NCBI GenBank assembly: GCA_903891325.1
Contig: CAITEC010000042.1
Span: 31,988 to 95,987 of the forward strand
Direction: 5' to 3'
Origin: an uncultured Opitutaceae bacterium
GTDB lineage: Bacteria; Verrucomicrobiota; Verrucomicrobiia; Opitutales; Opitutaceae
Length of the DNA stretch: 64,000 nucleotides
The notes beneath the pieces are model-generated. The model did no database searches, was not told the DNA's origin, and was given only the letters and a program-made list of their open reading frames with translations. Within the stretch, counting starts at the first letter, position 1, and every line of letters starts with the position of its first letter. Made by a program: the position numbers and the translations under genes. This document shows positions 1 through 64,000 of this stretch, one piece after another.

Positions 1-39
1 GTACCCTCGGTCGAAACCACAAAGATCCAAGGTCATGCC

Positions 40-456
40 ATGAAATCAAACACTTGCCGATTCACCCGCCGCACCGCCATCGCCGCCGCCACGGGCGCGC
101 TCCTCGCCGCTGCCATCCTCACCACGTCCGGATGCCTCGCGGTCGCCGCGGGTGCCGGAGCGGGTGCGACAGTGGCCTACGTGCGCGGCGACCTCGACGC
201 GACGCTCAACGCCGGGTTCGAGAAGTCCGTGCGGGCGACCAATAGCGCCGTCTCCGACCTCCACTATGCGAAGGTCAGCGAGAAGCGCGACGACCTCCAG
301 GATACGATCATCGCGCGAAACGCGGCCGACAAGAAGATCGAGCTGCACATCGAGCGGCTCGGCGACGACGCGACCAAGCTCAAGATCCGGGTCGGGACCT
401 TTGGCGATAACGCCATCCAGGTTGAGGTACTTACCAAGATTCAGTCCGAGCTATAA
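40..456 (+). CDS. DUF3568-like small lipoprotein
   Basis: ORF 138 aa; N-terminal signal with lipobox-like TTSGC; YVRGDL...A...A and RVGTFGD motifs typical of the DUF3568 family. Confidence 0.7.
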   Translation: MKSNTCRFTRRTAIAAATGALLAAAILTTSGCLAVAAGAGAGATVAYVRGDLDATLNAGFEKSVRATNSAVSDLHYAKVSEKRDDLQDTIIARNAADKKIELHIERLGDDATKLKIRVGTFGDNAIQVEVLTKIQSEL

Positions 457-536
457 AGAGTTGGAGTAAAAAGGGTTCCAATCGTACATCTCTGTCGGGG
501 CCTTAATCTTCGGCGAATTGAGCCGTTGTAGTCCCC

Positions 537-1379
537 ATGGACGCAGAGGCGCAGATCGACAGGGAGCTGCTCCATGTCGCCGAGAGGCTGCCCACCGCCC
601 CCCGTATTCTTGTCGAATTGGGAGGCATCATTGACGACGCCTATGTGGAAATGGACGACGTGATCGAGCTGCTGCGGCAGGATGCGCCGCTCGCCGCGCA
701 GATCATCCGGATGTCCAATTGCGCGATCTACGCCTCGCCGATCCCGGTCGGCTCGCTTGAGCGGGCCCTGATTGTCCTGGGATTCGCCGAAGTCCACCGG
801 CTGGTCGGGGCCGTGGCCGCCGCGCAGTTGGCTGAGCAAAAAATGCGGATGTACCCGATCGACGGGCCCAGGCTGCGCATGAACACGCTCTTCGTGGCGG
901 TGTTCATGGAGGAACTTGCGCGGTGGACGGGCGAGCGGCCGCGGAGCTGCTACACGATCGGGCTCTTGCGCCCGATTGGGATGATGGCGCTGGAGCGGAT
1001 GAAACCCCGAATCGAGGGATTGCGCCCCTTCCTTGAGAGCGGGGAGACCGTCCTCGACGAGTGGGAGCGGAAGACCTGGGGCATCACGAACTCCGAGGCC
1101 GCCGAGCACATCCTCACCCATTGGAGGCTGCCGCACGACACGGTCTCGGCGATCCGCCACCATTACCGGCCGACCGGCCTCCAGCATCCCCTCATCCACC
1201 TCTTGACGCTCGCCGCCTCCGCGGCGGCCGACATCGGCTATGCGATCCCCGGCGAGCAGCACTATTGGGAGCTCTCCTCCAAGACCTTTGCCAAGGCGGG
1301 CCTCGACCCCGGCCTGCTGCCGATCGTCACCGAGCGCGCGCAGCGCAAGTTTGCGCAGCTGAACCTGCTCGTCGAGTGA
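537..1379 (+). CDS. HDOD domain-containing protein
   Basis: 280 aa; HDOD-like pattern (LP..P.I...L, D..L.A.I...SNCA.Y, AL..LGF..V..L). Confidence 0.75.
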   Translation: MDAEAQIDRELLHVAERLPTAPRILVELGGIIDDAYVEMDDVIELLRQDAPLAAQIIRMSNCAIYASPIPVGSLERALIVLGFAEVHRLVGAVAAAQLAEQKMRMYPIDGPRLRMNTLFVAVFMEELARWTGERPRSCYTIGLLRPIGMMALERMKPRIEGLRPFLESGETVLDEWERKTWGITNSEAAEHILTHWRLPHDTVSAIRHHYRPTGLQHPLIHLLTLAASAAADIGYAIPGEQHYWELSSKTFAKAGLDPGLLPIVTERAQRKFAQLNLLVE

Positions 1380-1451
1380 CCGGGGGCGCAGAGTCTTGAT
1401 TCCTCGGGCGGCCTGTTGAGGGAGACCGCCGTCCCGGCGCCGACCGGCAAG

Positions 1452-2336
1452 TCAGGAGACCGTCAGGCTGTTCAGGAGCTGGACCGCGTTCTCGTAGTCG
1501 CCCTTGGTCTCGACGCGGAGCTGCTCAAGGTCGTTCGCGCAGAGGCCCAGGCAGGCCAGGATCGGCGGCTCGGGCAGCGGCGGGATAGCGTCGGGGGCCG
1601 CGTGGGCGGCCTCCTTCATCCACTTGGCGACGTGGAGCACGCAGGCGAGCGGCACGTGGATGCCGGCCTCCTTCGGGGCGAACTGCCAGCGGATCGGCTG
1701 CACGATCGCCGGATGGAAGGACCAGCGCCGAAGGAGCACCGCCGCGGCGGCCGCGTTCGTGAAGCCGAGGACGCGGTGCTCCTCGTCGATGCTCCGCCGG
1801 GGGAAGGACCCGTGCCTGAAGCTGAGATTCTTCGCATTCTTCGTGTTCCAGGCGTCGATGGCGATCAACCCGACCATGTGGAAAAATCCCACGGTGTACG
1901 CGGAGCGGCCCTCAAGCCCGACCAGCACGGCGATCTTCTCGGAGGCGAGCGCGCAGGTGAAGGACTGGCGCCACAGCGAGTCACGCCTGATCGAATAGGT
2001 CGGCAGGTCCCAGGCGAGGAGCTCGGAGGCGACGGCATTGGTCACCAGCTCGCAGACCTTGACGAGCCCGACGCGGCTCACGGCCTCCTCGATTCTCGAT
2101 GAGCGCTCGCCGTTGTTGTAATAGGCGCTGTTGCTCAGCTGGAGGACGGCGGCGGCCACTCCCTGGTCGAAGCTGATCAGCGCGGCGATGCTGTCGATTG
2201 ACGCGCTGTCATCCTTCAGCGCGTCCATGACCTTGGGCAGCACCTCCGGGGAGGAGGGGAGATGGTCGAGGCCCGAGACCATCTCGTCCGGTCCGAGCAA
2301 GCCGTCCGAAAACTTGGGCGTGGGGAAGGTGCGCAT
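1452..2336 (-). CDS. HDOD domain-containing protein
   Basis: 294 aa; LPSSPEVLPKVM...SFDQGVAAAVLQLSNSAYYN...EEAVSRVGL HDOD signature. Confidence 0.8.
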   Translation of the reverse strand: MRTFPTPKFSDGLLGPDEMVSGLDHLPSSPEVLPKVMDALKDDSASIDSIAALISFDQGVAAAVLQLSNSAYYNNGERSSRIEEAVSRVGLVKVCELVTNAVASELLAWDLPTYSIRRDSLWRQSFTCALASEKIAVLVGLEGRSAYTVGFFHMVGLIAIDAWNTKNAKNLSFRHGSFPRRSIDEEHRVLGFTNAAAAAVLLRRWSFHPAIVQPIRWQFAPKEAGIHVPLACVLHVAKWMKEAAHAAPDAIPPLPEPPILACLGLCANDLEQLRVETKGDYENAVQLLNSLTVS

Positions 2337-2470
2337 GCGTACGTATTTTCCTCTTATACGGCGCAGATCCCGGCGGACTTTAGCCTAAGTCTCGGAATTT
2401 GCGTCGGATAAAACACCTTGTAGGCTGGCCTTCTCCGGACCAATTATCGTCCCGAACCGCCCTCAAAGAG

Positions 2471-4135
2471 ATGGAATACGCCCTTGGAATAGACTTCGGC
2501 ACCAATTCCGTGCGAGCCCTTGTCGTCCGCTGCCGCGACGGGGCTGAAGCGGGATCCTGCGTGGTCGATTATCCCGGCGGCGAGCAGGGAATCCTGCTCG
2601 ACAGGACCGACCACAACCTGGCCCGGCAGGACCCCGCCGACATCCTCTTTGGCCTGGAAAAGAGCGTCCGGGGCGCCCTCGCCGCCGCGAAGCGGCGCCA
2701 CGGGGTTTCGCCCGGCAGCATCGTCGGGATCGGTGTTGATACCACTGGATCCAGCCCCATCCCCGTGGATCGCGGGAACCGTCCCCTCGCCCTTTCGGCC
2801 CGGTGGAAGCGCAACCTGTCGGCCCATTGCTGGTTGTGGAAGGACCACACGAGCTGGCGCGAGGCGGCCCGGATCACGGAATTGGCGGCCCGGATCAGGC
2901 CCCGGTACATCGCCAAGTGCGGCAACACCTATTCCTCGGAATGGTGGTGGTCAAAGATTTGGCACTGCCTGCGGACCGCTCCCGATGTCTTTTCGGCCGC
3001 GTATTCATGGGTTGAGATGGCCGACTGGGTTCCCTCGGTCCTCGCCGGGGTGGACGATCCCCTGAAGGTGGTCCGCGGCGTCTGCGCGGCCGGGCACAAG
3101 GCCCTCTACAGCGACGAGTGGGGCGGGCTTCCGGACAAGAAGTTCCTGGCGGCCCTGGACCCCCGGCTCGCGTCGCTCAGGGACCGGCTCTACGCGCGGG
3201 CCCACGACGCGTCGCAGGCGGCGGGAGCGCTCTGCCCGGCCTGGGCCGGGAAGCTCGGGCTGCCGGCCGGAATCCCGATCGCGATCGGGGAGTTCGACGT
3301 CCACTACGGCTCCATCGGGTCCGGGGTGAGGGAGGGAACCCTGGTCAAGGTGATCGGCACCTCAACATGCGACTGCGCCGTTGTCGCGGCCGGCCGGAAT
3401 GTGCCCGACATTCCCGGGATCTGCGGGATCGTCCCCGGGGCGATCCTGCCCGGCTTCCAGGGGATCGAGGCGGGGCAGTCGGCGGTGGGAGACATCTTCA
3501 GGTGGTGGGTCGAGGGGGTCTGCGGCGGGGACGCCGCGATGCACCGCGACCTGACCGCCGAGGCGGCCCGCCAGAAGCCCGGCGAGAGCGGGCTGCTCGC
3601 CCTGGACTGGCAGAACGGAAACCGGACGATCCTGGTCGATCCGCTGCTTACCGGCCTGCTCGTCGGCTGCACGCTGCACACGACGCGCGCCGAGATCTAC
3701 CGGGCTCTCATCGAGGGTACCGCCTTCGGCGCCCGGGCGATCATCGAGCGGATCCGCGAGTACGGGGTCCCGATCCGGCGCGTGGTCTGCGCGGGTGGGA
3801 TTGCCGAGAAGAATCCGCTGCTCATGCAGGTCTATGCCGACGTGATCGGCTGCACGATGCACGTCGCCGGCTCGAGCCAGGCCTGCGCCCTGGGCGCGGC
3901 GGTCTCCGCCGCCGTCCTGGCCGGCGTCCACCGGGACTTCCCCGCCGCGCAGCGGGCGATGACACGGCTGAAGGCCGCCTCCTACCGCCCGATTCCCGCG
4001 AACCGCAGGGTTTACAACCGGCTCTACGCGCAATACCGCTTGCTCCACGACGGATTCGGCGGGAAGGCCAAGGCGGTGGATTTCTCAAAGACAATGAAGG
4101 TCCTTCTCGCGGAGAAAGCCGCGGCAAAATCGTGA
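2471..4135 (+). CDS. araB: ribulokinase
   Basis: FGGY kinase motifs ([39 protein letters not shown]); followed by araA and araD; ATG at 2471. Confidence 0.93.
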
Positions 4136-5649
4136 TCAAGCAACTCCCCCCCTCCGAGGTCTGGTTTGTGACCGGATCGCAGCACCTCTACGGCCCCGGC
4201 CCCCTCCGGCAGGTGGCCTCGAACGCCCGGGCGATCGTCGCCGGGCTTGGCGCCTCGGGGCGTCTGCCGCTCCGGCTCGTCTTCAAGCCGGTCGTGACGA
4301 CGCCGGCGGAGATCCGCGCCCTGTGCGGGGAGGCCAACGCCGCCCCGGCCTGCGCGGGCCTGGTCCTGTGGATGCACACCTTCTCCCCGGCGAAGATGTG
4401 GATCGGCGGGCTGTCAGCCCTCCGCAAGCCCTTCCTGCACCTCCACACCCAGTTCAACCGCGACCTGCCGTGGGAGACGATCGACATGGATTTCATGAAC
4501 CTGAACCAGGCCGCCCACGGCGACCGGGAGGCGGGTTTCCTCCACACGCGGATGGGCCTGCGCCGGAAGATCGTGGTCGGGCACTGGCAGGACGGCGAGG
4601 TCCAGGACCGGCTCGGGGCCTGGATGCGGGTGGCGCGGGCCTGGCACGACTGGCAGGGGGCCTCGTTCGCGCGTTTCGGCGACAACATGCGCCAGGTCGC
4701 CGTCACCGATGGCGACAAGGTCGCCGCGGAGATCGCATTTGGCTGGTCGGTTAACGGATACGGCGTGGGCGAGCTCGCCGCGGAGATTGCGGCGGTCGGC
4801 GAGGCCGCGCTCCGCCGGCTCTGCGCGGAGTACGAGGAGCTCTATGCGGTCTCCCCGGAGCTGCGCAAGGGCGGCGCCCGGCACGACTCGCTGCGGGAGG
4901 GAGCCCGTATCGAGATCGGACTGCGGTCCTTCCTGAAGGCCGGCGGGTTCAAGGGATTCACGACCACCTTCGAGGACCTCCACGGCCTCCGGCAGTTGCC
5001 GGGGCTCGCCGTCCAGCGGCTGATGGCCGAGGGCTACGGCTTCGGCGCGGAGGGGGACTGGAAGACCTGCGCCCTCCTGCGCGCGATGAAGGTGATCGGG
5101 TCGGACCTGGACGGCGGTACCTCCTTCATGGAGGACTACACCTATCACCTCCACCCCGACGGGCACCTGGTCCTCGGCGCCCACATGCTCGAGGTCTGCC
5201 CGTCGATCGCGGTGGGAAAGCCGTCGCTCGAGGTCCATCCGCTGGGAATCGGGGGCAGGGAGGACCCGGTCAGGCTCGTCTTCAGCGCCCCCCCCGGGCC
5301 CGCCGTCAACGCGTCGCTCGTGGACTTGGGTGGCCGCTTCCGGCTCATCGTGAACGAGGTCGACGCGGTGGAGCCGCCGAGCCGCCTGCCGCGGCTCCCG
5401 GTGGCCCGCGCCGTCTGGAAATGCCGGCCGGACTTCAAGACGGCCTGCGGCGCCTGGATCCGGGCGGGCGGAGCCCATCACACCGGTTTCAGCTTCGCCG
5501 TGACCGCCGAGCATCTGGGCGACCTCGCGGACCTGGCGGGAATCGAGGCGGTCGTGATCGACGGCTCGACGACCCGGTCGGGCTTCGAGAAGGAACTGCG
5601 CTGGAACGAGGCGTACTTCCACATGGGACGGGGCCCGTCGCCATGCTGA
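4132..5649 (+). CDS. araA: L-arabinose isomerase
   Basis: [12 protein letters not shown] start, [30 protein letters not shown] motifs; GTG start overlaps the araB stop (GTGA). Confidence 0.95.
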
Positions 5650-6332
5650 CCGAGCTCAAGCGCGAGGCCTGCGAGGCGAACCGGAGCCTGCCCGGCCACG
5701 GGCTCGTCCACCTGAATTTCGGCAACGCGAGCGCCCTGGACCGCCGCCGCGGAATTTTCGCGATCAAGCCGAGCGGGGTCGACTACGCGCGGCTCCGGCC
5801 CGCGGACATGGTCCTCGTCGACCTGGAGGGCCGCAGGGTCGAGGGCAGCCTCCGGCCGTCGTCGGACACGCCCACGCACCTGGAGTTGTACCGGAAATTC
5901 GAGTCGATCGGCGGGGTCGTCCACACCCACTCCCTTTACGCGACCGCCTTCGCCCAGGCCGGGCGGCCGATCCCCGCACTGGGCACGACCCACTCCGATT
6001 TTTTCCGCGGGAAGATCCCGGTGACCCGGCTGCTCCGCAGGCGCGAGATCGCCGGCGACTACGAGACGGAGACCGGACGGGTGATCTGCGAGGCCTTCCG
6101 GGGCCTCGATCCCGCCGCGGTTCCCGGCGTGCTGGTGAACCGGCACGCCCCCTTCGCCTGGGGGCCCACGGTCGCAAAGGCGCTGGAGAACGCCGTTGCC
6201 GTCGAGCTTTGCGCGCGAATGGCCTTCCTGACCCTGCAGCTCAGGCCGACGGTGGGCGCGATCGACCCGGTCCTTCTCGACCGGCACTTCCTGAGGAAGC
6301 ACGGGGCGCAGGCGTACTACGGCCAGCCCTGA
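5643..6332 (+). CDS. araD: L-ribulose-5-phosphate 4-epimerase
   Basis: Class II aldolase fold motifs ([32 protein letters not shown]); overlaps araA end. Confidence 0.92.
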
Positions 6333-6341
6333 GGCGGCCGT

Positions 6342-7331
6342 TCACTTGCCCGCGTACCAGAAGGACCGGCGCCAGTTGTGGCGGCGGAGCCGGGCCAGGA
6401 GCTCGGGCGGGAGGTCGGGCAGGTCGCTGACCGCGCAGTTCGCCTCGGCCTGGGACACGTTCCGGATCCCGGGGATCACGGTGGAGACCGCCGGATGCGC
6501 CAGCGCGAACTTGATCGCTGCCTGGGCAAGCGTGTAGCCGGAGCCCTCCAGGTCGCGGCGCACCTTCTCGACGCGCAGGACCGTGCGGTTCAGCCGGTCG
6601 CCGGCGAAGTAAAACGAGCGGAAGTCGTCCGGGGCGAACCGGGTCGCGCCGTTGAATTTTCCGGTAAGCGATCCCTCGTCGAAGACGACGCGGACGATGA
6701 CGCCGACGCCGCACTCCAGCGCCGCGTCGAGCAATTCGGCGGCCGGCTCCTGCTCGAAGATGTTGTAGATGACCTGGACGGAGTCGATCCAGCCGTCGCG
6801 CATGAGCTGGATCACGCTGTTCTGGTCGTTCTCCGGGGTGGAGATCCCGACCAGCCCGATCTTCCCCTCCTTCTGAAGATCGCGGAGGACCCTGAAGGGC
6901 GTCGGGTTGCGGTTCCACGCGCGCGTCCAGGTGTGAAGCTGGAGCAGATCGATCCTCGCGGTCCCGAGGTTGGCGAGCCGCTCCTCAACGCTGCTGCGCA
7001 GGTAGTCCTCGGGATAGCGCTCGTCGGCCTTGCAGTAGGGCGAAGGGGGCCAGATGCCGGCGACCGGCGGGGTCTTTGTCGCGACAACGATGCGGGATGT
7101 CTGGTCGGCCGCGGCCCGCTCCCGGAGCATCTGGCCGATCAGGCGCTCGCTGCGGCCCTCGCCGTAGCCGGCCGCCGTGTCGATGAAGTTCACTCCGCAT
7201 TCCAGCGCCGCGTGGAGCGCGGCCAGGGAGTCGCGGTCCGACTGGGCGCCCCACGAGCCGCCGATCGCCCAGGCGCCGAAGCCGACTTCCGAGCAGGAGA
7301 ACCCGTGCTTTCCAAAGGGGCGGTATTTCAT
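6342..7331 (-). CDS. aldo/keto reductase
   Basis: 329 aa; GVNFIDTAAGYGEGRSE, LLQLHTW, GI(S)TPEN AKR motifs. Confidence 0.9.
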   Translation of the reverse strand: MKYRPFGKHGFSCSEVGFGAWAIGGSWGAQSDRDSLAALHAALECGVNFIDTAAGYGEGRSERLIGQMLRERAAADQTSRIVVATKTPPVAGIWPPSPYCKADERYPEDYLRSSVEERLANLGTARIDLLQLHTWTRAWNRNPTPFRVLRDLQKEGKIGLVGISTPENDQNSVIQLMRDGWIDSVQVIYNIFEQEPAAELLDAALECGVGVIVRVVFDEGSLTGKFNGATRFAPDDFRSFYFAGDRLNRTVLRVEKVRRDLEGSGYTLAQAAIKFALAHPAVSTVIPGIRNVSQAEANCAVSDLPDLPPELLARLRRHNWRRSFWYAGK

Positions 7332-7346
7332 GGGGTGGCGGGCCCG

Positions 7347-8231
7347 TCAGCCGGGAAAGTGCTGCGCTATCTTAGCCTTGAGAAAGCGGACCGACTCAAG
7401 CAAATCCTCCCGGCCGTTCATCCCGTCCTCGATCGAGATCCAGGAGTTGAAGCCGACCGCGGCGAGGGTGGAAAAGATCCGGTCGTAGTCGTTGAGGCCC
7501 CGGCCGATGACCCCGTGCGAGAGCCGGCTCGCGTAGCCCAGCGAGTCCTCCTCGCGGCGCAGGTCCTCGATCGTGCCGGACTTCAGGTAGCGGTCGCTCG
7601 CGTGCATGGAGACCACGCGGTGCTTCACCTTCTCGAGCAGCACGAGGGGATCCTCCCCGGCGAGGATCGTGTTCGAGGGGTCGTAGTTGACGCCGAACCA
7701 CGGGGACTCGATCCGGTTCACGATCTCGACGAAGACATCCATCTTCTGGGCGAACTCGGGGTGCTTCCAGTAGTTGTCCTTGTAGTGGTTCTCCAGCGTC
7801 AGGATCACCCCGTGGCTCTCCGCGAAGGGGAGCAGCCCGGTGATCACGCGCACAACCTGGTCCACGCCCGCCGCCCGGGTCAATTCGGGGCGGCGCTGGC
7901 CCGACAGGACGCGGCAGAACCGGCCCCCGAAGTAGGCGGTGATCTCGATCATCCGCCTCTCGCGGTCGATCTCCCGCCGGAGCCGCTCCGGGTCTGTCTC
8001 GGTGAAGTCCGGCGAGCAGCAGAGCATCGGCATCTCCAGGCCGTGCCGGTAAAGGCTGTCCCGGGTCCGCTCGAGGAATCCGGGGTCGTCGTCGATGAAG
8101 CCGGAGTAGAACTCGAGCCCCTCGACGCCGAGCGTGGCGCCGATCCCGATCCACTCGTCGAGCGTCATCGTCCGGTCGACGACCAGGGCGTCGATGAAGC
8201 ACTTGGGAAAGGCGGCGAGCCGGGGTCTCAT
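7347..8231 (-). CDS. sugar phosphate isomerase/epimerase family (xylose isomerase-like TIM barrel)
   Basis: LTLENHYKDN, NYDPSN, HASDR, ISIEDG motifs; ATG at 8231. Confidence 0.85.
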   Translation of the reverse strand: MRPRLAAFPKCFIDALVVDRTMTLDEWIGIGATLGVEGLEFYSGFIDDDPGFLERTRDSLYRHGLEMPMLCCSPDFTETDPERLRREIDRERRMIEITAYFGGRFCRVLSGQRRPELTRAAGVDQVVRVITGLLPFAESHGVILTLENHYKDNYWKHPEFAQKMDVFVEIVNRIESPWFGVNYDPSNTILAGEDPLVLLEKVKHRVVSMHASDRYLKSGTIEDLRREEDSLGYASRLSHGVIGRGLNDYDRIFSTLAAVGFNSWISIEDGMNGREDLLESVRFLKAKIAQHFPG

Positions 8232-9277
8232 TGCGGGGTGAGGACGCCCTTCACAATCCGGCCGGAGTGCATCTCCTCGAAGGCCTCGTGCCATTGCGCG
8301 AGCGGCGAGATCCGGTTGAGGACCAGGTCCAGGTTGAGCTGCCCGGAGGAGAGGAGGGCGATCACCTTCTCCCACACCGGCCAGTTGTGCGAGAAGCTGC
8401 CCTGGAGCGTGACCGCCTTCTGGACCAGCGGGTCGAGCGAGAAGTTCAGGGGCTGCGGGCCCCATCCGACCTTGGTGATCTGGCCGGCGGGGCGGACAAT
8501 CTCCATCGCCAGCTTGAGGGTCGCGGACACGCCGGCGGCGTCGATCACCAGGTCGAGCCCGTAGCCGTCGCCGAAATTCCTGACCCAGGCGGCGACGTCC
8601 TCGCCCGCCGCCCCCAGGGTGACGTTCGCCCCCAGTTTGCGCGCCGTGTCAAGCCGGTGCGCGTCGGCGGGGATGCCGATCACGATCACGGTCCCGGCGC
8701 CGGCAATCCTCGCCATCATCGCGCAGAGCAGCCCGATCGGCCCGGGCCCGATCACCGCCACCGTGTCGCCGGGCCGGATGTGGGAATTCACGCAGCTTGC
8801 GTTGTAGGCGACGCAGCAGGGTTCCGTGAGGGCGGCCGTCTCGAAGGCGAGGTGGGGGGGGATCCGGTGCAGGCAGCGCTCGGGCACCTTGGCGAAGCGG
8901 GTCATGGCCCCGTTGACGCCGTAGCCGAATCCGAGCCGGTTCGGGTCGAGGTTGTAAAGCCCCTGGCGGGAGTAGGGCGACGCGGCGTCGATGACGGCGG
9001 CGGTCTCGCTGACCACCCGGTCGCCCTCGGAAAAGCCGCGGACCAGCCGGCCCTTCTTCGCGATCACCCCGGAGAATTCGTGCCCGAGGACAACCGGATA
9101 GTTCACCTTCCAGCTCTGCTTCCCGGTGAACTGGTGCAGGTCGCTCCCGCAGATGCCGACCGCCTGGACCGCGAGGAGCACGTCGCTCTCCCCGATCTCG
9201 GGAATGGGCACCTCGCGGAGATCCACACTGAAGGGCTCCGGGGAAAAATTCACCACTGCGGGCATCGTGTTGCTCAT
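8228..9277 (-). CDS. zinc-binding alcohol dehydrogenase family (MDR)
   Basis: GICGSDLHQF, GHEFSGVI, GPGPIGLL; 4-bp overlap with the downstream isomerase. Confidence 0.88.
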   Translation of the reverse strand: MSNTMPAVVNFSPEPFSVDLREVPIPEIGESDVLLAVQAVGICGSDLHQFTGKQSWKVNYPVVLGHEFSGVIAKKGRLVRGFSEGDRVVSETAAVIDAASPYSRQGLYNLDPNRLGFGYGVNGAMTRFAKVPERCLHRIPPHLAFETAALTEPCCVAYNASCVNSHIRPGDTVAVIGPGPIGLLCAMMARIAGAGTVIVIGIPADAHRLDTARKLGANVTLGAAGEDVAAWVRNFGDGYGLDLVIDAAGVSATLKLAMEIVRPAGQITKVGWGPQPLNFSLDPLVQKAVTLQGSFSHNWPVWEKVIALLSSGQLNLDLVLNRISPLAQWHEAFEEMHSGRIVKGVLTPQ

Positions 9278-9340
9278 GGGCGTCGCTTTCGGGGTTTTCT
9301 ATTGCCAGTTAGCGGACCCCGAAAGCAATCTTATCTTCGG

Positions 9341-10627
9341 ATGCCCCCGCAAACCCCACCGGCGATCCGGACCACGCGCGTGCGCTTCGGGATCCTCGCG
9401 ATGCTGTTTGTGACCATCGCGATCAATTACCTGGACCGGAGCAATCTCTCGGTCGCCGCGCCCAGTCTTGCCGGGGATCTTCACTTCGACACGCGGAGAA
9501 TGGGGCTGGTCTTCTCGGCCTTCGGCTGGGCCTACGCGCTCCTGCAGATCCCCGGCGGCTGGCTCGCGGACCGGTTCGGCCTGCGCGGGCTCTATGCGCT
9601 GGCCTGCCTGCTCTGGTCGCTTGCCACCGTGCTCCAGGGGTTTGCCGGGTCCTTCCTCGCGCTGTTTGCAATGCGGCTGCTGCTCGGCGCCTTCGAGGCG
9701 CCCGCCTTCCCGATCTGCAGCCGGGTGGTGACGCTCTGGTTCCCGGAGCGCGAGCGGGCCGGGGCGACGGGTTGCTACATCGCCGGCGAGTTTGTCGGCC
9801 TGGCCTTCCTCACGCCGGTCCTGATGTTGACCCAGAGGAACTACGGATGGCAGTCGGTCTTCATCGTCACCGGCGGCATCGGGCTCCTGTGGGCGGGCGC
9901 CTGGTGGCTGCTCTACCGGGATCCCGCCCAGTCCGGCCGCGTCAACGCCGCGGAGCTGGCGCTCATCGGCGGCGGGGGAGGCTGGTCGCCGGCCGCGGTG
10001 GGCGCGCCGCCCCCGGGCAGGATCCAATGGGCCGACCTCCGGGATGTCCTGCGGCGGCGGCAGCTTTGGGGAATCTACCTTGGCCAGTACGCCAACAGCT
10101 CGATGCTCTGGTTTTTCCTCACCTGGTTTCCGACCTACCTGGTCAGGTACCGGCACTTCAACCTCGCGCAGGCGGGTTTCCTGGGATCGGTGCCCTTCCT
10201 TGCGGCCTTTTTCGGCGTCATCGTGGCGGGCCTTTTGTCGGACTTCCTGGTGCGGAGGGGATTTTCGCCGACCGCGGCCCGCAAGGCCCCGCTCGTCGGG
10301 GGCCTGGTCCTCTCCACGGGCATCATCGGTGCGAACCACGTCTCGGATCCCCGGATGGTGGTCCTGTTCCTCTCGCTGGGCCTCTTTGGCTGCGGCTGCG
10401 CCTCGATCAACTGGGTGCTGGTCTCCCTGCTCTCGCCGCGGCGGCTGGTGGGACTCACCGGCGGGGTCTTCAATTTCATCGGCAACCTGCCGTCCATCGT
10501 CGTCCCGATCATCATCGGCTTCCTGGTCCACGGCGGGAACTTCGAGCCCGCCCTGGTCTTCATGAGCTGCGTCGCCTTCGCCGGCGCGCTCGCCTTCATA
10601 TTCCTTGTCGGCCGCGTGGAGCGCTGA
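9341..10627 (+). CDS. MFS transporter (anion:cation symporter-like)
   Basis: INYLDRSNLSVAAP, GWLADRFGLR; multiple hydrophobic segments; ATG at 9341. Confidence 0.88.
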   Translation: MPPQTPPAIRTTRVRFGILAMLFVTIAINYLDRSNLSVAAPSLAGDLHFDTRRMGLVFSAFGWAYALLQIPGGWLADRFGLRGLYALACLLWSLATVLQGFAGSFLALFAMRLLLGAFEAPAFPICSRVVTLWFPERERAGATGCYIAGEFVGLAFLTPVLMLTQRNYGWQSVFIVTGGIGLLWAGAWWLLYRDPAQSGRVNAAELALIGGGGGWSPAAVGAPPPGRIQWADLRDVLRRRQLWGIYLGQYANSSMLWFFLTWFPTYLVRYRHFNLAQAGFLGSVPFLAAFFGVIVAGLLSDFLVRRGFSPTAARKAPLVGGLVLSTGIIGANHVSDPRMVVLFLSLGLFGCGCASINWVLVSLLSPRRLVGLTGGVFNFIGNLPSIVVPIIIGFLVHGGNFEPALVFMSCVAFAGALAFIFLVGRVER

Positions 10628-10653
10628 GAAGCGGCGGGCCGGACCGACCCGAT

Positions 10654-12327
10654 TTATTCCGCGCGCCCGGCGTTCCAGATCTTCATCAGTTCCGGGGTCC
10701 CCTGGGCCCGGACGTCATTGTCGTTCAGGATATTGTCCGTGGCCTCAAGCATGGACTTGCGCGGGAAAACCATCATTTCAAATGCGCGGCCGAAATACTC
10801 GATGGTGACAAATTCCCCCTTCGCGTCGCGCAGGACCTGCACCAATTGCGGCAGGTTCCTTATCGGGATTCCATCGACGGCCTTGACGACCCAGCCGACG
10901 GGATTGGTGTACGCCTGGGAAAGGCGGTCGGGAAAGAAAGGGGACGACACGACCACGAGCTTCTCACCGGGGAAGGCGGGCAACACCCCCCTGCGGGTGA
11001 ACAGCGGACTCCCGAAAAACTCGAAGTTGTCCTTGGCGTCCCGGTTGAACCCGGAAATATACTGGGACGTGGCCGTCGAGAGCACGATCGGGCCGTAGAT
11101 GAAATAGTCGGGATAGGCGCCGGCGAGATCCTCGATCAACAGCGGCCGGCGCGAGGGGACGGGAGCATCCACGCGGAGTTCCTTTCCGTCCCGGATCAGG
11201 GTCAGGGGAACAAGCCCGTCCCTTGCGATCTTCTGGACAAGGTAATCGAATCGCACGCGAAGGTTCGGCCCGATTTCCACCATGCCCTCGTCGTCGATGG
11301 GCGCCGATCCGATCCGGGTGATGACATCCCACTTTTTCAAGGGGTAGCCGGGCCCGTCGCCGGCGGGCAGGAACACGATCACCCCCCGGGCGTCCGTGCC
11401 GAGCCTCAGAAAGCGCCGCAGGGCCGGATTCTGGAGCTTCTGGGTCTGGTCAAAGAGCGTGGGCTTTCCCTGGTAGGGCCCGGTCGACACCTGGCCGAGG
11501 AAGAGGTCGATCTCCTCGCTGGGAATGATGTAGCTGATGTTCTGGGCGTTGTTCTCGGTGCTGAATGCCAGCCCGATCATCCTGTCGCCAGCCACGGCCG
11601 GGCCCCCGCTGTTGCCGTGGTTGATCGCCGCGTCGATCTGGATCCGAAGGCCGGAGACGGGGAAGTTGTAGGGCACGAACTCGATTCGCGAAATAATGCC
11701 CTTGGTGATCGAGAGGCTGGTGCCGCCCGTCGGGAAGCCGTAGGCGAGCACAGCGTCCTTGACCTCCGGCAGCGATCGGCTGCGCGGAAGCGGCGGGCGC
11801 GTGTCAAAGAACGACTCGTCGTCGAGCCTGAGGACGGCCAGGTCGATGCCCGGTGCAATCGCCTCGACCGTCGCGGAATACTTGTCTCCGGACTTGTTTC
11901 CCTGGACCTGGACCTGGCCGGCGTAGAGCACGACGTGGGCATTGGTGAGGATCCGCTTTCCCTCGATGACGACGCCGGATCCGGTGATCTCGCTCGAGGG
12001 TTGCTTCGTCCAGGGCCTGAAGACATCGGGGCTGCGGACGGTTGAAAAGACCTTCACGACCGAGTTCTCAACCGCGCTGGCGGGGCCGGCGGCCCGGCAG
12101 GGCGGCGTGAATCGAAGTCCGGTTGCGAGAATGAAGGCAACGGCTGCCGCCATCGGAAACGAGGGGGTTTTCACAGCCGCAGTGCTAATTGTTCCGGCGA
12201 TGCTTGGGAAGAATAAGTTGCGCCCGGATCCCGCCAACCCGTTCCGGGTCATCCAATTGGCCCGAAGCGTAAGGGGCTTGCCGTCCTCTCGCGCCCCGGG
12301 CAGGAAATGTGCGAGCCAATGCGCCAC
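10654..12327 (-). CDS. S1C/Deg-like trypsin-like serine protease with PDZ-like C-terminus
   Basis: Catalytic motifs TNAHVV, DLAVLRLD, GNSGGPAV; N-terminal hydrophobic segment; exact start uncertain. Confidence 0.8.
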   Translation of the reverse strand: MAHWLAHFLPGAREDGKPLTLRANWMTRNGLAGSGRNLFFPSIAGTISTAAVKTPSFPMAAAVAFILATGLRFTPPCRAAGPASAVENSVVKVFSTVRSPDVFRPWTKQPSSEITGSGVVIEGKRILTNAHVVLYAGQVQVQGNKSGDKYSATVEAIAPGIDLAVLRLDDESFFDTRPPLPRSRSLPEVKDAVLAYGFPTGGTSLSITKGIISRIEFVPYNFPVSGLRIQIDAAINHGNSGGPAVAGDRMIGLAFSTENNAQNISYIIPSEEIDLFLGQVSTGPYQGKPTLFDQTQKLQNPALRRFLRLGTDARGVIVFLPAGDGPGYPLKKWDVITRIGSAPIDDEGMVEIGPNLRVRFDYLVQKIARDGLVPLTLIRDGKELRVDAPVPSRRPLLIEDLAGAYPDYFIYGPIVLSTATSQYISGFNRDAKDNFEFFGSPLFTRRGVLPAFPGEKLVVVSSPFFPDRLSQAYTNPVGWVVKAVDGIPIRNLPQLVQVLRDAKGEFVTIEYFGRAFEMMVFPRKSMLEATDNILNDNDVRAQGTPELMKIWNAGRAE

Positions 12328-12335
12328 TCCGCGAC

Positions 12336-12842
12336 ATGACCGTTGAATCGCCGGCGAAAGATTCCGTTACGCCGCGATCGAACCGCTTCCGATTGCGCTG
12401 GGATGTCCTCCAGTTTGTGGTCTTCGTTCTGCTGACTGCGCCGCATGCGACGGGCCTGCCCCTTCACGAGTGGGCGGGACTGGCGCTGGCGCCGATCCTG
12501 GTTGTCCACCTGGCCGCCAATTGGGATTGGATCGTCGACAAGACGCGCAACGTGTTTCGTCGGCAGCCCGGAGAGGTGCGCTTCAACCATATCTGGAACA
12601 CGCTCATGTTTGTGGTCGCGGTCGTTGCGATCATGTCGGGAATCCTCTGTTCCCGGCAGGTTGTCCGCTCCCTTGGCTTCAGCCACCCGGTGGACTTTTT
12701 CTGGGCGGTCGTGCATTCGGTGAGCGCGACCGTGTTGATTGCCCTGGTTGGCGTGCACCTGGGAATGCACTTCCGATGGGTGATCGCGCAATTCCGACGC
12801 TCGCCGAGGGGCTGCAAGCCCGCAGGGGAGGATGGTCCGTGA
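12336..12842 (+). CDS. DUF4405-like (cytochrome b561-like) membrane protein
   Basis: Four hydrophobic segments with spaced His (LPLHEW, HLAANW, HSVSA, HLGMHF). Confidence 0.6.
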   Translation: MTVESPAKDSVTPRSNRFRLRWDVLQFVVFVLLTAPHATGLPLHEWAGLALAPILVVHLAANWDWIVDKTRNVFRRQPGEVRFNHIWNTLMFVVAVVAIMSGILCSRQVVRSLGFSHPVDFFWAVVHSVSATVLIALVGVHLGMHFRWVIAQFRRSPRGCKPAGEDGP

Positions 12843-13129
12843 GAAGCCTGCGCCGGGGGTTTCTCGTCCTGGCGGTGGCGATGGCCGTCGCGTTTGCGCT
12901 CCTGCAGGTCGGGGACACGCAGATGGCCGAGGGGGTGCGCGCCCGGATTCGCGCGCGGAACGAGGCGCGCCAGCGATATAATCGCGGCCCGTTCAAGCCC
13001 CGGCCCCCGCAGCGCCCGGTGGATCATTACCTGCGGCCATTCCGCGGGCCGCTCATCGTGATGGCCGTTCCGGGCCTGATCACTGCTGGCGTCCTCGTGC
13101 TGGTCCGCCGTCGCCGGTCCCGGCCTTGA
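12839..13129 (+). CDS. small two-TM hypothetical protein
   Basis: GTG start overlapping the previous stop (GTGA); 96 aa, hydrophobic segments at both ends. Confidence 0.5.
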   Translation: MRSLRRGFLVLAVAMAVAFALLQVGDTQMAEGVRARIRARNEARQRYNRGPFKPRPPQRPVDHYLRPFRGPLIVMAVPGLITAGVLVLVRRRRSRP

Positions 13130-13145
13130 TCCCGTCGGGGTGGAA

Positions 13146-13188
13146 ATAGGACCCCAAGCACCGGGGTCTCGGACCCCGGCTACATCGA
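13146..13188. repeat. Family B palindromic repeat (24-mer core 13161-13184)
   Basis: ataggaccccaagcaccggggtctcggaccccggctacatcga; near-identical to the 63754 region. Confidence 0.85.
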
Positions 13189-13257
13189 GCCGCGGCAATT
13201 TGCGGGACTTTTTACGCGGAATGGCGCTAGGCTGGCGGGGTCGAACCTGGCACGCCT

Positions 13258-14220
13258 ATGTCCACCGCCGCATCGCCGAAACCCCCGCCACGGCCGATCA
13301 CCCGGTCGCCTTTCGTCGATTCGACGGATATCCTGGGAGACGCCGCGGCGCTTCGGGCGCGGGCTGACGAGGAGGGCTATCTCTATTTTCGGCGATTTCT
13401 CCCGGCCTCATACGTCCATGACCTGAGGGCCGACATCCTGGCCGTCACGGACCGCTTTGGCTGGCGGGTACCCGGGCAGGACCGCTTGGGCGGCTTGGTC
13501 GACCCCGCGGCGATCGACGCGATACCGGATGAGGACATCAGCAGCCTGGGCACCGGGGCGGCCTGCTACCGGGAGGTCCAGAAGCTCGAGTCCTTCCACC
13601 GCTTCCCGCATCACCCGAGGCTGATGGAACTGTACCGGACGCTCTTCCAGGGCGAGCCCATCGTGCACCCCAGGAACATCGCGCGGATGATCGTGCCGCA
13701 TTCCCGGAATTTTCCGACGCCGCAGCACCAGGACTTTCCCCACATCCAGGGCTCGGCCAATACGTGGACCTGCTGGATCCCGATGGGCGACTGCCCGCGC
13801 GCGCTCGGCGGGCTCACGGTCCTCCGCGGTAGCCACAAGGCCGGCTATATGCCGGTCCAACCGGCAAAGGGCGCGGGCGGAGGCGGATTTGCGGTCCAGC
13901 TCTGCCCCTGGGAGTCGCAGTGGGTTGAGGGGGATTTCTCGGCGGGCGACATTCTCACCTTCCACAGCATGACGGTCCACAAGGCGCTGCCGGCGCAGAT
14001 CACCGACCGGATCCGCCTCTCGCTGGACGTGCGCTACCAGCCCGTCGCCGAGCCGATCGAGGAGCGCTCGCTCGGGCTCCATACCGGGGACATCACGTGG
14101 GAGGAGGTCTACCGCGACTGGAAGTCGGACGACCTCAAGTATTACTGGCGCAGGCTTCCGCTGACGATTTCCGCACCCTTTGATCCCGGTTACCTCGAGG
14201 CCAAGCGGCGTATCTGCTGA
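13258..14220 (+). CDS. phytanoyl-CoA dioxygenase (PhyH)-like protein
   Basis: 320 aa; HQDFPHIQGS (HxD), ALGGLTVLRGSHK, HSMTVHKAL, RLSLDVRYQ. Confidence 0.82.
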   Translation: MSTAASPKPPPRPITRSPFVDSTDILGDAAALRARADEEGYLYFRRFLPASYVHDLRADILAVTDRFGWRVPGQDRLGGLVDPAAIDAIPDEDISSLGTGAACYREVQKLESFHRFPHHPRLMELYRTLFQGEPIVHPRNIARMIVPHSRNFPTPQHQDFPHIQGSANTWTCWIPMGDCPRALGGLTVLRGSHKAGYMPVQPAKGAGGGGFAVQLCPWESQWVEGDFSAGDILTFHSMTVHKALPAQITDRIRLSLDVRYQPVAEPIEERSLGLHTGDITWEEVYRDWKSDDLKYYWRRLPLTISAPFDPGYLEAKRRIC

Positions 14221-14244
14221 GGGGGGAATCGGCCGCCGGGACCG

Positions 14245-16410
14245 TCACTTGGCCGGCTGGAAATCCGGGTGGCCGGTCTGCCAGAGGATGAAGGCATACT
14301 GGCCCGCGAAATCCCTGAAGGTGACGGACTTGTCCTCGGTGAAGTGCCCGCTGTCGTAGTTCACCTTCATGAGGACGGGCTTTCCCGACGCGCTCGCATT
14401 CTGGACCGTCGCGACAAATTTCCCCGTCTGCCAGGCCGGCACGCGGGCGTCGTTCCAGCCGGCCACCCCGAGAAGCGCCGGATAGAGCGAGCCGGGCTGC
14501 ACGTGCTGGACGCCGTCCATATTGTAGAGGGCCGCGCATTCGACCGGGTCCTTCACGGTCCCGAACTCCGGGGCGTTGAGCGGCCCGTTCGGGCGAAACT
14601 CCAGGCGCAGCGCGTTGGCGTCGCCCACACCGCAGACCGCGGCCGCGAAGAGGTCGGGGCGCTCCGTGATCGCGCGGCTGATCAGGATGCCGCCCGCGCT
14701 CCGTCCCGTTCCGGCCAGCCGCCGCGGATTCGTGTAGCCTCGCCGGATGAGGTGCTCGGCGCAGGAGATGAAGTCCATCCAGGTGTTCGCCTTCGTGGTC
14801 TTGAACCCGGCCTTGTACCAGGACTCGCCCTTCTCGCCGCCGCCGCGAACGTGGGCGACGGCAATCACGACGTCCCGCAGGGCGACGGAGTAGAACAGGT
14901 TGAAGTTCGGGGACAGGCTCACCCCGTAGGAGCCGTAGCCGGTCAGGATGCAACTGTGGTCTCCATCCAGGGGAAGGCCCTTCCTGTGAATGATCGAGAG
15001 CGGGATCATCACGCCATCGTGGCCGGGAACCTCGACCTCCTCGCTCACCAGCCGGTCAAATCCGGGGTACGCCACGGCGGTGTTGAAGGCGCTCTTGGTG
15101 AAGGCGCCCGTGTCCGCGTCGTAATCGTAGAGCGTCCGCGGCAGCGTCCAGGAGGTCAGGGTGACCTGGCAGCGGTTCGTCGTCCGGTCGGGACAGCCGA
15201 TCCCCACGGTCCCCGAGGCGGGGAGGGCGACTTCTGAAACCGCGCCGGTCGCGTAGGCGAGCTTCACGATGCGTCCCACGATGCCGTTTGAGTAGACCAC
15301 AAAAAGGTAGTCCCTCGACGCGGCGAGGGCCTGGATGGAGTCCTTGGCCTCGGGCAGGACGGTCTCCGCGCGCGCCCAGTCAAGTCGGCTCATCGGGGTG
15401 CGGACCAGCCGGTAGCGCGGCGCATCCCGGTGCGTGATCGCGTAGGCGTAGTCGCCGTGGCGGACGACGCCCTTCACAAGGTCATCCGAGGGCCGGCAGA
15501 AGACCGACCACTTCAGGGGAACCCGGCCCATTGCCGCGACCGGGGCGTAGAACATCCGCAGTTCCGGCTGCTCGGTCTTCACGCTCGCGAAGACGTAGTC
15601 GGGATTGAGCTTGTCGACCCCGACCGCGGGCAGTTCCCGCGGCGTGATTCCCAGCTCCGGATTGCTGGCATCGCTAAAAAAGTCGGCATCTGCCGAAAAA
15701 TCCGTCCCCAGCCGGTGGAGCCGGATCTTGCGGTGCTGCTTGAAGGCGAGGCTCCGCGTGTCGGTCACGTCGCCGGAGTCGTAGAAGAAGGACCTGCTGT
15801 CCAGGGTCCATCCCGTCGCCCCGGCCGTGGGATGGGTTCGCTCCGGCAGGAAGGTCCGCCGGTCCACGTCCAGGATCCGGATTTCCGAGTACTCGGCCCC
15901 GCCGGAGCTGAATCCGATCGCCACGTAGCGGCCGTCGAACGAGGGCACGACGCTGTCGATCGTCGTCGTCACGCCCGGCTTGTAGGTGGAGGGATCCACC
16001 AGAAGCTTCTCGGGGCCGTTCCATCCCTCGCGGAGGTAGAGCTTGCCGACGATCTCGCCGCCGAGCGTCTTCTTGTAGAAAACCCGGCCGTTTTGGTAGC
16101 TGATTGCCCCGTAGGTCGCGTGCTGGAGCCTGTCGAGCGCCGTCCACTCGCGGACGAGCGCATCCCTCCCCGGAATCCTGTCGATGACACCGTCGGCCAG
16201 CCCGGACTGCGCCTTGAACCAGGCCTGCGAATCCGCGGCGTTCAGGTTCTCAAGCCAGCGGTAGGGGTCCGGGTATCTCCGGCCAAAGTACGTGTCGGAT
16301 GCGTCGGTGCGCTTGGTCGGCGGGTAGGCCCATTGCGCTCGCGAGGGGATCGCGAGAAGCGCAATGAGGGCACCGACGCAGGACCACTTCAGCAATGGGG
16401 CTAATTGCAT
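14245..16410 (-). CDS. prolyl oligopeptidase family S9A
   Basis: 721 aa; RYPDPYRWLEN, GTGRSAGGILI nucleophile motif, WNDARV, SGHFTE; signal peptide. Confidence 0.92.
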   Translation of the reverse strand: MQLAPLLKWSCVGALIALLAIPSRAQWAYPPTKRTDASDTYFGRRYPDPYRWLENLNAADSQAWFKAQSGLADGVIDRIPGRDALVREWTALDRLQHATYGAISYQNGRVFYKKTLGGEIVGKLYLREGWNGPEKLLVDPSTYKPGVTTTIDSVVPSFDGRYVAIGFSSGGAEYSEIRILDVDRRTFLPERTHPTAGATGWTLDSRSFFYDSGDVTDTRSLAFKQHRKIRLHRLGTDFSADADFFSDASNPELGITPRELPAVGVDKLNPDYVFASVKTEQPELRMFYAPVAAMGRVPLKWSVFCRPSDDLVKGVVRHGDYAYAITHRDAPRYRLVRTPMSRLDWARAETVLPEAKDSIQALAASRDYLFVVYSNGIVGRIVKLAYATGAVSEVALPASGTVGIGCPDRTTNRCQVTLTSWTLPRTLYDYDADTGAFTKSAFNTAVAYPGFDRLVSEEVEVPGHDGVMIPLSIIHRKGLPLDGDHSCILTGYGSYGVSLSPNFNLFYSVALRDVVIAVAHVRGGGEKGESWYKAGFKTTKANTWMDFISCAEHLIRRGYTNPRRLAGTGRSAGGILISRAITERPDLFAAAVCGVGDANALRLEFRPNGPLNAPEFGTVKDPVECAALYNMDGVQHVQPGSLYPALLGVAGWNDARVPAWQTGKFVATVQNASASGKPVLMKVNYDSGHFTEDKSVTFRDFAGQYAFILWQTGHPDFQPAK

Positions 16411-16451
16411 ATTTTCAAAAAGGCGTTTCGGCTGCGCGGGTTCTTCGAAAA

Positions 16452-16475
16452 CCGGCCTCTGGGAGGCCGGCTACA
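16452..16475. repeat. Family B palindromic repeat
   Basis: ccggcctctgggaggccggctaca; reverse complement of tgtag-ccggcctc-cca-gaggccgg. Confidence 0.85.
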
Positions 16476-16502
16476 GTCGAACCAGCACCCCGGAAATCCC
16501 TG

Positions 16503-16577
16503 AAAGGTCGAAGATCGATTTCAGGTTTCAGGTCTCAGGTCTCAGGTTTCTGAAAAGAGCGGTCTCCGGTTTCCGGT
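16503..16577. repeat. Family C heptamer repeat (right half)
   Basis: gatcgatttcaggtttcaggtctcaggtctcaggtttctg...ggtttccggtttc. Confidence 0.8.
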
Positions 16578-16595
16578 TTCTTCGCGCGCCAGCGC

Positions 16596-17921
16596 TCAGT
16601 GCAGATACGTGTTGAGCAGGTTCTCGAGCTTCTCCTGGCGGCCGCTCCTCGGGACGGGCTCGCCGAGCGTCTTCAGGACAAGCCGCTCGAGGTCCTTGAA
16701 CCCGACCTTGCGGCGCTCGATGTCCTTCCCGAAGCCCGCGTCGTAGCTCGAATAGCGCTCGGCGACAAACTCCGTGAACTTCCCGTCGGCGAGGATCCGG
16801 CGCGCGGTCTTGAAGGCCAGCGCGTAGGTGTCGAAGCCGCCGATGTGCGCGTAGAACAGGTCGGCGGGGTCGATCGAGGGGCGCCGCAGCTTGGCGTCGA
16901 AGTTGAGCCCGCCCGAACCCAGGCCCCCGGCGCGCAGGATCGAGACCATCGCCAGCGTCAGCTCCTTCGCATCGGTGTTGAACTGGTCGGTATCCCAGCC
17001 CAGGAGCAGGTCGCCGGCGTTCGCGTCGATCGAGCCGAGCATCCCCACCGCAGCGGCGACCTCGATCTCGTGCGGGAAGGTGTGCCCGGCGAGGGTCGCG
17101 TGGTTGGTCTCGATGTTGAACTTGAAGTGACGGTCGAGCCCATAGGTTCGCAGGAAGGCGATCCCGCTCGCGACGTCGAAGTCGTACTGGTGCTTGGTCG
17201 GCTCCTTCGGCTTGGGCTCGATCAGGAACTGGCCCTTGAAGCCGATCTCCTTCGCGTAGGCGACCGCCATGTGCAGGAAGGCGGCGAGGTGGTCCTGCTC
17301 GCGCTTCAGGTTCGTGTTCAGGAGGGTCTCGTAGCCCTCCCGGCCGCCCCAGAAGACGTAGTTCTCGCCGCCGAGCTCCAAGGTGACCTCGAGGGCCTTC
17401 TTCACCTGGGCCGCGGCGTACGCGAAGACGTGCGCGTCGGGATTGGTCGCCGCCCCGCACATGTAGCGCGGATTGGAGAAGAGGTTGGCCGTTCCCCAGA
17501 GGAGCTTCACCCCGGTCGCCTTCTGGAGCGCCTTGGCGTGGGCGACGAGCGCGTCGAGGTGGCGGTTGGACTCGGCCAGCGTCCGACCCTCCGGCGCGAT
17601 GTCCCGGTCGTGGAAGCACCAGAAGGGCGCCCCGATCTTTGTGAAGAACTCGAACCCGGCGTCCATCCGCGCCTTCGCGACGGAGATCGGGTCGGTGCCC
17701 CGCTCCCACTCGCGCCGGATCGTGCCCGGGCCGAAGGGGTCTGAGCCGACCCCGCGGAACGAGTGCCAGTAGGCGATCGAGAAGCGGAGGTGCTCGCGAA
17801 GGGTCCGGCCGTCGATCCTCTCCTCGGGATTGTAGTGGCGGAAGGCGAGGGGGTTGCCGCTTGCGGGGCCTTCGTAGCCGATGGGACCGATCTTGGGGAA
17901 GTGCTGTTTGTTCTTTGCCAT
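16596..17921 (-). CDS. xylA: xylose isomerase
   Basis: 441 aa; [53 protein letters not shown]. Confidence 0.96.
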
Positions 17922-17927
17922 AAAAGT

Positions 17928-19448
17928 TCAGCCTGAAGCCAGTTTCCGATGCTGGGGGAAGACGCCCCGCAAGGCGAGGCTGAGCCGGTCCTGCAGGGCC
18001 TGAAGGTCGCGGTAGCGGGCGGCCTCGGCCGCGCGCGGGGCGCAGCGGGTCTTTTCGTCGACCGCGACGATTCCCGCCGTGAAGTCCGAGATCGCCGCCC
18101 GCGGACGGCCGCCGCGGCGGGCGACGCACCAGGCCGCCTGCAGCGCGCCGCCGAGGGCCGCCCCCTCGTCCTGGACCATCGCCACGACCGGCACGCCGAA
18201 GACATCCGCCATGATCTGCCGCCAGGCGGCCGAGCGGGCGCCGCCGCCGGTGAGCCGGATCTCCCTGGCCTTTACGCCGAGCTTGGCCAGGCGCCGGAGC
18301 CCGTAGTTCATCCCCAGGGTCACGCCTTCCATGGCCGACCGGGCGATGAAGGCCGGCTCCATCGTCCGCTGGTTGAGCCCGAGCAGGACACCGGTTCCCG
18401 TTGGCACGTTCGGCGTCCGCTCGCCGGCGAAGTAGGGGAGGAGGAGGAGCCCGCCGGCGCCGGCCGGCGCCGAGGCAACCGCCGCGTCGAGCGCCGCGTG
18501 GTCGTAATTGAACAGGGCCCGGACCCGCTCGGTCACCGTCGTCACGTTCATCGTGCACAGCAGCGGCAGCCAGCCGCCGGTCGAGGAGCAGAAGGGGGCG
18601 ATTTCGCCGGTGGGGTCGATGACCGGCTTGGCCGCGAAGGCATAGATCGTCCCGCTCGTACCGAAGCTGGCCGTCACGATGCCCGGGCGGACGTTGCCCG
18701 TCCCGATCGCCCCCATCATGTTGTCGCCGCCGCCCGCGCTCACCACGACACCGGCCGGAAACCCGTAGGCCTTTGCGCGGGCCGGATTCAGGACGCCGGC
18801 AGCCTCGTCGGACGGGGAGAGCGCGGGAAGCCAGTCGGCAAGCCGCGGATCCACCGCCCGGATCGCCGCCGCGGACCAGGCCCGTCGTCGGACGTCCATC
18901 AGGGCCGTGCCCGACGCGTCGCCGTATTCCATCCGGTAGTTCCCGGTGAGCCAGAAGTTGAGATAGTCGTGGGGGAGCAGGACGTGGCGGAGGCGGCGGT
19001 AGTTGGCCGGCTCGTGCCGCTTCAGCCAGAGGATCTTCGGCGCGGTGAAACCCGGCAGGAAGGGGACGCCGATCTTCCGGATGGCGCCCTTCTCGCCGCC
19101 GAGCTTCCGGTTCAGGATCGCGCATTCGGCGACCGTGCTCGTGTCGCACCAAAGCTTGGCCGGCCGGATCACCCCGCCGCCCGCGTCGAGCGGCACGAAG
19201 CCGTGCTGCTGGCCGGAGACACCGATCCCCCGGACCCGGCTGCCGTCGATCCGGGCGCTCACGGCGGATAGGACGGAGTCCAGGGCGGCGGTCCACTCCG
19301 ACGGATCCTGCTCGGCGTGCCCGTCGGGCAGCCCACCGATCATCCCGTGGGGCGCGCGGGCCTCCGCGACAACCTGCCGCGCCTCGAGGTCGAGGACGAC
19401 CGCCTTTGTGCTCTGGGTGCCGGAATCGATGCCGATGAAAAGGGACAT
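17928..19448 (-). CDS. xylB: xylulokinase
   Basis: 506 aa; FIGIDSGTQSTKAVV, GISGQQHG-like GVSGQQHGFVPLD, FGTSGT, AMEGVTLGMNYGL. Confidence 0.95.
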   Translation of the reverse strand: MSLFIGIDSGTQSTKAVVLDLEARQVVAEARAPHGMIGGLPDGHAEQDPSEWTAALDSVLSAVSARIDGSRVRGIGVSGQQHGFVPLDAGGGVIRPAKLWCDTSTVAECAILNRKLGGEKGAIRKIGVPFLPGFTAPKILWLKRHEPANYRRLRHVLLPHDYLNFWLTGNYRMEYGDASGTALMDVRRRAWSAAAIRAVDPRLADWLPALSPSDEAAGVLNPARAKAYGFPAGVVVSAGGGDNMMGAIGTGNVRPGIVTASFGTSGTIYAFAAKPVIDPTGEIAPFCSSTGGWLPLLCTMNVTTVTERVRALFNYDHAALDAAVASAPAGAGGLLLLPYFAGERTPNVPTGTGVLLGLNQRTMEPAFIARSAMEGVTLGMNYGLRRLAKLGVKAREIRLTGGGARSAAWRQIMADVFGVPVVAMVQDEGAALGGALQAAWCVARRGGRPRAAISDFTAGIVAVDEKTRCAPRAAEAARYRDLQALQDRLSLALRGVFPQHRKLASG

Positions 19449-19449
19449 G

Positions 19450-20388
19450 TCAGTTCACGACGTTGGCCGGCTTGCCGGCGAGAAAACCGCGGACGTTGGC
19501 AACCGCCGTGTCGAGCAGCCGGGCGCGCGCACCGCGGGCGCCCCACGCCTGGTGCGGGGTGATCAGGCAGTTCTTTGCGGTAAAGAGCGGATTGCCCGCC
19601 GGGGGCGGCTCAATGGACAGCACGTCGAGCGCCGCGCCGGCGATCCGGCCGGCATTGAGCGCCGCCGCGAGATTCGGCTCGTTCACGAGCAGGCCGCGGC
19701 TGGTGTTGATCAGGAGCGCCGTCGGCTTCATCCAGCCGATTGTCCGTTCATTGATCATCTCGCGCGTCTCGGGCGTGAGCGGGCAGTGCAGGCTGATCAC
19801 GTCGCTCGTGCGGAAGACGGATTCCAGCTCGGCGGTCCCGCCGGCCCGCCGCGTGAAGGCGACCTTCATTCCCATCGCGGCGGCGATCCGCCCGACCGCG
19901 CTTCCAATCCGCCCGCCGCCGACGATGCCGATCTGGAGCCCGGCGAGCTCGATGATGGGCGAATCCCAGTAGCAGAAATCCGGGCAGCGGGTCCAGCCGC
20001 CCGAGGCGACCGAGGCGGCGTGGTGCCCGGCGTGCCGGGTCATTTCCAGAAGGAGGGCGATCGTGTGCTCGGCGACCGCCCCGGTGCCGTACTCCGGCAC
20101 GTTTGTCACCGGGATGCCCCGGGAGCGCGCGGCGGCCGCGTCCACGACGTTGTGGCCGGTCGCCAGGACACCGATGTACTTCAGCCGGGGCAACTGGGCA
20201 AGGGTGGCGGCCGGGAGCGGGGTCTTGTTGGTCAGAAGGATGTCCGCGGGGAGGGCCCGGGCGACGATTTCGGCGGCCGGGGTCCGGTCAAAGCACGTGA
20301 AAGTCCCGAGTTCGCGCAGGGGCGACCAGTCCAGGTCGCCGGGATTCAGGGTATGGCCATCGAGAACGACGATATCGGGGCGGCTCAT
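19450..20388 (-). CDS. D-2-hydroxyacid dehydrogenase (NAD-dependent)
   Basis: GIVGGGRIGSAVGRIAAAMGM, HCPLTPETR, NTSRGLLVNE, ALDVLSIEPP motifs. Confidence 0.92.
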   Translation of the reverse strand: MSRPDIVVLDGHTLNPGDLDWSPLRELGTFTCFDRTPAAEIVARALPADILLTNKTPLPAATLAQLPRLKYIGVLATGHNVVDAAAARSRGIPVTNVPEYGTGAVAEHTIALLLEMTRHAGHHAASVASGGWTRCPDFCYWDSPIIELAGLQIGIVGGGRIGSAVGRIAAAMGMKVAFTRRAGGTAELESVFRTSDVISLHCPLTPETREMINERTIGWMKPTALLINTSRGLLVNEPNLAAALNAGRIAGAALDVLSIEPPPAGNPLFTAKNCLITPHQAWGARGARARLLDTAVANVRGFLAGKPANVVN

Positions 20389-20495
20389 TTCGATCCTTGG
20401 GTGGATAACCCAAACGGGGCGAACGTCCATTTTTTAAATCTTGAGCGGCCCCTGAATTGGGAACAGGAAGGCCGGGCGTCCTGTTTAAAGACACC

Positions 20496-22658
20496 ATGCA
20501 TTCCCTCCATCGGCGAATCGCCCCCCTTGCCCTCGCCCTCATCGCCGCCGCTCCGGCCCTGGCCCAGTGGAATTATCCGCCGACCCGGACCGTCGACGCC
20601 AGCGACACCTATTTCGGCAAAACCTACGCCGACCCCTATCGCTGGCTGGAGAACCTCAAGGCCGACGACACCAAGGCCTGGTTCAAGGCCCAGGCGGCGC
20701 TGACCGACGGGCTGCTCGCGAAGATCCCCGCCCGGGAGGCCCTTGCCCGGGAGTGGATGGAGATGGACCGGCTCCAGCCGGCAAAGTACGGGGACATCAT
20801 GTACGAGAACGGCCGGGTCTTCTACAAGAAGACCCTCGGGGGCGAGAATGTCGGGAAACTCTACTGGCGCGAGGGTTGGAAGGGCGCGGAGCAGCTCCTC
20901 TTCGATCCCACGACCTACAAGGCCGGCGTCGTCACGACGATCGAGAACATCTCCCCTTCCGTGGACGGAAAACGCATCGTGCTGGGGCTGTCGGCCGGCG
21001 GCGCGGAGTTTTCCGAATTGCGGGTGATGGACGTGGACAGCCGCGCGCTCCTTCCCGAGAAAATCTATCCGTCGTACGGGCCGATGGGCTGGACCCTGGA
21101 CAGCACCGCGTTCTTCTACGACGCGGGCAAGGTGACCGACATCAAGAGCCTGGGGATCGAGCTGAACCGCAAGACAAGGCTCCACCGGCTGGGAACCGCG
21201 GTCGCGACCGACGCCGACTTCTTCAGCGACGAGACGAACCCCGAACTGGGGATCGAGCCCAAGGAGTTTCCCCAGGCCGGCGTGGATGAATCCTACCCCG
21301 ACTACCTTGTCGCCTCGGTGAGCACCGTGCAGAACGAGATGCGGATGTTCTACGCGCCGATCTCGGAGATGGGCGGGCCGAAGATCGCCTGGAATGTCCT
21401 CTGCCGCCCGTCGGACAACCTCGTCCGGGGCATCGAGTTCATGGGCGACTCCGTCTACGCGGTGACCCACACCGGGGCGCCCCGCTACAAGCTGGTCCGC
21501 ACGTCGGTCGCGCACCCGGACTGGGCGCACGCGGCGACGATCCTGCCCGAGGCGGCCGACTCGATCACCGCGCTCGCGAAGAGCCGGCACTTCCTTTTTG
21601 TCGTCTATTCCAACGGCGTTGTCGACCGGGTCGTCCGCTACGATCCGGCGACCGGGAAGTCCTCCGAGGTCGCGCTGCCCGGATCGGGATCGGTCGATGT
21701 CTCCTGCCCGGACTGGCGGACCGACAACTGCATCGTCTCGATCACCGCCTGGATCAAGCCCAAGACGCTATACGACTACGACGCGCTGACCGGGGAATTC
21801 CGAAAGAGCCTCTTCAACTCCGATGTCGCCTATCCCGGGTTTGAGAACCTGGTGACCGAGGAGGTCGAGGTGCCGGGCCACGACGGGGCGATGATTCCCC
21901 TTTCGATCATCTACAAGAAGGGAATTCCCCGGGACGGGAGCAATTCCTGCATCCTGGAGGGCTACGGGGCCTACGGGATCAGCTACACACCGGCCTTCAG
22001 CGTCCGCCGGTCCGTCGCGCTCCGCGGGGTCGTGGTCGCGTACGCGCACCCCCGCGGGGGAAGCGAGAAGGGCGAGGACTGGTACCGGGGCGGCTACAAG
22101 ACGACCAAGCCGAACACCTGGAAGGACTACATCTCCTGCGCGGAGTACCTGGTGGCGAAGGGCTACACGAGCCCGGCGAAGCTGGGCGGGGTGGGGACGA
22201 GCGCGGGGGGGATCCTGATCAGCCGCGCCATCACCGAGCGGCCGGATCTTTTTGGCGCGGCGATCTGCAATGTCGGCTGCGCTAACGCCATGAGGATGGA
22301 GTTCACGTCAAACGGGCCGGCCAACATCCCGGAATTCGGTACGGTCAGGGATCCGGTCGAGTGCCGCGCCCTCTATGAGATGGACGGGGTCCAGCACGTG
22401 AAAAAGGGCGTCAGCTACCCGGCCGTCATGTGCGTGGGCGGATGGAACGATCCCCGCGTCTCGGCCTGGGAGCCCGGGAAGTTCGCGGCCGCCCTGCAGG
22501 CGGCCAGCACCTCGGGGAAGCCCGTCCTGATGAAGGTCAACTACAACAACGGGCACTTCACCGAGGAGAAGATCGTCACCTTTGAGAACTTTGCCGGGCA
22601 GTTCGCCTTCCTGCTCTGGCAGACCGGGCACCCGGACTTCCAGCCCGCCGGCAAATGA
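20496..22658 (+). CDS. prolyl oligopeptidase family S9A
   Basis: 721 aa; signal peptide, GVGTSAGGILI, WNDPRV, NGHFTE; close paralogue of 14245-16410. Confidence 0.92.
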   Translation: MHSLHRRIAPLALALIAAAPALAQWNYPPTRTVDASDTYFGKTYADPYRWLENLKADDTKAWFKAQAALTDGLLAKIPAREALAREWMEMDRLQPAKYGDIMYENGRVFYKKTLGGENVGKLYWREGWKGAEQLLFDPTTYKAGVVTTIENISPSVDGKRIVLGLSAGGAEFSELRVMDVDSRALLPEKIYPSYGPMGWTLDSTAFFYDAGKVTDIKSLGIELNRKTRLHRLGTAVATDADFFSDETNPELGIEPKEFPQAGVDESYPDYLVASVSTVQNEMRMFYAPISEMGGPKIAWNVLCRPSDNLVRGIEFMGDSVYAVTHTGAPRYKLVRTSVAHPDWAHAATILPEAADSITALAKSRHFLFVVYSNGVVDRVVRYDPATGKSSEVALPGSGSVDVSCPDWRTDNCIVSITAWIKPKTLYDYDALTGEFRKSLFNSDVAYPGFENLVTEEVEVPGHDGAMIPLSIIYKKGIPRDGSNSCILEGYGAYGISYTPAFSVRRSVALRGVVVAYAHPRGGSEKGEDWYRGGYKTTKPNTWKDYISCAEYLVAKGYTSPAKLGGVGTSAGGILISRAITERPDLFGAAICNVGCANAMRMEFTSNGPANIPEFGTVRDPVECRALYEMDGVQHVKKGVSYPAVMCVGGWNDPRVSAWEPGKFAAALQAASTSGKPVLMKVNYNNGHFTEEKIVTFENFAGQFAFLLWQTGHPDFQPAGK

Positions 22659-22659
22659 C

Positions 22660-23514
22660 ATGGAAATCCGAAACGCGACGGATCCGGCCTGCGACTCGCC
22701 CAGCCTCCACTGGACGTCGACGGACGGCTGGTCCTCGGTTTCGGAGCGCCTGGTGGTCGAGGCCCCGCTTGCGATCGAGATCGCCTACGAGCGCCAGGGG
22801 CAGGAGGTGCGGAAGGTTCTGGCGGTCACGATGCGCACTCCCGGATCCGACGAGGAGCTGGCGATCGGCTTTCTCTTCTCAGAGGGGCTGATCGGGGGAC
22901 TTGAGGACGTTACCGGCGGCGCGGCAGCGGCGGAAAACTCCCGGGGCGAGGCGATTGCCACCTGGCGCGTCCGGCTGGCCCGCGCGCCCGGCGAGGAACT
23001 GCAGCGCGTCAGCCGCGGGCTCATCACCAGCTCCGCCTGCGGCCTGTGCGGGCGCTCGACGCTGGAGGGGCTGCCCCTGGGCGGCGCCGGGGCGGTCCCC
23101 CTGGGCGAGCCGCTCACCTGCGAGGCGATCCTCGCCCTTCCCGGGGAATTGCGCCGCCTCCAGAAGACCTTCGACGAGACGGGCGGCTGCCACGGTGCGG
23201 CGCTCTTTGACGCGAAGGGCCCCCTGCTCCTCGCCCGCGAGGACGTCGGCCGGCACAATGCGGTGGACAAGCTGATCGGCGCCGCGCTGCTGCGTGGAAT
23301 CCCGGCCGCCGGGAAGATCCTCGCCCTCAGCGGCCGGGCCAGCTTCGAGCTGGTCCAGAAGGCGGCCGCGGCCGGGATTGCGGCGGTCGTGGCCGTCGGC
23401 GCCCCCTCGTCGCTGGCGGTGACAATCGCCCATGAGACGGGCATCACGCTGATAGGCTTCACGCGCGGCAACCGGTTCAACGTGTACGCGCACGCCGCGC
23501 GGCTGAAGACCTGA
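22660..23514 (+). CDS. fdhD: formate dehydrogenase accessory sulfurtransferase FdhD
   Basis: TSSACGLCGR, FDETGGCHGAALF, AREDVGRHNAVDKLIG, GRASFELVQKAA motifs. Confidence 0.93.
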   Translation: MEIRNATDPACDSPSLHWTSTDGWSSVSERLVVEAPLAIEIAYERQGQEVRKVLAVTMRTPGSDEELAIGFLFSEGLIGGLEDVTGGAAAAENSRGEAIATWRVRLARAPGEELQRVSRGLITSSACGLCGRSTLEGLPLGGAGAVPLGEPLTCEAILALPGELRRLQKTFDETGGCHGAALFDAKGPLLLAREDVGRHNAVDKLIGAALLRGIPAAGKILALSGRASFELVQKAAAAGIAAVVAVGAPSSLAVTIAHETGITLIGFTRGNRFNVYAHAARLKT

Positions 23515-23524
23515 TTCAAGCGCC

Positions 23525-24001
23525 ATGATCGTCACGCGGCTCTTTCTCTGCCCCGAGCATGTCTATGTCGGGCACTTCGGCCGGCTCGCCGGGACCGAGC
23601 CCATGGAGCGGGTCGACCGCGTTCGTGCCGTCGCCGGCCGGGGGCTCGAGGGGGACCGCTATTTCGACAAGCCCTCGGGTCACAAGGGACAGGTGACCTT
23701 CTTCGCCGAGGAAACCTGGCGGGAGCTCCGCAGGAAATTCTCGCAGGACGGGCCGGGGCCGGAAGTCTTCCGCAGGAACATCCTCGTGCGGGGCGCGGAC
23801 CTGAACGCCCTGATCGGCGCGGAGTTCGAGGTGCAGGGAGTCCGCTTCAGCGGATCGGAATACTGCAAGCCCTGCTTCTGGATGGACCAGGCGTTTGCCC
23901 CGGGAACCCTGGACGCATTGACGGAGTGGAAGGCCGGCGGGCTGCGCGCGCGGATCCTGACGGACGGCTGGCTCGAGGCCCCGGCCGCAGACGAAGGTTG
24001 A
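23525..24001 (+). CDS. MOSC domain-containing protein
   Basis: GLEGDRYF, RNILVRGADLNAL, CKPCFWMD MOSC-type motifs; adjacent to fdhD. Confidence 0.8.
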   Translation: MIVTRLFLCPEHVYVGHFGRLAGTEPMERVDRVRAVAGRGLEGDRYFDKPSGHKGQVTFFAEETWRELRRKFSQDGPGPEVFRRNILVRGADLNALIGAEFEVQGVRFSGSEYCKPCFWMDQAFAPGTLDALTEWKAGGLRARILTDGWLEAPAADEG

Positions 24002-24004
24002 ACG

Positions 24005-25564
24005 ATGCAGGGCTTCGTGCTGGCCGGGGGCGACTCCCGGCGGATGGGTTCCGACAAGGCGGAGATCGTCCTCGACGGCGAGCCGCTGTGGCGGCGGCAG
24101 TGCCGCGTCCTGCGCGAGGCGGGCAGCTCGCCGGTGGTCCTGGTCCGCAGAACCGGCCAGCGCGCGCCGGCGGGAATCGAGGTGATTCGCGACCGTTTCG
24201 GCGACGCGGGCCCCCTCGCCGGGCTCCATGCCGCGCTGGCCGCGGCGACCGGCGCGCACATTGCGGTGCTCGCCGTGGACATGCCCGGGGTGGACGCCGG
24301 CTGGTTTCGCCGGCTGCTCGGGTGCTGCCGGCCCGGCGCCGGGGCGATGGCCCGGCATCCCGCGGCCGCGGAGCCGCTCGCGGCTGTCTATCCCCGTGAG
24401 GCGATCGTCCAGGTCGAGGCCCGGCTCGGTCGCGGGGAATTCTCGCTCCAGGGCCTGGCCGAGGCGCTGGCGGAGTCCGGGGCGATGGCGCTTGTGCCAC
24501 TGCCCCCGGCGGAGCTGTGGCGGGCCGTGAGCATCAACACCGCGGCCCAGGCCTCCGCCTGGCGCGGCGACCCGGCGGCCGCACTCCTGGGCGAATTGCG
24601 GGACGCGGGCCTCCTCGCCGATCCGGCGGCGCGGCTGACACCGCTCTCCGGCGGGGTCTCCAGCGACATCTACCTTGTCGACGACGGCCCGCGGCGCTTC
24701 GTCGTCAAGCGGGCCCTCGCCAAGCTGCGGGTCAGGGACGACTGGTTTGCCGACCTGGGCCGCAATCGGGTGGAGCGGGACTATCTGGCCTATGCCCTGA
24801 AGATCGTTCGCGGGGCGGTACCCCGCGTGATCCACGCCGACCCGGCGAAGGATTGGTTTGCGATGGAATACCTGGGGGGCGACCTCCTCAACTGGAAGAC
24901 CGAGCTGCTCGCGGGGCGGGCGGATCCGGCGGCCGCCCGGCTCGCGGGGGAGACGCTCGGCCGGCTGCACGCCGCCTCCTGGGGGGACCCGGCCGCGCAG
25001 GCGACCTTCGACACGCTCCCAAATTTCACGGACCTGAGGATTGAGCCCTACCTCCTCAGCACGGCTGACCGCGTGCCGGCCGTCGCGCAAATCCTCCGGG
25101 AGGAGGCGGCCCGGCTTGCGGCGACCCGGATCGCGCTCGTCCACGGCGACTACAGCCCGAAGAACCTCCTGGTCGGGCCGGGCCGCGTGGTTGTCCTCGA
25201 CGCGGAAACCGCCTGGTACGGCGACCCGGCCTTCGACACGGGCTTCCTGCTCAATCACCTCTTCCTGAAGGCGCTCCACCGCGCCCCGGAGGGCGACGCG
25301 CTGCTCGCGCTGGTCGGCGAGGCGTGGCGGGCCTATGCCGCGGCGCTCGGCCGCCATGCCGACGCGGGGATCGAGGCCCGCACCGTCCGCCTGGTCCTTT
25401 CGCTCATGATTGCGCGCGTCCATGGCAAGTCGCCGGTCGAGTACCTCACCGACCCGGGCAAGCGCCGCGGGCTTTCGGATTTTGCCTGTCGACACCTGGC
25501 GCGTCCCCCGGAAACTGTGGCCGGGCTCGCCGCCGCCTGGCGCGCCGCCTTTTCCCGGACATGA
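24005..25564 (+). CDS. fusion protein: MobA-like molybdenum cofactor guanylyltransferase + APH-type phosphotransferase
   Basis: N-terminus LAGGDSRRMGSDKAEI, GPLAGLHAAL, VDMPG, SINTAAQ (MobA); C-terminus LSGGVSSDIYLV, LVHGDYSPKNLLV, LDAETAWYGDPAFDTGF (APH/choline kinase fold). Confidence 0.85.
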   Translation: MQGFVLAGGDSRRMGSDKAEIVLDGEPLWRRQCRVLREAGSSPVVLVRRTGQRAPAGIEVIRDRFGDAGPLAGLHAALAAATGAHIAVLAVDMPGVDAGWFRRLLGCCRPGAGAMARHPAAAEPLAAVYPREAIVQVEARLGRGEFSLQGLAEALAESGAMALVPLPPAELWRAVSINTAAQASAWRGDPAAALLGELRDAGLLADPAARLTPLSGGVSSDIYLVDDGPRRFVVKRALAKLRVRDDWFADLGRNRVERDYLAYALKIVRGAVPRVIHADPAKDWFAMEYLGGDLLNWKTELLAGRADPAAARLAGETLGRLHAASWGDPAAQATFDTLPNFTDLRIEPYLLSTADRVPAVAQILREEAARLAATRIALVHGDYSPKNLLVGPGRVVVLDAETAWYGDPAFDTGFLLNHLFLKALHRAPEGDALLALVGEAWRAYAAALGRHADAGIEARTVRLVLSLMIARVHGKSPVEYLTDPGKRRGLSDFACRHLARPPETVAGLAAAWRAAFSRT

Positions 25565-26847
25565 GAATCAAATCCGTTTCGGCCCTCCAGATCTTCGACA
25601 GCCGCGGGAACCCGACGGTTGAGGCCGAGGTCGAGCTGGAGAACGGGATCCGCGGCTGCGGGCTCGTCCCCTCGGGCGCGTCCACGGGCCGGCACGAGGC
25701 GCTCGAGCTGCGCGACGGCAACCCGGCCGATTACCGGGGGAAGTCCGTCCACCGCGCGGTGGCGAACGTCACCGGGGAGATTGCCGGGGCGGTTCGCGGG
25801 CGCGACATCCTCGACCAGGCCGGCATCGACGGGACGCTGGTCGCCCTCGACGGGACGCCGGACAAGACGCGGCTCGGGGCAAACGCGATCCTCGCGGTCT
25901 CGATGGCGGTCGCGCGCGCGGCCGCGGCGGCCCGCGGGGTTCCCCTCTTTGAAAGCCTGGGAGGGGGCACGCTCCTGCCGCTCCCCGAGATCCAGGTGTT
26001 CGGCGGGGGAAAGCATGCGGCCGGGCGTGTGGACCTGCAGGACTTCATGGTGATCGCCCTCGGGGCGTCGAGCTACGATGCCGCGCTGGCGATGACCGCC
26101 GACGTGATCGCCGCCGCCGGCGCAACGCTGAAGGAGCGGGGTCTCCTCGCCGGGGTGGCCGACGAGGGAGGCTACTGGCCGGTCTTCGACCGCAACGAGG
26201 ACGGGATCGCCGCGCTGGTCGCCGCGATCGAGCGCGCCGGCTACGTCCCGGGCCGGGACGTCGGCATATCCCTCGACGTGGCCGCGACCGACCTGTTCCG
26301 CAACGGGCACTACGAGCTGGGGTTGGAGCACAAGCGCCTCACCCCGGACCAGTTCGCGGGGCTCATGATCGGGTGGGTTAGGAATTTTCCGATCGTCTCG
26401 ATCGAGGATCCCGCGGCCGAGGACGACTGGGAGGGCTGGGGGCGCATCCGGGAGGCGATCGGCAACCGCTGCCAGCTGGTGGGCGACGACCACTTCACGA
26501 CGAACCTCACGCGGATCGAGCGCGGGATCGCCGATCGCACGGCCAACGCGGTCCTGATCAAGCTCAACCAGGTTGGGACCGTGACCGAGACGCTGCAGGC
26601 GATCCGGCTCACCCAGTCCGCCGGCTGGCTTCCGGTTGTCTCGGCCCGCTCGGGAGAGACCGAGGATGCCTTCATTTCCCACCTCGCGGTGGCCACCGAC
26701 GCCGGCCAGCTCAAGGTCGGATCCTTCTCCCGCGGGGAGCGGATGGCGAAGTGGAACGAGGTCCTCCGGATCCAGGCGCGGCTCGGGTCCCGCGCCCGCT
26801 TCGCCGGCGCCGGGCTCTTCGCCGGGGCCGGCATCCGCTTCCGATGA
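25561..26847 (+). CDS. enolase-superfamily protein (divergent phosphopyruvate hydratase paralogue)
   Basis: FDSRGNPTVE, PSGASTGRHEALELRD, SIEDP, GDDHFTTN, SARSGETED, KVGSFSRGERMAKWNE; ATG overlaps previous stop (ATGA). Confidence 0.88.
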   Translation: MRIKSVSALQIFDSRGNPTVEAEVELENGIRGCGLVPSGASTGRHEALELRDGNPADYRGKSVHRAVANVTGEIAGAVRGRDILDQAGIDGTLVALDGTPDKTRLGANAILAVSMAVARAAAAARGVPLFESLGGGTLLPLPEIQVFGGGKHAAGRVDLQDFMVIALGASSYDAALAMTADVIAAAGATLKERGLLAGVADEGGYWPVFDRNEDGIAALVAAIERAGYVPGRDVGISLDVAATDLFRNGHYELGLEHKRLTPDQFAGLMIGWVRNFPIVSIEDPAAEDDWEGWGRIREAIGNRCQLVGDDHFTTNLTRIERGIADRTANAVLIKLNQVGTVTETLQAIRLTQSAGWLPVVSARSGETEDAFISHLAVATDAGQLKVGSFSRGERMAKWNEVLRIQARLGSRARFAGAGLFAGAGIRFR

Positions 26848-28067
26848 GGCCTCCGTCCGGACTGCCGCCGCGCGCATGGCTGGTTGTCGGGCTGCTCTGG
26901 TTTGTGGGCGGCTGCAATTACCTGGTCCGGATCATGATCACGACGATGCACGGGTCCGTCGTGGAGGCCTTCCCCATGTCGGAGGCGCACTTCGGCCTCC
27001 TGTCCTCGTCCTTTCTCTGGGTCTACGGGCTGCTCAGCCCCTTCGCCGGCTACCTCTCGGACCGGTTCAGCCGCAGCCGCGTCATCCTCGTGAGCATGAT
27101 CGGCTGGTCGACGGTCACCTGGCTGACCGCCTACGCCCGGAATTTTGAGGAGCTGATCGCCATGCGCGCGCTCCTGGGCGTCTTCGAGGCCTGCTACCTG
27201 CCCGCGGCCCTGGCGCTCATCACCGACTACCATCGCGGCCCGACCCGCGCCTTCGCCGTGGGGGTGCACATGACCGGGATCATGGTCGGCTCGGCGCTCG
27301 GCGGTCTCGGGGGCTGGCTGGCCGAGCACCGGAGCTGGCACTACGCCTTCAGCCTGGTCGGGGGCGCCGGGGTCGTTTATGGCGTCCTGCTCATCTTCGT
27401 CCTCCGCGATCACCCGCGTGAGGCGGCGGGCGGGGGGCACGAGCCGCCCGGACATCCCCGGTTTTTCCCCGCCATCAGGAGTCTCTTCGGGAACGGATCG
27501 TTCATCCTCGCCCTCGTGTACTGGGGGCTCCTGGGGATCGTCCCCTGGGCGATGTCCGGCTGGATGCCCGTCTATCTCAAGGAGCACTTCAACCTCGCGC
27601 AGGGCGTGGCGGGGTTTTCCTCCACGGGCTTTTCCTACTTCCCGGGGATCGCCGGGCTCCTGATCGGCGGGGCCTGGTCGGACCGCTGGAGCCGCTCGAA
27701 CCCGCGGGCCTGCCTCTACGTGCCGGCGATCGGGCTCGCGCTCTCGGCGCCGGGCATCCTGCTCGCCGCGCACACCGGGACCCTCGGGTTCGCACTGGCC
27801 GGGCTGGTCGTCTTCGGGGCCACCACCGCGTTCACGAGCAGCACGATGATGCCGATCCTCTGCCTGGTCTCCAGCCCGCGCTACCGGGCTACGGGCTACG
27901 GGGTCCTCAATGCCGTGGCAAACGTCGTCGCCGGGCTCACGAATTACGCCGGCGGCGCCCTGCGCGACGCCCACATCGACATCGTCCGGATCTTCGAGCT
28001 GGCCGCGGCCGCGGAGATCGTCTGCGCGGCGCTCGTGCTCTTCCTGAGGCCGCGGGCGGCTACTTGA
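26844..28067 (+). CDS. MFS transporter
   Basis: 408 codons; MFS A-motif-like GYLSDRFSRSR, multiple TM; ATG overlaps enolase stop (ATGA). Confidence 0.88.
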   Translation: MRPPSGLPPRAWLVVGLLWFVGGCNYLVRIMITTMHGSVVEAFPMSEAHFGLLSSSFLWVYGLLSPFAGYLSDRFSRSRVILVSMIGWSTVTWLTAYARNFEELIAMRALLGVFEACYLPAALALITDYHRGPTRAFAVGVHMTGIMVGSALGGLGGWLAEHRSWHYAFSLVGGAGVVYGVLLIFVLRDHPREAAGGGHEPPGHPRFFPAIRSLFGNGSFILALVYWGLLGIVPWAMSGWMPVYLKEHFNLAQGVAGFSSTGFSYFPGIAGLLIGGAWSDRWSRSNPRACLYVPAIGLALSAPGILLAAHTGTLGFALAGLVVFGATTAFTSSTMMPILCLVSSPRYRATGYGVLNAVANVVAGLTNYAGGALRDAHIDIVRIFELAAAAEIVCAALVLFLRPRAAT

Positions 28068-28443
28068 CCACGGCCACGCACTCGATCTCGTACTGGAGCG
28101 AGGCGGGGAGGCAGTGGGTGATCGTCGCGCGCGCGGGATAGGGCTCCGAGAAGTACTCCCGGTAGATCTCGTTGTAGCGCGCGACATTGGCCGGATCGCG
28201 CACGTAGTTGCGGGTCTGGACGACGTGGCGCATATCGCTGCCGCAGCCCTCCACGATTCGCTTCATGTTCTCGATCGAGCGGCGGACCTCCCCCTCGAAG
28301 GTGTCGGGCACGATGGCCCCGGAGGCGTCGACCGACGCCTGGCCGGAGACGAAGATCAGTTCGCCCACGCGGACGGCGGGCGAGAAGGGAAGGTGGGACA
28401 CGGGCATGCCCGGCATCCTGGGATGTTCGATGGTCGGTTTCAT
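28060..28443 (-). CDS. RidA family (reactive intermediate/imine deaminase)
   Basis: FSPAVRVGELIFVSGQ, IENMKRIVEG, VQTRNYVRD, PARATI-TH, EIECVAVV. Confidence 0.9.
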   Translation of the reverse strand: MKPTIEHPRMPGMPVSHLPFSPAVRVGELIFVSGQASVDASGAIVPDTFEGEVRRSIENMKRIVEGCGSDMRHVVQTRNYVRDPANVARYNEIYREYFSEPYPARATITHCLPASLQYEIECVAVVK

Positions 28444-28463
28444 GAGAGGTGGGAAAGTTTGGG

Positions 28464-28521
28464 GGTGGAGCGCGATCTCCGAGCGCGCTGGTCTGGTTGT
28501 AGCCGGCCTCGCTGAGGCCGG
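28464..28521. repeat. Composite Family A + Family B repeat island
   Basis: ggtggagcgcgatctccgagcgcgctg (28464-28490) followed by tgtagccggcctcgctgaggccgg (28498-28521). Confidence 0.85.
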
Positions 28522-28528
28522 TGCCGAT

Positions 28529-30037
28529 TCATGAGAAGTCGAAGGAGGGGTTTTCGATCGGGTCGAGGGGATGGATGGGCCGGCGGAGTCGCCGGTAGGG
28601 AAAGGAGGCCAGGTTGCTGGAGCAGGGGCCGGGAGTGTCGACGTAAAAGGAGGCCGCGGCAACCGGATCGTAGGCGGCCCGGTGCGCGACCGCCGCCTTG
28701 ACGCCGATGAAGGCAAAGTCGCGGGGCTCGATTCCCTGGCTGCGGAGCTGGCCCAGGTCGAAGGGCGGCGTCTTTCGGCTGGTGAGCAGGATCGTGACGC
28801 CGCCGTGCCGGACGACGGCGCAGGGGCCCATCCGGCATCGGGTCCCGCTCATCGAGGCGAGGTGGCTGCGGGGATTCTCGAGCATGAAGTCGCCGTCGCT
28901 CCGGGACACGAGAATGGCGTCCAGCTCCACGGGCCCCGGGTCGAGCGGCGACCCGCGGCCGCCGACCGCCAGGGGCGCTCGCCCGCCAACGGGGGTTGCG
29001 GAGAGCCGGGCGACGGAGACCGGGTCGTTGATGACGACCAGCGCCCGCTGCACCGAATGCGCGAGGAGGGCGCGAAGGACGCCGGTCCCGTCCCCGGGCG
29101 CCCCCCCGCCGATATTGTCCGAGGGCTCAACGAGCAGAGTCGGGCCCCCCGCCGCCGGCGCGAGCCGGCCGACCGCCGCGTCGGCGGACGGATAGGAGAC
29201 ATCGCCCGCCTCGCGCAGCGACCAGGCGAGCCGGGCCCCCTCCTCCAGCCGCAGCTGGACCGGCGAGGGCTCGCCGGTGAAGACCGCTCCGAGGCTCACG
29301 CCCGCGTCGGGCACGTCTGCGAAGGCGAATCCGGCGATCACGTTGAGGGCCCAGATGGCGGGAAAGTCCCGCTCCGTCTCCGCGGCAAAGCGGCCGAGCG
29401 CAAGCATCGGATCGCCCTGCGTCCCGGTCGCCGTCGGCGGCAGGAGGAGCGGCAGCCGGCAGAGCGCCATCCGCGGCGTTCGCCCCTCGCGGAGGCAGCG
29501 GCCGAGGAGCCGCGCTGCGCGCGCGGCGGCTTCCTTCGCGTCGGTGTGCGGGTTTTTCCGGTAGGCGACAAGCCCATTGGAGTGGGCGCACATGAGCGGT
29601 GTCACGCTCGCATGGAGATCCAGGACGCCGAAGACGGGCACTCCCGCCGCCCCGGGAAGCGAGCGGAAGCGGGCGAGAAGCTCCCCCTCCGGATCCACGA
29701 GCGAGTGCGTGACCATCGCGCCGTGGAGGACGGCGAAGAACGCGTCGATCCCCGCGGCGAGGGCGGGCCGGGCCCGCGACTCGAATTCCGACCAGAAGCG
29801 CTCGAAGGCGGAGTCCTCGACCATGCCGCTGGGCTGCGCACGGGCGTCGACGGTGGGGATCACCTCCCAGCCCGCCTCCCGCGCGACCCCGAGAAAGCCG
29901 TCGGTGGGCGACTGGTCGCCCTCCTTGGCGAGGACCTCCGCCCCCAGGGCGACCTCGAAGTCCCCCCAGGGCGTCGTTTCGGCGAGGAAGGTGTGGGTCT
30001 CGTGGTAGAGCCCGGCCAGGAGGATCCGCGGCTTCAT
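28529..30037 (-). CDS. M81 family metallopeptidase (MlrC-like)
   Basis: LAGLYHETHTFL, FAVLHGAMVTH, DLHASVTPLM, HTDAKEAA, DNIGGGAPGDGT motifs. Confidence 0.88.
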   Translation of the reverse strand: MKPRILLAGLYHETHTFLAETTPWGDFEVALGAEVLAKEGDQSPTDGFLGVAREAGWEVIPTVDARAQPSGMVEDSAFERFWSEFESRARPALAAGIDAFFAVLHGAMVTHSLVDPEGELLARFRSLPGAAGVPVFGVLDLHASVTPLMCAHSNGLVAYRKNPHTDAKEAAARAARLLGRCLREGRTPRMALCRLPLLLPPTATGTQGDPMLALGRFAAETERDFPAIWALNVIAGFAFADVPDAGVSLGAVFTGEPSPVQLRLEEGARLAWSLREAGDVSYPSADAAVGRLAPAAGGPTLLVEPSDNIGGGAPGDGTGVLRALLAHSVQRALVVINDPVSVARLSATPVGGRAPLAVGGRGSPLDPGPVELDAILVSRSDGDFMLENPRSHLASMSGTRCRMGPCAVVRHGGVTILLTSRKTPPFDLGQLRSQGIEPRDFAFIGVKAAVAHRAAYDPVAAASFYVDTPGPCSSNLASFPYRRLRRPIHPLDPIENPSFDFS

Positions 30038-31377
30038 TGCGGCGGACGCCAGGAGGCCGCGTGGCGCGAGAAGGCCGGGGCGGCCCGCCGGAGGGTTTCA
30101 TCGATGTCGGCGCCCGTGTGGGCGAGGCTCGTGAACCAGAGTCCGCGCTCGATTGCGCGAACACCCTCCTCCAGGAGGCAGCGGCGCAGGTGCGCCCAGC
30201 GGGCCGCGTCGTGGCGCCCCACGTAGTCGCGGTAGTCGCGGATCGGGCCCTCGGCTGATCCCGGCTTCAGGATGACGGCGTGGAAGGCGAGCCCGGGACC
30301 CTGGGGGCGCAGCGGAACCCCGTGCGAGCGGCCCAGCGCTGCAAGGCCGTCCATCAGCCGGCGGCCGAGGGCGTTGATCGCGGCGGGATGCCCCGCGCCC
30401 AGGCCGGCGACGAAGTCCAGGCACCACCGGCTGCCCGCCAGGCAGAGCGGGTTCCCGTTCAGGGTCCCGGCGTGGACGACCTCCCCGGAGAGAATCTTGC
30501 CCATCGCCGCCCGGGTGCCGGCCAGCACGGCGAAGGGCGTGCCCCCGCCGACCGCCTTGCCGAGGATGGTGAGGTCCGGCCTGAAACCGAGGTAGCCCTG
30601 GGCGCAGGAGGCGCCGAAGCGCAGGCCGGTGATCGTCTCGTCGGCGATCATGAGCATCCCGTCCCGGTCGCAGAGTTCGCGGATCGTCCGCATCAGGCCC
30701 TCGACCGGCTCGAGGCAGCAGGTGTTGCAGAGGATGGGCTCGAAGACGATGGCGGCGATCCGCCCCCGGTATTCCTCGACGCGGCGCCGGAGGTGGTCGG
30801 GATCGTTCCAGCGGGCCACGACGAACTGGTCCAGGACCGCGGGGATCACGCCCTGGCTCGGATGAATCCGCGCGGGATCCTCATCCGGGCCCCAGCGGCC
30901 CGGGGGATTGGCGTAGCCCACCAGGCCCTCGTCGGCCCAGCCGTGGTAGTGGCCCTCGAAGCGCAGGATCAGCGGGCGGCCGGTGTGGGCCCGCGCCAGG
31001 CGGAAGGCTGCCGTCACAACCTCCGTCGCCGAATTGTTGAAGCGCACGAGCTCCGCCGAGGGGATCATCGCCTGGAGCCGCTCGGCCACCTCGATCTCCA
31101 GCTCGGACTGCGCCGCCCAGTGCGTGCCGCGCCGCGCCTGCGCGCCGAGCGCCTCCGCGAGCCCGGCCGGCGCATGCCCGTAGAGCAGGGCGCCCTGGCC
31201 GATCGCGTAGTCGAGGTACTCATTGCCGTCCACGTCCCAGAGCCGCGGGCCGGCGCCGTGGGTGAAGTAGAGCGGCACGGGCTGCTCAAGCTTGCGGATG
31301 CCGCTGCTCACCCCGGAGGCGATCGAGCGTTGGGCCCTGGCGAAGAGCTTTTCGGAGGCGGCGAAGGTGTAGGGCAT
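30034..31377 (-). CDS. class III aminotransferase (glutamate-1-semialdehyde 2,1-aminomutase-like)
   Basis: GSA-AT-like GHYHGWADE, FEPILCN, LMIADETITGLR, LGKAVGGGTPFAVLAG. Confidence 0.9.
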   Translation of the reverse strand: MPYTFAASEKLFARAQRSIASGVSSGIRKLEQPVPLYFTHGAGPRLWDVDGNEYLDYAIGQGALLYGHAPAGLAEALGAQARRGTHWAAQSELEIEVAERLQAMIPSAELVRFNNSATEVVTAAFRLARAHTGRPLILRFEGHYHGWADEGLVGYANPPGRWGPDEDPARIHPSQGVIPAVLDQFVVARWNDPDHLRRRVEEYRGRIAAIVFEPILCNTCCLEPVEGLMRTIRELCDRDGMLMIADETITGLRFGASCAQGYLGFRPDLTILGKAVGGGTPFAVLAGTRAAMGKILSGEVVHAGTLNGNPLCLAGSRWCLDFVAGLGAGHPAAINALGRRLMDGLAALGRSHGVPLRPQGPGLAFHAVILKPGSAEGPIRDYRDYVGRHDAARWAHLRRCLLEEGVRAIERGLWFTSLAHTGADIDETLRRAAPAFSRHAASWRPPQ

Positions 31378-31447
31378 GGGGCGGGCGGGACGAGATCACG
31401 CTTTGCCTTTGCAAATCGATTCACAATGAGAAAAAACTGCGACCGGC

Positions 31448-32215
31448 ATGACCGGAAAAAAGAACCCATTCTCCCTGGAGGGAGGCGCGGCCCTGGTGAC
31501 CGGATCCACGCAGGGCATCGGCCTGGGGATAGCCCGCGGGCTGGAGGAGGCGGGCGCAGCGGTCGTCTACCACGGGATCGGGGAGAGGGCGGCGACCGTC
31601 CCGCCCGGGGCGCCCTATGTCCGGCGGGATCTCCTGGAGCCCGACGCGCCCGCAGCGCTCCTTGACGCCGCCTTCCAGGAGCGGCCGGGGCTCAATCTGC
31701 TCGTTTGCAACGCGGGAAGCTTCTTCGACCGTCCTTTCCTGGAAATGGACCCGGCGACCTGGGACCGCACGCTCAACCTCAACGCCCGCGCGGCGTATTT
31801 CGCGGTCCAGGCCTTCGCCAGGGGGCTGGTCGCCCGAGGGCGGCCCGGCGCGGTCGTCATCATCTCGTCGACCAACGGCTTCCAGTCCGAGGAGGACTCC
31901 ACCGCCTACGACGCCTCCAAGGGCGCGGTCGTCATGATGACCCGGACGCTGGCCCAGGCGCTCGCCCCGCACGGGATCCGGGTGAACGGCATCGCCCCGG
32001 GGCTCATCCGGACACCGCTCACCGATTCGCTCCTCGACGGCCAGCCCGGCAAGCGCGCCCACTATGAGAGGAAGATCTGGCTGAACCGGATCGGCGCGCC
32101 CGAGGATTGCGCGGGGGCCGCCGTCTTCCTGCTCTCGGCGGCATCGGCCTACATCACCGGCCAGATCGTCGTCGTGGACGGCGGCCTGATCTCCGGACAG
32201 ATCGGCCGGATGTGA
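31448..32215 (+). CDS. SDR family oxidoreductase
   Basis: ALVTGSTQGIGLGIA, NAGSF, YDASKGAV, IAPGLIRTPL, VVDGGLI. Confidence 0.92.
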   Translation: MTGKKNPFSLEGGAALVTGSTQGIGLGIARGLEEAGAAVVYHGIGERAATVPPGAPYVRRDLLEPDAPAALLDAAFQERPGLNLLVCNAGSFFDRPFLEMDPATWDRTLNLNARAAYFAVQAFARGLVARGRPGAVVIISSTNGFQSEEDSTAYDASKGAVVMMTRTLAQALAPHGIRVNGIAPGLIRTPLTDSLLDGQPGKRAHYERKIWLNRIGAPEDCAGAAVFLLSAASAYITGQIVVVDGGLISGQIGRM

Positions 32216-33297
32216 TGGCGACCATCCACGAGCTTCCCACGCCCTCCGTGCTCGTCGACCGCGCGAGGGTCGCCGCCAACATCAAGTCGATGCAGGAGGA
32301 CTGCGCCGCGCACGGGGTCGAGCTCAGGCCGCATGTGAAGACCCACAAGATGGTCGCCGTGGGCCGGATGCAGCTTGACGCCGGCGCGCGGGGATTCACC
32401 TGCGCGAAGCTGGGAGAAGCCGAGGCGCTGCTGCCCTCGGGGGTGCGCCGGGTGTTCCTCGCCCACTCGCTGGTCGATCCGCGGCAGGCGCCGCGGATCG
32501 CCGCCCTCTCGGAGCGCCTGGATGAGTTTGTCGTCGCGGCGACGAGCGGGCCCCAGGCGGTCGCCCTGGACAGGCTGGCCGGGCTCGCCGGCCGGCGGCT
32601 GCCGGTGATGTTGGCCGTCGACACGGGCCTAGGCCGGGAGGGCGTCCGGAGCCTGGCCGACGCGCAGGCGCTCGCCGCGCAGATTGGCAGGAGCGGACAC
32701 CTCGAGCTTCACGGATTCTACACCCACGAGGGCCAGATGTATTCGGTCGTCCCGGGCGGGCAGCAGGCCGCGTCGGACGAGGCGCTCGCCAAGCTGGCCT
32801 CCGTCCGCGACGCGATCGCTCCGGGCCTTCCCCTCTGGCCGGGCAGCAGCGTGAACGCCCGGCGGATGGCCCGCTCCGGGCGCGTCCAGGCCGTCCGCCC
32901 CGGGGCCTACGTCTTCGGGGACCTTTCGCTTTCGCAGGTGTGCCGGGTGATGGAGCCCGGGGAGGTCGCCCTCACCGTCCTGGCGACCGTGGTGGACCTG
33001 CCGGAGCCCGGCCTGGCCCTCATCGACGCCGGGTCGAAGGCTTTTTCCGGGGACAAGACACCCGACGGCGTCCACGCCTCCAGCGCGGACGGCCGCGAGC
33101 TTTCCGTCATGCGGGTCAATGAGGAGCACGGCTATGTGCGCGGCTCGGCGGTCGCGTCGTTGCGGATCGGCGACCGCCTGCGCTTCGTCCCCGCGCATGT
33201 CTGCACGGTGGTGAATCTCACCGATGAGGTTGTGGTGGTTGAGGGGGAATCGGTCGTGGACCGCTGGGAGGTCGAGGCGCGGGGGAAGGTGAGATAG
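32215..33297 (+). CDS. D-threonine aldolase/DSD1-like PLP-dependent alanine racemase-fold protein
   Basis: TPSVLVDRARVAANI, LRPHVKTHKM, DTGLGREGV, HVCTVVNLTDEVVV; overlaps upstream SDR stop. Confidence 0.87.
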   Translation: MATIHELPTPSVLVDRARVAANIKSMQEDCAAHGVELRPHVKTHKMVAVGRMQLDAGARGFTCAKLGEAEALLPSGVRRVFLAHSLVDPRQAPRIAALSERLDEFVVAATSGPQAVALDRLAGLAGRRLPVMLAVDTGLGREGVRSLADAQALAAQIGRSGHLELHGFYTHEGQMYSVVPGGQQAASDEALAKLASVRDAIAPGLPLWPGSSVNARRMARSGRVQAVRPGAYVFGDLSLSQVCRVMEPGEVALTVLATVVDLPEPGLALIDAGSKAFSGDKTPDGVHASSADGRELSVMRVNEEHGYVRGSAVASLRIGDRLRFVPAHVCTVVNLTDEVVVVEGESVVDRWEVEARGKVR

Positions 33298-33321
33298 GAA
33301 GAGGATCGATGTAGCCGGCTC

Positions 33322-33648
33322 TTAGGCGGCATTTCCCGCTGCGGCGAAGACTTTGCTCAAATCCCGCATGTTGGCGCCTGTTGCAAAGAGAGCCCGAAAA
33401 AGCAGTTCCAGCGACACATCGCTCTCGGCGGCTTCAAGTTTGGCGATCCGCGATTGGCTGGAACCGATCCGGCGGGCGAGGTCAGCCTGCGAATAGTGCA
33501 GCAGAAGGCGACGGCGACGTACTTGTCCGGCCAAGGATAGGCGAAGGGACACCAGGGCGCGTTGCTCGGAAGTGAGAGCAAGGAAGTCATCTGCCGAGCC
33601 TACTTTGAATCCGGCGGCTTCCAGGCGTTGCTTCTTTTCGGGCTTCAT
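33322..33648 (-). CDS. XRE-family HTH protein, antitoxin-like
   Basis: HTH YSQADLARRIGSSQSRIAKLEAAESDVSLELL; adjacent to RelE/HigB-like remnant. Confidence 0.75.
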   Translation of the reverse strand: MKPEKKQRLEAAGFKVGSADDFLALTSEQRALVSLRLSLAGQVRRRRLLLHYSQADLARRIGSSQSRIAKLEAAESDVSLELLFRALFATGANMRDLSKVFAAAGNAA

Positions 33649-33815
33649 GGAATGGATTGATAGAGTCGCAGCCGGCGTTTTGAGTTTTCCAAGACAGGCT
33701 GCGGAGTTTTTTTTGTCGTTTTATTTTGCACGTCGAGGATGACCACGGCATCGGCCGCGAGATGATAGAAAATACGCCAGTCCGCTCCGCCTTCAAACCG
33801 ATACGCGCCTTCTAT
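33645..33815 (-). pseudogene. truncated RelE/HigB-type toxin (C-terminal half only)
   Basis: Minus-strand frame reads ...EGAYRFEGGADWRIFYHLAADAVVILDVQNKTTKKTPQPVLENSKRRLRLYQSIP*; no N-terminal half; upstream boundary coincides with the pyc stop; boundary approximate. Confidence 0.6.
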
Positions 33816-36800
33816 CCAGCCTGCAGCTTGACCAATAGATCCTTGGCCTGCACGGAGTCGCCGACCGCGACGGGAACCTCCGCCACCACACCCGACACCG
33901 GCGCGTAGACGGTTGTCAGCATCTTCATCGCCTCGACGGTCGCGAGCCTGTCCCCCTTGACGACCTTGGCGCCGAGGCTGGCCGCGAGGACCGAGACGAT
34001 GCCGCCGATCGGGGCGCCGACCTGGAGCGGGTCGCCGGGGTCGGCCTTCGGCCGGGGCTTGGCGAAGACCTCGATCGAGCTGTCGCGCACGACGCACTCG
34101 CGGGGCCGGCCGTTCAGCTCGAAGGTGAGCGTTCGGTGGCCAAGATTGTCCAGGTCCCCGATGTGGAGAAGCCGTACGAAGAGGGTCTTTCCCTCCTCGA
34201 TCTCGACCGCAATCTCCTGCCCGGGCCCGAGCCCGTAGAGGAAGGCCTGGGTCGGCACGACGCTGATGTCCCCGTAGGTGTGCTTGAACGCGGCGAACTG
34301 CGCGAAGACATCCGGGTACATCAGGTGGCAGTAGAACTCGTTGTCGGTCGGGGCCCGCTTGAGCTTGGCGGCCAGGGCGGCCCGGAGTTTCGGGAGGCTC
34401 TTCTCGACCGGGGGCTTTTTTCCCGGGGCCGCGCCGGCGCCCGCGAGGATGACCTGGCGGACCTTCCGCGGCCAGCCGCCGGGCGGCTGGCCCAGGGCGC
34501 CCGAGAGCATCTCGACCACGGAGGACGGAAAGGCCGTGCCCGGCGGCAGGCCGGGAACGTCGGCCGCCTTGATCCCGCGGGAGACCAGGAAGAGGGCCAT
34601 GTCGCCGACCACCTTTGAGGAGGGCGTGACCTTGACGATGTCGCCGAAGAGCAGGTTCACCTCGGCGTAGGCCTTCACAACCTCCGGCCAGCGGGCGCCC
34701 AGCCCGAGCGCCTCGGCCTGCTCCTTCAGGTTGGTGTACTGGCCGCCGGGCATCTCGTGGAAGTACACCTCCGCGCTCCCGGACCGGGGGGCGGTGTCAA
34801 AGGGGGCGTAAAGCGCGCGGACCTGGTCCCAGTACGCGGAGATGGCGTTGAGCGCCGCCAGGTCGCAGCCGGTCGCACGCGGCGTGTGCTCGAGGGCGGC
34901 CACGACCGAGTTGAGGTTGGGCTGGCTGGTCGAGCCGGACATCGAGGCGATCGCCAGGTCGACGATGTCGACCCCGGCCTCGCTTGCGGCCAGGACCGAG
35001 GCGGACGCCACCCCGCTCGTGTCGTGGGTGTGGAAGTGGATCGGGATCCCGACCGTGTCCTTGAGCGCACGGACCAGCTTCGCGGCCGCCGCGGGGCGGC
35101 AGAGCCCGGCCATGTCCTTGATCGCCAGGAAGTGGGCGCCCATCCGCTCGAGCTCCCTCGCCAGGCCGACGTAATACTTGAGTGAATACTTGTCGCGCTT
35201 CGGGTCGAGGACGTCGCCGGTGTAGCAGATCGCCGCCTCGCAAACCGCCCCGGCGCCGCGCACGGCCTTCATGGCCGCGCGCAGGTTCGGGACGTAGTTG
35301 AGCGCGTCGAAGACCCGGAAGATGTCGACCCCGGCCTCCGCAGCGTGGACGATGAAGCCGTTCACGACCGAGGCGGGGTAGTTCGTGTAGCCCACCGCGT
35401 TCGCGCCGCGGAGCAGCATCTGGAAGCAGATGTTGGGGACCCGGGCGCGAAGATGGGCGAGGCGCTCGTAGGGATCCTCGCGCTGGAAGCGCATGGCGGT
35501 GTCGAAGGTGGCCCCGCCCCAGCACTCCAGGCTGAAGAGCTGGGGCGCGTGCCGTGCGAGCGCGTCGGCCGCGGCGACCATGTCGTAGGTGCGCACCCGC
35601 GCCGCGAGCAGCGACTGGTGCGCGTCGCGCAGGGTCGTGTCGGTGATCAGGAGCCGGCGCTGGGCCGAGGCCCACTTCGCGAACTTCTCCGGCCCGAGCT
35701 CGCGGAGCTCGTCGCGGCTTCCCCGGGGGAGGGGCCCCCCGGGTCCGGGGAGCGGCGGAACGGCCGCCGGCGGGATCTTCCTGGGGACCCGGCCCTTCAC
35801 CTGGGGATTGCCGTTGACGGTGATGTCGCCCAGGAGCGAAAGCAGCTTGGTCGCCCGGTCCTTTCCCTCCTTGAAGCTGAACAGCCCGGGGGTGGCGTCG
35901 ATGAAGCCGGTCGTCGCCGACCCATCGATGAAGGCGGGGTGGGCCACGACATTCTGAAGGAAGGGGATGTTGGTCCTGACTCCGCGCACCCGGAATTCCG
36001 AGAGCGCCCGCCGCATCCGGGAGGCCGCCGCCGCGAAGTCCGGCCCGGTGGCGATGATCTTAACCAGGAGCGAGTCGTAGAAGGGGGTGATGATGCTCCC
36101 GGCGCTGGCCACGCCCTCGTCCAGCCGGATGCCCGGCCCGGCGGCGTACCGGTAGTCGAGTATCTTGCCCGTGTCCGGGGTGAAGTGGTTGGCCGCGTCC
36201 TCGGTCGTCACGCGGCACTGGAGGGCGAAGCCGCGCTTGGGCACCTGCGCCTGCGGGGGGATCCCGACCTCCGGGTCGTGGAGCCGGTGGCCCTGGGCGA
36301 TCAGAAGCTGGGCCCGGACCAGGTCCAGGCCGGTGATCGCCTCGGTCACCGTATGCTCAACCTGGATACGCGGGTTCATCTCGATGAAGTACCACTCCTG
36401 GGTGTCGACGTTCACCAGGAACTCGACCGTGCCCGCGTTGTCGTAGCGGATGGACTCGCCGAGCTTCAGGGCCGCGGCGCAGAGGGCGGACCGGAGGGCC
36501 TCGGGGAGGCCGACGGAGGGGGCGACCTCGATCACCTTCTGGTGGCGCCGCTGGATCGAGCAGTCCCGCTCGTGCAGGTGGACGACCCCGCCGTGCTTGT
36601 CGCCCAGGAGCTGGACCTCGATGTGCTTGGCCCGGGGGATGAAGCGCTCGAGGAAGACGTCGGGGCTGCCGAAGGCCGACTTCGCCTCGGCCTGGGCCTC
36701 CTCGAGGCGGGAGAGCAGGTCGGCCTCGTGGTGGACGACCCGCATGCCGCGGCCGCCGCCGCCGTTGGCCGCCTTGATGATCAGGGGGAAGCCGATCTCC

Positions 36801-37246
36801 GCGGCGGCCTTGCGGGCGGCGGCCGGGTCTCGCAGGGCGTCGTCGGTGCCGGGCAGGACGGGGATTCCGATCTCCTTGGCGAGCTTCCGGGCGGCGCGCT
36901 TGTCGCCGAGCAGCTCGAGAAGCTCCGGGCGGGGGCCGACAAACGTGATCCCCGCGGCCGCGCAGGCGCGGGCCAGGGCCGGGTTCTCGGAGAGGAAGCC
37001 GTAGCCGGGATGAAGGAGGGTTGCGCCCTTCTCCCGGGCAAGGGCGACGATCCCCTCGACGTCGAGGTAGGCCGCGACGGGGCCCTTGCCGCGGCCGACG
37101 ATGTAGGCCTCGTCGGCCTTGAAGCGGTGGGCGCAGAAGCGGTCCTCATAGGCGTAGATGGCGACCGTCCTGAGCCCGAGCTCGGTGCCGGATCGAAAGA
37201 CGCGGACGGCGATTTCGCCGCGGTTGGCGACCAAAAGTTTGATCAT
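33812..37246 (-). CDS. pyc: pyruvate carboxylase
   Basis: 1144 aa with biotin carboxylase (KAANGGGGRGMR), carboxyltransferase (TDTTLRDAHQSLLAAR) and biotinyl domain (VEAMKM). Confidence 0.96.
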   Translation of the reverse strand: MIKLLVANRGEIAVRVFRSGTELGLRTVAIYAYEDRFCAHRFKADEAYIVGRGKGPVAAYLDVEGIVALAREKGATLLHPGYGFLSENPALARACAAAGITFVGPRPELLELLGDKRAARKLAKEIGIPVLPGTDDALRDPAAARKAAAEIGFPLIIKAANGGGGRGMRVVHHEADLLSRLEEAQAEAKSAFGSPDVFLERFIPRAKHIEVQLLGDKHGGVVHLHERDCSIQRRHQKVIEVAPSVGLPEALRSALCAAALKLGESIRYDNAGTVEFLVNVDTQEWYFIEMNPRIQVEHTVTEAITGLDLVRAQLLIAQGHRLHDPEVGIPPQAQVPKRGFALQCRVTTEDAANHFTPDTGKILDYRYAAGPGIRLDEGVASAGSIITPFYDSLLVKIIATGPDFAAAASRMRRALSEFRVRGVRTNIPFLQNVVAHPAFIDGSATTGFIDATPGLFSFKEGKDRATKLLSLLGDITVNGNPQVKGRVPRKIPPAAVPPLPGPGGPLPRGSRDELRELGPEKFAKWASAQRRLLITDTTLRDAHQSLLAARVRTYDMVAAADALARHAPQLFSLECWGGATFDTAMRFQREDPYERLAHLRARVPNICFQMLLRGANAVGYTNYPASVVNGFIVHAAEAGVDIFRVFDALNYVPNLRAAMKAVRGAGAVCEAAICYTGDVLDPKRDKYSLKYYVGLARELERMGAHFLAIKDMAGLCRPAAAAKLVRALKDTVGIPIHFHTHDTSGVASASVLAASEAGVDIVDLAIASMSGSTSQPNLNSVVAALEHTPRATGCDLAALNAISAYWDQVRALYAPFDTAPRSGSAEVYFHEMPGGQYTNLKEQAEALGLGARWPEVVKAYAEVNLLFGDIVKVTPSSKVVGDMALFLVSRGIKAADVPGLPPGTAFPSSVVEMLSGALGQPPGGWPRKVRQVILAGAGAAPGKKPPVEKSLPKLRAALAAKLKRAPTDNEFYCHLMYPDVFAQFAAFKHTYGDISVVPTQAFLYGLGPGQEIAVEIEEGKTLFVRLLHIGDLDNLGHRTLTFELNGRPRECVVRDSSIEVFAKPRPKADPGDPLQVGAPIGGIVSVLAASLGAKVVKGDRLATVEAMKMLTTVYAPVSGVVAEVPVAVGDSVQAKDLLVKLQAG

Positions 37247-37339
37247 TGGGGTATCGATGCGCCCCCATCAGTTCATCGAAAATCCATTTTCGCGAGGGTT
37301 TTTTGTGGAGGCCGGCAATTTTGCCCCTAGTCTGCGGCC

Positions 37340-38281
37340 ATGAGCAAAATTTCCCTTTCCGGCGGCGTCTGGTCGGCCACGCCGACCCCCTTTTTTGAGG
37401 ATCGGCGCGTCGATCCGGAGTCCGTGCGCCGGATGGTGGCGCACCACATCAGCATGGGGGTGACCGGCGTCATGCTGGCCGGCACCTGCGGCGAGGGCCC
37501 GTGGATGAGGCTGGCCGACCGGGAGCTCCTGACCCGGACGGCCGTCGAGGCGGCGGGCGGCCGGCTGCGGATCGCCCTCCAGGTGACGGACAACTCGGCG
37601 GGCCGGGTCCTGGACAATATCGAGCGGGCGGCGGCCTGGGGCGCGGAGATCGCCGTGGTCGAGGCCCCCTGGTTCTTCCTGAACGCAACCCCGGAGCGGC
37701 TCCTGGGGCACTATCGGGAGATCGCGCGAAAAAGCGCGCTGCCGATGGGGCTCTACGACCGGGGGAAGGCGAGCGCCTTCGCGATGCCCGCCTCGCACCT
37801 GCCCGAGATCCTCGGGGAGGAGGGAATCGCGATGGTCAAGGACAGCTCGACGGACCCGTCGCGCAGGGAAATCTTCCTGGCGGCCCGGAAGGCCCGTCCG
37901 GACATCGTCCTTCTGACGGGCGGCGAATTCGACATGGTCGACTACATGCGCTCCGGGTACGACGGGGCGCTCCTGGGCGGCGGGATCTTCAACGCCCGGC
38001 TGGCCCTGGCGATCATCCACGCGGTCCGCACCGGCGACCGGGAGGGGGCCGACCGCACGCAGGCGCGGATGAACGACCTCATGTACCGGGTCTACGGCGG
38101 CACCAAGATCGAGTGCTGGCTGAGCGGCCTGAAGGAGCTCCTGGTCCGGATGGGGATCTTCTCGACCAACGTGAACCTGCTGGAATATCCGCTGACCGAG
38201 CGCTGTATCGCCCAGATCAAGGCGGCGCTGGAAGGCGGGTATAGAAGCGATCTGCTGGGGCAGCCGATCGCAAAAACATGA
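37340..38281 (+). CDS. dihydrodipicolinate synthase/N-acetylneuraminate lyase family protein
   Basis: LAGTCGEG, Schiff-base MVKDSS; 313 aa. Confidence 0.85.
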   Translation: MSKISLSGGVWSATPTPFFEDRRVDPESVRRMVAHHISMGVTGVMLAGTCGEGPWMRLADRELLTRTAVEAAGGRLRIALQVTDNSAGRVLDNIERAAAWGAEIAVVEAPWFFLNATPERLLGHYREIARKSALPMGLYDRGKASAFAMPASHLPEILGEEGIAMVKDSSTDPSRREIFLAARKARPDIVLLTGGEFDMVDYMRSGYDGALLGGGIFNARLALAIIHAVRTGDREGADRTQARMNDLMYRVYGGTKIECWLSGLKELLVRMGIFSTNVNLLEYPLTERCIAQIKAALEGGYRSDLLGQPIAKT

Positions 38282-38290
38282 GACCGCCTT

Positions 38291-38409
38291 CTGCAGAAAC
38301 CTGAGACCTGAGACCTGAAACCTGAAATTTAATACCCAGCAACCAACCCGATCTTCCGAATCCGTGGATCGACTTCAGGTTTCAGGTCTCAGGTCTCAGG
38401 TTTCTGCAG
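38291..38409. repeat. Family C element, complete copy with perfect 36-bp inverted terminal arms
   Basis: ctgcagaaacctgagacctgagacctgaaacctgaa (38291-38326) is the exact reverse complement of 38374-38409; 47-bp core. Confidence 0.95.
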
Positions 38410-38421
38410 AGGCCGGTTCGG

Positions 38422-38871
38422 CTAGATACGAATTTTAACAACGATCTTGCGAACCGGCCCCGGCTGCCGCCAGAGGCAGCCGGGCTTGTGTCCATCCTGG
38501 GGAAAGAGGATCGTGAAATCGCCGGGGCGCAGGAAGATCGGCCAGTCGTCCGGGCCCTTGTAGAAGGCGAGGTCCTTCTCCGCGACATAGGGATGGGTGA
38601 GCGTGAGGACGTCGATCGGGGCAAATCCGATGATCTCCTCGCCGGACATGACGGCCTGGATGTCGATGTGCGCGCGGTGCGACTCGTACACCCGCTCGGC
38701 CGCGGGCCCCGGGACGTAGTCCTGGACCAGCGCGAAGACATTGTCGCCATCGATGGCGACCCGGCCCGCGGGCGTGGAGCGGTCGAAGTTCCTGATATAG
38801 TCCAGCCCGAGGGAAATCCGGGGGCTGAGGATCCGGTAGGTGGAGGCGTTGGCCATCGAGTCGAATATCAT
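38422..38871 (-). CDS. YhcH/YjgK/YiaL family protein
   Basis: 149 aa; ESHRAHIDIQAVMSGEE, ILFPQDGHKPGC...VRKIVVKI family motifs. Confidence 0.85.
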   Translation of the reverse strand: MIFDSMANASTYRILSPRISLGLDYIRNFDRSTPAGRVAIDGDNVFALVQDYVPGPAAERVYESHRAHIDIQAVMSGEEIIGFAPIDVLTLTHPYVAEKDLAFYKGPDDWPIFLRPGDFTILFPQDGHKPGCLWRQPGPVRKIVVKIRI

Positions 38872-38929
38872 GCGGCGAGCATTTGCACTTGAGACTGGGG
38901 TTGGCAAAGGGAAAACTCCGGGCACCCCC

Positions 38930-39643
38930 ATGTCCCTCCTCTCGACCCTCCAGCAACTCCAGGAATTCGACACGGCGCTGCTGGCCAACACGGTCGGGTA
39001 CATCGACGCGGCGCCCGTCCACGAATTCTACATGGGCGGATCGATTGCCTCGGTGACCCCGACGCTCGGGCCGACGGTCGGCGTGGCGATGACCTGCGAG
39101 GTCGACTCGAGCTCCCCGGGCAACGTCGCGGACTGGGAGCCGTATTACGAGCAGGTCCGCGAGATGGAGAAGAGCGGGGTGCCGATCGTGTGGGTGGCCA
39201 AGTGCGTCGGCTCGCGGCCCGACCATGAGTGCGTCCTGGGCGACGGGATGGCCAAGATCCTGCACAGCGCCGGCTGCGTGGGGATTGTCACCGACGGCGG
39301 GGTCCGCGACATCGAGGGGCTGATCACGGTCCCCTTCGCGGCCTACAGCAAGGGCCGGACGATCCACCACACGGCGGTGCGCTTTCCCCGGATCAATATT
39401 CCGATCCAGATCGGCGGCATCACGGTCAATCCCGGCGACATCATCCACGCGAACATCGGGGGGGTGATCAAGCTGCCCCGGAAGAACCTGGAGAAACTGC
39501 CCGCACTGGCGGTCGAGATGAAGGCCTTCGAGAGCGATGTCCACCGGGTTTGGCGGGAGACGGGAGTCACGCTTGACCAAAAGCGAAAGTGGGTCGCGGA
39601 GCTTTTGGCGAAGTCGAGCTTTGGAAAGCCGCCGCCCGGCTGA
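38930..39643 (+). CDS. RraA-family (HMG/CHA aldolase-like) protein
   Basis: GDGMAKILHSAGCVGIVTDGGVRDIEGL, V.PGDIIHANIGGVIKLPR. Confidence 0.85.
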   Translation: MSLLSTLQQLQEFDTALLANTVGYIDAAPVHEFYMGGSIASVTPTLGPTVGVAMTCEVDSSSPGNVADWEPYYEQVREMEKSGVPIVWVAKCVGSRPDHECVLGDGMAKILHSAGCVGIVTDGGVRDIEGLITVPFAAYSKGRTIHHTAVRFPRINIPIQIGGITVNPGDIIHANIGGVIKLPRKNLEKLPALAVEMKAFESDVHRVWRETGVTLDQKRKWVAELLAKSSFGKPPPG

Positions 39644-39663
39644 CGGCCCGGGGGGCCGTCATT

Positions 39664-39770
39664 GCAGAAACCTGAAACCTGAGACCTGAGACCTGAAATT
39701 TAATATCCGGCAACCGATCGAATCGTCCGAATCCGAAGTTTGAACTCAGGTTTCAGGTCTCAGGTTTCTG
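39664..39770. repeat. Family C element, second copy with related core
   Basis: gcagaaacctgaaacctgagacctgagacctgaaatttaatatccggcaaccgatcg...actcaggtttcaggtctcaggtttctg. Confidence 0.92.
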
Positions 39771-39779
39771 AAGCGAGCG

Positions 39780-40874
39780 TCAAAGGCGATCGCGGCGAAC
39801 CGCCGCCGCAAACGCTCCGAAATCCGCGAGCAACGGCGCCTCTTTTCCCGCGGTCATCCTCACAAGCGATTTCTCGTCCTTGAACCCGCTGCCGGTCACC
39901 AGGCAGACGACCGGCTCCTCGCCGCTGAGTTCGCCGCGGATGACGGCGGACTCGACGCCGGCGAGCGCAACGGCCCCGGCCGGTTCCGCGAAAATCCCCT
40001 CCTCGCGCGCCAGCCGGGCCTGCCAGTCCCAGGCCCGCGCGTCCTGGATGACATGGCCCTGTCCGCCGGAGCGCCGGCATTCGTCGATGACCGCGTTGCC
40101 GTCGATCACGCTGCCGACCTGCAGCCCGCTGATCGCGGTCAGTGACGTCACCGGCCTGGCCTCGGTGGCGCCGTTCCTGAGCGGCGTCGCGATCGTGTCG
40201 TTCCCCCCGGGCTGGACGCAGTGGACCCGCGCGCTGCCAAACCAGCGGCTGCGCGCCGTGAGGGTGCCGAAGCCGCGCGCGACGGCGAGCGTGAGCCCGC
40301 CGCCCCCGGCCGGGCAGAAGACGTGGAAGGCGCGGTCGCCCATCGCCTCGCCGATCTCGTAGGCGAGGGTCTGGACCCCGTCCATCCCGCGCGGCGAGCA
40401 GGCGAAGGCGCTGATCTCCAGGCTCGCGCCGGTCTGGGCCGCGAGTTCCCGCAGGCCGCCGAAGACCGCGGAATTCACGGCGGGGGAGGCCCCGAATTCC
40501 CTGATCCGGTAAAGCCGCGCCCCATGGGCGAGCATCTGGCGGAGCTTCCCCTCGGGGGCCCCCTCGACGATCGCCAGCGTGCAGCGGATCCCCGCGCGGG
40601 CGCAGTAGGCGGCCAGCGCCGCGCCCGTGTTCCCGCTGGAGGTGCCCAGGCAGGCCGTCTTGCCGTCCTGGAGCAGGTGGCTCACCGCCGCGGCCGCAAA
40701 TCGATCCTTGTAGGAGCCGCTGGGATTGGCCCCCTCGAGCTTGAACCAGAGCTCGGGCAGCCCGAGCTCGCGGCCGATCCGCTCCGAGCGGACAAGCGGC
40801 GTTCCACCCTCGCCGAGGGTGACCTTTCGGTCCTCCGGTGCGCCCCACCAGTCCGCGTGTTTCCAGATGCTCAT
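39780..40874 (-). CDS. threonine synthase-like PLP-dependent lyase
   Basis: GGTPLVRS, EGANPSGSYKDRFAAAAVS, SSGNTGAALAAYCARAGI; ATG at 40874. Confidence 0.87.
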   Translation of the reverse strand: MSIWKHADWWGAPEDRKVTLGEGGTPLVRSERIGRELGLPELWFKLEGANPSGSYKDRFAAAAVSHLLQDGKTACLGTSSGNTGAALAAYCARAGIRCTLAIVEGAPEGKLRQMLAHGARLYRIREFGASPAVNSAVFGGLRELAAQTGASLEISAFACSPRGMDGVQTLAYEIGEAMGDRAFHVFCPAGGGGLTLAVARGFGTLTARSRWFGSARVHCVQPGGNDTIATPLRNGATEARPVTSLTAISGLQVGSVIDGNAVIDECRRSGGQGHVIQDARAWDWQARLAREEGIFAEPAGAVALAGVESAVIRGELSGEEPVVCLVTGSGFKDEKSLVRMTAGKEAPLLADFGAFAAAVRRDRL

Positions 40875-41953
40875 TGCGCGGATCCGTCCCTCCACGGCCC
40901 CTTCGGTTTCGTGACAAAGCCCGTGGCCATCTCCGTTGACACCGAGCCCAGGGCAGGTACGAGACGAACCTGGCCGCGCTTCAGCAGGTCGGGGAAGCGC
41001 GCGGGCGGCGAGGTGCTCGGCTGGAGCGTGATCAGGTCGCCCTGGCCCCACATCGGGTAGCGCGGCTCGCCACCGCTCGCATGGGCCCACGACCAGGCGA
41101 CAGGGAACATCGCAAGGTCCCATTCCATGGCGAATCCCAGCTTCAGTTTCTCGTTCCAGATGCAGCCGTGGCCCGCGGTGAAATCCGAGAGCTCCACGGA
41201 ATGATCGGAACCGCTGCCGGCGGCCGGCGCGACGCTGCAGTCGCGCAGCTTCCCTCCCGCGCGCTCGGGCACGAGCGGCCAGCGCCCCCTGTAGCCCGGC
41301 TCGACTTGCAGCGTCTCGGGATGGTCGCTCAGGTTCACGCCCACCGATCGGGCCGGAGCGACCAAGCGCGCCCCGGCCACCAGCGGGCCGCCGAAGGCCG
41401 CGTGGTGGAGCCAGGCGACCGGAAGGGGGACGCCCGACCGGTTGAGAATCTCCTCCCTCCATTCCATAAGGGAGGCCCCGGCCCGGATCGTGAGTTCGCG
41501 GCGGTAGACGAGGGGCGTGCGGACCGAGAGCCCCTGGAGGACGACCCGGAGCGCGCCACCGGAGCGGCGGATGGACTCCACCGTCCAGGGAACGGACCGG
41601 ATCTCGCCATGGGTCCCCAGCGGCGCCCCGAAGTAGTCGGCTGGGAAGAATCCGTTGGGAAGCGACGCGTACCAGCTTCCGTCCATGACGTCGAAAAGGT
41701 CGCTGCCCGGCGCCATTGGCTGGCCGATCACCCGGGTCCGCGGCGGCTGGCCGAGGGGATTGTGCCAGATCGCGTCTATGCCTGTCGGCTTGTGGATATA
41801 GGAGGTGAGGGCTCCGCCCGCCTCGGGGCAGATTTCCACCCGGAAGAGGGCGTTCTCGATGACGAGGAGCCGCCGCCCGCCGGTGTTCCGCCAGCGCGCC
41901 GCGGGAGCTTGATTGGCCCGTCCGGCGCCCTTAGAAGTCTTTTTCGCGGCCAT
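40871..41953 (-). CDS. aldose 1-epimerase/DUF4432-like protein
   Basis: NALFRVEICPEAGGALTSYIHKPTG...DIFW-type N-terminus, galactose-mutarotase-like; family assignment tentative; ATG at 41953. Confidence 0.55.
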   Translation of the reverse strand: MAAKKTSKGAGRANQAPAARWRNTGGRRLLVIENALFRVEICPEAGGALTSYIHKPTGIDAIWHNPLGQPPRTRVIGQPMAPGSDLFDVMDGSWYASLPNGFFPADYFGAPLGTHGEIRSVPWTVESIRRSGGALRVVLQGLSVRTPLVYRRELTIRAGASLMEWREEILNRSGVPLPVAWLHHAAFGGPLVAGARLVAPARSVGVNLSDHPETLQVEPGYRGRWPLVPERAGGKLRDCSVAPAAGSGSDHSVELSDFTAGHGCIWNEKLKLGFAMEWDLAMFPVAWSWAHASGGEPRYPMWGQGDLITLQPSTSPPARFPDLLKRGQVRLVPALGSVSTEMATGFVTKPKGPWRDGSAQ

Positions 41954-42926
41954 GGCTGATTCCCAATTACCGAAGTACCTGATCGACCTGTCCCGGGTCA
42001 AACCGGGCTTCCACCGGCGCCGCCTGGAGCGGGACGGCGTTGGTTTCGACCTCTTCATCTGGCGCGGCGGCCCCGGCCCGGTCCTGCTGGTCAACGGGGC
42101 GACGCATGGCGACGAGTACGAGGGTCCCACGCTGCTCAGCCGCTGGGTCCGCGACTGGCGGCCGAAGCGGCTGGCGGGCGCGGTCGTCATGGTGCCGGTC
42201 CTCAACGAGCCGGCGTTCTTTGCGGGACAGCGCTGCAACCCTGACGATCGCGCGAACCTGGCGCGGAGTTTTCCGGGGAAGCGACGGGGCAATCCCACCG
42301 AGCGGCTCGCCGCCCTCTTTGACCAGCAGGTCCTCGCCCAGGCCACGCACTACGCGGACCTGCACAGCGCCGGCGCGGCCTACGAGCTGAAGCCCTGGTC
42401 CGGCCACGTCTCCGGGATCGGCGGCAAAGTCGAGCGGACGCAGCGCGAGATGTCGGCCTGCTTCGACCACTTCTGGTGCTGGGCGGGCCCCTACCTGCCC
42501 GGCCGGACGCTGAGCGCGGCCTGCCTGCGCGGGATTCCCGGCACCTATGTGGAATGCCGGGGCTGCGGGGACGTGGACGGCGGCGACCTCCGCGCGATCG
42601 ACGAGGGCCTGCGGTCCCTCATCGGGCTGCTCGGCATCACGGCGGGCCCCCGCCGGCGGCTGCGCCCGCAGTTCACCCGGATCTCGCGAAACGCGGACGA
42701 CACGCACCTGCAACTGCATCATCCCTCGCCGCACGACGGGCTCTACATACCCCTGGCCCCGATTAACCGGAAGGTCCGCCGCGGGGCGATCCTCGGCCGG
42801 GTGCTGTCCCTGGACGGGAAGAAGGAGACGGACGTCCCGGCGATCCGCGGGGGACGCGTGGTCATGATCCGCCGCCAGCGCTCGGTCCGGAAGGGCGACG
42901 CGCTCGCCGTGGTCGTGCCCTTCTAG
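41952..42926 (+). CDS. succinylglutamate desuccinylase/aspartoacylase family protein
   Basis: NGATHGDEYEGP, VPVLNEPAF, NPDDRANLARSFPG, DLHSAG zinc carboxypeptidase-like motifs. Confidence 0.88.
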   Translation: MADSQLPKYLIDLSRVKPGFHRRRLERDGVGFDLFIWRGGPGPVLLVNGATHGDEYEGPTLLSRWVRDWRPKRLAGAVVMVPVLNEPAFFAGQRCNPDDRANLARSFPGKRRGNPTERLAALFDQQVLAQATHYADLHSAGAAYELKPWSGHVSGIGGKVERTQREMSACFDHFWCWAGPYLPGRTLSAACLRGIPGTYVECRGCGDVDGGDLRAIDEGLRSLIGLLGITAGPRRRLRPQFTRISRNADDTHLQLHHPSPHDGLYIPLAPINRKVRRGAILGRVLSLDGKKETDVPAIRGGRVVMIRRQRSVRKGDALAVVVPF

Positions 42927-42931
42927 AAGAT

Positions 42932-43678
42932 TCATGCGAGGAGGCCCCCGTCGACGGTCCAGGTGGATCCGGTGACGAAGCCGGCGCCGTCCGAGCAGAG
43001 GAATCCCACGACCGACGCGACGTCGGTTGGCCGGCCCTGGCCCAGTGGCGTCTTGTTGAACACGTCGGCGCCGACGCCTCGGGCCTTCATCTGGCGCTCC
43101 AGCTCGTCGGAGGAGTCGATCCGGATGTCGCCCGGCGCCACGGCAACCACGCGAATCCGGTCGGCGGCCAGCTCCCGGGCCAGCGATTGGGTGACGGACA
43201 CGACTGCGGCCTTCGTCGCCGCGTAGACCACCGCCCCTTCCTGCGGCCGGAAGGAATTGACGGATGCAATGTTCACGATGATCCCGCCGCCCGCCCGCCT
43301 GAGATGCGGGACAGCCGCCTGCGAGCAGAAGAGGACGCCGCCGACGTTGACCCGGAAGAGCAGGTCCAGGTGCGCCGCATCGATCTCCCCGAGCTTGCGC
43401 CCGGCGCCCACCCCGGAAATCGCGGCGTTGTTGACGAGGACGTCCACGCCGCCCAGCCGTTCGGCGGCCTCGTCCACGAAGCGCCGGCACTGCGCCGCGT
43501 CCCCGACATCCACGCGCAGCGCGATAACACGGTCCCCGTGCCGGGCCACCAAATCAGCCGCAACGGACGGATCGGGCTGCCCGACCGCCACGCGTCCCCC
43601 GCGCGCCAGGAACTCCTCGGTGATCGCCCGCCCGATGTTGGTCGCTCCTCCCGTGACAATGGCCCGCAGCGTTTTCAT
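42932..43678 (-). CDS. SDR family oxidoreductase
   Basis: AIVTGGATNIGRAI, NNAAISG, YAATKAAVVS, VDGGLLA. Confidence 0.9.
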   Translation of the reverse strand: MKTLRAIVTGGATNIGRAITEEFLARGGRVAVGQPDPSVAADLVARHGDRVIALRVDVGDAAQCRRFVDEAAERLGGVDVLVNNAAISGVGAGRKLGEIDAAHLDLLFRVNVGGVLFCSQAAVPHLRRAGGGIIVNIASVNSFRPQEGAVVYAATKAAVVSVTQSLARELAADRIRVVAVAPGDIRIDSSDELERQMKARGVGADVFNKTPLGQGRPTDVASVVGFLCSDGAGFVTGSTWTVDGGLLA

Positions 43679-43738
43679 TGGTTATACCCGTGGGATTAAT
43701 CCCAAACATTCCGCCAGGTGCAAGACAAGGGGGGCAGT

Positions 43739-43823
43739 TGCAGAAACCTGAAACCTGAGACCAGAGACCTGAAATTCAATACCCCCCCCAACGGATCGTT
43801 GTCCGATGTAGCCGGGGTCCTAT
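43739..43823. repeat. Composite Family C (left half plus core) joined to Family B half-site
   Basis: tgcagaaacctgaaacctgagaccagagacctgaaattcaataccccccccaacggatcgttgtccga then tgtagccggggtcctat. Confidence 0.8.
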
Positions 43824-43826
43824 TCG

Positions 43827-44138
43827 CTATGCAGCCACTCGATGCGGGCGAATCTTCTGTATCTGCTTGCCGATCTTCCGCTCGGCTTCCTCGATGTCAT
43901 ACATCTCCTGCAAGTTGAGCCAGAATTGCGCGCTAATGCCGAAATACCGGGCAAGACGAAGGGCCATGTCGGCCGTGACGCCCCGACGACCGTTAACCAC
44001 GTCGCTGACGGTGCTTTCGGAAACGCCTATCTCCTTGGCGAGCCGGTATTGCGAAATACCCAACGATTTAAGGAAGTCCTCCAGCAAAACGTCGCCCGGG
44101 TGGACATTGGGAATACGGGCCTGTGTTTTCTTGCTCAT
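43827..44138 (-). CDS. higA: HigA family addiction module antitoxin
   Basis: HPGDVLLEDFLKSLGISQYRLAKEIGVSESTVSDVVNGRRGVTADMALRLARYFG. Confidence 0.9.
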   Translation of the reverse strand: MSKKTQARIPNVHPGDVLLEDFLKSLGISQYRLAKEIGVSESTVSDVVNGRRGVTADMALRLARYFGISAQFWLNLQEMYDIEEAERKIGKQIQKIRPHRVAA

Positions 44139-44150
44139 GGTGGGATTGGT

Positions 44151-44273
44151 TCAGTGGTAATCGACTATTTCAACATCGTGAACGCCGTCTTGGGCCCAGC
44201 GAAAGCATATCCGGTACTTGTCATTGATCCAGATCGCATGCTGGCCCGCGCGGTCGGCCTTTAGGGCATGCAG
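44151..44273 (-). pseudogene. higB: truncated HigB (plasmid maintenance killer) toxin, C-terminal part only
   Basis: Manual minus-strand translation LHALKADRAGQHAIWINDKYRICFRWAQDGVHDVEIVDYH* matches the HigB C-terminus; frame runs into repeat sequence upstream; located immediately 5' of higA. Confidence 0.65.
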
Positions 44274-47200
44274 AAAGCGGTCTCAGGTTTCTGCAAAGTG
44301 CGGTTTCTGCAAGGCCGCCGCTTATTGACTCGGCGGCCCAAGTTGTCGAACGTTCGCAAACCTCAATTGAGACGCCTACCCCAGACAACGTCCATTGGCT
44401 CCGCGGTGCTCGCGTTTGCCGCGCTTGGGCTCGTCGGTTCATGGGGATGCGCGCGCCGCGCCGTTGCGCCGCCGGCTCCGGCGCCCGCGGCGCCGCCGGC
44501 CCCGCTCACCTTCAACCAGGACATCGAGCCCATCCTCTCCGAAAACTGCTTCACCTGCCACGGGCCCGACCCCGGGCCGCGGAAGGCCGGGCTCAGGCTC
44601 GACCGGGCGGAATTCGCGCTTGCCCCGCACGGGAAGAGCACCGCCGCCATCCTCCCGGGAGATCCCGACCACAGCCCGCTGGTCCAGCGGGTCGAGGCGA
44701 GGGAGGACAAGAAGATCATGCCCCCGCCGGAGGCGCACAAGACCCTCACGGCGGCGCAGATCGCCGTCCTGCGCCGCTGGGTCGCGGAAGGTGCCCGCTA
44801 CCAGGAGCACTGGTCGTTCATTCCGCCGACGCTTCCGACCCCGCCCGCGGTGAGTGACGCGGGCTGGCCGCGCAACGACATTGACCGCTTCATCCTGGCG
44901 CGCCTGGAAAAGGAGCACCTCCGGCCCTCCCCGGAGGCCGATCGCGCCACGCTGATCCGGCGCGTCACCTATGACCTGACGGGACTTCCGCCGTCCCCGG
45001 CCGAGGTGGACGCCTTCGTGAACGACCCCTCGCCCGCGGCCTACGACTCGGTCATCGACCGGCTCCTCGCCAGCCCCCGCTTTGGCGAGCACCGCGCGCA
45101 CTACTGGCTCGACGTGGCCCGCTACGGCGACACGCACGGGCTGCACCTGGACAGTTACCGCAGCATGTGGCCCTACCGGGACTACGTGGTCCGCTCCTAC
45201 AACGAGAACAAGCCCTTCGACCGGTTCATCCGCGAGCAATTGGCCGGCGACCTCCTGCCGGCGCGGACGATCGACCAGCTGGTGGCCACGGCATTCGTCC
45301 GCGCGGGGGTGAGCAGCGGCGAGGGCGGGACCATCATCGAGGAGCTCCGGGTCAACAACCAGCGCGAGCGCACCGAGATGCTCGGGGCGGCCTTCCTGGG
45401 CCTGACCACGGGCTGCGCGGTGTGCCACGACCACAAGTTCGACCCGACGACGCAGAGGGATTTTTACCGGCTCACGGCCTTCTTCAACAACATCAACGAA
45501 AGCCCGTCCAATGACGACCGGGCCGACTGGCCGCCCTCCATCCAGGTGCCCAGGCCCGCGAACCGGGCCGCCTACGAGCGCGTCCTCGCGGAAAAGTCCG
45601 ACGTCCTCGCCGCGCTTGCGGCGCGGCGTTCGCGCGAGCGGGAGCGGGTCGCCGCCTGGGTTGCCGGGGGTCGGACCGTCCCCGCCGCGGTTTCAACGGC
45701 CGGGCTGGCCGTCCGCCTGCGTTTCGACGAGCAGCGGGGCGCAACCTTTGAAAATTCCGCGCCGCACCCGGCCTTCGCCTCCGTCACCACCACGGGAGGC
45801 GCCCCGATCTGGGGCGAGGACACCTGGTTCTGGCCCTCCGCCCGGCTGGAGACCAGCACCCGGCTGGAGCTTCCGGACGTCGGCGACCGCGAGTGGGACC
45901 AGGCCTTCTCCGTCGGCGCCTGGGTGATGCCCCGGCTTGAGACGGCTGCATCCTTCAGCCCGAAGATGGGCGCAATCCTGGCGCGGATCGATCCCGGGAG
46001 CAACGGCCGCGGCTGGGAGGCGATCTTCGACAATGGCAAGCTCGCCTTCCGGCTGGTCCACGAGTGGCCGGACAACGCGATCGCGGTGGAGACTGAGGAC
46101 TACGTCCTGAAGCGGGGCCGCTGGGACCACTTTCTTGTCACGTACGACGGCAGCGGCACCGCCGAGGGCCTGCGGGTTTATGTCGACGGCCGGCTTCAGC
46201 GGGTGGTCATCGGCCGGGACAGCCTCGAGGGCTCCGTCAGGGCGCCGGGCCCGCTGCGCTTCGGCCAGGAGGCCCCCGACAAGCTCGTCCTGAGGCAGAC
46301 GCGCTACCAGGACTTGCGATTCTACAACCGGGAGCTGGACGCCGTCGAGGCGCCGCGGCTCGCCTACGCGGAGTGGGTCGCCGAGATCATCCGCCGGAAA
46401 CCGCCGTCATCGTGGAACGAGGACGAGTTCAAGGCGGTGAGCGACTACTTTTACACCAACGTCGATCCGGACTCCGTGGCGCTCGCGGCCCGGCTCCCGG
46501 CGCTGCAGGCGGAGCTGGACCGGCTTTCGGGCCGCAGCGACGACATGGAGCGGATCAACAAGATGCGCTATTCCAACGACACGAACAAGACGCTGGCGCT
46601 CACGACGAAGGACGGCGACATCGTGCTTGTCTGCGAGGAGAGCCCGCGGCTGGCCTATGCCGATGTCCTCGCCCGGGGGGTCTACACCAACCGGATCGAG
46701 CGCGTCCGTCCCGCCATCCCCCACTTCCTCCCGCAATTGCCCGAGGGGGCGCCGCTCAACCGGCTCGGGCTGGCCGACTGGATCGTGAGTGCAGCCAACC
46801 CCCTCACGGCCCGGTTGACCGTGAACCGGATGTGGCAGGAGCTCTTCGGGATGGGCCTTGTCGAGACGACCGAGGACTTCGGGATCATGGGCGCGCACCC
46901 CTCGCACCCCGAGCTGCTCGACTGGCTGGCCGTTGACTTCCGTGAGCACGGCTGGGACGTGAAGCGCTTCTACCGGCAGATCGTCGCCTCGGCGACCTAC
47001 CGGCAGTCCGCCCGGATCACCCCGGAGCTGCTGGAGAAGGACCCGAAGAACCGCCTTCTCGCGCGCGGCCCGCGGTTCCGCATGGACGCGGAGATGCTCC
47101 GCGACACGGTGCTGGCCGCGAGCGGCCTTCTTTCGCCGGCGATCGGCGGCCCCCCGGTCAAACCCTACCAGCCGGGCGGGGTGTGGGAGGCCGGCGGCTA

Positions 47201-47702
47201 CCCGACGGCGAACACGACCTATTACCAGCAGGACCACGGCGACGCCTTGTACCGGCGAAGCGTCTACACCTTCTGGAAGCGGATGGCGACGATGCCGGAC
47301 ATGGACGCCCTGGACGCCCCGCCGCGGGACGGGAGCTGCACGCGGCGGCAGCGGACCAACACGCCCCTCCAGGCGCTGGTGGCGATGAACGATCCCCTTT
47401 GGCTGGAGGCGGCGCGCTCGCTGGCCGAGCGCGTCATGCTGCGGGACGCGGCCGACGACCGGCGGCTCGACGACATCGCCGGGCTGCTCCTGGCCCGGCC
47501 CTGGCGCCCGGCCGAGCGGGCGGTCCTGGAAACTGTCCTCGGCCAGTTCAGGGAAACCTACGACCACGACCTGCCGGCCGCCCGGGAGCTTGTCTCCGTC
47601 GGCGAATCCCGCCCGAATCCTGCGTTGCCCGCGAACGAAGTTGCGGCATGGATGCTGGTTGCCAGCACCGCATTCAACCTGGACGCCACCATGAACAAAT
47701 GA
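44268..47702 (+). CDS. PSCyt1 (CxxCH)/DUF1549/LamG/DUF1553 planctomycete-type cytochrome c protein
   Basis: CFTCHGPDPGPRKAGLRLD, DIDRFILARLE, YDLTGLPP, LADWIVSAANPLTARLTVNR, GVWEAGGYP, RQRTNTPLQALVAMND; exact start uncertain (N-terminus lies in repeat-like DNA). Confidence 0.9.
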   Translation: MQKAVSGFCKVRFLQGRRLLTRRPKLSNVRKPQLRRLPQTTSIGSAVLAFAALGLVGSWGCARRAVAPPAPAPAAPPAPLTFNQDIEPILSENCFTCHGPDPGPRKAGLRLDRAEFALAPHGKSTAAILPGDPDHSPLVQRVEAREDKKIMPPPEAHKTLTAAQIAVLRRWVAEGARYQEHWSFIPPTLPTPPAVSDAGWPRNDIDRFILARLEKEHLRPSPEADRATLIRRVTYDLTGLPPSPAEVDAFVNDPSPAAYDSVIDRLLASPRFGEHRAHYWLDVARYGDTHGLHLDSYRSMWPYRDYVVRSYNENKPFDRFIREQLAGDLLPARTIDQLVATAFVRAGVSSGEGGTIIEELRVNNQRERTEMLGAAFLGLTTGCAVCHDHKFDPTTQRDFYRLTAFFNNINESPSNDDRADWPPSIQVPRPANRAAYERVLAEKSDVLAALAARRSRERERVAAWVAGGRTVPAAVSTAGLAVRLRFDEQRGATFENSAPHPAFASVTTTGGAPIWGEDTWFWPSARLETSTRLELPDVGDREWDQAFSVGAWVMPRLETAASFSPKMGAILARIDPGSNGRGWEAIFDNGKLAFRLVHEWPDNAIAVETEDYVLKRGRWDHFLVTYDGSGTAEGLRVYVDGRLQRVVIGRDSLEGSVRAPGPLRFGQEAPDKLVLRQTRYQDLRFYNRELDAVEAPRLAYAEWVAEIIRRKPPSSWNEDEFKAVSDYFYTNVDPDSVALAARLPALQAELDRLSGRSDDMERINKMRYSNDTNKTLALTTKDGDIVLVCEESPRLAYADVLARGVYTNRIERVRPAIPHFLPQLPEGAPLNRLGLADWIVSAANPLTARLTVNRMWQELFGMGLVETTEDFGIMGAHPSHPELLDWLAVDFREHGWDVKRFYRQIVASATYRQSARITPELLEKDPKNRLLARGPRFRMDAEMLRDTVLAASGLLSPAIGGPPVKPYQPGGVWEAGGYPTANTTYYQQDHGDALYRRSVYTFWKRMATMPDMDALDAPPRDGSCTRRQRTNTPLQALVAMNDPLWLEAARSLAERVMLRDAADDRRLDDIAGLLLARPWRPAERAVLETVLGQFRETYDHDLPAARELVSVGESRPNPALPANEVAAWMLVASTAFNLDATMNK

Positions 47703-49252
47703 AGGAGCCAGCCCCCAGTCCCTGTTCGGACCACCACGGCGAGGGACCGACGGTGTACGACCTGCCGGGCGTTCCCCTGGCCCTGCGCGAGCAGTGGCGG
47801 GCCCTGGAGTCGCGGCGCCACTTTCTCGGACGGATGGGAAAGACGCTCGGCTGGGCGGGGCTCGCCTCGCTCGTGGGCGACGGTCTGCTCTCGGGCGCCG
47901 CGCGCGCGGCGGACACCGGCGGCATTCCCTCGCCGGAGTCCATCCGGCTCCCGAATTTTGCGCCGAGGGCCAAGCGCTGCATCTACCTTTTCATGGCGGG
48001 CGGCCCGCCCCAGATGGACCTCTGGGACTACAAGCCGGGACTTCCCGCCCTCTTCGACAAGGACCTCCCGGACTCCGTCCGGGGCGGCCAGGTGCTGACG
48101 GGGATGACCGCCGGCCAGTCGCGCTTCCCGATCGCCCCGCCGCACTGGGGCTTCAGCATCCGGGGAAACTGCCGGCGGCCGGTCAGCGACCTGCTGCCCT
48201 ACACTGGCCGGATTGTCGACGACCTCACGCTCGTCCACTCGGTCCACACCGACGCCTTCAACCACGAGCCGGCCATCCTGCTGATGAACACCGGCAACAT
48301 GGTGCCCGGGAAGCCGTCCATGGGGGCCTGGCTTTCCTACGGCCTGGGCAGCATGAACCGGAACCTGCCGGCCTTCGTCGTCCTCAATTCCAAGCTGACG
48401 GTCGGCAACAAGCAGCCGATCTCCCCGCGGCTGTGGGGAAGCGGGTATCTGTCCAGTGAATACGCAGGCGTGCCCTTTCGCGTCCAGGGGGCGCCCGTCC
48501 TCTATCTCGGCGACCCGAAGGGGATGAGCCACGAGACGCGGCGCCGGCTGATCGACGGGGTGAACCGGATCAACCAGCTCACCTACGAGGAAATCGGCGA
48601 CCCGGAGACCCACGCCCGGATCAGCGAGTACGAGATGGCCTTCCGGATGCAGACCTCGGTGCCCGAGCTCGCCGACATGGCCGACGAGCCGCAGTCCACC
48701 TGGGACCTCTACGGGGCCGACGCGCGGGAGCCGGGCACCTTCGCCTACAACTGCCTCCTCGCCCGCCGGATGGCCGAGCGGGGGGTGCGCTACACGCAGA
48801 TCTACAAGCGCGGATGGGATGTCCACGGGGGCTGCGTGCACGACCTGCCGACCCTCTGCCGGGAGACCGACCAGGCGTCGTACGCGCTGGTCACCGACCT
48901 GAAGCGGCGCGGGCTGCTGGACGACACGCTGGTCCTTTGGGGCGGGGAGTTCGGGCGGACGATCTACAGCCAGGGCGGCCTGAGCCGCCACGAGTACGGC
49001 CGCGACCACCATCCGCGATGCTTCACGATGTGGATGGCCGGCGGCGGCGCGAAGCCGGGGATCGCCTACGGCCAGACCGACGATTACTCCTACAACATCG
49101 TCCGGGACGACGTGCACGTGCGCGACTTCAACGCGACGGTGCTCCACCTGCTGGGCATCGACCACAACCGGCTGACCTTCAAGTTCCAGGGGCTGGACCA
49201 GAAGATGACCGGCCCGGTGCCGGCGAGCGTGGTGAACGGGCTGATCGCGTGA
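47699..49252 (+). CDS. DUF1501 domain-containing protein
   Basis: AKRCIYLFMAGGPPQMDLWDYKP, WDVHGGC, LVLWGGEFGRT, GRDHHPRCFTMWMAGGG; ATG overlaps previous stop. Confidence 0.93.
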   Translation: MKEPAPSPCSDHHGEGPTVYDLPGVPLALREQWRALESRRHFLGRMGKTLGWAGLASLVGDGLLSGAARAADTGGIPSPESIRLPNFAPRAKRCIYLFMAGGPPQMDLWDYKPGLPALFDKDLPDSVRGGQVLTGMTAGQSRFPIAPPHWGFSIRGNCRRPVSDLLPYTGRIVDDLTLVHSVHTDAFNHEPAILLMNTGNMVPGKPSMGAWLSYGLGSMNRNLPAFVVLNSKLTVGNKQPISPRLWGSGYLSSEYAGVPFRVQGAPVLYLGDPKGMSHETRRRLIDGVNRINQLTYEEIGDPETHARISEYEMAFRMQTSVPELADMADEPQSTWDLYGADAREPGTFAYNCLLARRMAERGVRYTQIYKRGWDVHGGCVHDLPTLCRETDQASYALVTDLKRRGLLDDTLVLWGGEFGRTIYSQGGLSRHEYGRDHHPRCFTMWMAGGGAKPGIAYGQTDDYSYNIVRDDVHVRDFNATVLHLLGIDHNRLTFKFQGLDQKMTGPVPASVVNGLIA

Positions 49253-49266
49253 ACGGGGACGCCCGG

Positions 49267-50343
49267 ATGCGGAACCGACGCTCATTCCTCAGGGAGGCGA
49301 TGCTGGCCGCCGCGGGGCTGGCGGTCCTCCCGCGGATCAGCCTGCGCGCCGCCGACAAAACCGGCGCGCGCCCGCCGATCACGGGCTCGGGCGAGCACAC
49401 CTACGAGTGCCTGCATGACTGGCTGCAGCCCCCGGAGGGACTCCTCTGGGGCGAGACGCACGCCCTCTGCGAGGACGAGGAGGGGAACCTCTATGTCGGG
49501 CACACCGTCCACAAGGACAGCCGGCGGGGCGAGGCGATCGTCGCCTACGACGCGCAGGGCCGCTTCATCCGCGCGTTCGGGAGCGAATTTCGCGGGGGGG
49601 CCCACGGGCTGGCGCTGCACCGGGAGCCGGAAGGCGTCTTCCTCTACCACTCCGACATTCTCCACTGCACCACGGCGAAGCTCACGCTGGGCGGGGAACT
49701 GGTCTGGAAGCGCGGCTACCCGCGGGAGGACCGCGAGTACGGGGCGCGCCCGATTGCCTACCGGCCCACGAACATCGCCTTCAGCCCCGGCGGGGATTAC
49801 TTTGTCGCCGACGGCTACGGCTCAAGCCACGTCCTGCGCTACGCCGCCGACGGGCGCTTCCTGGGCGAGGTCGGCCGGCGGCTGGAGGGAAAGTCCGGTC
49901 GCGACGCCCCGGACGGGGCGCTCAGCACGCCGCACAGCCTCTGGGTCGACCTGAGGGGCGCCGCCCCGGTGCTGGCGGTCGCGGATCGGAGCAATCACCG
50001 GATCCAGGCCTTCGGGATGGACGGCGCCCACCGGCTCACCGTCAAGGACCGGAGGCTGCGGCTTCCCTGCCACTGCCACACCCGGGGCGACTGGATGGTC
50101 TGCCCGGATCTTGACAGCCAGGTCTGCATCCTCGACCGCGACTACCGCATCGTCGCCCAGCTCGGCGACGGGAAGCCGCACAACGGGGCATTCGGATCGC
50201 GGCGGACCCAGTCCCGGGCGCAGTTCACGCCCGGCGAATTCATCCACCCGCACGACGCGATTTTCCTGGGGAACGGGGACATCCTCGTCTCCGAGTGGCT
50301 GCCGATCGGCCGCATCACCCGCCTGAGGCGGGTGTCCGGGTGA
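49267..50343 (+). CDS. NHL/6-bladed beta-propeller-like protein with twin-Arg-like N-terminus
   Basis: NRRSFLREAMLAAAGLAVL signal; repeated blade motifs (VAYDAQGRFIRAFG, ADRSNHRIQAFGMDG); GTG at 49249 is an alternative start. Confidence 0.75.
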   Translation: MRNRRSFLREAMLAAAGLAVLPRISLRAADKTGARPPITGSGEHTYECLHDWLQPPEGLLWGETHALCEDEEGNLYVGHTVHKDSRRGEAIVAYDAQGRFIRAFGSEFRGGAHGLALHREPEGVFLYHSDILHCTTAKLTLGGELVWKRGYPREDREYGARPIAYRPTNIAFSPGGDYFVADGYGSSHVLRYAADGRFLGEVGRRLEGKSGRDAPDGALSTPHSLWVDLRGAAPVLAVADRSNHRIQAFGMDGAHRLTVKDRRLRLPCHCHTRGDWMVCPDLDSQVCILDRDYRIVAQLGDGKPHNGAFGSRRTQSRAQFTPGEFIHPHDAIFLGNGDILVSEWLPIGRITRLRRVSG

Positions 50344-52625
50344 GCGCGGCCACCGGCAGCACTCCCCGGCGCCGCGCGGCGTGGATCGGCCTCCCGCCGC
50401 TCGCAGCCCTGGTCGTCCTCGCCCGCCGGCTCCCGCCGGACGGCCGCGACCACGCCCCGCTCGCGCAGTTTTTCGGCCGGTTTCATCCCTCGGTTGTCCA
50501 CTTTCCGATCGCGCTTCTCCTGCTTGTCGCCCTGGTCGAGGTCGCCGGGGCGACGCGCCGGTGGCGCGCGGTTCGCGGCTCCGCGGGATTTGTGCTCTCG
50601 CTTGCGACCGTGGCGGCCTTCGCGGCGGCCATCCTGGGATGGCTGCTCGCCTGGAGCGGAAGCTACCGCGGCGCGCAGGTCACCGACCACATGTGGTGCG
50701 GGATCTGGCTCTGCGCCGCCTGCCTGGCCTGCCTTGTCCTGCGGCGGCGGGGAGACCGCGGCCCGGGCGCGGCCTATGCGCTTGGGCTTGCGGCCACGGT
50801 CGCGCTCACGGCCGTGACCGGGCACCTCGGGGGACGGCTCACCTATGGGGACAATTACCTGACCCAGTACCTTCCCGCCCGGCCGCGGGCGTGGCTCGGG
50901 CTCCCCCCTGCGCGCCCGCCGGCCGCCCCTGCGGCGCCCGCGTCCGGCTCCGGGCCGTCCGCCGCGGGAACTCCCTTCTATGCGGCGGCGATTGCGCCGA
51001 TCCTGCAGGCGCACTGCACCGTCTGCCACGATGCCAACAAGCAGAAGGGAAAGCTGCGGCTGGATACCTACGAGTGGGTGATGAGCGGGGGCGAGGACGG
51101 GCCCGTGGTGCGGCCGGGCGACCCGGGGCACAGCGATCTTTACCGGCGGATCACGCTCCCGGTCGACGACGACGATTTCATGCCCAGCGACGGCAAGCCG
51201 CCGCTGAAGGCCGCCGAGGTGATGCTGATCGCCCACTGGATAACCACAGGCGCCACGGCGATGCGCCCGGACAATTTTGTGCCGGTCGTGGCCGCTCCGA
51301 AGCCGGCGCCGGCCGCGGCGCCGGATTACCGCCCGCTGCTGGCCAGGGCCGGACAGCTTGCCGATTCGCTGGGCGTGGACTTGCTGCCGCGCTCGCAGGA
51401 GCCGACCGACGGGCTCATCCTCCGGGCGACCAGCGCGCCGGGCCGCTGCGGCAACGCGGCGCTCGCGGCCCTCGCACCGGTGGCCGACCTGATCGTCGAG
51501 GCGGAACTCGCCCGGACTCCCGTGACGGACGCCTGCCTGGGCACGCTCGCGGGCTTCCGCAATCTCCAGGCGCTCGACCTCTCCCATACGGCGATTACGT
51601 CCGCGAACCTGGGTGCGCTGGCCCCGCTGCGCCGGCTTGCCAGGCTGAACCTCACCGACACGGGAATCGACGCGGCGGGACTGGCGAAGCTCCGGGCGAT
51701 GCCCGCGCTCCGGCATGTCTACTATTACCAGACGAAGGCCTTTCCCGCGAAGGGCGGCCACGCCGGGAAGGCGGCCGAGGCGCCGGCTGACCGGGCAAGG
51801 GATGAGTTGCGGCGGATCGCGCGGGACGGCAAGGCGTGGGTGAGGGTGCATGCCGCCGAGGTCCTTGTCGCCTACGGGGAGGGGGACGCCATGAGGGCGA
51901 TCTTTGGGCGTGAGGCGCCGACAGCCGCAGCGTCGCCCTACCGGATCGGGACCTGGCGCATCCTCGCGGCGGCTTCCCGGACGCCGCTCGAGCGCGCGGG
52001 CTGGGTCGCGAGGATCGAGGCGGAGGCCCTCGACCCGACCCCCGACCCGAAGGATCCCAACCGGCGGCTTCGCGCCTTCGAGTCGCTGGGCAAGCTCCGC
52101 GTGCGGGTCGACGGGCCGATGCGGGAATCGACGCGGACCTTCGCGGCGGCGGCCGCCCCGATTGACGCCGCGCTTCCCCTGTGGGTCCTCGCCCTGGCGG
52201 GCGACACCGGGGCCCCGGGGCGGCTGGCCGACCTGCTTTCGTCCGCAGACCCGGTCGCACGGCAGCGGGCAGCCTACGCGCTGCGCTGGGTGGGATCGAC
52301 GGACCCGGCAATCCTGGAAAAGCTCCGGCGGGCGGCGGACTCCGAACCGGCGGGAACCGCGGCAAAGCCCTTCATTGCGAGCGCCGCGCTCCTCCTCGCC
52401 CCCGGGGCGCCGCAGGTGCCGGATTGGAGGGCGTGCCTGGAGACCCTGCCCCCGGGAAGCACCGCGGACGCGGCCTTCGAGGCGGCCCAGGCGCTCATGC
52501 CCTACCGAAACGCCGAGGACCTGCGGCGCATGGAGGCGCTCCTCGGCGATCCGGATGACGCGGTCCGGGTGAGCGCGGCCTGGACAATCCTCTACGCGGA
52601 CGCGCACGGCGCGGCGGGCAAGTGA
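50340..52625 (+). CDS. DUF2231 membrane domain + c-type cytochrome (CxxCH) + LRR + HEAT-like multidomain protein
   Basis: FHPSVVHFPIALLL (DUF2231), CTVCHDANKQKGKLRLD, LRR-like NLQALDLSHTAITSANLGALAPL; GTG overlaps previous stop. Confidence 0.8.
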   Translation: MSAATGSTPRRRAAWIGLPPLAALVVLARRLPPDGRDHAPLAQFFGRFHPSVVHFPIALLLLVALVEVAGATRRWRAVRGSAGFVLSLATVAAFAAAILGWLLAWSGSYRGAQVTDHMWCGIWLCAACLACLVLRRRGDRGPGAAYALGLAATVALTAVTGHLGGRLTYGDNYLTQYLPARPRAWLGLPPARPPAAPAAPASGSGPSAAGTPFYAAAIAPILQAHCTVCHDANKQKGKLRLDTYEWVMSGGEDGPVVRPGDPGHSDLYRRITLPVDDDDFMPSDGKPPLKAAEVMLIAHWITTGATAMRPDNFVPVVAAPKPAPAAAPDYRPLLARAGQLADSLGVDLLPRSQEPTDGLILRATSAPGRCGNAALAALAPVADLIVEAELARTPVTDACLGTLAGFRNLQALDLSHTAITSANLGALAPLRRLARLNLTDTGIDAAGLAKLRAMPALRHVYYYQTKAFPAKGGHAGKAAEAPADRARDELRRIARDGKAWVRVHAAEVLVAYGEGDAMRAIFGREAPTAAASPYRIGTWRILAAASRTPLERAGWVARIEAEALDPTPDPKDPNRRLRAFESLGKLRVRVDGPMRESTRTFAAAAAPIDAALPLWVLALAGDTGAPGRLADLLSSADPVARQRAAYALRWVGSTDPAILEKLRRAADSEPAGTAAKPFIASAALLLAPGAPQVPDWRACLETLPPGSTADAAFEAAQALMPYRNAEDLRRMEALLGDPDDAVRVSAAWTILYADAHGAAGK

Positions 52626-52674
52626 CGTATTGTTTCGATGGCGCGACGAAATTCGATCTTCATCCGTGTCCGAA

Positions 52675-52748
52675 GGTGGAGCGCGATCTCCGAGCGCGCT
52701 TGTCCGGCAACTGAGTCAAGCAAGCGCGCTCGGAGATCGCGTTCCACC
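52675..52748. repeat. Family A inverted pair forming a 28-bp-stem hairpin with 18-nt loop
   Basis: ggtggagcgcgatctccgagcgcgcttg (52675-52702) / caagcgcgctcggagatcgcgttccacc (52721-52748), one mismatch. Confidence 0.92.
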
Positions 52749-52765
52749 CCCAATCGTCAAAGCCA

Positions 52766-53908
52766 ATGAAAAACCTGCTGCCTTCCCTCGCCCTGCTCGC
52801 CCTCCTCCCCCGGCTCGCGGCCGCGCCGGAGAACCGGATCGTGTGGAACGTCAATGCATCCCCCGAGCACCAGCGCAACACGGAGGGGGCGTTCATCACG
52901 CTGAAATCCGGCCGGATCGCCCTTTACTATTCCCAGTTCGAGAGCGGAAAGGAGGACTACAGCCGGGGAAGCGTCGCGGAGGTCCACTCGGACGACCAGG
53001 GGCTTTCGTGGAGCAGCCCGAGGGTGGTCTTCCCCCACGGCGACTTCCTGAACGCGGGGAGCGTCTCGCTCCTGCGGCTGGCCGACGGGCGGATCGCAAT
53101 CCTCTATGCGGTCAAGAGGAGCAATCTCGACTGCCGGCCCCTCATCCGGTTCTCCGACGATGAGACGGCGACCTGGTCGGAGCCGCGCAACATCATCGAC
53201 GCGCCCGGGTACTTCGTCGTCAACAACGACCGGCTGATCCAGACGCGGAGCGGCCGGCTCATCGTGCCCGCCGCCTTTCACCGGGCGCTCGTCCCGGTCG
53301 ACCGGGGCGCGACGACCGTGGACAGCCGCGCGATCACGCTCTGGTACCTTTCCGACGACGCGGGACGGACCTGGCGGCAGTCCGAGACCTGGTGGTCGAT
53401 CCCGGTGCGCAGCGAGTCCGGCCTGCAGGAACCCGGCGTGGTCGAGCTGGCCGACGGCACCCTCTTTTCCTGGGCGCGCACCGACCGGGGCTGCGAATAC
53501 GCATTTCGCTCGACCGACGGCGGGACGACGTGGAGCGCGCCGGTACCCACCGACCTGAAGTCCCCGCTCTCCCCGGCGAGCATCAAGCGCCTGCCCGGCT
53601 CGGACGCGCTCCTGGCGATCTACGACGACCACTCCGGCCGGTTCCCCTTCGATCCCTCCCGGCGGGCGCCCCTGGTGGCGGCGGTGTCTCGCGACGGCGG
53701 CCGGACGTGGGGGCTGCAGCGCGTCCTTGAGGGAGCCACCATGAACTGGTATTGCTACACCTCGATCCACTTCACCGGCGGGCATGCCCTGCTTGCCTAC
53801 TGGGTGAAGGACGACAAGCTGACGCCCGAGACCATCGCGAAGGGCCGGATGGGCCGGCTGCGGATCCGCCGCGTCGATCCCTCCTGGTTCCTTCAAACCG
53901 AAAAATGA
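52766..53908 (+). CDS. exo-sialidase/BNR-repeat family protein
   Basis: Signal peptide; Asp-box motifs SDDQGLSW, STDGGTTW, SRDGGRTW. Confidence 0.88.
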   Translation: MKNLLPSLALLALLPRLAAAPENRIVWNVNASPEHQRNTEGAFITLKSGRIALYYSQFESGKEDYSRGSVAEVHSDDQGLSWSSPRVVFPHGDFLNAGSVSLLRLADGRIAILYAVKRSNLDCRPLIRFSDDETATWSEPRNIIDAPGYFVVNNDRLIQTRSGRLIVPAAFHRALVPVDRGATTVDSRAITLWYLSDDAGRTWRQSETWWSIPVRSESGLQEPGVVELADGTLFSWARTDRGCEYAFRSTDGGTTWSAPVPTDLKSPLSPASIKRLPGSDALLAIYDDHSGRFPFDPSRRAPLVAAVSRDGGRTWGLQRVLEGATMNWYCYTSIHFTGGHALLAYWVKDDKLTPETIAKGRMGRLRIRRVDPSWFLQTEK

Positions 53909-54153
53909 ATAAAGACCAGACAATCGAGGAGGTGATCGCGATCCTCCGGCAGGTTAACGACGGCAATCCGGCGGCCATCGGCCCCGGGACGCTCATCCTG
54001 ACCGAGCTCGACCTCGATTCGCTGAAGATGATCGAGCTCATGGACGCCCTGAAGGCGAAGTACGGGGTCGATTTTTCCGCACCGCCCCGGACGCTGGGCG
54101 AGCTGCGCTCCCCCGAGACGATCGCCGCCGCGCTTCTCCGCGCGCGCGGCTGA
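53905..54153 (+). CDS. acyl carrier protein-like
   Basis: 82 aa; LTELDLDSLKMIELMDALKAKYGVDF carrier-protein DSL motif; ATG overlaps sialidase stop. Confidence 0.85.
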   Translation: MNKDQTIEEVIAILRQVNDGNPAAIGPGTLILTELDLDSLKMIELMDALKAKYGVDFSAPPRTLGELRSPETIAAALLRARG

Positions 54154-54159
54154 CAATCC

Positions 54160-55434
54160 GTGGATCTGGAAGAGAGTCATCCCGGGCTTGCCGCGCAGCT
54201 TCGCTTTGTCGTCGCGGAGAGCCCCTATTACCGCAGCCGCGGCGCGGACCCCCGCGACCTCGCGACCTTCCCCGTCCTCACCAAGGCGATGGTGCGCGGC
54301 GGCACGCGGGAAATGCTCACGTCGAGGACGGAGGCGGAGCGCGACGCGCTGGCCGCCGAGCTCCTGCGCACGGACCTGTCCGCCGAGCGGAACCGCGCCG
54401 GCGAGTTCCGGTTCGGCGCGGATGTGGTCATCGACCAGACGACGGGCACCTCGGGGATCCCCGCGCGATTCCCGAAGACGGGCGCCGAGCGGACCGAGCT
54501 GGCGCTGGCCACGTTCATGCGGCGGCGGGGCTTCGATCCCGGGCTCCGGCCCGCCGAGTTCGTCCCGCTCCTCCACCACCGGTGGGACCAGAGCTTCGAT
54601 TTCGACATCTGGAGCCGGTCCGTGGACGACCTGCGGCGGATGTACGCCTGGCTGGCGGGGAAGCGCGCCCGTTGGATCCACATGCCCGCCGTCCTGATCG
54701 CGCGGCACGCGGCGGCACTGGAGGAGGCGGGAATCGCCGACCCGGTTCCCAGCCTCAAATTCATCGAGTCGACCGGCTCGCGGCTCACCCCGGAGGCGGT
54801 CGCCGCGGCGCGGCGCGTCTTCCATGCCGGGACGGTCAACCAATACGGGACAATTGAGATGTGGGTGATCGGCTACGCGGCCGGGACGGGCCCCTTCGCG
54901 ATCAACGACGCCGCCGTCCATGTGGAGCTGGTCGACGACGACGAGCGGCCGATCGACGCGCCGGGGATCGAGGGGGACGTCGTGGTGACCAGCCTCGTCC
55001 TGCGGCTGCTGCCGCTTGTCCGGTACCGGACGGGAGACCGCGGCGCCTGGGTGGACGAGCCCGGCGCCGGGGGCGGTCCGGCCCGCCGGCTGGCGCTCGC
55101 CGAGGAACGCGACGTCAACAAGCTCACCATCGACGGCCGGCGGATCTCCGGGACGGAGGCATTCCGGCCGATCCTGAGGAGGGTCTACGCGCGGGTCGGC
55201 TACGCAGGAGTCGAGGCCGTGCAGATCACGCAGGTCGGGCCGGAGACGATCCGCCTTTCGCTGAACCGCTCACCGCAGGCCGGGGACATCTGCAGGGCCT
55301 TCCACGAGGAGTGCCTGAAGCTGCGCGCCGGGATCGCGGTTGAGTTCGACCTGCGCGAGGCGGACGACCGGTCCTTCCTGGACCGGAAGGGAAACCTCTT
55401 TGTCAACCGCTGGGGCTCCCCCGGAAAGCCGTGA
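54160..55434 (+). CDS. CapK/PaaK-like AMP-forming ligase
   Basis: GTG start; DQTTGTSGIPARFPKT, NQYGTIEMWVIGY, PLVRYRTGDRG adenylation motifs. Confidence 0.82.
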   Translation: MDLEESHPGLAAQLRFVVAESPYYRSRGADPRDLATFPVLTKAMVRGGTREMLTSRTEAERDALAAELLRTDLSAERNRAGEFRFGADVVIDQTTGTSGIPARFPKTGAERTELALATFMRRRGFDPGLRPAEFVPLLHHRWDQSFDFDIWSRSVDDLRRMYAWLAGKRARWIHMPAVLIARHAAALEEAGIADPVPSLKFIESTGSRLTPEAVAAARRVFHAGTVNQYGTIEMWVIGYAAGTGPFAINDAAVHVELVDDDERPIDAPGIEGDVVVTSLVLRLLPLVRYRTGDRGAWVDEPGAGGGPARRLALAEERDVNKLTIDGRRISGTEAFRPILRRVYARVGYAGVEAVQITQVGPETIRLSLNRSPQAGDICRAFHEECLKLRAGIAVEFDLREADDRSFLDRKGNLFVNRWGSPGKP

Positions 55435-56588
55435 ATCCGCTCTCCCACCTGGGCGCCTACGCGCACCTGCTCCGTTCCCGCATCCCGGGCGCGCGCGGCC
55501 CGGCGGGGGCCGCGTCGATCCGCCTGCCTTTCAACGGGAGCCCGACAGTGGCCACCTTCCTGCACACCGGCTTTTTCCTGGGGATTTTGACCGCGGACGG
55601 GCCCTGCGACGGGCTCCTCAACATCTACCTCCAGCTCAGTGCGCCGCGCCGGCGGACGGATTTCGTGAATGTGCTGCCCCTGCGCTTCCTCCCGACGATC
55701 CCCCCGGACCTCCTCGGGCTCACCGAGTCGAGGGACTGGTCGGCGGCGGAGATCGCCCGGATCGGGAAGGGGGGCCTCGCCGGCGAGGTGATCGGCGCGA
55801 TGCGCGGGGGCGAGTTCCTGTACGCGAACATCGACTACTTTTACCTGCCCGGTTCCGCGTTTTACGCCCGGCGCCACTTTCGCCAGTCGGCGCTGGTCGT
55901 CGGATTCGACGCGGGGGCGGGGGAGTTCACGATCGCCTGCTACCTGAAGAGCGGGCTCTTCGGGCTGGCGCGGATGCCGTGGCGCCTCCTGGGCGAGGCC
56001 TTCCACTCGCCGCTCGGCCGCGCTCGCTGCTCGGAGGCCTCGAAGGCGGACCGGCTCAACGGGATCAGGCGACCGGCGGTCGCCGGGCCGCACGCCGGCC
56101 TGGACCTGGACGCGATCAGGTGGCAGCTCGCCGACTATCTGAACGCGACCAACGAGGCGCCGCGGCGGATGGCGAACGGGGCGATCCGCGAATGGTGCGC
56201 CCGCCACGACACGTCCACGGCGGCCGACACCTATTATGGGAGCGGGATCCACGAGGGCCTGATCGCGACGCTGAACGCGACCGATCCAGCCGCGCCCGGG
56301 ACGTTCGACTTCCGGATCACCCGGCTGGTCTGGGAGCACAAGAAGATGATGACCCTGCGCCTGCGCCGGCTTTCGGAAACCGGGGCGATCGCAATCCCCG
56401 GCCTGGACGCCCGCTGGGCCGAGGTGGAGCAGGCGGCCTGGTCGCTGCACTTCACGCTCGTGCGCTCCGCCTCGAAGCGGGAGCGGATCGACAGGGAATC
56501 TGTCGTCCGCTCGGTGAACGACATGGCCGCGCTCGAACGGACCATTCTCGGGGAGGTGCTGGAATCTTTGCAGAAACCTGAGACCTGA
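55431..56588 (+). CDS. uncharacterised protein, possibly BtrH/C39-like
   Basis: 385 aa; GTG overlaps ligase stop (GTGA); GGEFLYANIDYFYLPGSAFYARRHFRQSALVVGFDAGAGEFTIACYL resembles the C39/BtrH-type core by eye only. Confidence 0.6.
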   Translation: MNPLSHLGAYAHLLRSRIPGARGPAGAASIRLPFNGSPTVATFLHTGFFLGILTADGPCDGLLNIYLQLSAPRRRTDFVNVLPLRFLPTIPPDLLGLTESRDWSAAEIARIGKGGLAGEVIGAMRGGEFLYANIDYFYLPGSAFYARRHFRQSALVVGFDAGAGEFTIACYLKSGLFGLARMPWRLLGEAFHSPLGRARCSEASKADRLNGIRRPAVAGPHAGLDLDAIRWQLADYLNATNEAPRRMANGAIREWCARHDTSTAADTYYGSGIHEGLIATLNATDPAAPGTFDFRITRLVWEHKKMMTLRLRRLSETGAIAIPGLDARWAEVEQAAWSLHFTLVRSASKRERIDRESVVRSVNDMAALERTILGEVLESLQKPET

Positions 56589-56597
56589 AACCTGAAA
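56571..56597. repeat. Family C heptamer arm
   Basis: cagaaacctgagacctgaaacctgaaa; overlaps the 3' end of the 55431-56588 CDS. Confidence 0.85.
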
Positions 56598-56604
56598 ATC
56601 CGGA

Positions 56605-59310
56605 TCAGCCCAGCGCGGGTTCGGCGACGCCGATTTTTTCTATCGCCACCGCCGTCACCTTGTATTCCGGGGTCTTCGTGTACCGGTCGCGATGGGAGGT
56701 GGTGATCTGGTTGAGGAAGACGCGGGTGTTGTGGAAGGTCGTGTAGACCTCGCCGGGCTTGATCGTGTCGGTGATCCGGACGTGGAGCTCCGCGGAGCCC
56801 TGCTTGCTCCTGAGCCGGACGAGCTCGCCCTCGGCCAGCCCAAGCCGGTTCGCGTCGGGCGCGGAGACCTGGAGGAAATCGGTCGGGTGAAGCGAGTCGT
56901 TGGGCGTGCGCGAGGTCTGGGTGGCGGCGTTGTACTGGTACAGGTTCCGACCGGTGATCAGGATCAGCGGGAACTCGGCGCTCCTCAGCTCCGGGGGCGG
57001 CACGAACTCGATCCGGCGAAGCGCCGTGGTCTTCCCGTGCGTGAAGGCGTCCACGTGCAGGATCGGCGTGCCCGGGTCGTTCTCGTCGAGGCAGGGCCAC
57101 TGGAGCCCCCCGAGCTTGTCGAGCCGGGCGTAGCTGATCCCCGCGCCCTCCGGCCAGAGGGAGCGCACCTCGTCCCAGATCTGCTCGGCGGAGCGGTAGC
57201 CGAACTCGGCGCCCTTTCCCATGGCGCGGGCCACGTCGCAGAGCGGCTCCCAGTCGTTGCGCGCCTCGCCCTGCGGGGCGGCGGCGCCGCGCACGCGCTG
57301 GAGCCTGCGCTCGCCGTTCATGAACGTGCCGTCCTTCTCGAAGGAGGCTGCGGCCGGAAGGAAGATGTGCCCGAACTCCCGGGCGGCCGCGTTCATGAAG
57401 AGGTCCTGGACGATCACCAGGTCGAGCTCCTTCATCGCGCGCCGCGTCTCGTGGGTGTTGGGATTGGTCATCACGATGTCGTAGCCGATCGCCCACATGA
57501 CCTTCAGCTTCCCGGCCAGCGCGGACTCGAGCATCTCGATCATGTTCAGCCCCGGGTTCCGGGGGATGGGACCGTGCCACGCCGCCTCGAACTGGTCGCG
57601 GACCTTCTCGATCGGCACGTAGCCGGCCATCAGCTTCGGCTCGCAGCCCATGTGCGGCGCGCCCTGCACGTTGTTCTGCCCGCGGAGCGGGTTGATCCCG
57701 GTGCCCGGCTTGCCGATGTTGCCGGTGAGCAGCGCGAGGTTCACCAGGGCCATGATCCCCTCCGTGCCCTGGATGTGCTCGGTCATGCCCAGCCCGTGGA
57801 CGCTCAGCGAGGGCTTGGCCGTCGCGTAGAGGCGGGCGGCCTGCCGGATCTTCGCGGCCGGGACCCCGCAGATCGCCTCGGCCTTCTCGGGCGAAAAATC
57901 GCGGACAAAGTCGCGGTACTCCGCGTACTCGGTGATGCGCGTGCGCAGGAACTCCTCATCCACCAGCCCTTCCTCGACAATCGCCGCGCCCATGGCGTTG
58001 AAGAGCACGACGTTTGTGCCGGCCTTGAGCTGGAGGTGGAGCGTGGCGTACTGCGTGAGCTCGATCTCGCGCGGATCCACGACGATCAGGGCGGCCCCGT
58101 GCAGGGCGGCCTGCTTGATCCGCGCCCCGGTGACCGGGTGCCCCTCGGTCGGGTTGGCCCCGCACACGAGGATCGTCTTCGCCAGCTCGATCTCGTCGAG
58201 GGAGTTGGTGGCGGCGCCGGTGCCCAGGGTCATCTTCATCGCGGCGGCGGTCGGCGAGTGGCAGACCCGCGCGCAGCAGTCGATGTTGTTCGTGCCCAGG
58301 ACGACGCGCGCGAATTTCTGGGCGACGTAGTTCTCCTCGTTGGTGCCGCGGGCGGAGCTGAGGATGCCGATGCTGTCCGGGCCGTGGCGCGCGGCGGTCT
58401 CCGCCAGGCGGGTGGCGATGGTCGCGATCGCCTCATCCCAGCTGACGCGCTGCCACTCCCCGTTGCGCCGGACCATCGGCGAGGTGACGCGCTCCTTCGC
58501 ATAGACGTAGTCAAAGGCGTAGCGGCCCTTCACGCAGGTGTGCCCGTGGTTGCTGGGTCCGCCGGGAGAGGGCCGGATCGTCGTGATCTGGCCCTCGCGC
58601 GTGCCGACGTCCACCTCGCAGCCGGTCCCGCAGTACGAGCAGATGGTCTTTGTCCAGGTGTCGGGCATGCCCCGGGCCAGGACGGTGATGTCCTCGAGGG
58701 CGCCGGATGGGCAGGTGTCCACGCAGGCTCCGCAGCTCACGCAGCCGCCGTCGAGCAGGGTCTCGCCGCGCACCGGGAGGATGCGGGTCTCCCCGCCGCG
58801 GTTCCACGCCTTCCACACGAACTGCCCCTGGACCTCCTCGCAGATCCGCACGCAGCGGTAGCAGGTGACGCACTGCGACATGTCGACATTGATGTAGGGG
58901 TGCGTGACGTCCCTCATGTACGGCTCCCCGGGGCGGGACCTCGCCCGCGTGCCGCCCGCCGTCACTCCGTACTCGCGCAGGTAGCGGTGGAATTCCTTCC
59001 CGGGAAACTCCTCGACGGCCTCCGCCGGGTAGTCGGCGGCCAGCAGGCCGAGCAGGGTCTTGCGCACGCCGCGGACCTCCGGGGAGTCGGTCTGGATCTC
59101 CATGCCGTCGCGCAGCGGCGTGTTGCAGGCGGTCGCCAGCGCGCTCATCCCCTTGACCTCCACGGTGCAAAGCCGGCACGAGCCGTAGGGCTTGATCCGG
59201 TCGTCGTTGCACAGGGTGGGGACCGTTATCCCCGCGATGCGGAGCGCCTGGTTGATCGTGAGCCCTTCCGGGTAGCTGCCCGGCGTGCCGTTGATGATTA
59301 CTTGAAGCAT
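56605..59310 (-). CDS. formate dehydrogenase subunit alpha (Mo/W-bisMGD, Fe-S)
   Basis: N-terminal 2Fe-2S/4Fe-4S motifs, ICSYCGTGCEVD, CCARVCHSPT (Cys at catalytic position), GAATNSLDEIE; ATG at 59310. Confidence 0.93.
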   Translation of the reverse strand: MLQVIINGTPGSYPEGLTINQALRIAGITVPTLCNDDRIKPYGSCRLCTVEVKGMSALATACNTPLRDGMEIQTDSPEVRGVRKTLLGLLAADYPAEAVEEFPGKEFHRYLREYGVTAGGTRARSRPGEPYMRDVTHPYINVDMSQCVTCYRCVRICEEVQGQFVWKAWNRGGETRILPVRGETLLDGGCVSCGACVDTCPSGALEDITVLARGMPDTWTKTICSYCGTGCEVDVGTREGQITTIRPSPGGPSNHGHTCVKGRYAFDYVYAKERVTSPMVRRNGEWQRVSWDEAIATIATRLAETAARHGPDSIGILSSARGTNEENYVAQKFARVVLGTNNIDCCARVCHSPTAAAMKMTLGTGAATNSLDEIELAKTILVCGANPTEGHPVTGARIKQAALHGAALIVVDPREIELTQYATLHLQLKAGTNVVLFNAMGAAIVEEGLVDEEFLRTRITEYAEYRDFVRDFSPEKAEAICGVPAAKIRQAARLYATAKPSLSVHGLGMTEHIQGTEGIMALVNLALLTGNIGKPGTGINPLRGQNNVQGAPHMGCEPKLMAGYVPIEKVRDQFEAAWHGPIPRNPGLNMIEMLESALAGKLKVMWAIGYDIVMTNPNTHETRRAMKELDLVIVQDLFMNAAAREFGHIFLPAAASFEKDGTFMNGERRLQRVRGAAAPQGEARNDWEPLCDVARAMGKGAEFGYRSAEQIWDEVRSLWPEGAGISYARLDKLGGLQWPCLDENDPGTPILHVDAFTHGKTTALRRIEFVPPPELRSAEFPLILITGRNLYQYNAATQTSRTPNDSLHPTDFLQVSAPDANRLGLAEGELVRLRSKQGSAELHVRITDTIKPGEVYTTFHNTRVFLNQITTSHRDRYTKTPEYKVTAVAIEKIGVAEPALG

Positions 59311-60806
59311 GGGTCGATCTCCGCCGGGTAGTGTTTGAGGATGGACTCCGCGAAGCGCGCGAGGCCGGTGCCGTGCCCGCAGAGGCTGGAGAGCTTGAGC
59401 GCGGTGACCAGCTCCCGGCACTCCTTCAGCTCGGCCGGGCCCGCCCGGCCGTCGAGGGCCCGGTCGAAGATCCGCTCCACCCGGCCGCTTCCGCTGCGGC
59501 AGGGCGTGCACTTGCCGCACGACTCATAGGATCCGAAGGAGAAGACGTGCTGGACGAGCTCCGGGATGGAGGTGTTCTGGTCGAAGGCGACCACGCCGCC
59601 GTGCCCGACGCCCGCGCCGATTGCGGCCAATTCGTCGAACCCAAGCGGCGTGTCGATCAGGTGCGGCGGGATCATCCCGATGATGGGCCCGCCGATCAGG
59701 ACGCCCTTGAGGGTGCCGCCGTCCCGGAGGCCGCCGCCGAGCTCCTCGACGATGTGCCGGACGGTGACGCCGAACTCGACCTCGTAGAGGCCGGGCCGCG
59801 CGAAGAGGGAGTTGAGGGACAGGGCCTTGGTGCCGCGGCTCCGCGAAAAACCGAACGCGGCATACGCCTCGGCGCCGTGCAGGACAATCCACGGCACGTT
59901 CACGAGCGTCTCGACATTGTTCACGAGCGTGGGCCGGCCGAACAGCCCGCTCTCGGTCGGGTAGGGCGGGCGGGCCATGACCTCGGGCCTTTTCCCCTCA
60001 ATGGACCTCAGCAGCGACGTCTCCTCGCCGCAGACATAGCTGCCGTGGCCGGCGGTGACCTCCAGCTCGAACGCGAATTTTGAGCCGGCGACCGACGGGC
60101 CGAGCCATCCCGCGGCGCGGGCATCCTCCACGGCGGAGCGCAGGATCGAGATCGCCAGCGGATACTCGGCTCGGACGTAAATGAAGCCCCGGGTCGCGCC
60201 CACGGCGAAGCCGGCCAGGATCATTCCCTCGATCAGGGTGTGGGGATCGTCCTCCATGAGGTAGCGGTCGATGTAGGCGCCCGCGTCGCCCTCGTCGGCA
60301 TTGGCGACGACGTACTTGACGCCCGGCGGCTGCTGGGCGACGGCGCGCCACTTGCGCCCCGTCGGAAAGCCGGCGCCCCCGCGCCCGCGAAGCCCGGACT
60401 TGTCGACGGCGTCGAGGACCAGGGCGGGCGCGCCCGCCACGGCCTGCGCGATCGCGCGGTAGCGGCCCTGGGACAGCGCGCCGCTGAGCGACCGGGCGCC
60501 GCCCGCCGCGATCCGCCCCAGGACGATTCCCTCGCGCGAGCACACCCGCACGGGCGGAAGCTGCGCAATCTGCCCCTTGGCGGGGGACGCAAAGCACTCG
60601 CCCAGGCAGTAGACGCGGGGGTCGTTGCCCATTGCCTCGGCCCAGCGGCCGGGGTTCAGATGGCGCGCGGCGAAGCACGCGGTGCCCTGGCAGGCCCTGC
60701 CCTGGAATTCGCCGTGGCGGAGATGGTAAAACGACGCGACGTCGTCGCTCAGCTCGTGCGAGCCGTTCGCGCCTGCCGTGTCATGGGGTGCCTGGGTTGG
60801 GGACAT
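59298..60806 (-). CDS. NADH-binding formate dehydrogenase beta subunit (NuoE-like + NuoF-like fusion)
   Basis: CQGTACFAARHL...CLGECFASP (NuoE-like), GLRGRGGAGFPTGRKW, NADEGDAGAYIDR, ESCGKCTPCRSG (NuoF-like). Confidence 0.92.
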   Translation of the reverse strand: MSPTQAPHDTAGANGSHELSDDVASFYHLRHGEFQGRACQGTACFAARHLNPGRWAEAMGNDPRVYCLGECFASPAKGQIAQLPPVRVCSREGIVLGRIAAGGARSLSGALSQGRYRAIAQAVAGAPALVLDAVDKSGLRGRGGAGFPTGRKWRAVAQQPPGVKYVVANADEGDAGAYIDRYLMEDDPHTLIEGMILAGFAVGATRGFIYVRAEYPLAISILRSAVEDARAAGWLGPSVAGSKFAFELEVTAGHGSYVCGEETSLLRSIEGKRPEVMARPPYPTESGLFGRPTLVNNVETLVNVPWIVLHGAEAYAAFGFSRSRGTKALSLNSLFARPGLYEVEFGVTVRHIVEELGGGLRDGGTLKGVLIGGPIIGMIPPHLIDTPLGFDELAAIGAGVGHGGVVAFDQNTSIPELVQHVFSFGSYESCGKCTPCRSGSGRVERIFDRALDGRAGPAELKECRELVTALKLSSLCGHGTGLARFAESILKHYPAEIDPCFK

Positions 60807-60890
60807 GGATCCGCGGCCGCGGAATCCGTTCCCCGCGGCCAACCGCCCCAACGTGCAACACGGCGGGCCGCCGATCAATCCCAGATTCAA

Positions 60891-61907
60891 TCAATCCTGG
60901 ACGGTGATCTCGCAGTTGTCGCGCAGGATGAACTGGGAGAAGAGAAGGCCCGCGGGCGGGGGCGCGGTCCCGCGGTAGGCCTGGATCAGGCGGCCGCCGA
61001 GGACGCCGGGGATCGACACCACCCCGCTGTTCGCCGGGACGGCGGCCGCGCCGCCGGCCGTCGTGCCGTTGATGTTGTAGTAGACGTAACAATTGTCGGT
61101 GGGGTGGGTGTCGTTGATCGTCATCGTGAACTTCGGGCAGACGATCCGCTGGACGCACAGCTGCCAGAGCCGGCCGGAACCCGACGGGGCGCCCAGCCAG
61201 GCCCGGGCCTGGGCGGGCGTGAGCGCCGCCGTCCACGTGGCCGGCAGTTGCGCGGCCGGAGCGGCCCAGTTCGTGTTCCAGATGTCGTTGAACAGGGCGA
61301 GGTCGGCGGGATCCTGGGGATTGGAGGGGTTAGGGAGCGCCGGGATCGCGAGCTGCCCGGGCGGGGCCATCAGCGACAGGATGAGGAAGCGCTGCTGGCC
61401 GGCCTCGGCCGCGGGACCGATCAGCATCATGCGGGTGTTGCCGTCGGGATTGGCCAGGATCGCGGCGACCTGCGGCTGGAGGGCGGCGGTCGGGGCCACG
61501 CCGGGCTGCGGGGCGAAGCCCATCTGGCGGGAGACCTTTGCAAACCAGTCGAAGGCGTTCGTGGTCCCCGGCACGTACGCCGGGTCGAGCGAGGTCGAGA
61601 AGGCGGTGGGATCCACCCCGGCCGGGATCGCGCCGGCCACCGCCGCCACGTTCGTGCCCTCGAGGTCCGCCGACTCGAAGGTGGCCTGCACCGCCGCCGC
61701 CATGGCCTGGAGGGTCGCCGTCTCCGCGCCCGCGCGGGCCTGCAGGATCCGGGTCCCGATCGCCGGGGCGACGGTCGCAAGGATGATCCCGATCACCGCG
61801 CAGACGCAGGCGAGCTCGACGAGCGTGAATCCGGAACCAGGCCTGAAGGTGGAGCGCGATCTCCGAGCGCGCTGAGCGACCCCGTCGCTGTGTTTATCGC
61901 GTGACAT
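60891..61907 (-). CDS. prepilin-like protein with type IV N-methylation motif
   Basis: GSG|FTLVELACVCAVIGIILATVAP prepilin peptidase site and hydrophobic helix; adjacent to gspF-like gene. Confidence 0.85.
   Translation of the reverse strand: MSRDKHSDGVAQRARRSRSTFRPGSGFTLVELACVCAVIGIILATVAPAIGTRILQARAGAETATLQAMAAAVQATFESADLEGTNVAAVAGAIPAGVDPTAFSTSLDPAYVPGTTNAFDWFAKVSRQMGFAPQPGVAPTAALQPQVAAILANPDGNTRMMLIGPAAEAGQQRFLILSLMAPPGQLAIPALPNPSNPQDPADLALFNDIWNTNWAAPAAQLPATWTAALTPAQARAWLGAPSGSGRLWQLCVQRIVCPKFTMTINDTHPTDNCYVYYNINGTTAGGAAAVPANSGVVSIPGVLGGRLIQAYRGTAPPPAGLLFSQFILRDNCEITVQD
61848..61873. repeat. Family A repeat inside the prepilin leader coding region
   Basis: ggtggagcgcgatctccgagcgcgct, identical to the 28464 and 52675 copies. 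Confidence 0.9.
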
Positions 61908-63105
61908 AGACGACCTGGTAGAGGGCCTGGAAAAAGGAGATCATCACCGTCCCCGCGCCGGCAACCATCAGGACGGTCAGGAGCGGATTGAGCACGGCGA
62001 TCGCCGCTGCGATCCGCCTTCGGGCCGCGGCGTTGAAATGATCGGCGACGCGGTCCATCGACTCGGGAAGCCGCCCGGACTGCTCGCCGACGTCGATCGC
62101 CATGCAGGCGATCGGCGGGAACAGCCCGCTCTGCGCGAACGCGTTGCCGACCGTGGCGCCCCCGCTGGTCATCGCCGCCCGCATTTCCTCCAGGGCGGCG
62201 CGGATGGCGCGGTTGCCCGCCGACCGCGCGCAAAGCCCGACGATCTCGGGGGCGGGCTTGCCGGCCCGGTAGAGCGAGGAAAAGGCCCGGCAGACCAGCG
62301 CGGTGGAAATGTCCCGGTAGATCGGCCCCACCCAGGGAAGGCGGAGAAACCAGCGGTCCGTCAGGAGCCGCACCCTGGGAATCCGCCGGAGTCCGGCCGC
62401 GGCGATCGGGATCGCCGCGCCCGCGAGCGCGAGCCCCGCGAGGTGGCCCCGGAACCATCCCGAGGCCGCGATCATGCGGCGGGCCAGCGGGGGCAGCCCA
62501 CCGCCGAGGGAACCGAGCAGGGCGGCGAGCCGGGGAAAGACCACGCCCAGGAGAAGCGCGTACAGGCCCGCCGCCATCGCCAGGACGAAGAGGGGGTACG
62601 CGCATGCGTTGAGGACCTGCCGGCGATTGCCGTCGTCGTACGCGGCCCTCTCGGCGAGTTCGGCGAACCTCACGGCGAGCCGGGCCGCCCCGCCTTCCTC
62701 GCCCGCCTCGATTGCCGTGACCACGCCCGGCGGAAAGCTCCCCGGAAAGAGCGAAAGGGCCTGCGACAGGCTGGTGCGGGACTCCGCGACCTGGGCGTGG
62801 ACCACGCGAAGGACGCGGCGCGTCCGCGCGTCGGGGAACCGGTCCTTGAGCCGGTTCAGGGCGTCCGCGATCAGGACGCCGGAGGAGAGCAGGGTTTCCA
62901 TCTGGCGGAAGAACTCGATCCGGTGGACGGTCGCGATTCGCGTGCGCGCCCGGATGCGCGGCGCCCGGGCCGCCGGCGCGATCCGCTCCACGAAGAATCC
63001 TCCCTCGCGCAGCCGGGCGCAGGCGTCGGCCTCGTCGCGGCCCGCCACCCGCCGGCGCCTCCGCCCCCCTTCCGGGGTCACTGCCGTTGCGATGAAGTCG
63101 CGCAT
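61894..63105 (-). CDS. type II secretion/type IV pilus inner-membrane protein (GspF/PilC family)
   Basis: FFRQMETLLSSGVLIADAL, GEEGGAARLAVRFAELAER, FLRLPWVGPIYR, GEQSGRLPESMDRVADH; alternative start 63117. Confidence 0.9.
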   Translation of the reverse strand: MRDFIATAVTPEGGRRRRRVAGRDEADACARLREGGFFVERIAPAARAPRIRARTRIATVHRIEFFRQMETLLSSGVLIADALNRLKDRFPDARTRRVLRVVHAQVAESRTSLSQALSLFPGSFPPGVVTAIEAGEEGGAARLAVRFAELAERAAYDDGNRRQVLNACAYPLFVLAMAAGLYALLLGVVFPRLAALLGSLGGGLPPLARRMIAASGWFRGHLAGLALAGAAIPIAAAGLRRIPRVRLLTDRWFLRLPWVGPIYRDISTALVCRAFSSLYRAGKPAPEIVGLCARSAGNRAIRAALEEMRAAMTSGGATVGNAFAQSGLFPPIACMAIDVGEQSGRLPESMDRVADHFNAAARRRIAAAIAVLNPLLTVLMVAGAGTVMISFFQALYQVVYVTR

Positions 63106-63113
63106 GGGCCGGG

Positions 63114-63638
63114 TCACCGGGGCATCCTGACCAGGACCGGCTGCTCCTGCACCGGCACCTCGATCAGGATCGGGCCGCGTCGCAGCGTCACGGAGCCGGC
63201 GCCGATGGCCTCCACGACCAGGTCGTCGACCCGGTCCCCCGCGCAGCAGGTCTCCCCGTTTATCACCGCTGACGCGCCGCGGGCGCCGCCCGCCCTGAGC
63301 GCCGCCTGGACCGCCAGCGGCACCTCCCTCACCGCCGGCTTCGGGCGGTGGCGGACGCGGAAGGGATTGGGCTGGGAATCCGCGTCAGGTTGCGCGGCGG
63401 CGGCCACCAGGTCGATGACCCCGTCCTGATTGGGCGCAAGTGGGGCGGCAGCGGCGGGGGCCGCAGCCGGGTCCGGGGGCGGGATTGAGGGGACGGGCGC
63501 CCGAGGCGGGGACTGCGTTCCCTGTTCCCCGAGCACTGCGAGGTCGGCCGCCCGGATCACCGGGGGCAATTCCGGCTCGGATCCCGCGAAGGCGGGGGCG
63601 ACCAGGGCGAAGAGAAGGAGGAAAGTCCGCGGCTTCAC
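63114..63638 (-). CDS. secreted/periplasmic protein, possibly GspC/PilP-like
   Basis: GTG start with signal peptide VKPRTFLLLFALVAPAFAG; C-terminus SAVINGETCCAGDRVDDLVVEAIGAGSVTLRRGPILIEVPV resembles the GspC homology region; upstream of gspF-like gene. Confidence 0.5.
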   Translation of the reverse strand: MKPRTFLLLFALVAPAFAGSEPELPPVIRAADLAVLGEQGTQSPPRAPVPSIPPPDPAAAPAAAAPLAPNQDGVIDLVAAAAQPDADSQPNPFRVRHRPKPAVREVPLAVQAALRAGGARGASAVINGETCCAGDRVDDLVVEAIGAGSVTLRRGPILIEVPVQEQPVLVRMPR

Positions 63639-63671
63639 GCTTCTATAATGACAAGTGCACCGTGTATCAGT

Positions 63672-63791
63672 TGTAGCCGGGGTCCCAGACCCCGGACCGG
63701 CCTCCCGTCTCCACTGCGTTCCGCTGGGCAAGCTCCTGGGCCGGGGATTGGGATAGGACCCCAAGCACCGGGGTCTGGGACCCCGGCTACA
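63672..63791. repeat. Family B inverted pair
   Basis: tgtagccggggtcccagaccccgg (63672-63695) and exact reverse complement ccggggtctgggaccccggctaca (63768-63791). Confidence 0.92.
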
Positions 63792-63809
63792 TTCGATCCA
63801 ATGCGCCGC

Positions 63810-64000
63810 TCACTCCTTTGCCAGGCGCGCCTTGTGCCGCGCGCCCTCCAGCTTCTCCTTTTGTTTCCGATGGGTGTCCAAGGCGTGCATCGCGATCTTG
63901 AAGCCGTCCCCGGGCGAGTCCGCGCCGAGGCAGTCCGCGAAGGTCCGCAGCCCGAATCCCGCCGCCTCGCGGACCGGGGAGGGAGCGCGCGGCGCCGGGC
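63810..64000 (-). CDS. partial hypothetical protein (C-terminus only, runs off window)
   Basis: Minus-strand open frame ending ...GFGLRTFADCLGADSPGDGFKIAMHALDTHRKQKEKLEGARHKARLAKE*. Confidence 0.4.
   Translation of the reverse strand, partial: PAPRAPSPVREAAGFGLRTFADCLGADSPGDGFKIAMHALDTHRKQKEKLEGARHKARLAKE

Follow-up and report, generated by a model that had tools for sequence, protein, structure and literature searches.

What does a protein that matches no named family do when its gene closes a tightly packed run behind the genes for a carrier protein and an AMP-forming ligase? The question is raised by a locus in the draft genome (3.29 Mb) of an uncultured Opitutaceae bacterium, lying within a stretch of 64,000 nucleotides that was analysed as a whole and is called the window here. 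A sequence-only reading had described four open reading frames at this locus, encoding a sialidase, an acyl carrier protein (ACP), a CapK-like ligase and a fourth protein (protein 4), as one translationally coupled unit. According to that proposal, the ligase would load an acyl or aminoacyl group onto the ACP and protein 4 would transfer it, perhaps to a glycan handled by the sialidase. When the ORF coordinates were rechecked, the four frames, their starts, the 6-bp gap and both overlaps (ATGA and GTGA) were found exactly as claimed (Table 1).

Table 1. Features of the locus, in window coordinates.
Feature	Position	Strand	Remark
Sialidase ORF	52766-53908	+	overlaps the ACP start by ATGA at 53905-53908
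Acyl/peptidyl carrier protein (ACP), 82 aa	53905-54153	+	PF00550 26.1 bits, above cut-off
PaaK/CapK-type AMP-forming ligase, divergent, 424 aa, GTG start	54160-55434	+	6 bp after the ACP stop
Protein 4, 385 aa, GTG start	55431-56588	+	GTGA overlap with the ligase at 55431-55434
His-region of protein 4 (RRHFRQSALVVGFD...F...CY)	55863-55946	+	alignment of ten members
Terminator-like hairpin with T run	56621-56633	+	directly 3′ of protein 4; weak

No sigma-70-like promoter site was found inside the four-ORF block, and the hairpin that follows protein 4 is the probable end of the operon; terminator-like hairpins did not exceed their shuffled expectation, with one found against 1.7 expected by chance. 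The frames for the ACP, the ligase and protein 4 are all intact and their GC3 is uniform and host-like (0.87-0.91), and there is therefore no compositional sign of recent import. When the locus was compared with the sister genome G012 in search of an empty site, no clean insertion site was visible, because G012 shares only the formate dehydrogenase side of the locus (80% identity). The co-conservation of all four genes in related genomes that the earlier proposal called for was looked for and not seen, so that its four-gene version fails, and the combination of ACP, ligase and protein 4 occurred in no other genome searched.

The ACP profile match lies above the curated cut-off (20.8 bits; E 1e-5) and the phosphopantetheine serine is found in LDLDSLKMIE, in agreement with the DSL attachment site noted from the letters. 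The genome of the window holds six carrier-protein matches, this ACP being one of them, and one phosphopantetheinyl transferase. The AMP-forming motifs reported for the ligase (TTGTSG, YGTIE and RYRTGD) were confirmed as a P-loop TTGTSGIP, an A5 motif QYGTIE and an A7 motif RYRTGD, and the protein keeps the columns G96, G99, P101, Y229, E233, D293 and R317 with PaaK-like ligases. Its profile matches all fall under their cut-offs: among NCBIfam models DVU_1553 gave 59.7 bits (cut-off 300) and FlxY 35 bits, while Pfam AMP-binding gave 12.6 bits against a cut-off of 29.9. Among PDB sequences it matched phenylacetate-CoA ligases with E 0.01. No ortholog of the ligase was found in 189 relatives or in 319 genomes of the phylum (~500 genomes scanned), and its own genome contains no second relative of either the ligase or protein 4. 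Judged by its sequence, the ligase is a divergent, predicted adenylating enzyme of the PaaK/CapK type that stands outside every named subfamily cut-off.

Protein 4 itself has no Pfam match and matches NCBIfam at chance level only, and these searches agree with the earlier statement that it has no nameable family of its own. Three other genomes of the same family (Opitutaceae) contain relatives, as does Paenibacillus, whereas protein 4 and the ligase are both absent from the sampled same-genus genomes. A peptide-pattern search of GTDB and viral contigs for the ligase and protein 4 gave no match for the window proteins; with another query it returned one Paenibacillus relative. One candidate relative (L020:10162-11091) was rejected, as it showed a sub-threshold KAS III match only. 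Profile searches of ten members of the protein 4 family found BtrH_N in five (best 1.9e-6) and Peptidase_C39_2 in four, and one relative matches DarH, a BtrH-related acyltransferase. Where bit scores are shown, the relatives reach 22.3-22.4 bits against BtrH_N (PF14399), under its curated cut-off of 29.7 bits and over the second half of the profile only. Protein 4, its profiles and individual relatives, used as queries against PDB sequences, gave no credible match, and a profile-profile comparison with two true BtrH_N proteins was too weak to stand alone (E 0.007, probability 5%).

Two AlphaFold models were made, one of protein 4 and one of the Paenibacillus relative, each from a two-row alignment and each of low confidence (mean pLDDT 45.6 and 49.0). 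In Foldseek, 16 of the 18 top PDB matches of the protein 4 model were entries for CcbD or CtaG, with AziU2-U3 making up the remaining two; for the model of the Paenibacillus relative the top nine matches were all CtaG/CcbD (probability up to 0.97), with TM-scores in these searches of ~0.2. A viral fold library yielded no coherent family match and an anti-phage defence library yielded none. These models, together with the profile matches of the relatives, make it likely that protein 4 has a CtaG/CcbD/BtrH-like papain fold with a C-terminal helical domain; the assignment is likely rather than proven because no Foldseek E fell below 0.001. The resemblance to C39/BtrH-type cores that had been noticed by eye is thereby upheld, since the RRHFRQSALVVGFD segment aligns to the His-region of C39/BtrH proteins, and the relatives and the weak models agree.

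The columns of the CtaG triad (Cys11-His128-Asp144, inferred from the variant titles of PDB entries) are occupied by T/Q/C in the window protein. Across the ten members the nucleophile column holds Thr (six), Ser (two) or Gly (two) and never Cys, and in none of them does a Cys lie 110-117 residues ahead of the His column. For comparison, Cys and His are 112 residues apart in CcbD, 117 in CtaG and 113 in a true BtrH_N protein from a related genome (C15/H128). The His column is His in nine of the ten members and Gln152 in the window protein, which supports the suspected replacement of the catalytic His by Gln, although a one-base consensus error is a possible reading of Q152. The acid column (170) is Cys170 in the window protein, and Asp is found there only in two Paenibacillus members. 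The loss of the Cys, and mostly of the acid residue, thus extends to the whole family, a point missed by the sequence-only reading, and therefore a plain BtrH mechanism should not be assumed. Because the window protein has in addition Gln in place of His and Cys in the Asp column, its catalysis may be lost. Other polar positions are retained: K304 and E369 are invariant, D293 and H303 are present in nine of ten members and position 295 is R/K, and the C-terminal helical domain carries a DxR...WEHK motif. Judged from these columns, the protein 4 family may use a Ser/Thr nucleophile or a moved active site, or may have a non-catalytic role.

The neighbourhoods of the relatives bear on their substrates. 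One relative starts 61 bp after an NRPS gene that ends in a T domain (L009, G020:C220), another lies ~4.7 kb downstream of a PKS that ends in KR-ACP within a PKS/NRPS locus (L011), and a third stands beside a Paenibacillus NRPS (L021); the final NRPS gene of Paenibacillus sp. 37 likewise terminates with a T domain. No thioesterase match was found in any of the three terminal synthases of multimodular NRPS/PKS clusters beside relatives, which suggests that acyl transfer or release may take place in trans. In P. cellulosilyticus (L020) the relative is the last gene of an operon that also encodes an adenylating enzyme, a PLP decarboxylase, a carrier protein and a methyltransferase. A carrier gene is absent nearby at three of the eight relative-bearing loci (L008, L010, L028), and the family genomes with relatives have 18-23 carrier matches each. 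Taken together, this context indicates that the relatives probably work on carrier-bound chains, by transfer or by release.

Several of the surveyed loci have features of their own. The first 20 kb of L009 (1-20000, G020:C220) form a large NRPS cluster with two relatives of protein 4, an ABC exporter, a GT64-like glycosyltransferase and several sulfotransferases, and its gene content makes a sulfated or glycosylated peptide pathway possible. At L008 14995-17504 (G044:C282) a pair of relatives stands in tandem; the stretch contains no carrier gene, and the genome has 23 carrier-domain matches elsewhere. True BtrH_N proteins with Cys and His intact are encoded in genomes of the same family (L023 937-1935 and L025 1183-2475); the gene in L023 adjoins a KAS III-like gene, and this neighbour suggests clusters of the aryl-polyene/flexirubin type.

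We consider the chances about even that the ACP, the ligase and protein 4 constitute a minimal stand-alone thiotemplate module, in which protein 4 moves or releases the acyl group without the canonical triad. Here, the ligase would adenylate a carboxylic or amino acid and load it onto the phosphopantetheine arm of the ACP, following the chemistry of its family. Protein 4 would then bind the acyl-ACP and either release the acyl group or pass it to an acceptor, an amine or a hydroxyl. The flow from ligase to ACP to protein 4, as first proposed, is likely in the light of the protein families, the gene layout and the carrier context of the relatives. Transfer in the protein 4 family would proceed without a Cys-His-Asp(Glu) ping-pong triad, and might instead use direct aminolysis in the binding site, a Ser/Thr at the nucleophile column, or the polar residues D293, R295, H303 and K304 of the helical domain. 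More specifically, the family could be a triad-less branch of CtaG/CcbD/BtrH that still performs transfer or release in trans, for thioesterase-less assembly lines and here for a mini-pathway of one ligase and one carrier, through another active site, for which Thr42, Asp293, Arg295, His303 and Lys304 are candidates. This extended version is put forward tentatively, as possible rather than probable.

It is also conceivable, if doubtful, that protein 4 has no catalytic activity and is a pseudoenzyme: with its papain fold it would serve as a scaffold or gatekeeper, binding acyl-ACP or passing it on to an unlinked enzyme or exporter. Cargo binding by C39-like domains that lack the Cys is known from some ABC exporters, and one of the copies in L009 follows immediately after an ABC exporter gene; the loss of Cys, His and Asp together in the window protein, and of the Cys in all ten members, fits such a role. 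However, the invariant K304 and E369, with D293, H303 and the His at position 152 each kept in nine of ten members, suggest a working site in the family, and the thioesterase-less assembly lines beside relatives need a release step.

We regard it as unlikely that protein 4, rather than transferring an acyl group, catalyses a different reaction on a carrier-bound substrate, such as a ring closure like that of AziU2-U3. AziU2-U3 does rank high among the Foldseek matches of protein 4, and sulfotransferase genes surround the relatives in L009, but the window module contains no sulfotransferase and AziU2-U3 lies outside the best 50 matches of the model of the Paenibacillus relative. Decay of the module, by which it would be the fragment of a formerly larger pathway with protein 4 already inactive, appears very unlikely: the lost active-site residues, a genome with only six carrier-protein matches and without further relatives of the ligase or protein 4, and the absence of both proteins from the sampled same-genus genomes would agree with it, whereas three intact frames of host-like GC3 and the preserved start/stop overlaps would not.

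The place of the sialidase gene was judged from its own relatives. Its product is a BNR protein by its BNR/Asp-box repeats (BNR_2 105.8 bits, cut-off 31.4, 3.3e-30; BNR 32.2 bits, cut-off 27) and is predicted to be sialidase-like; the N-terminus is leader-like and the protein is probably exported. An exported glycan enzyme would thus act in a different compartment from the ATP-using ligase and the ACP, which are expected in the cytoplasm. Homologues with 54-59% identity occur at one more place in the same genome (G000:C78) and at four places in the same-genus genome G012, and at none of these places do the ACP, the ligase or protein 4 lie beside them; a third match in the window's own genome (38%) is on C48. 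In G012:C23 (L036 9881-12214) a sialidase-like domain is fused in frame to a HEAT domain, and this domain is part of the planctomycete-type cytochrome protein that is encoded upstream of the sialidase here (window 50295-52625). The fusion, and the homologues without the other three genes, therefore place the sialidase with surroundings of the cytochrome/HEAT/DUF1501 type, and it is probably a neighbour of the carrier module rather than a part of it. The layout of the four-gene coupled unit holds, while the membership of the sialidase probably does not, as it does not travel with the other three genes; homologues without these genes, HEAT fusion and leader-like N-terminus argue against it as a component. 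That the four genes place an acyl group on a glycan handled by the BNR protein, a reading for which the ATGA overlap of sialidase and ACP speaks, is highly improbable and largely refuted by the homologues at G000:C78 and the four G012 places that lack the other genes, by the HEAT fusion in G012:C23, and by a leader-like N-terminus that implies export, the ACP and the ligase being expected in the cytoplasm.

The gap that separates the cytochrome/HEAT gene from the sialidase contains a palindrome (window 52669-52748; 29-bp stem, z-score -10.9). Near-identical copies of it stand at many sites on other contigs, frequently at their ends, and they form a REP/MITE-like repeat family in this genome. 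A second repeat of ~120 bp (window 63672-63792) has copies of 84-90% identity on three other contigs.

The structures of CtaG/CcbD/BtrH enzymes, an alternative to NRPS condensation domains, have been solved recently. Triad-less relatives next to assembly lines with no terminal thioesterase raise the question of how products are released there, and also whether transfer within a papain-type fold can do without a covalent cysteine intermediate. The window module, with its ACP, ligase and one transferase, is small enough for work in vitro.

With the AMP-forming ligases of the PaaK/CapK/FlxY group the window ligase has motifs and partial profile matches in common, but it reaches no named family cut-off and has no close relative in the ~500 genomes. 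In the closthioamide pathway, CtaI is predicted to load the carrier protein CtaH, from which CtaG is proposed to transfer the acid (PMC6772006). This combination of a ligase, a stand-alone carrier and a fold-related transferase follows the plan proposed for the window module, and the low-confidence model of the Paenibacillus relative matches the CtaG structure best; in contrast, the CtaG triad stands against T/Q/C in the window, and no second carrier, ATP-grasp or thioamide genes lie beside the module. CcbD forms an amide on a carrier protein through a Cys-His-Glu ping-pong triad (PMC12945683). The lincosamide enzymes CcbD/LmbD with the CcbZ carrier thus offer a carrier-protein-dependent, amide-forming papain-fold enzyme, and CcbD is the top Foldseek match of protein 4, from which its triad is absent. 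BtrH-type papain-fold transacylases acting on ACP were proposed from context analysis (PMC2922099); butirosin BtrH, with the BtrI ACP and the BtrJ ligase, and DarH of dialkylresorcinol/flexirubin clusters, which is grouped with it, have the ACP-dependent acyl transfer and the papain-like fold that are predicted for protein 4, and the BtrH_N profile matches relatives of protein 4 but not protein 4 itself. AziU2-U3, an aziridine synthase that acts by sulfate displacement (PMC12559475), is a top-five structural match of protein 4, yet it is a heteromeric complex of different chemistry and the window module lacks a sulfotransferase. As its sequence reads, protein 4 lacks the catalytic residues by which CtaG, CcbD and BtrH are recognized, and we do not file it as a member. 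The plan proposed for the module is already known from CtaI-CtaH-CtaG and from CcbD with its carrier; what is new here is the loss of the usual catalytic residues in protein 4.
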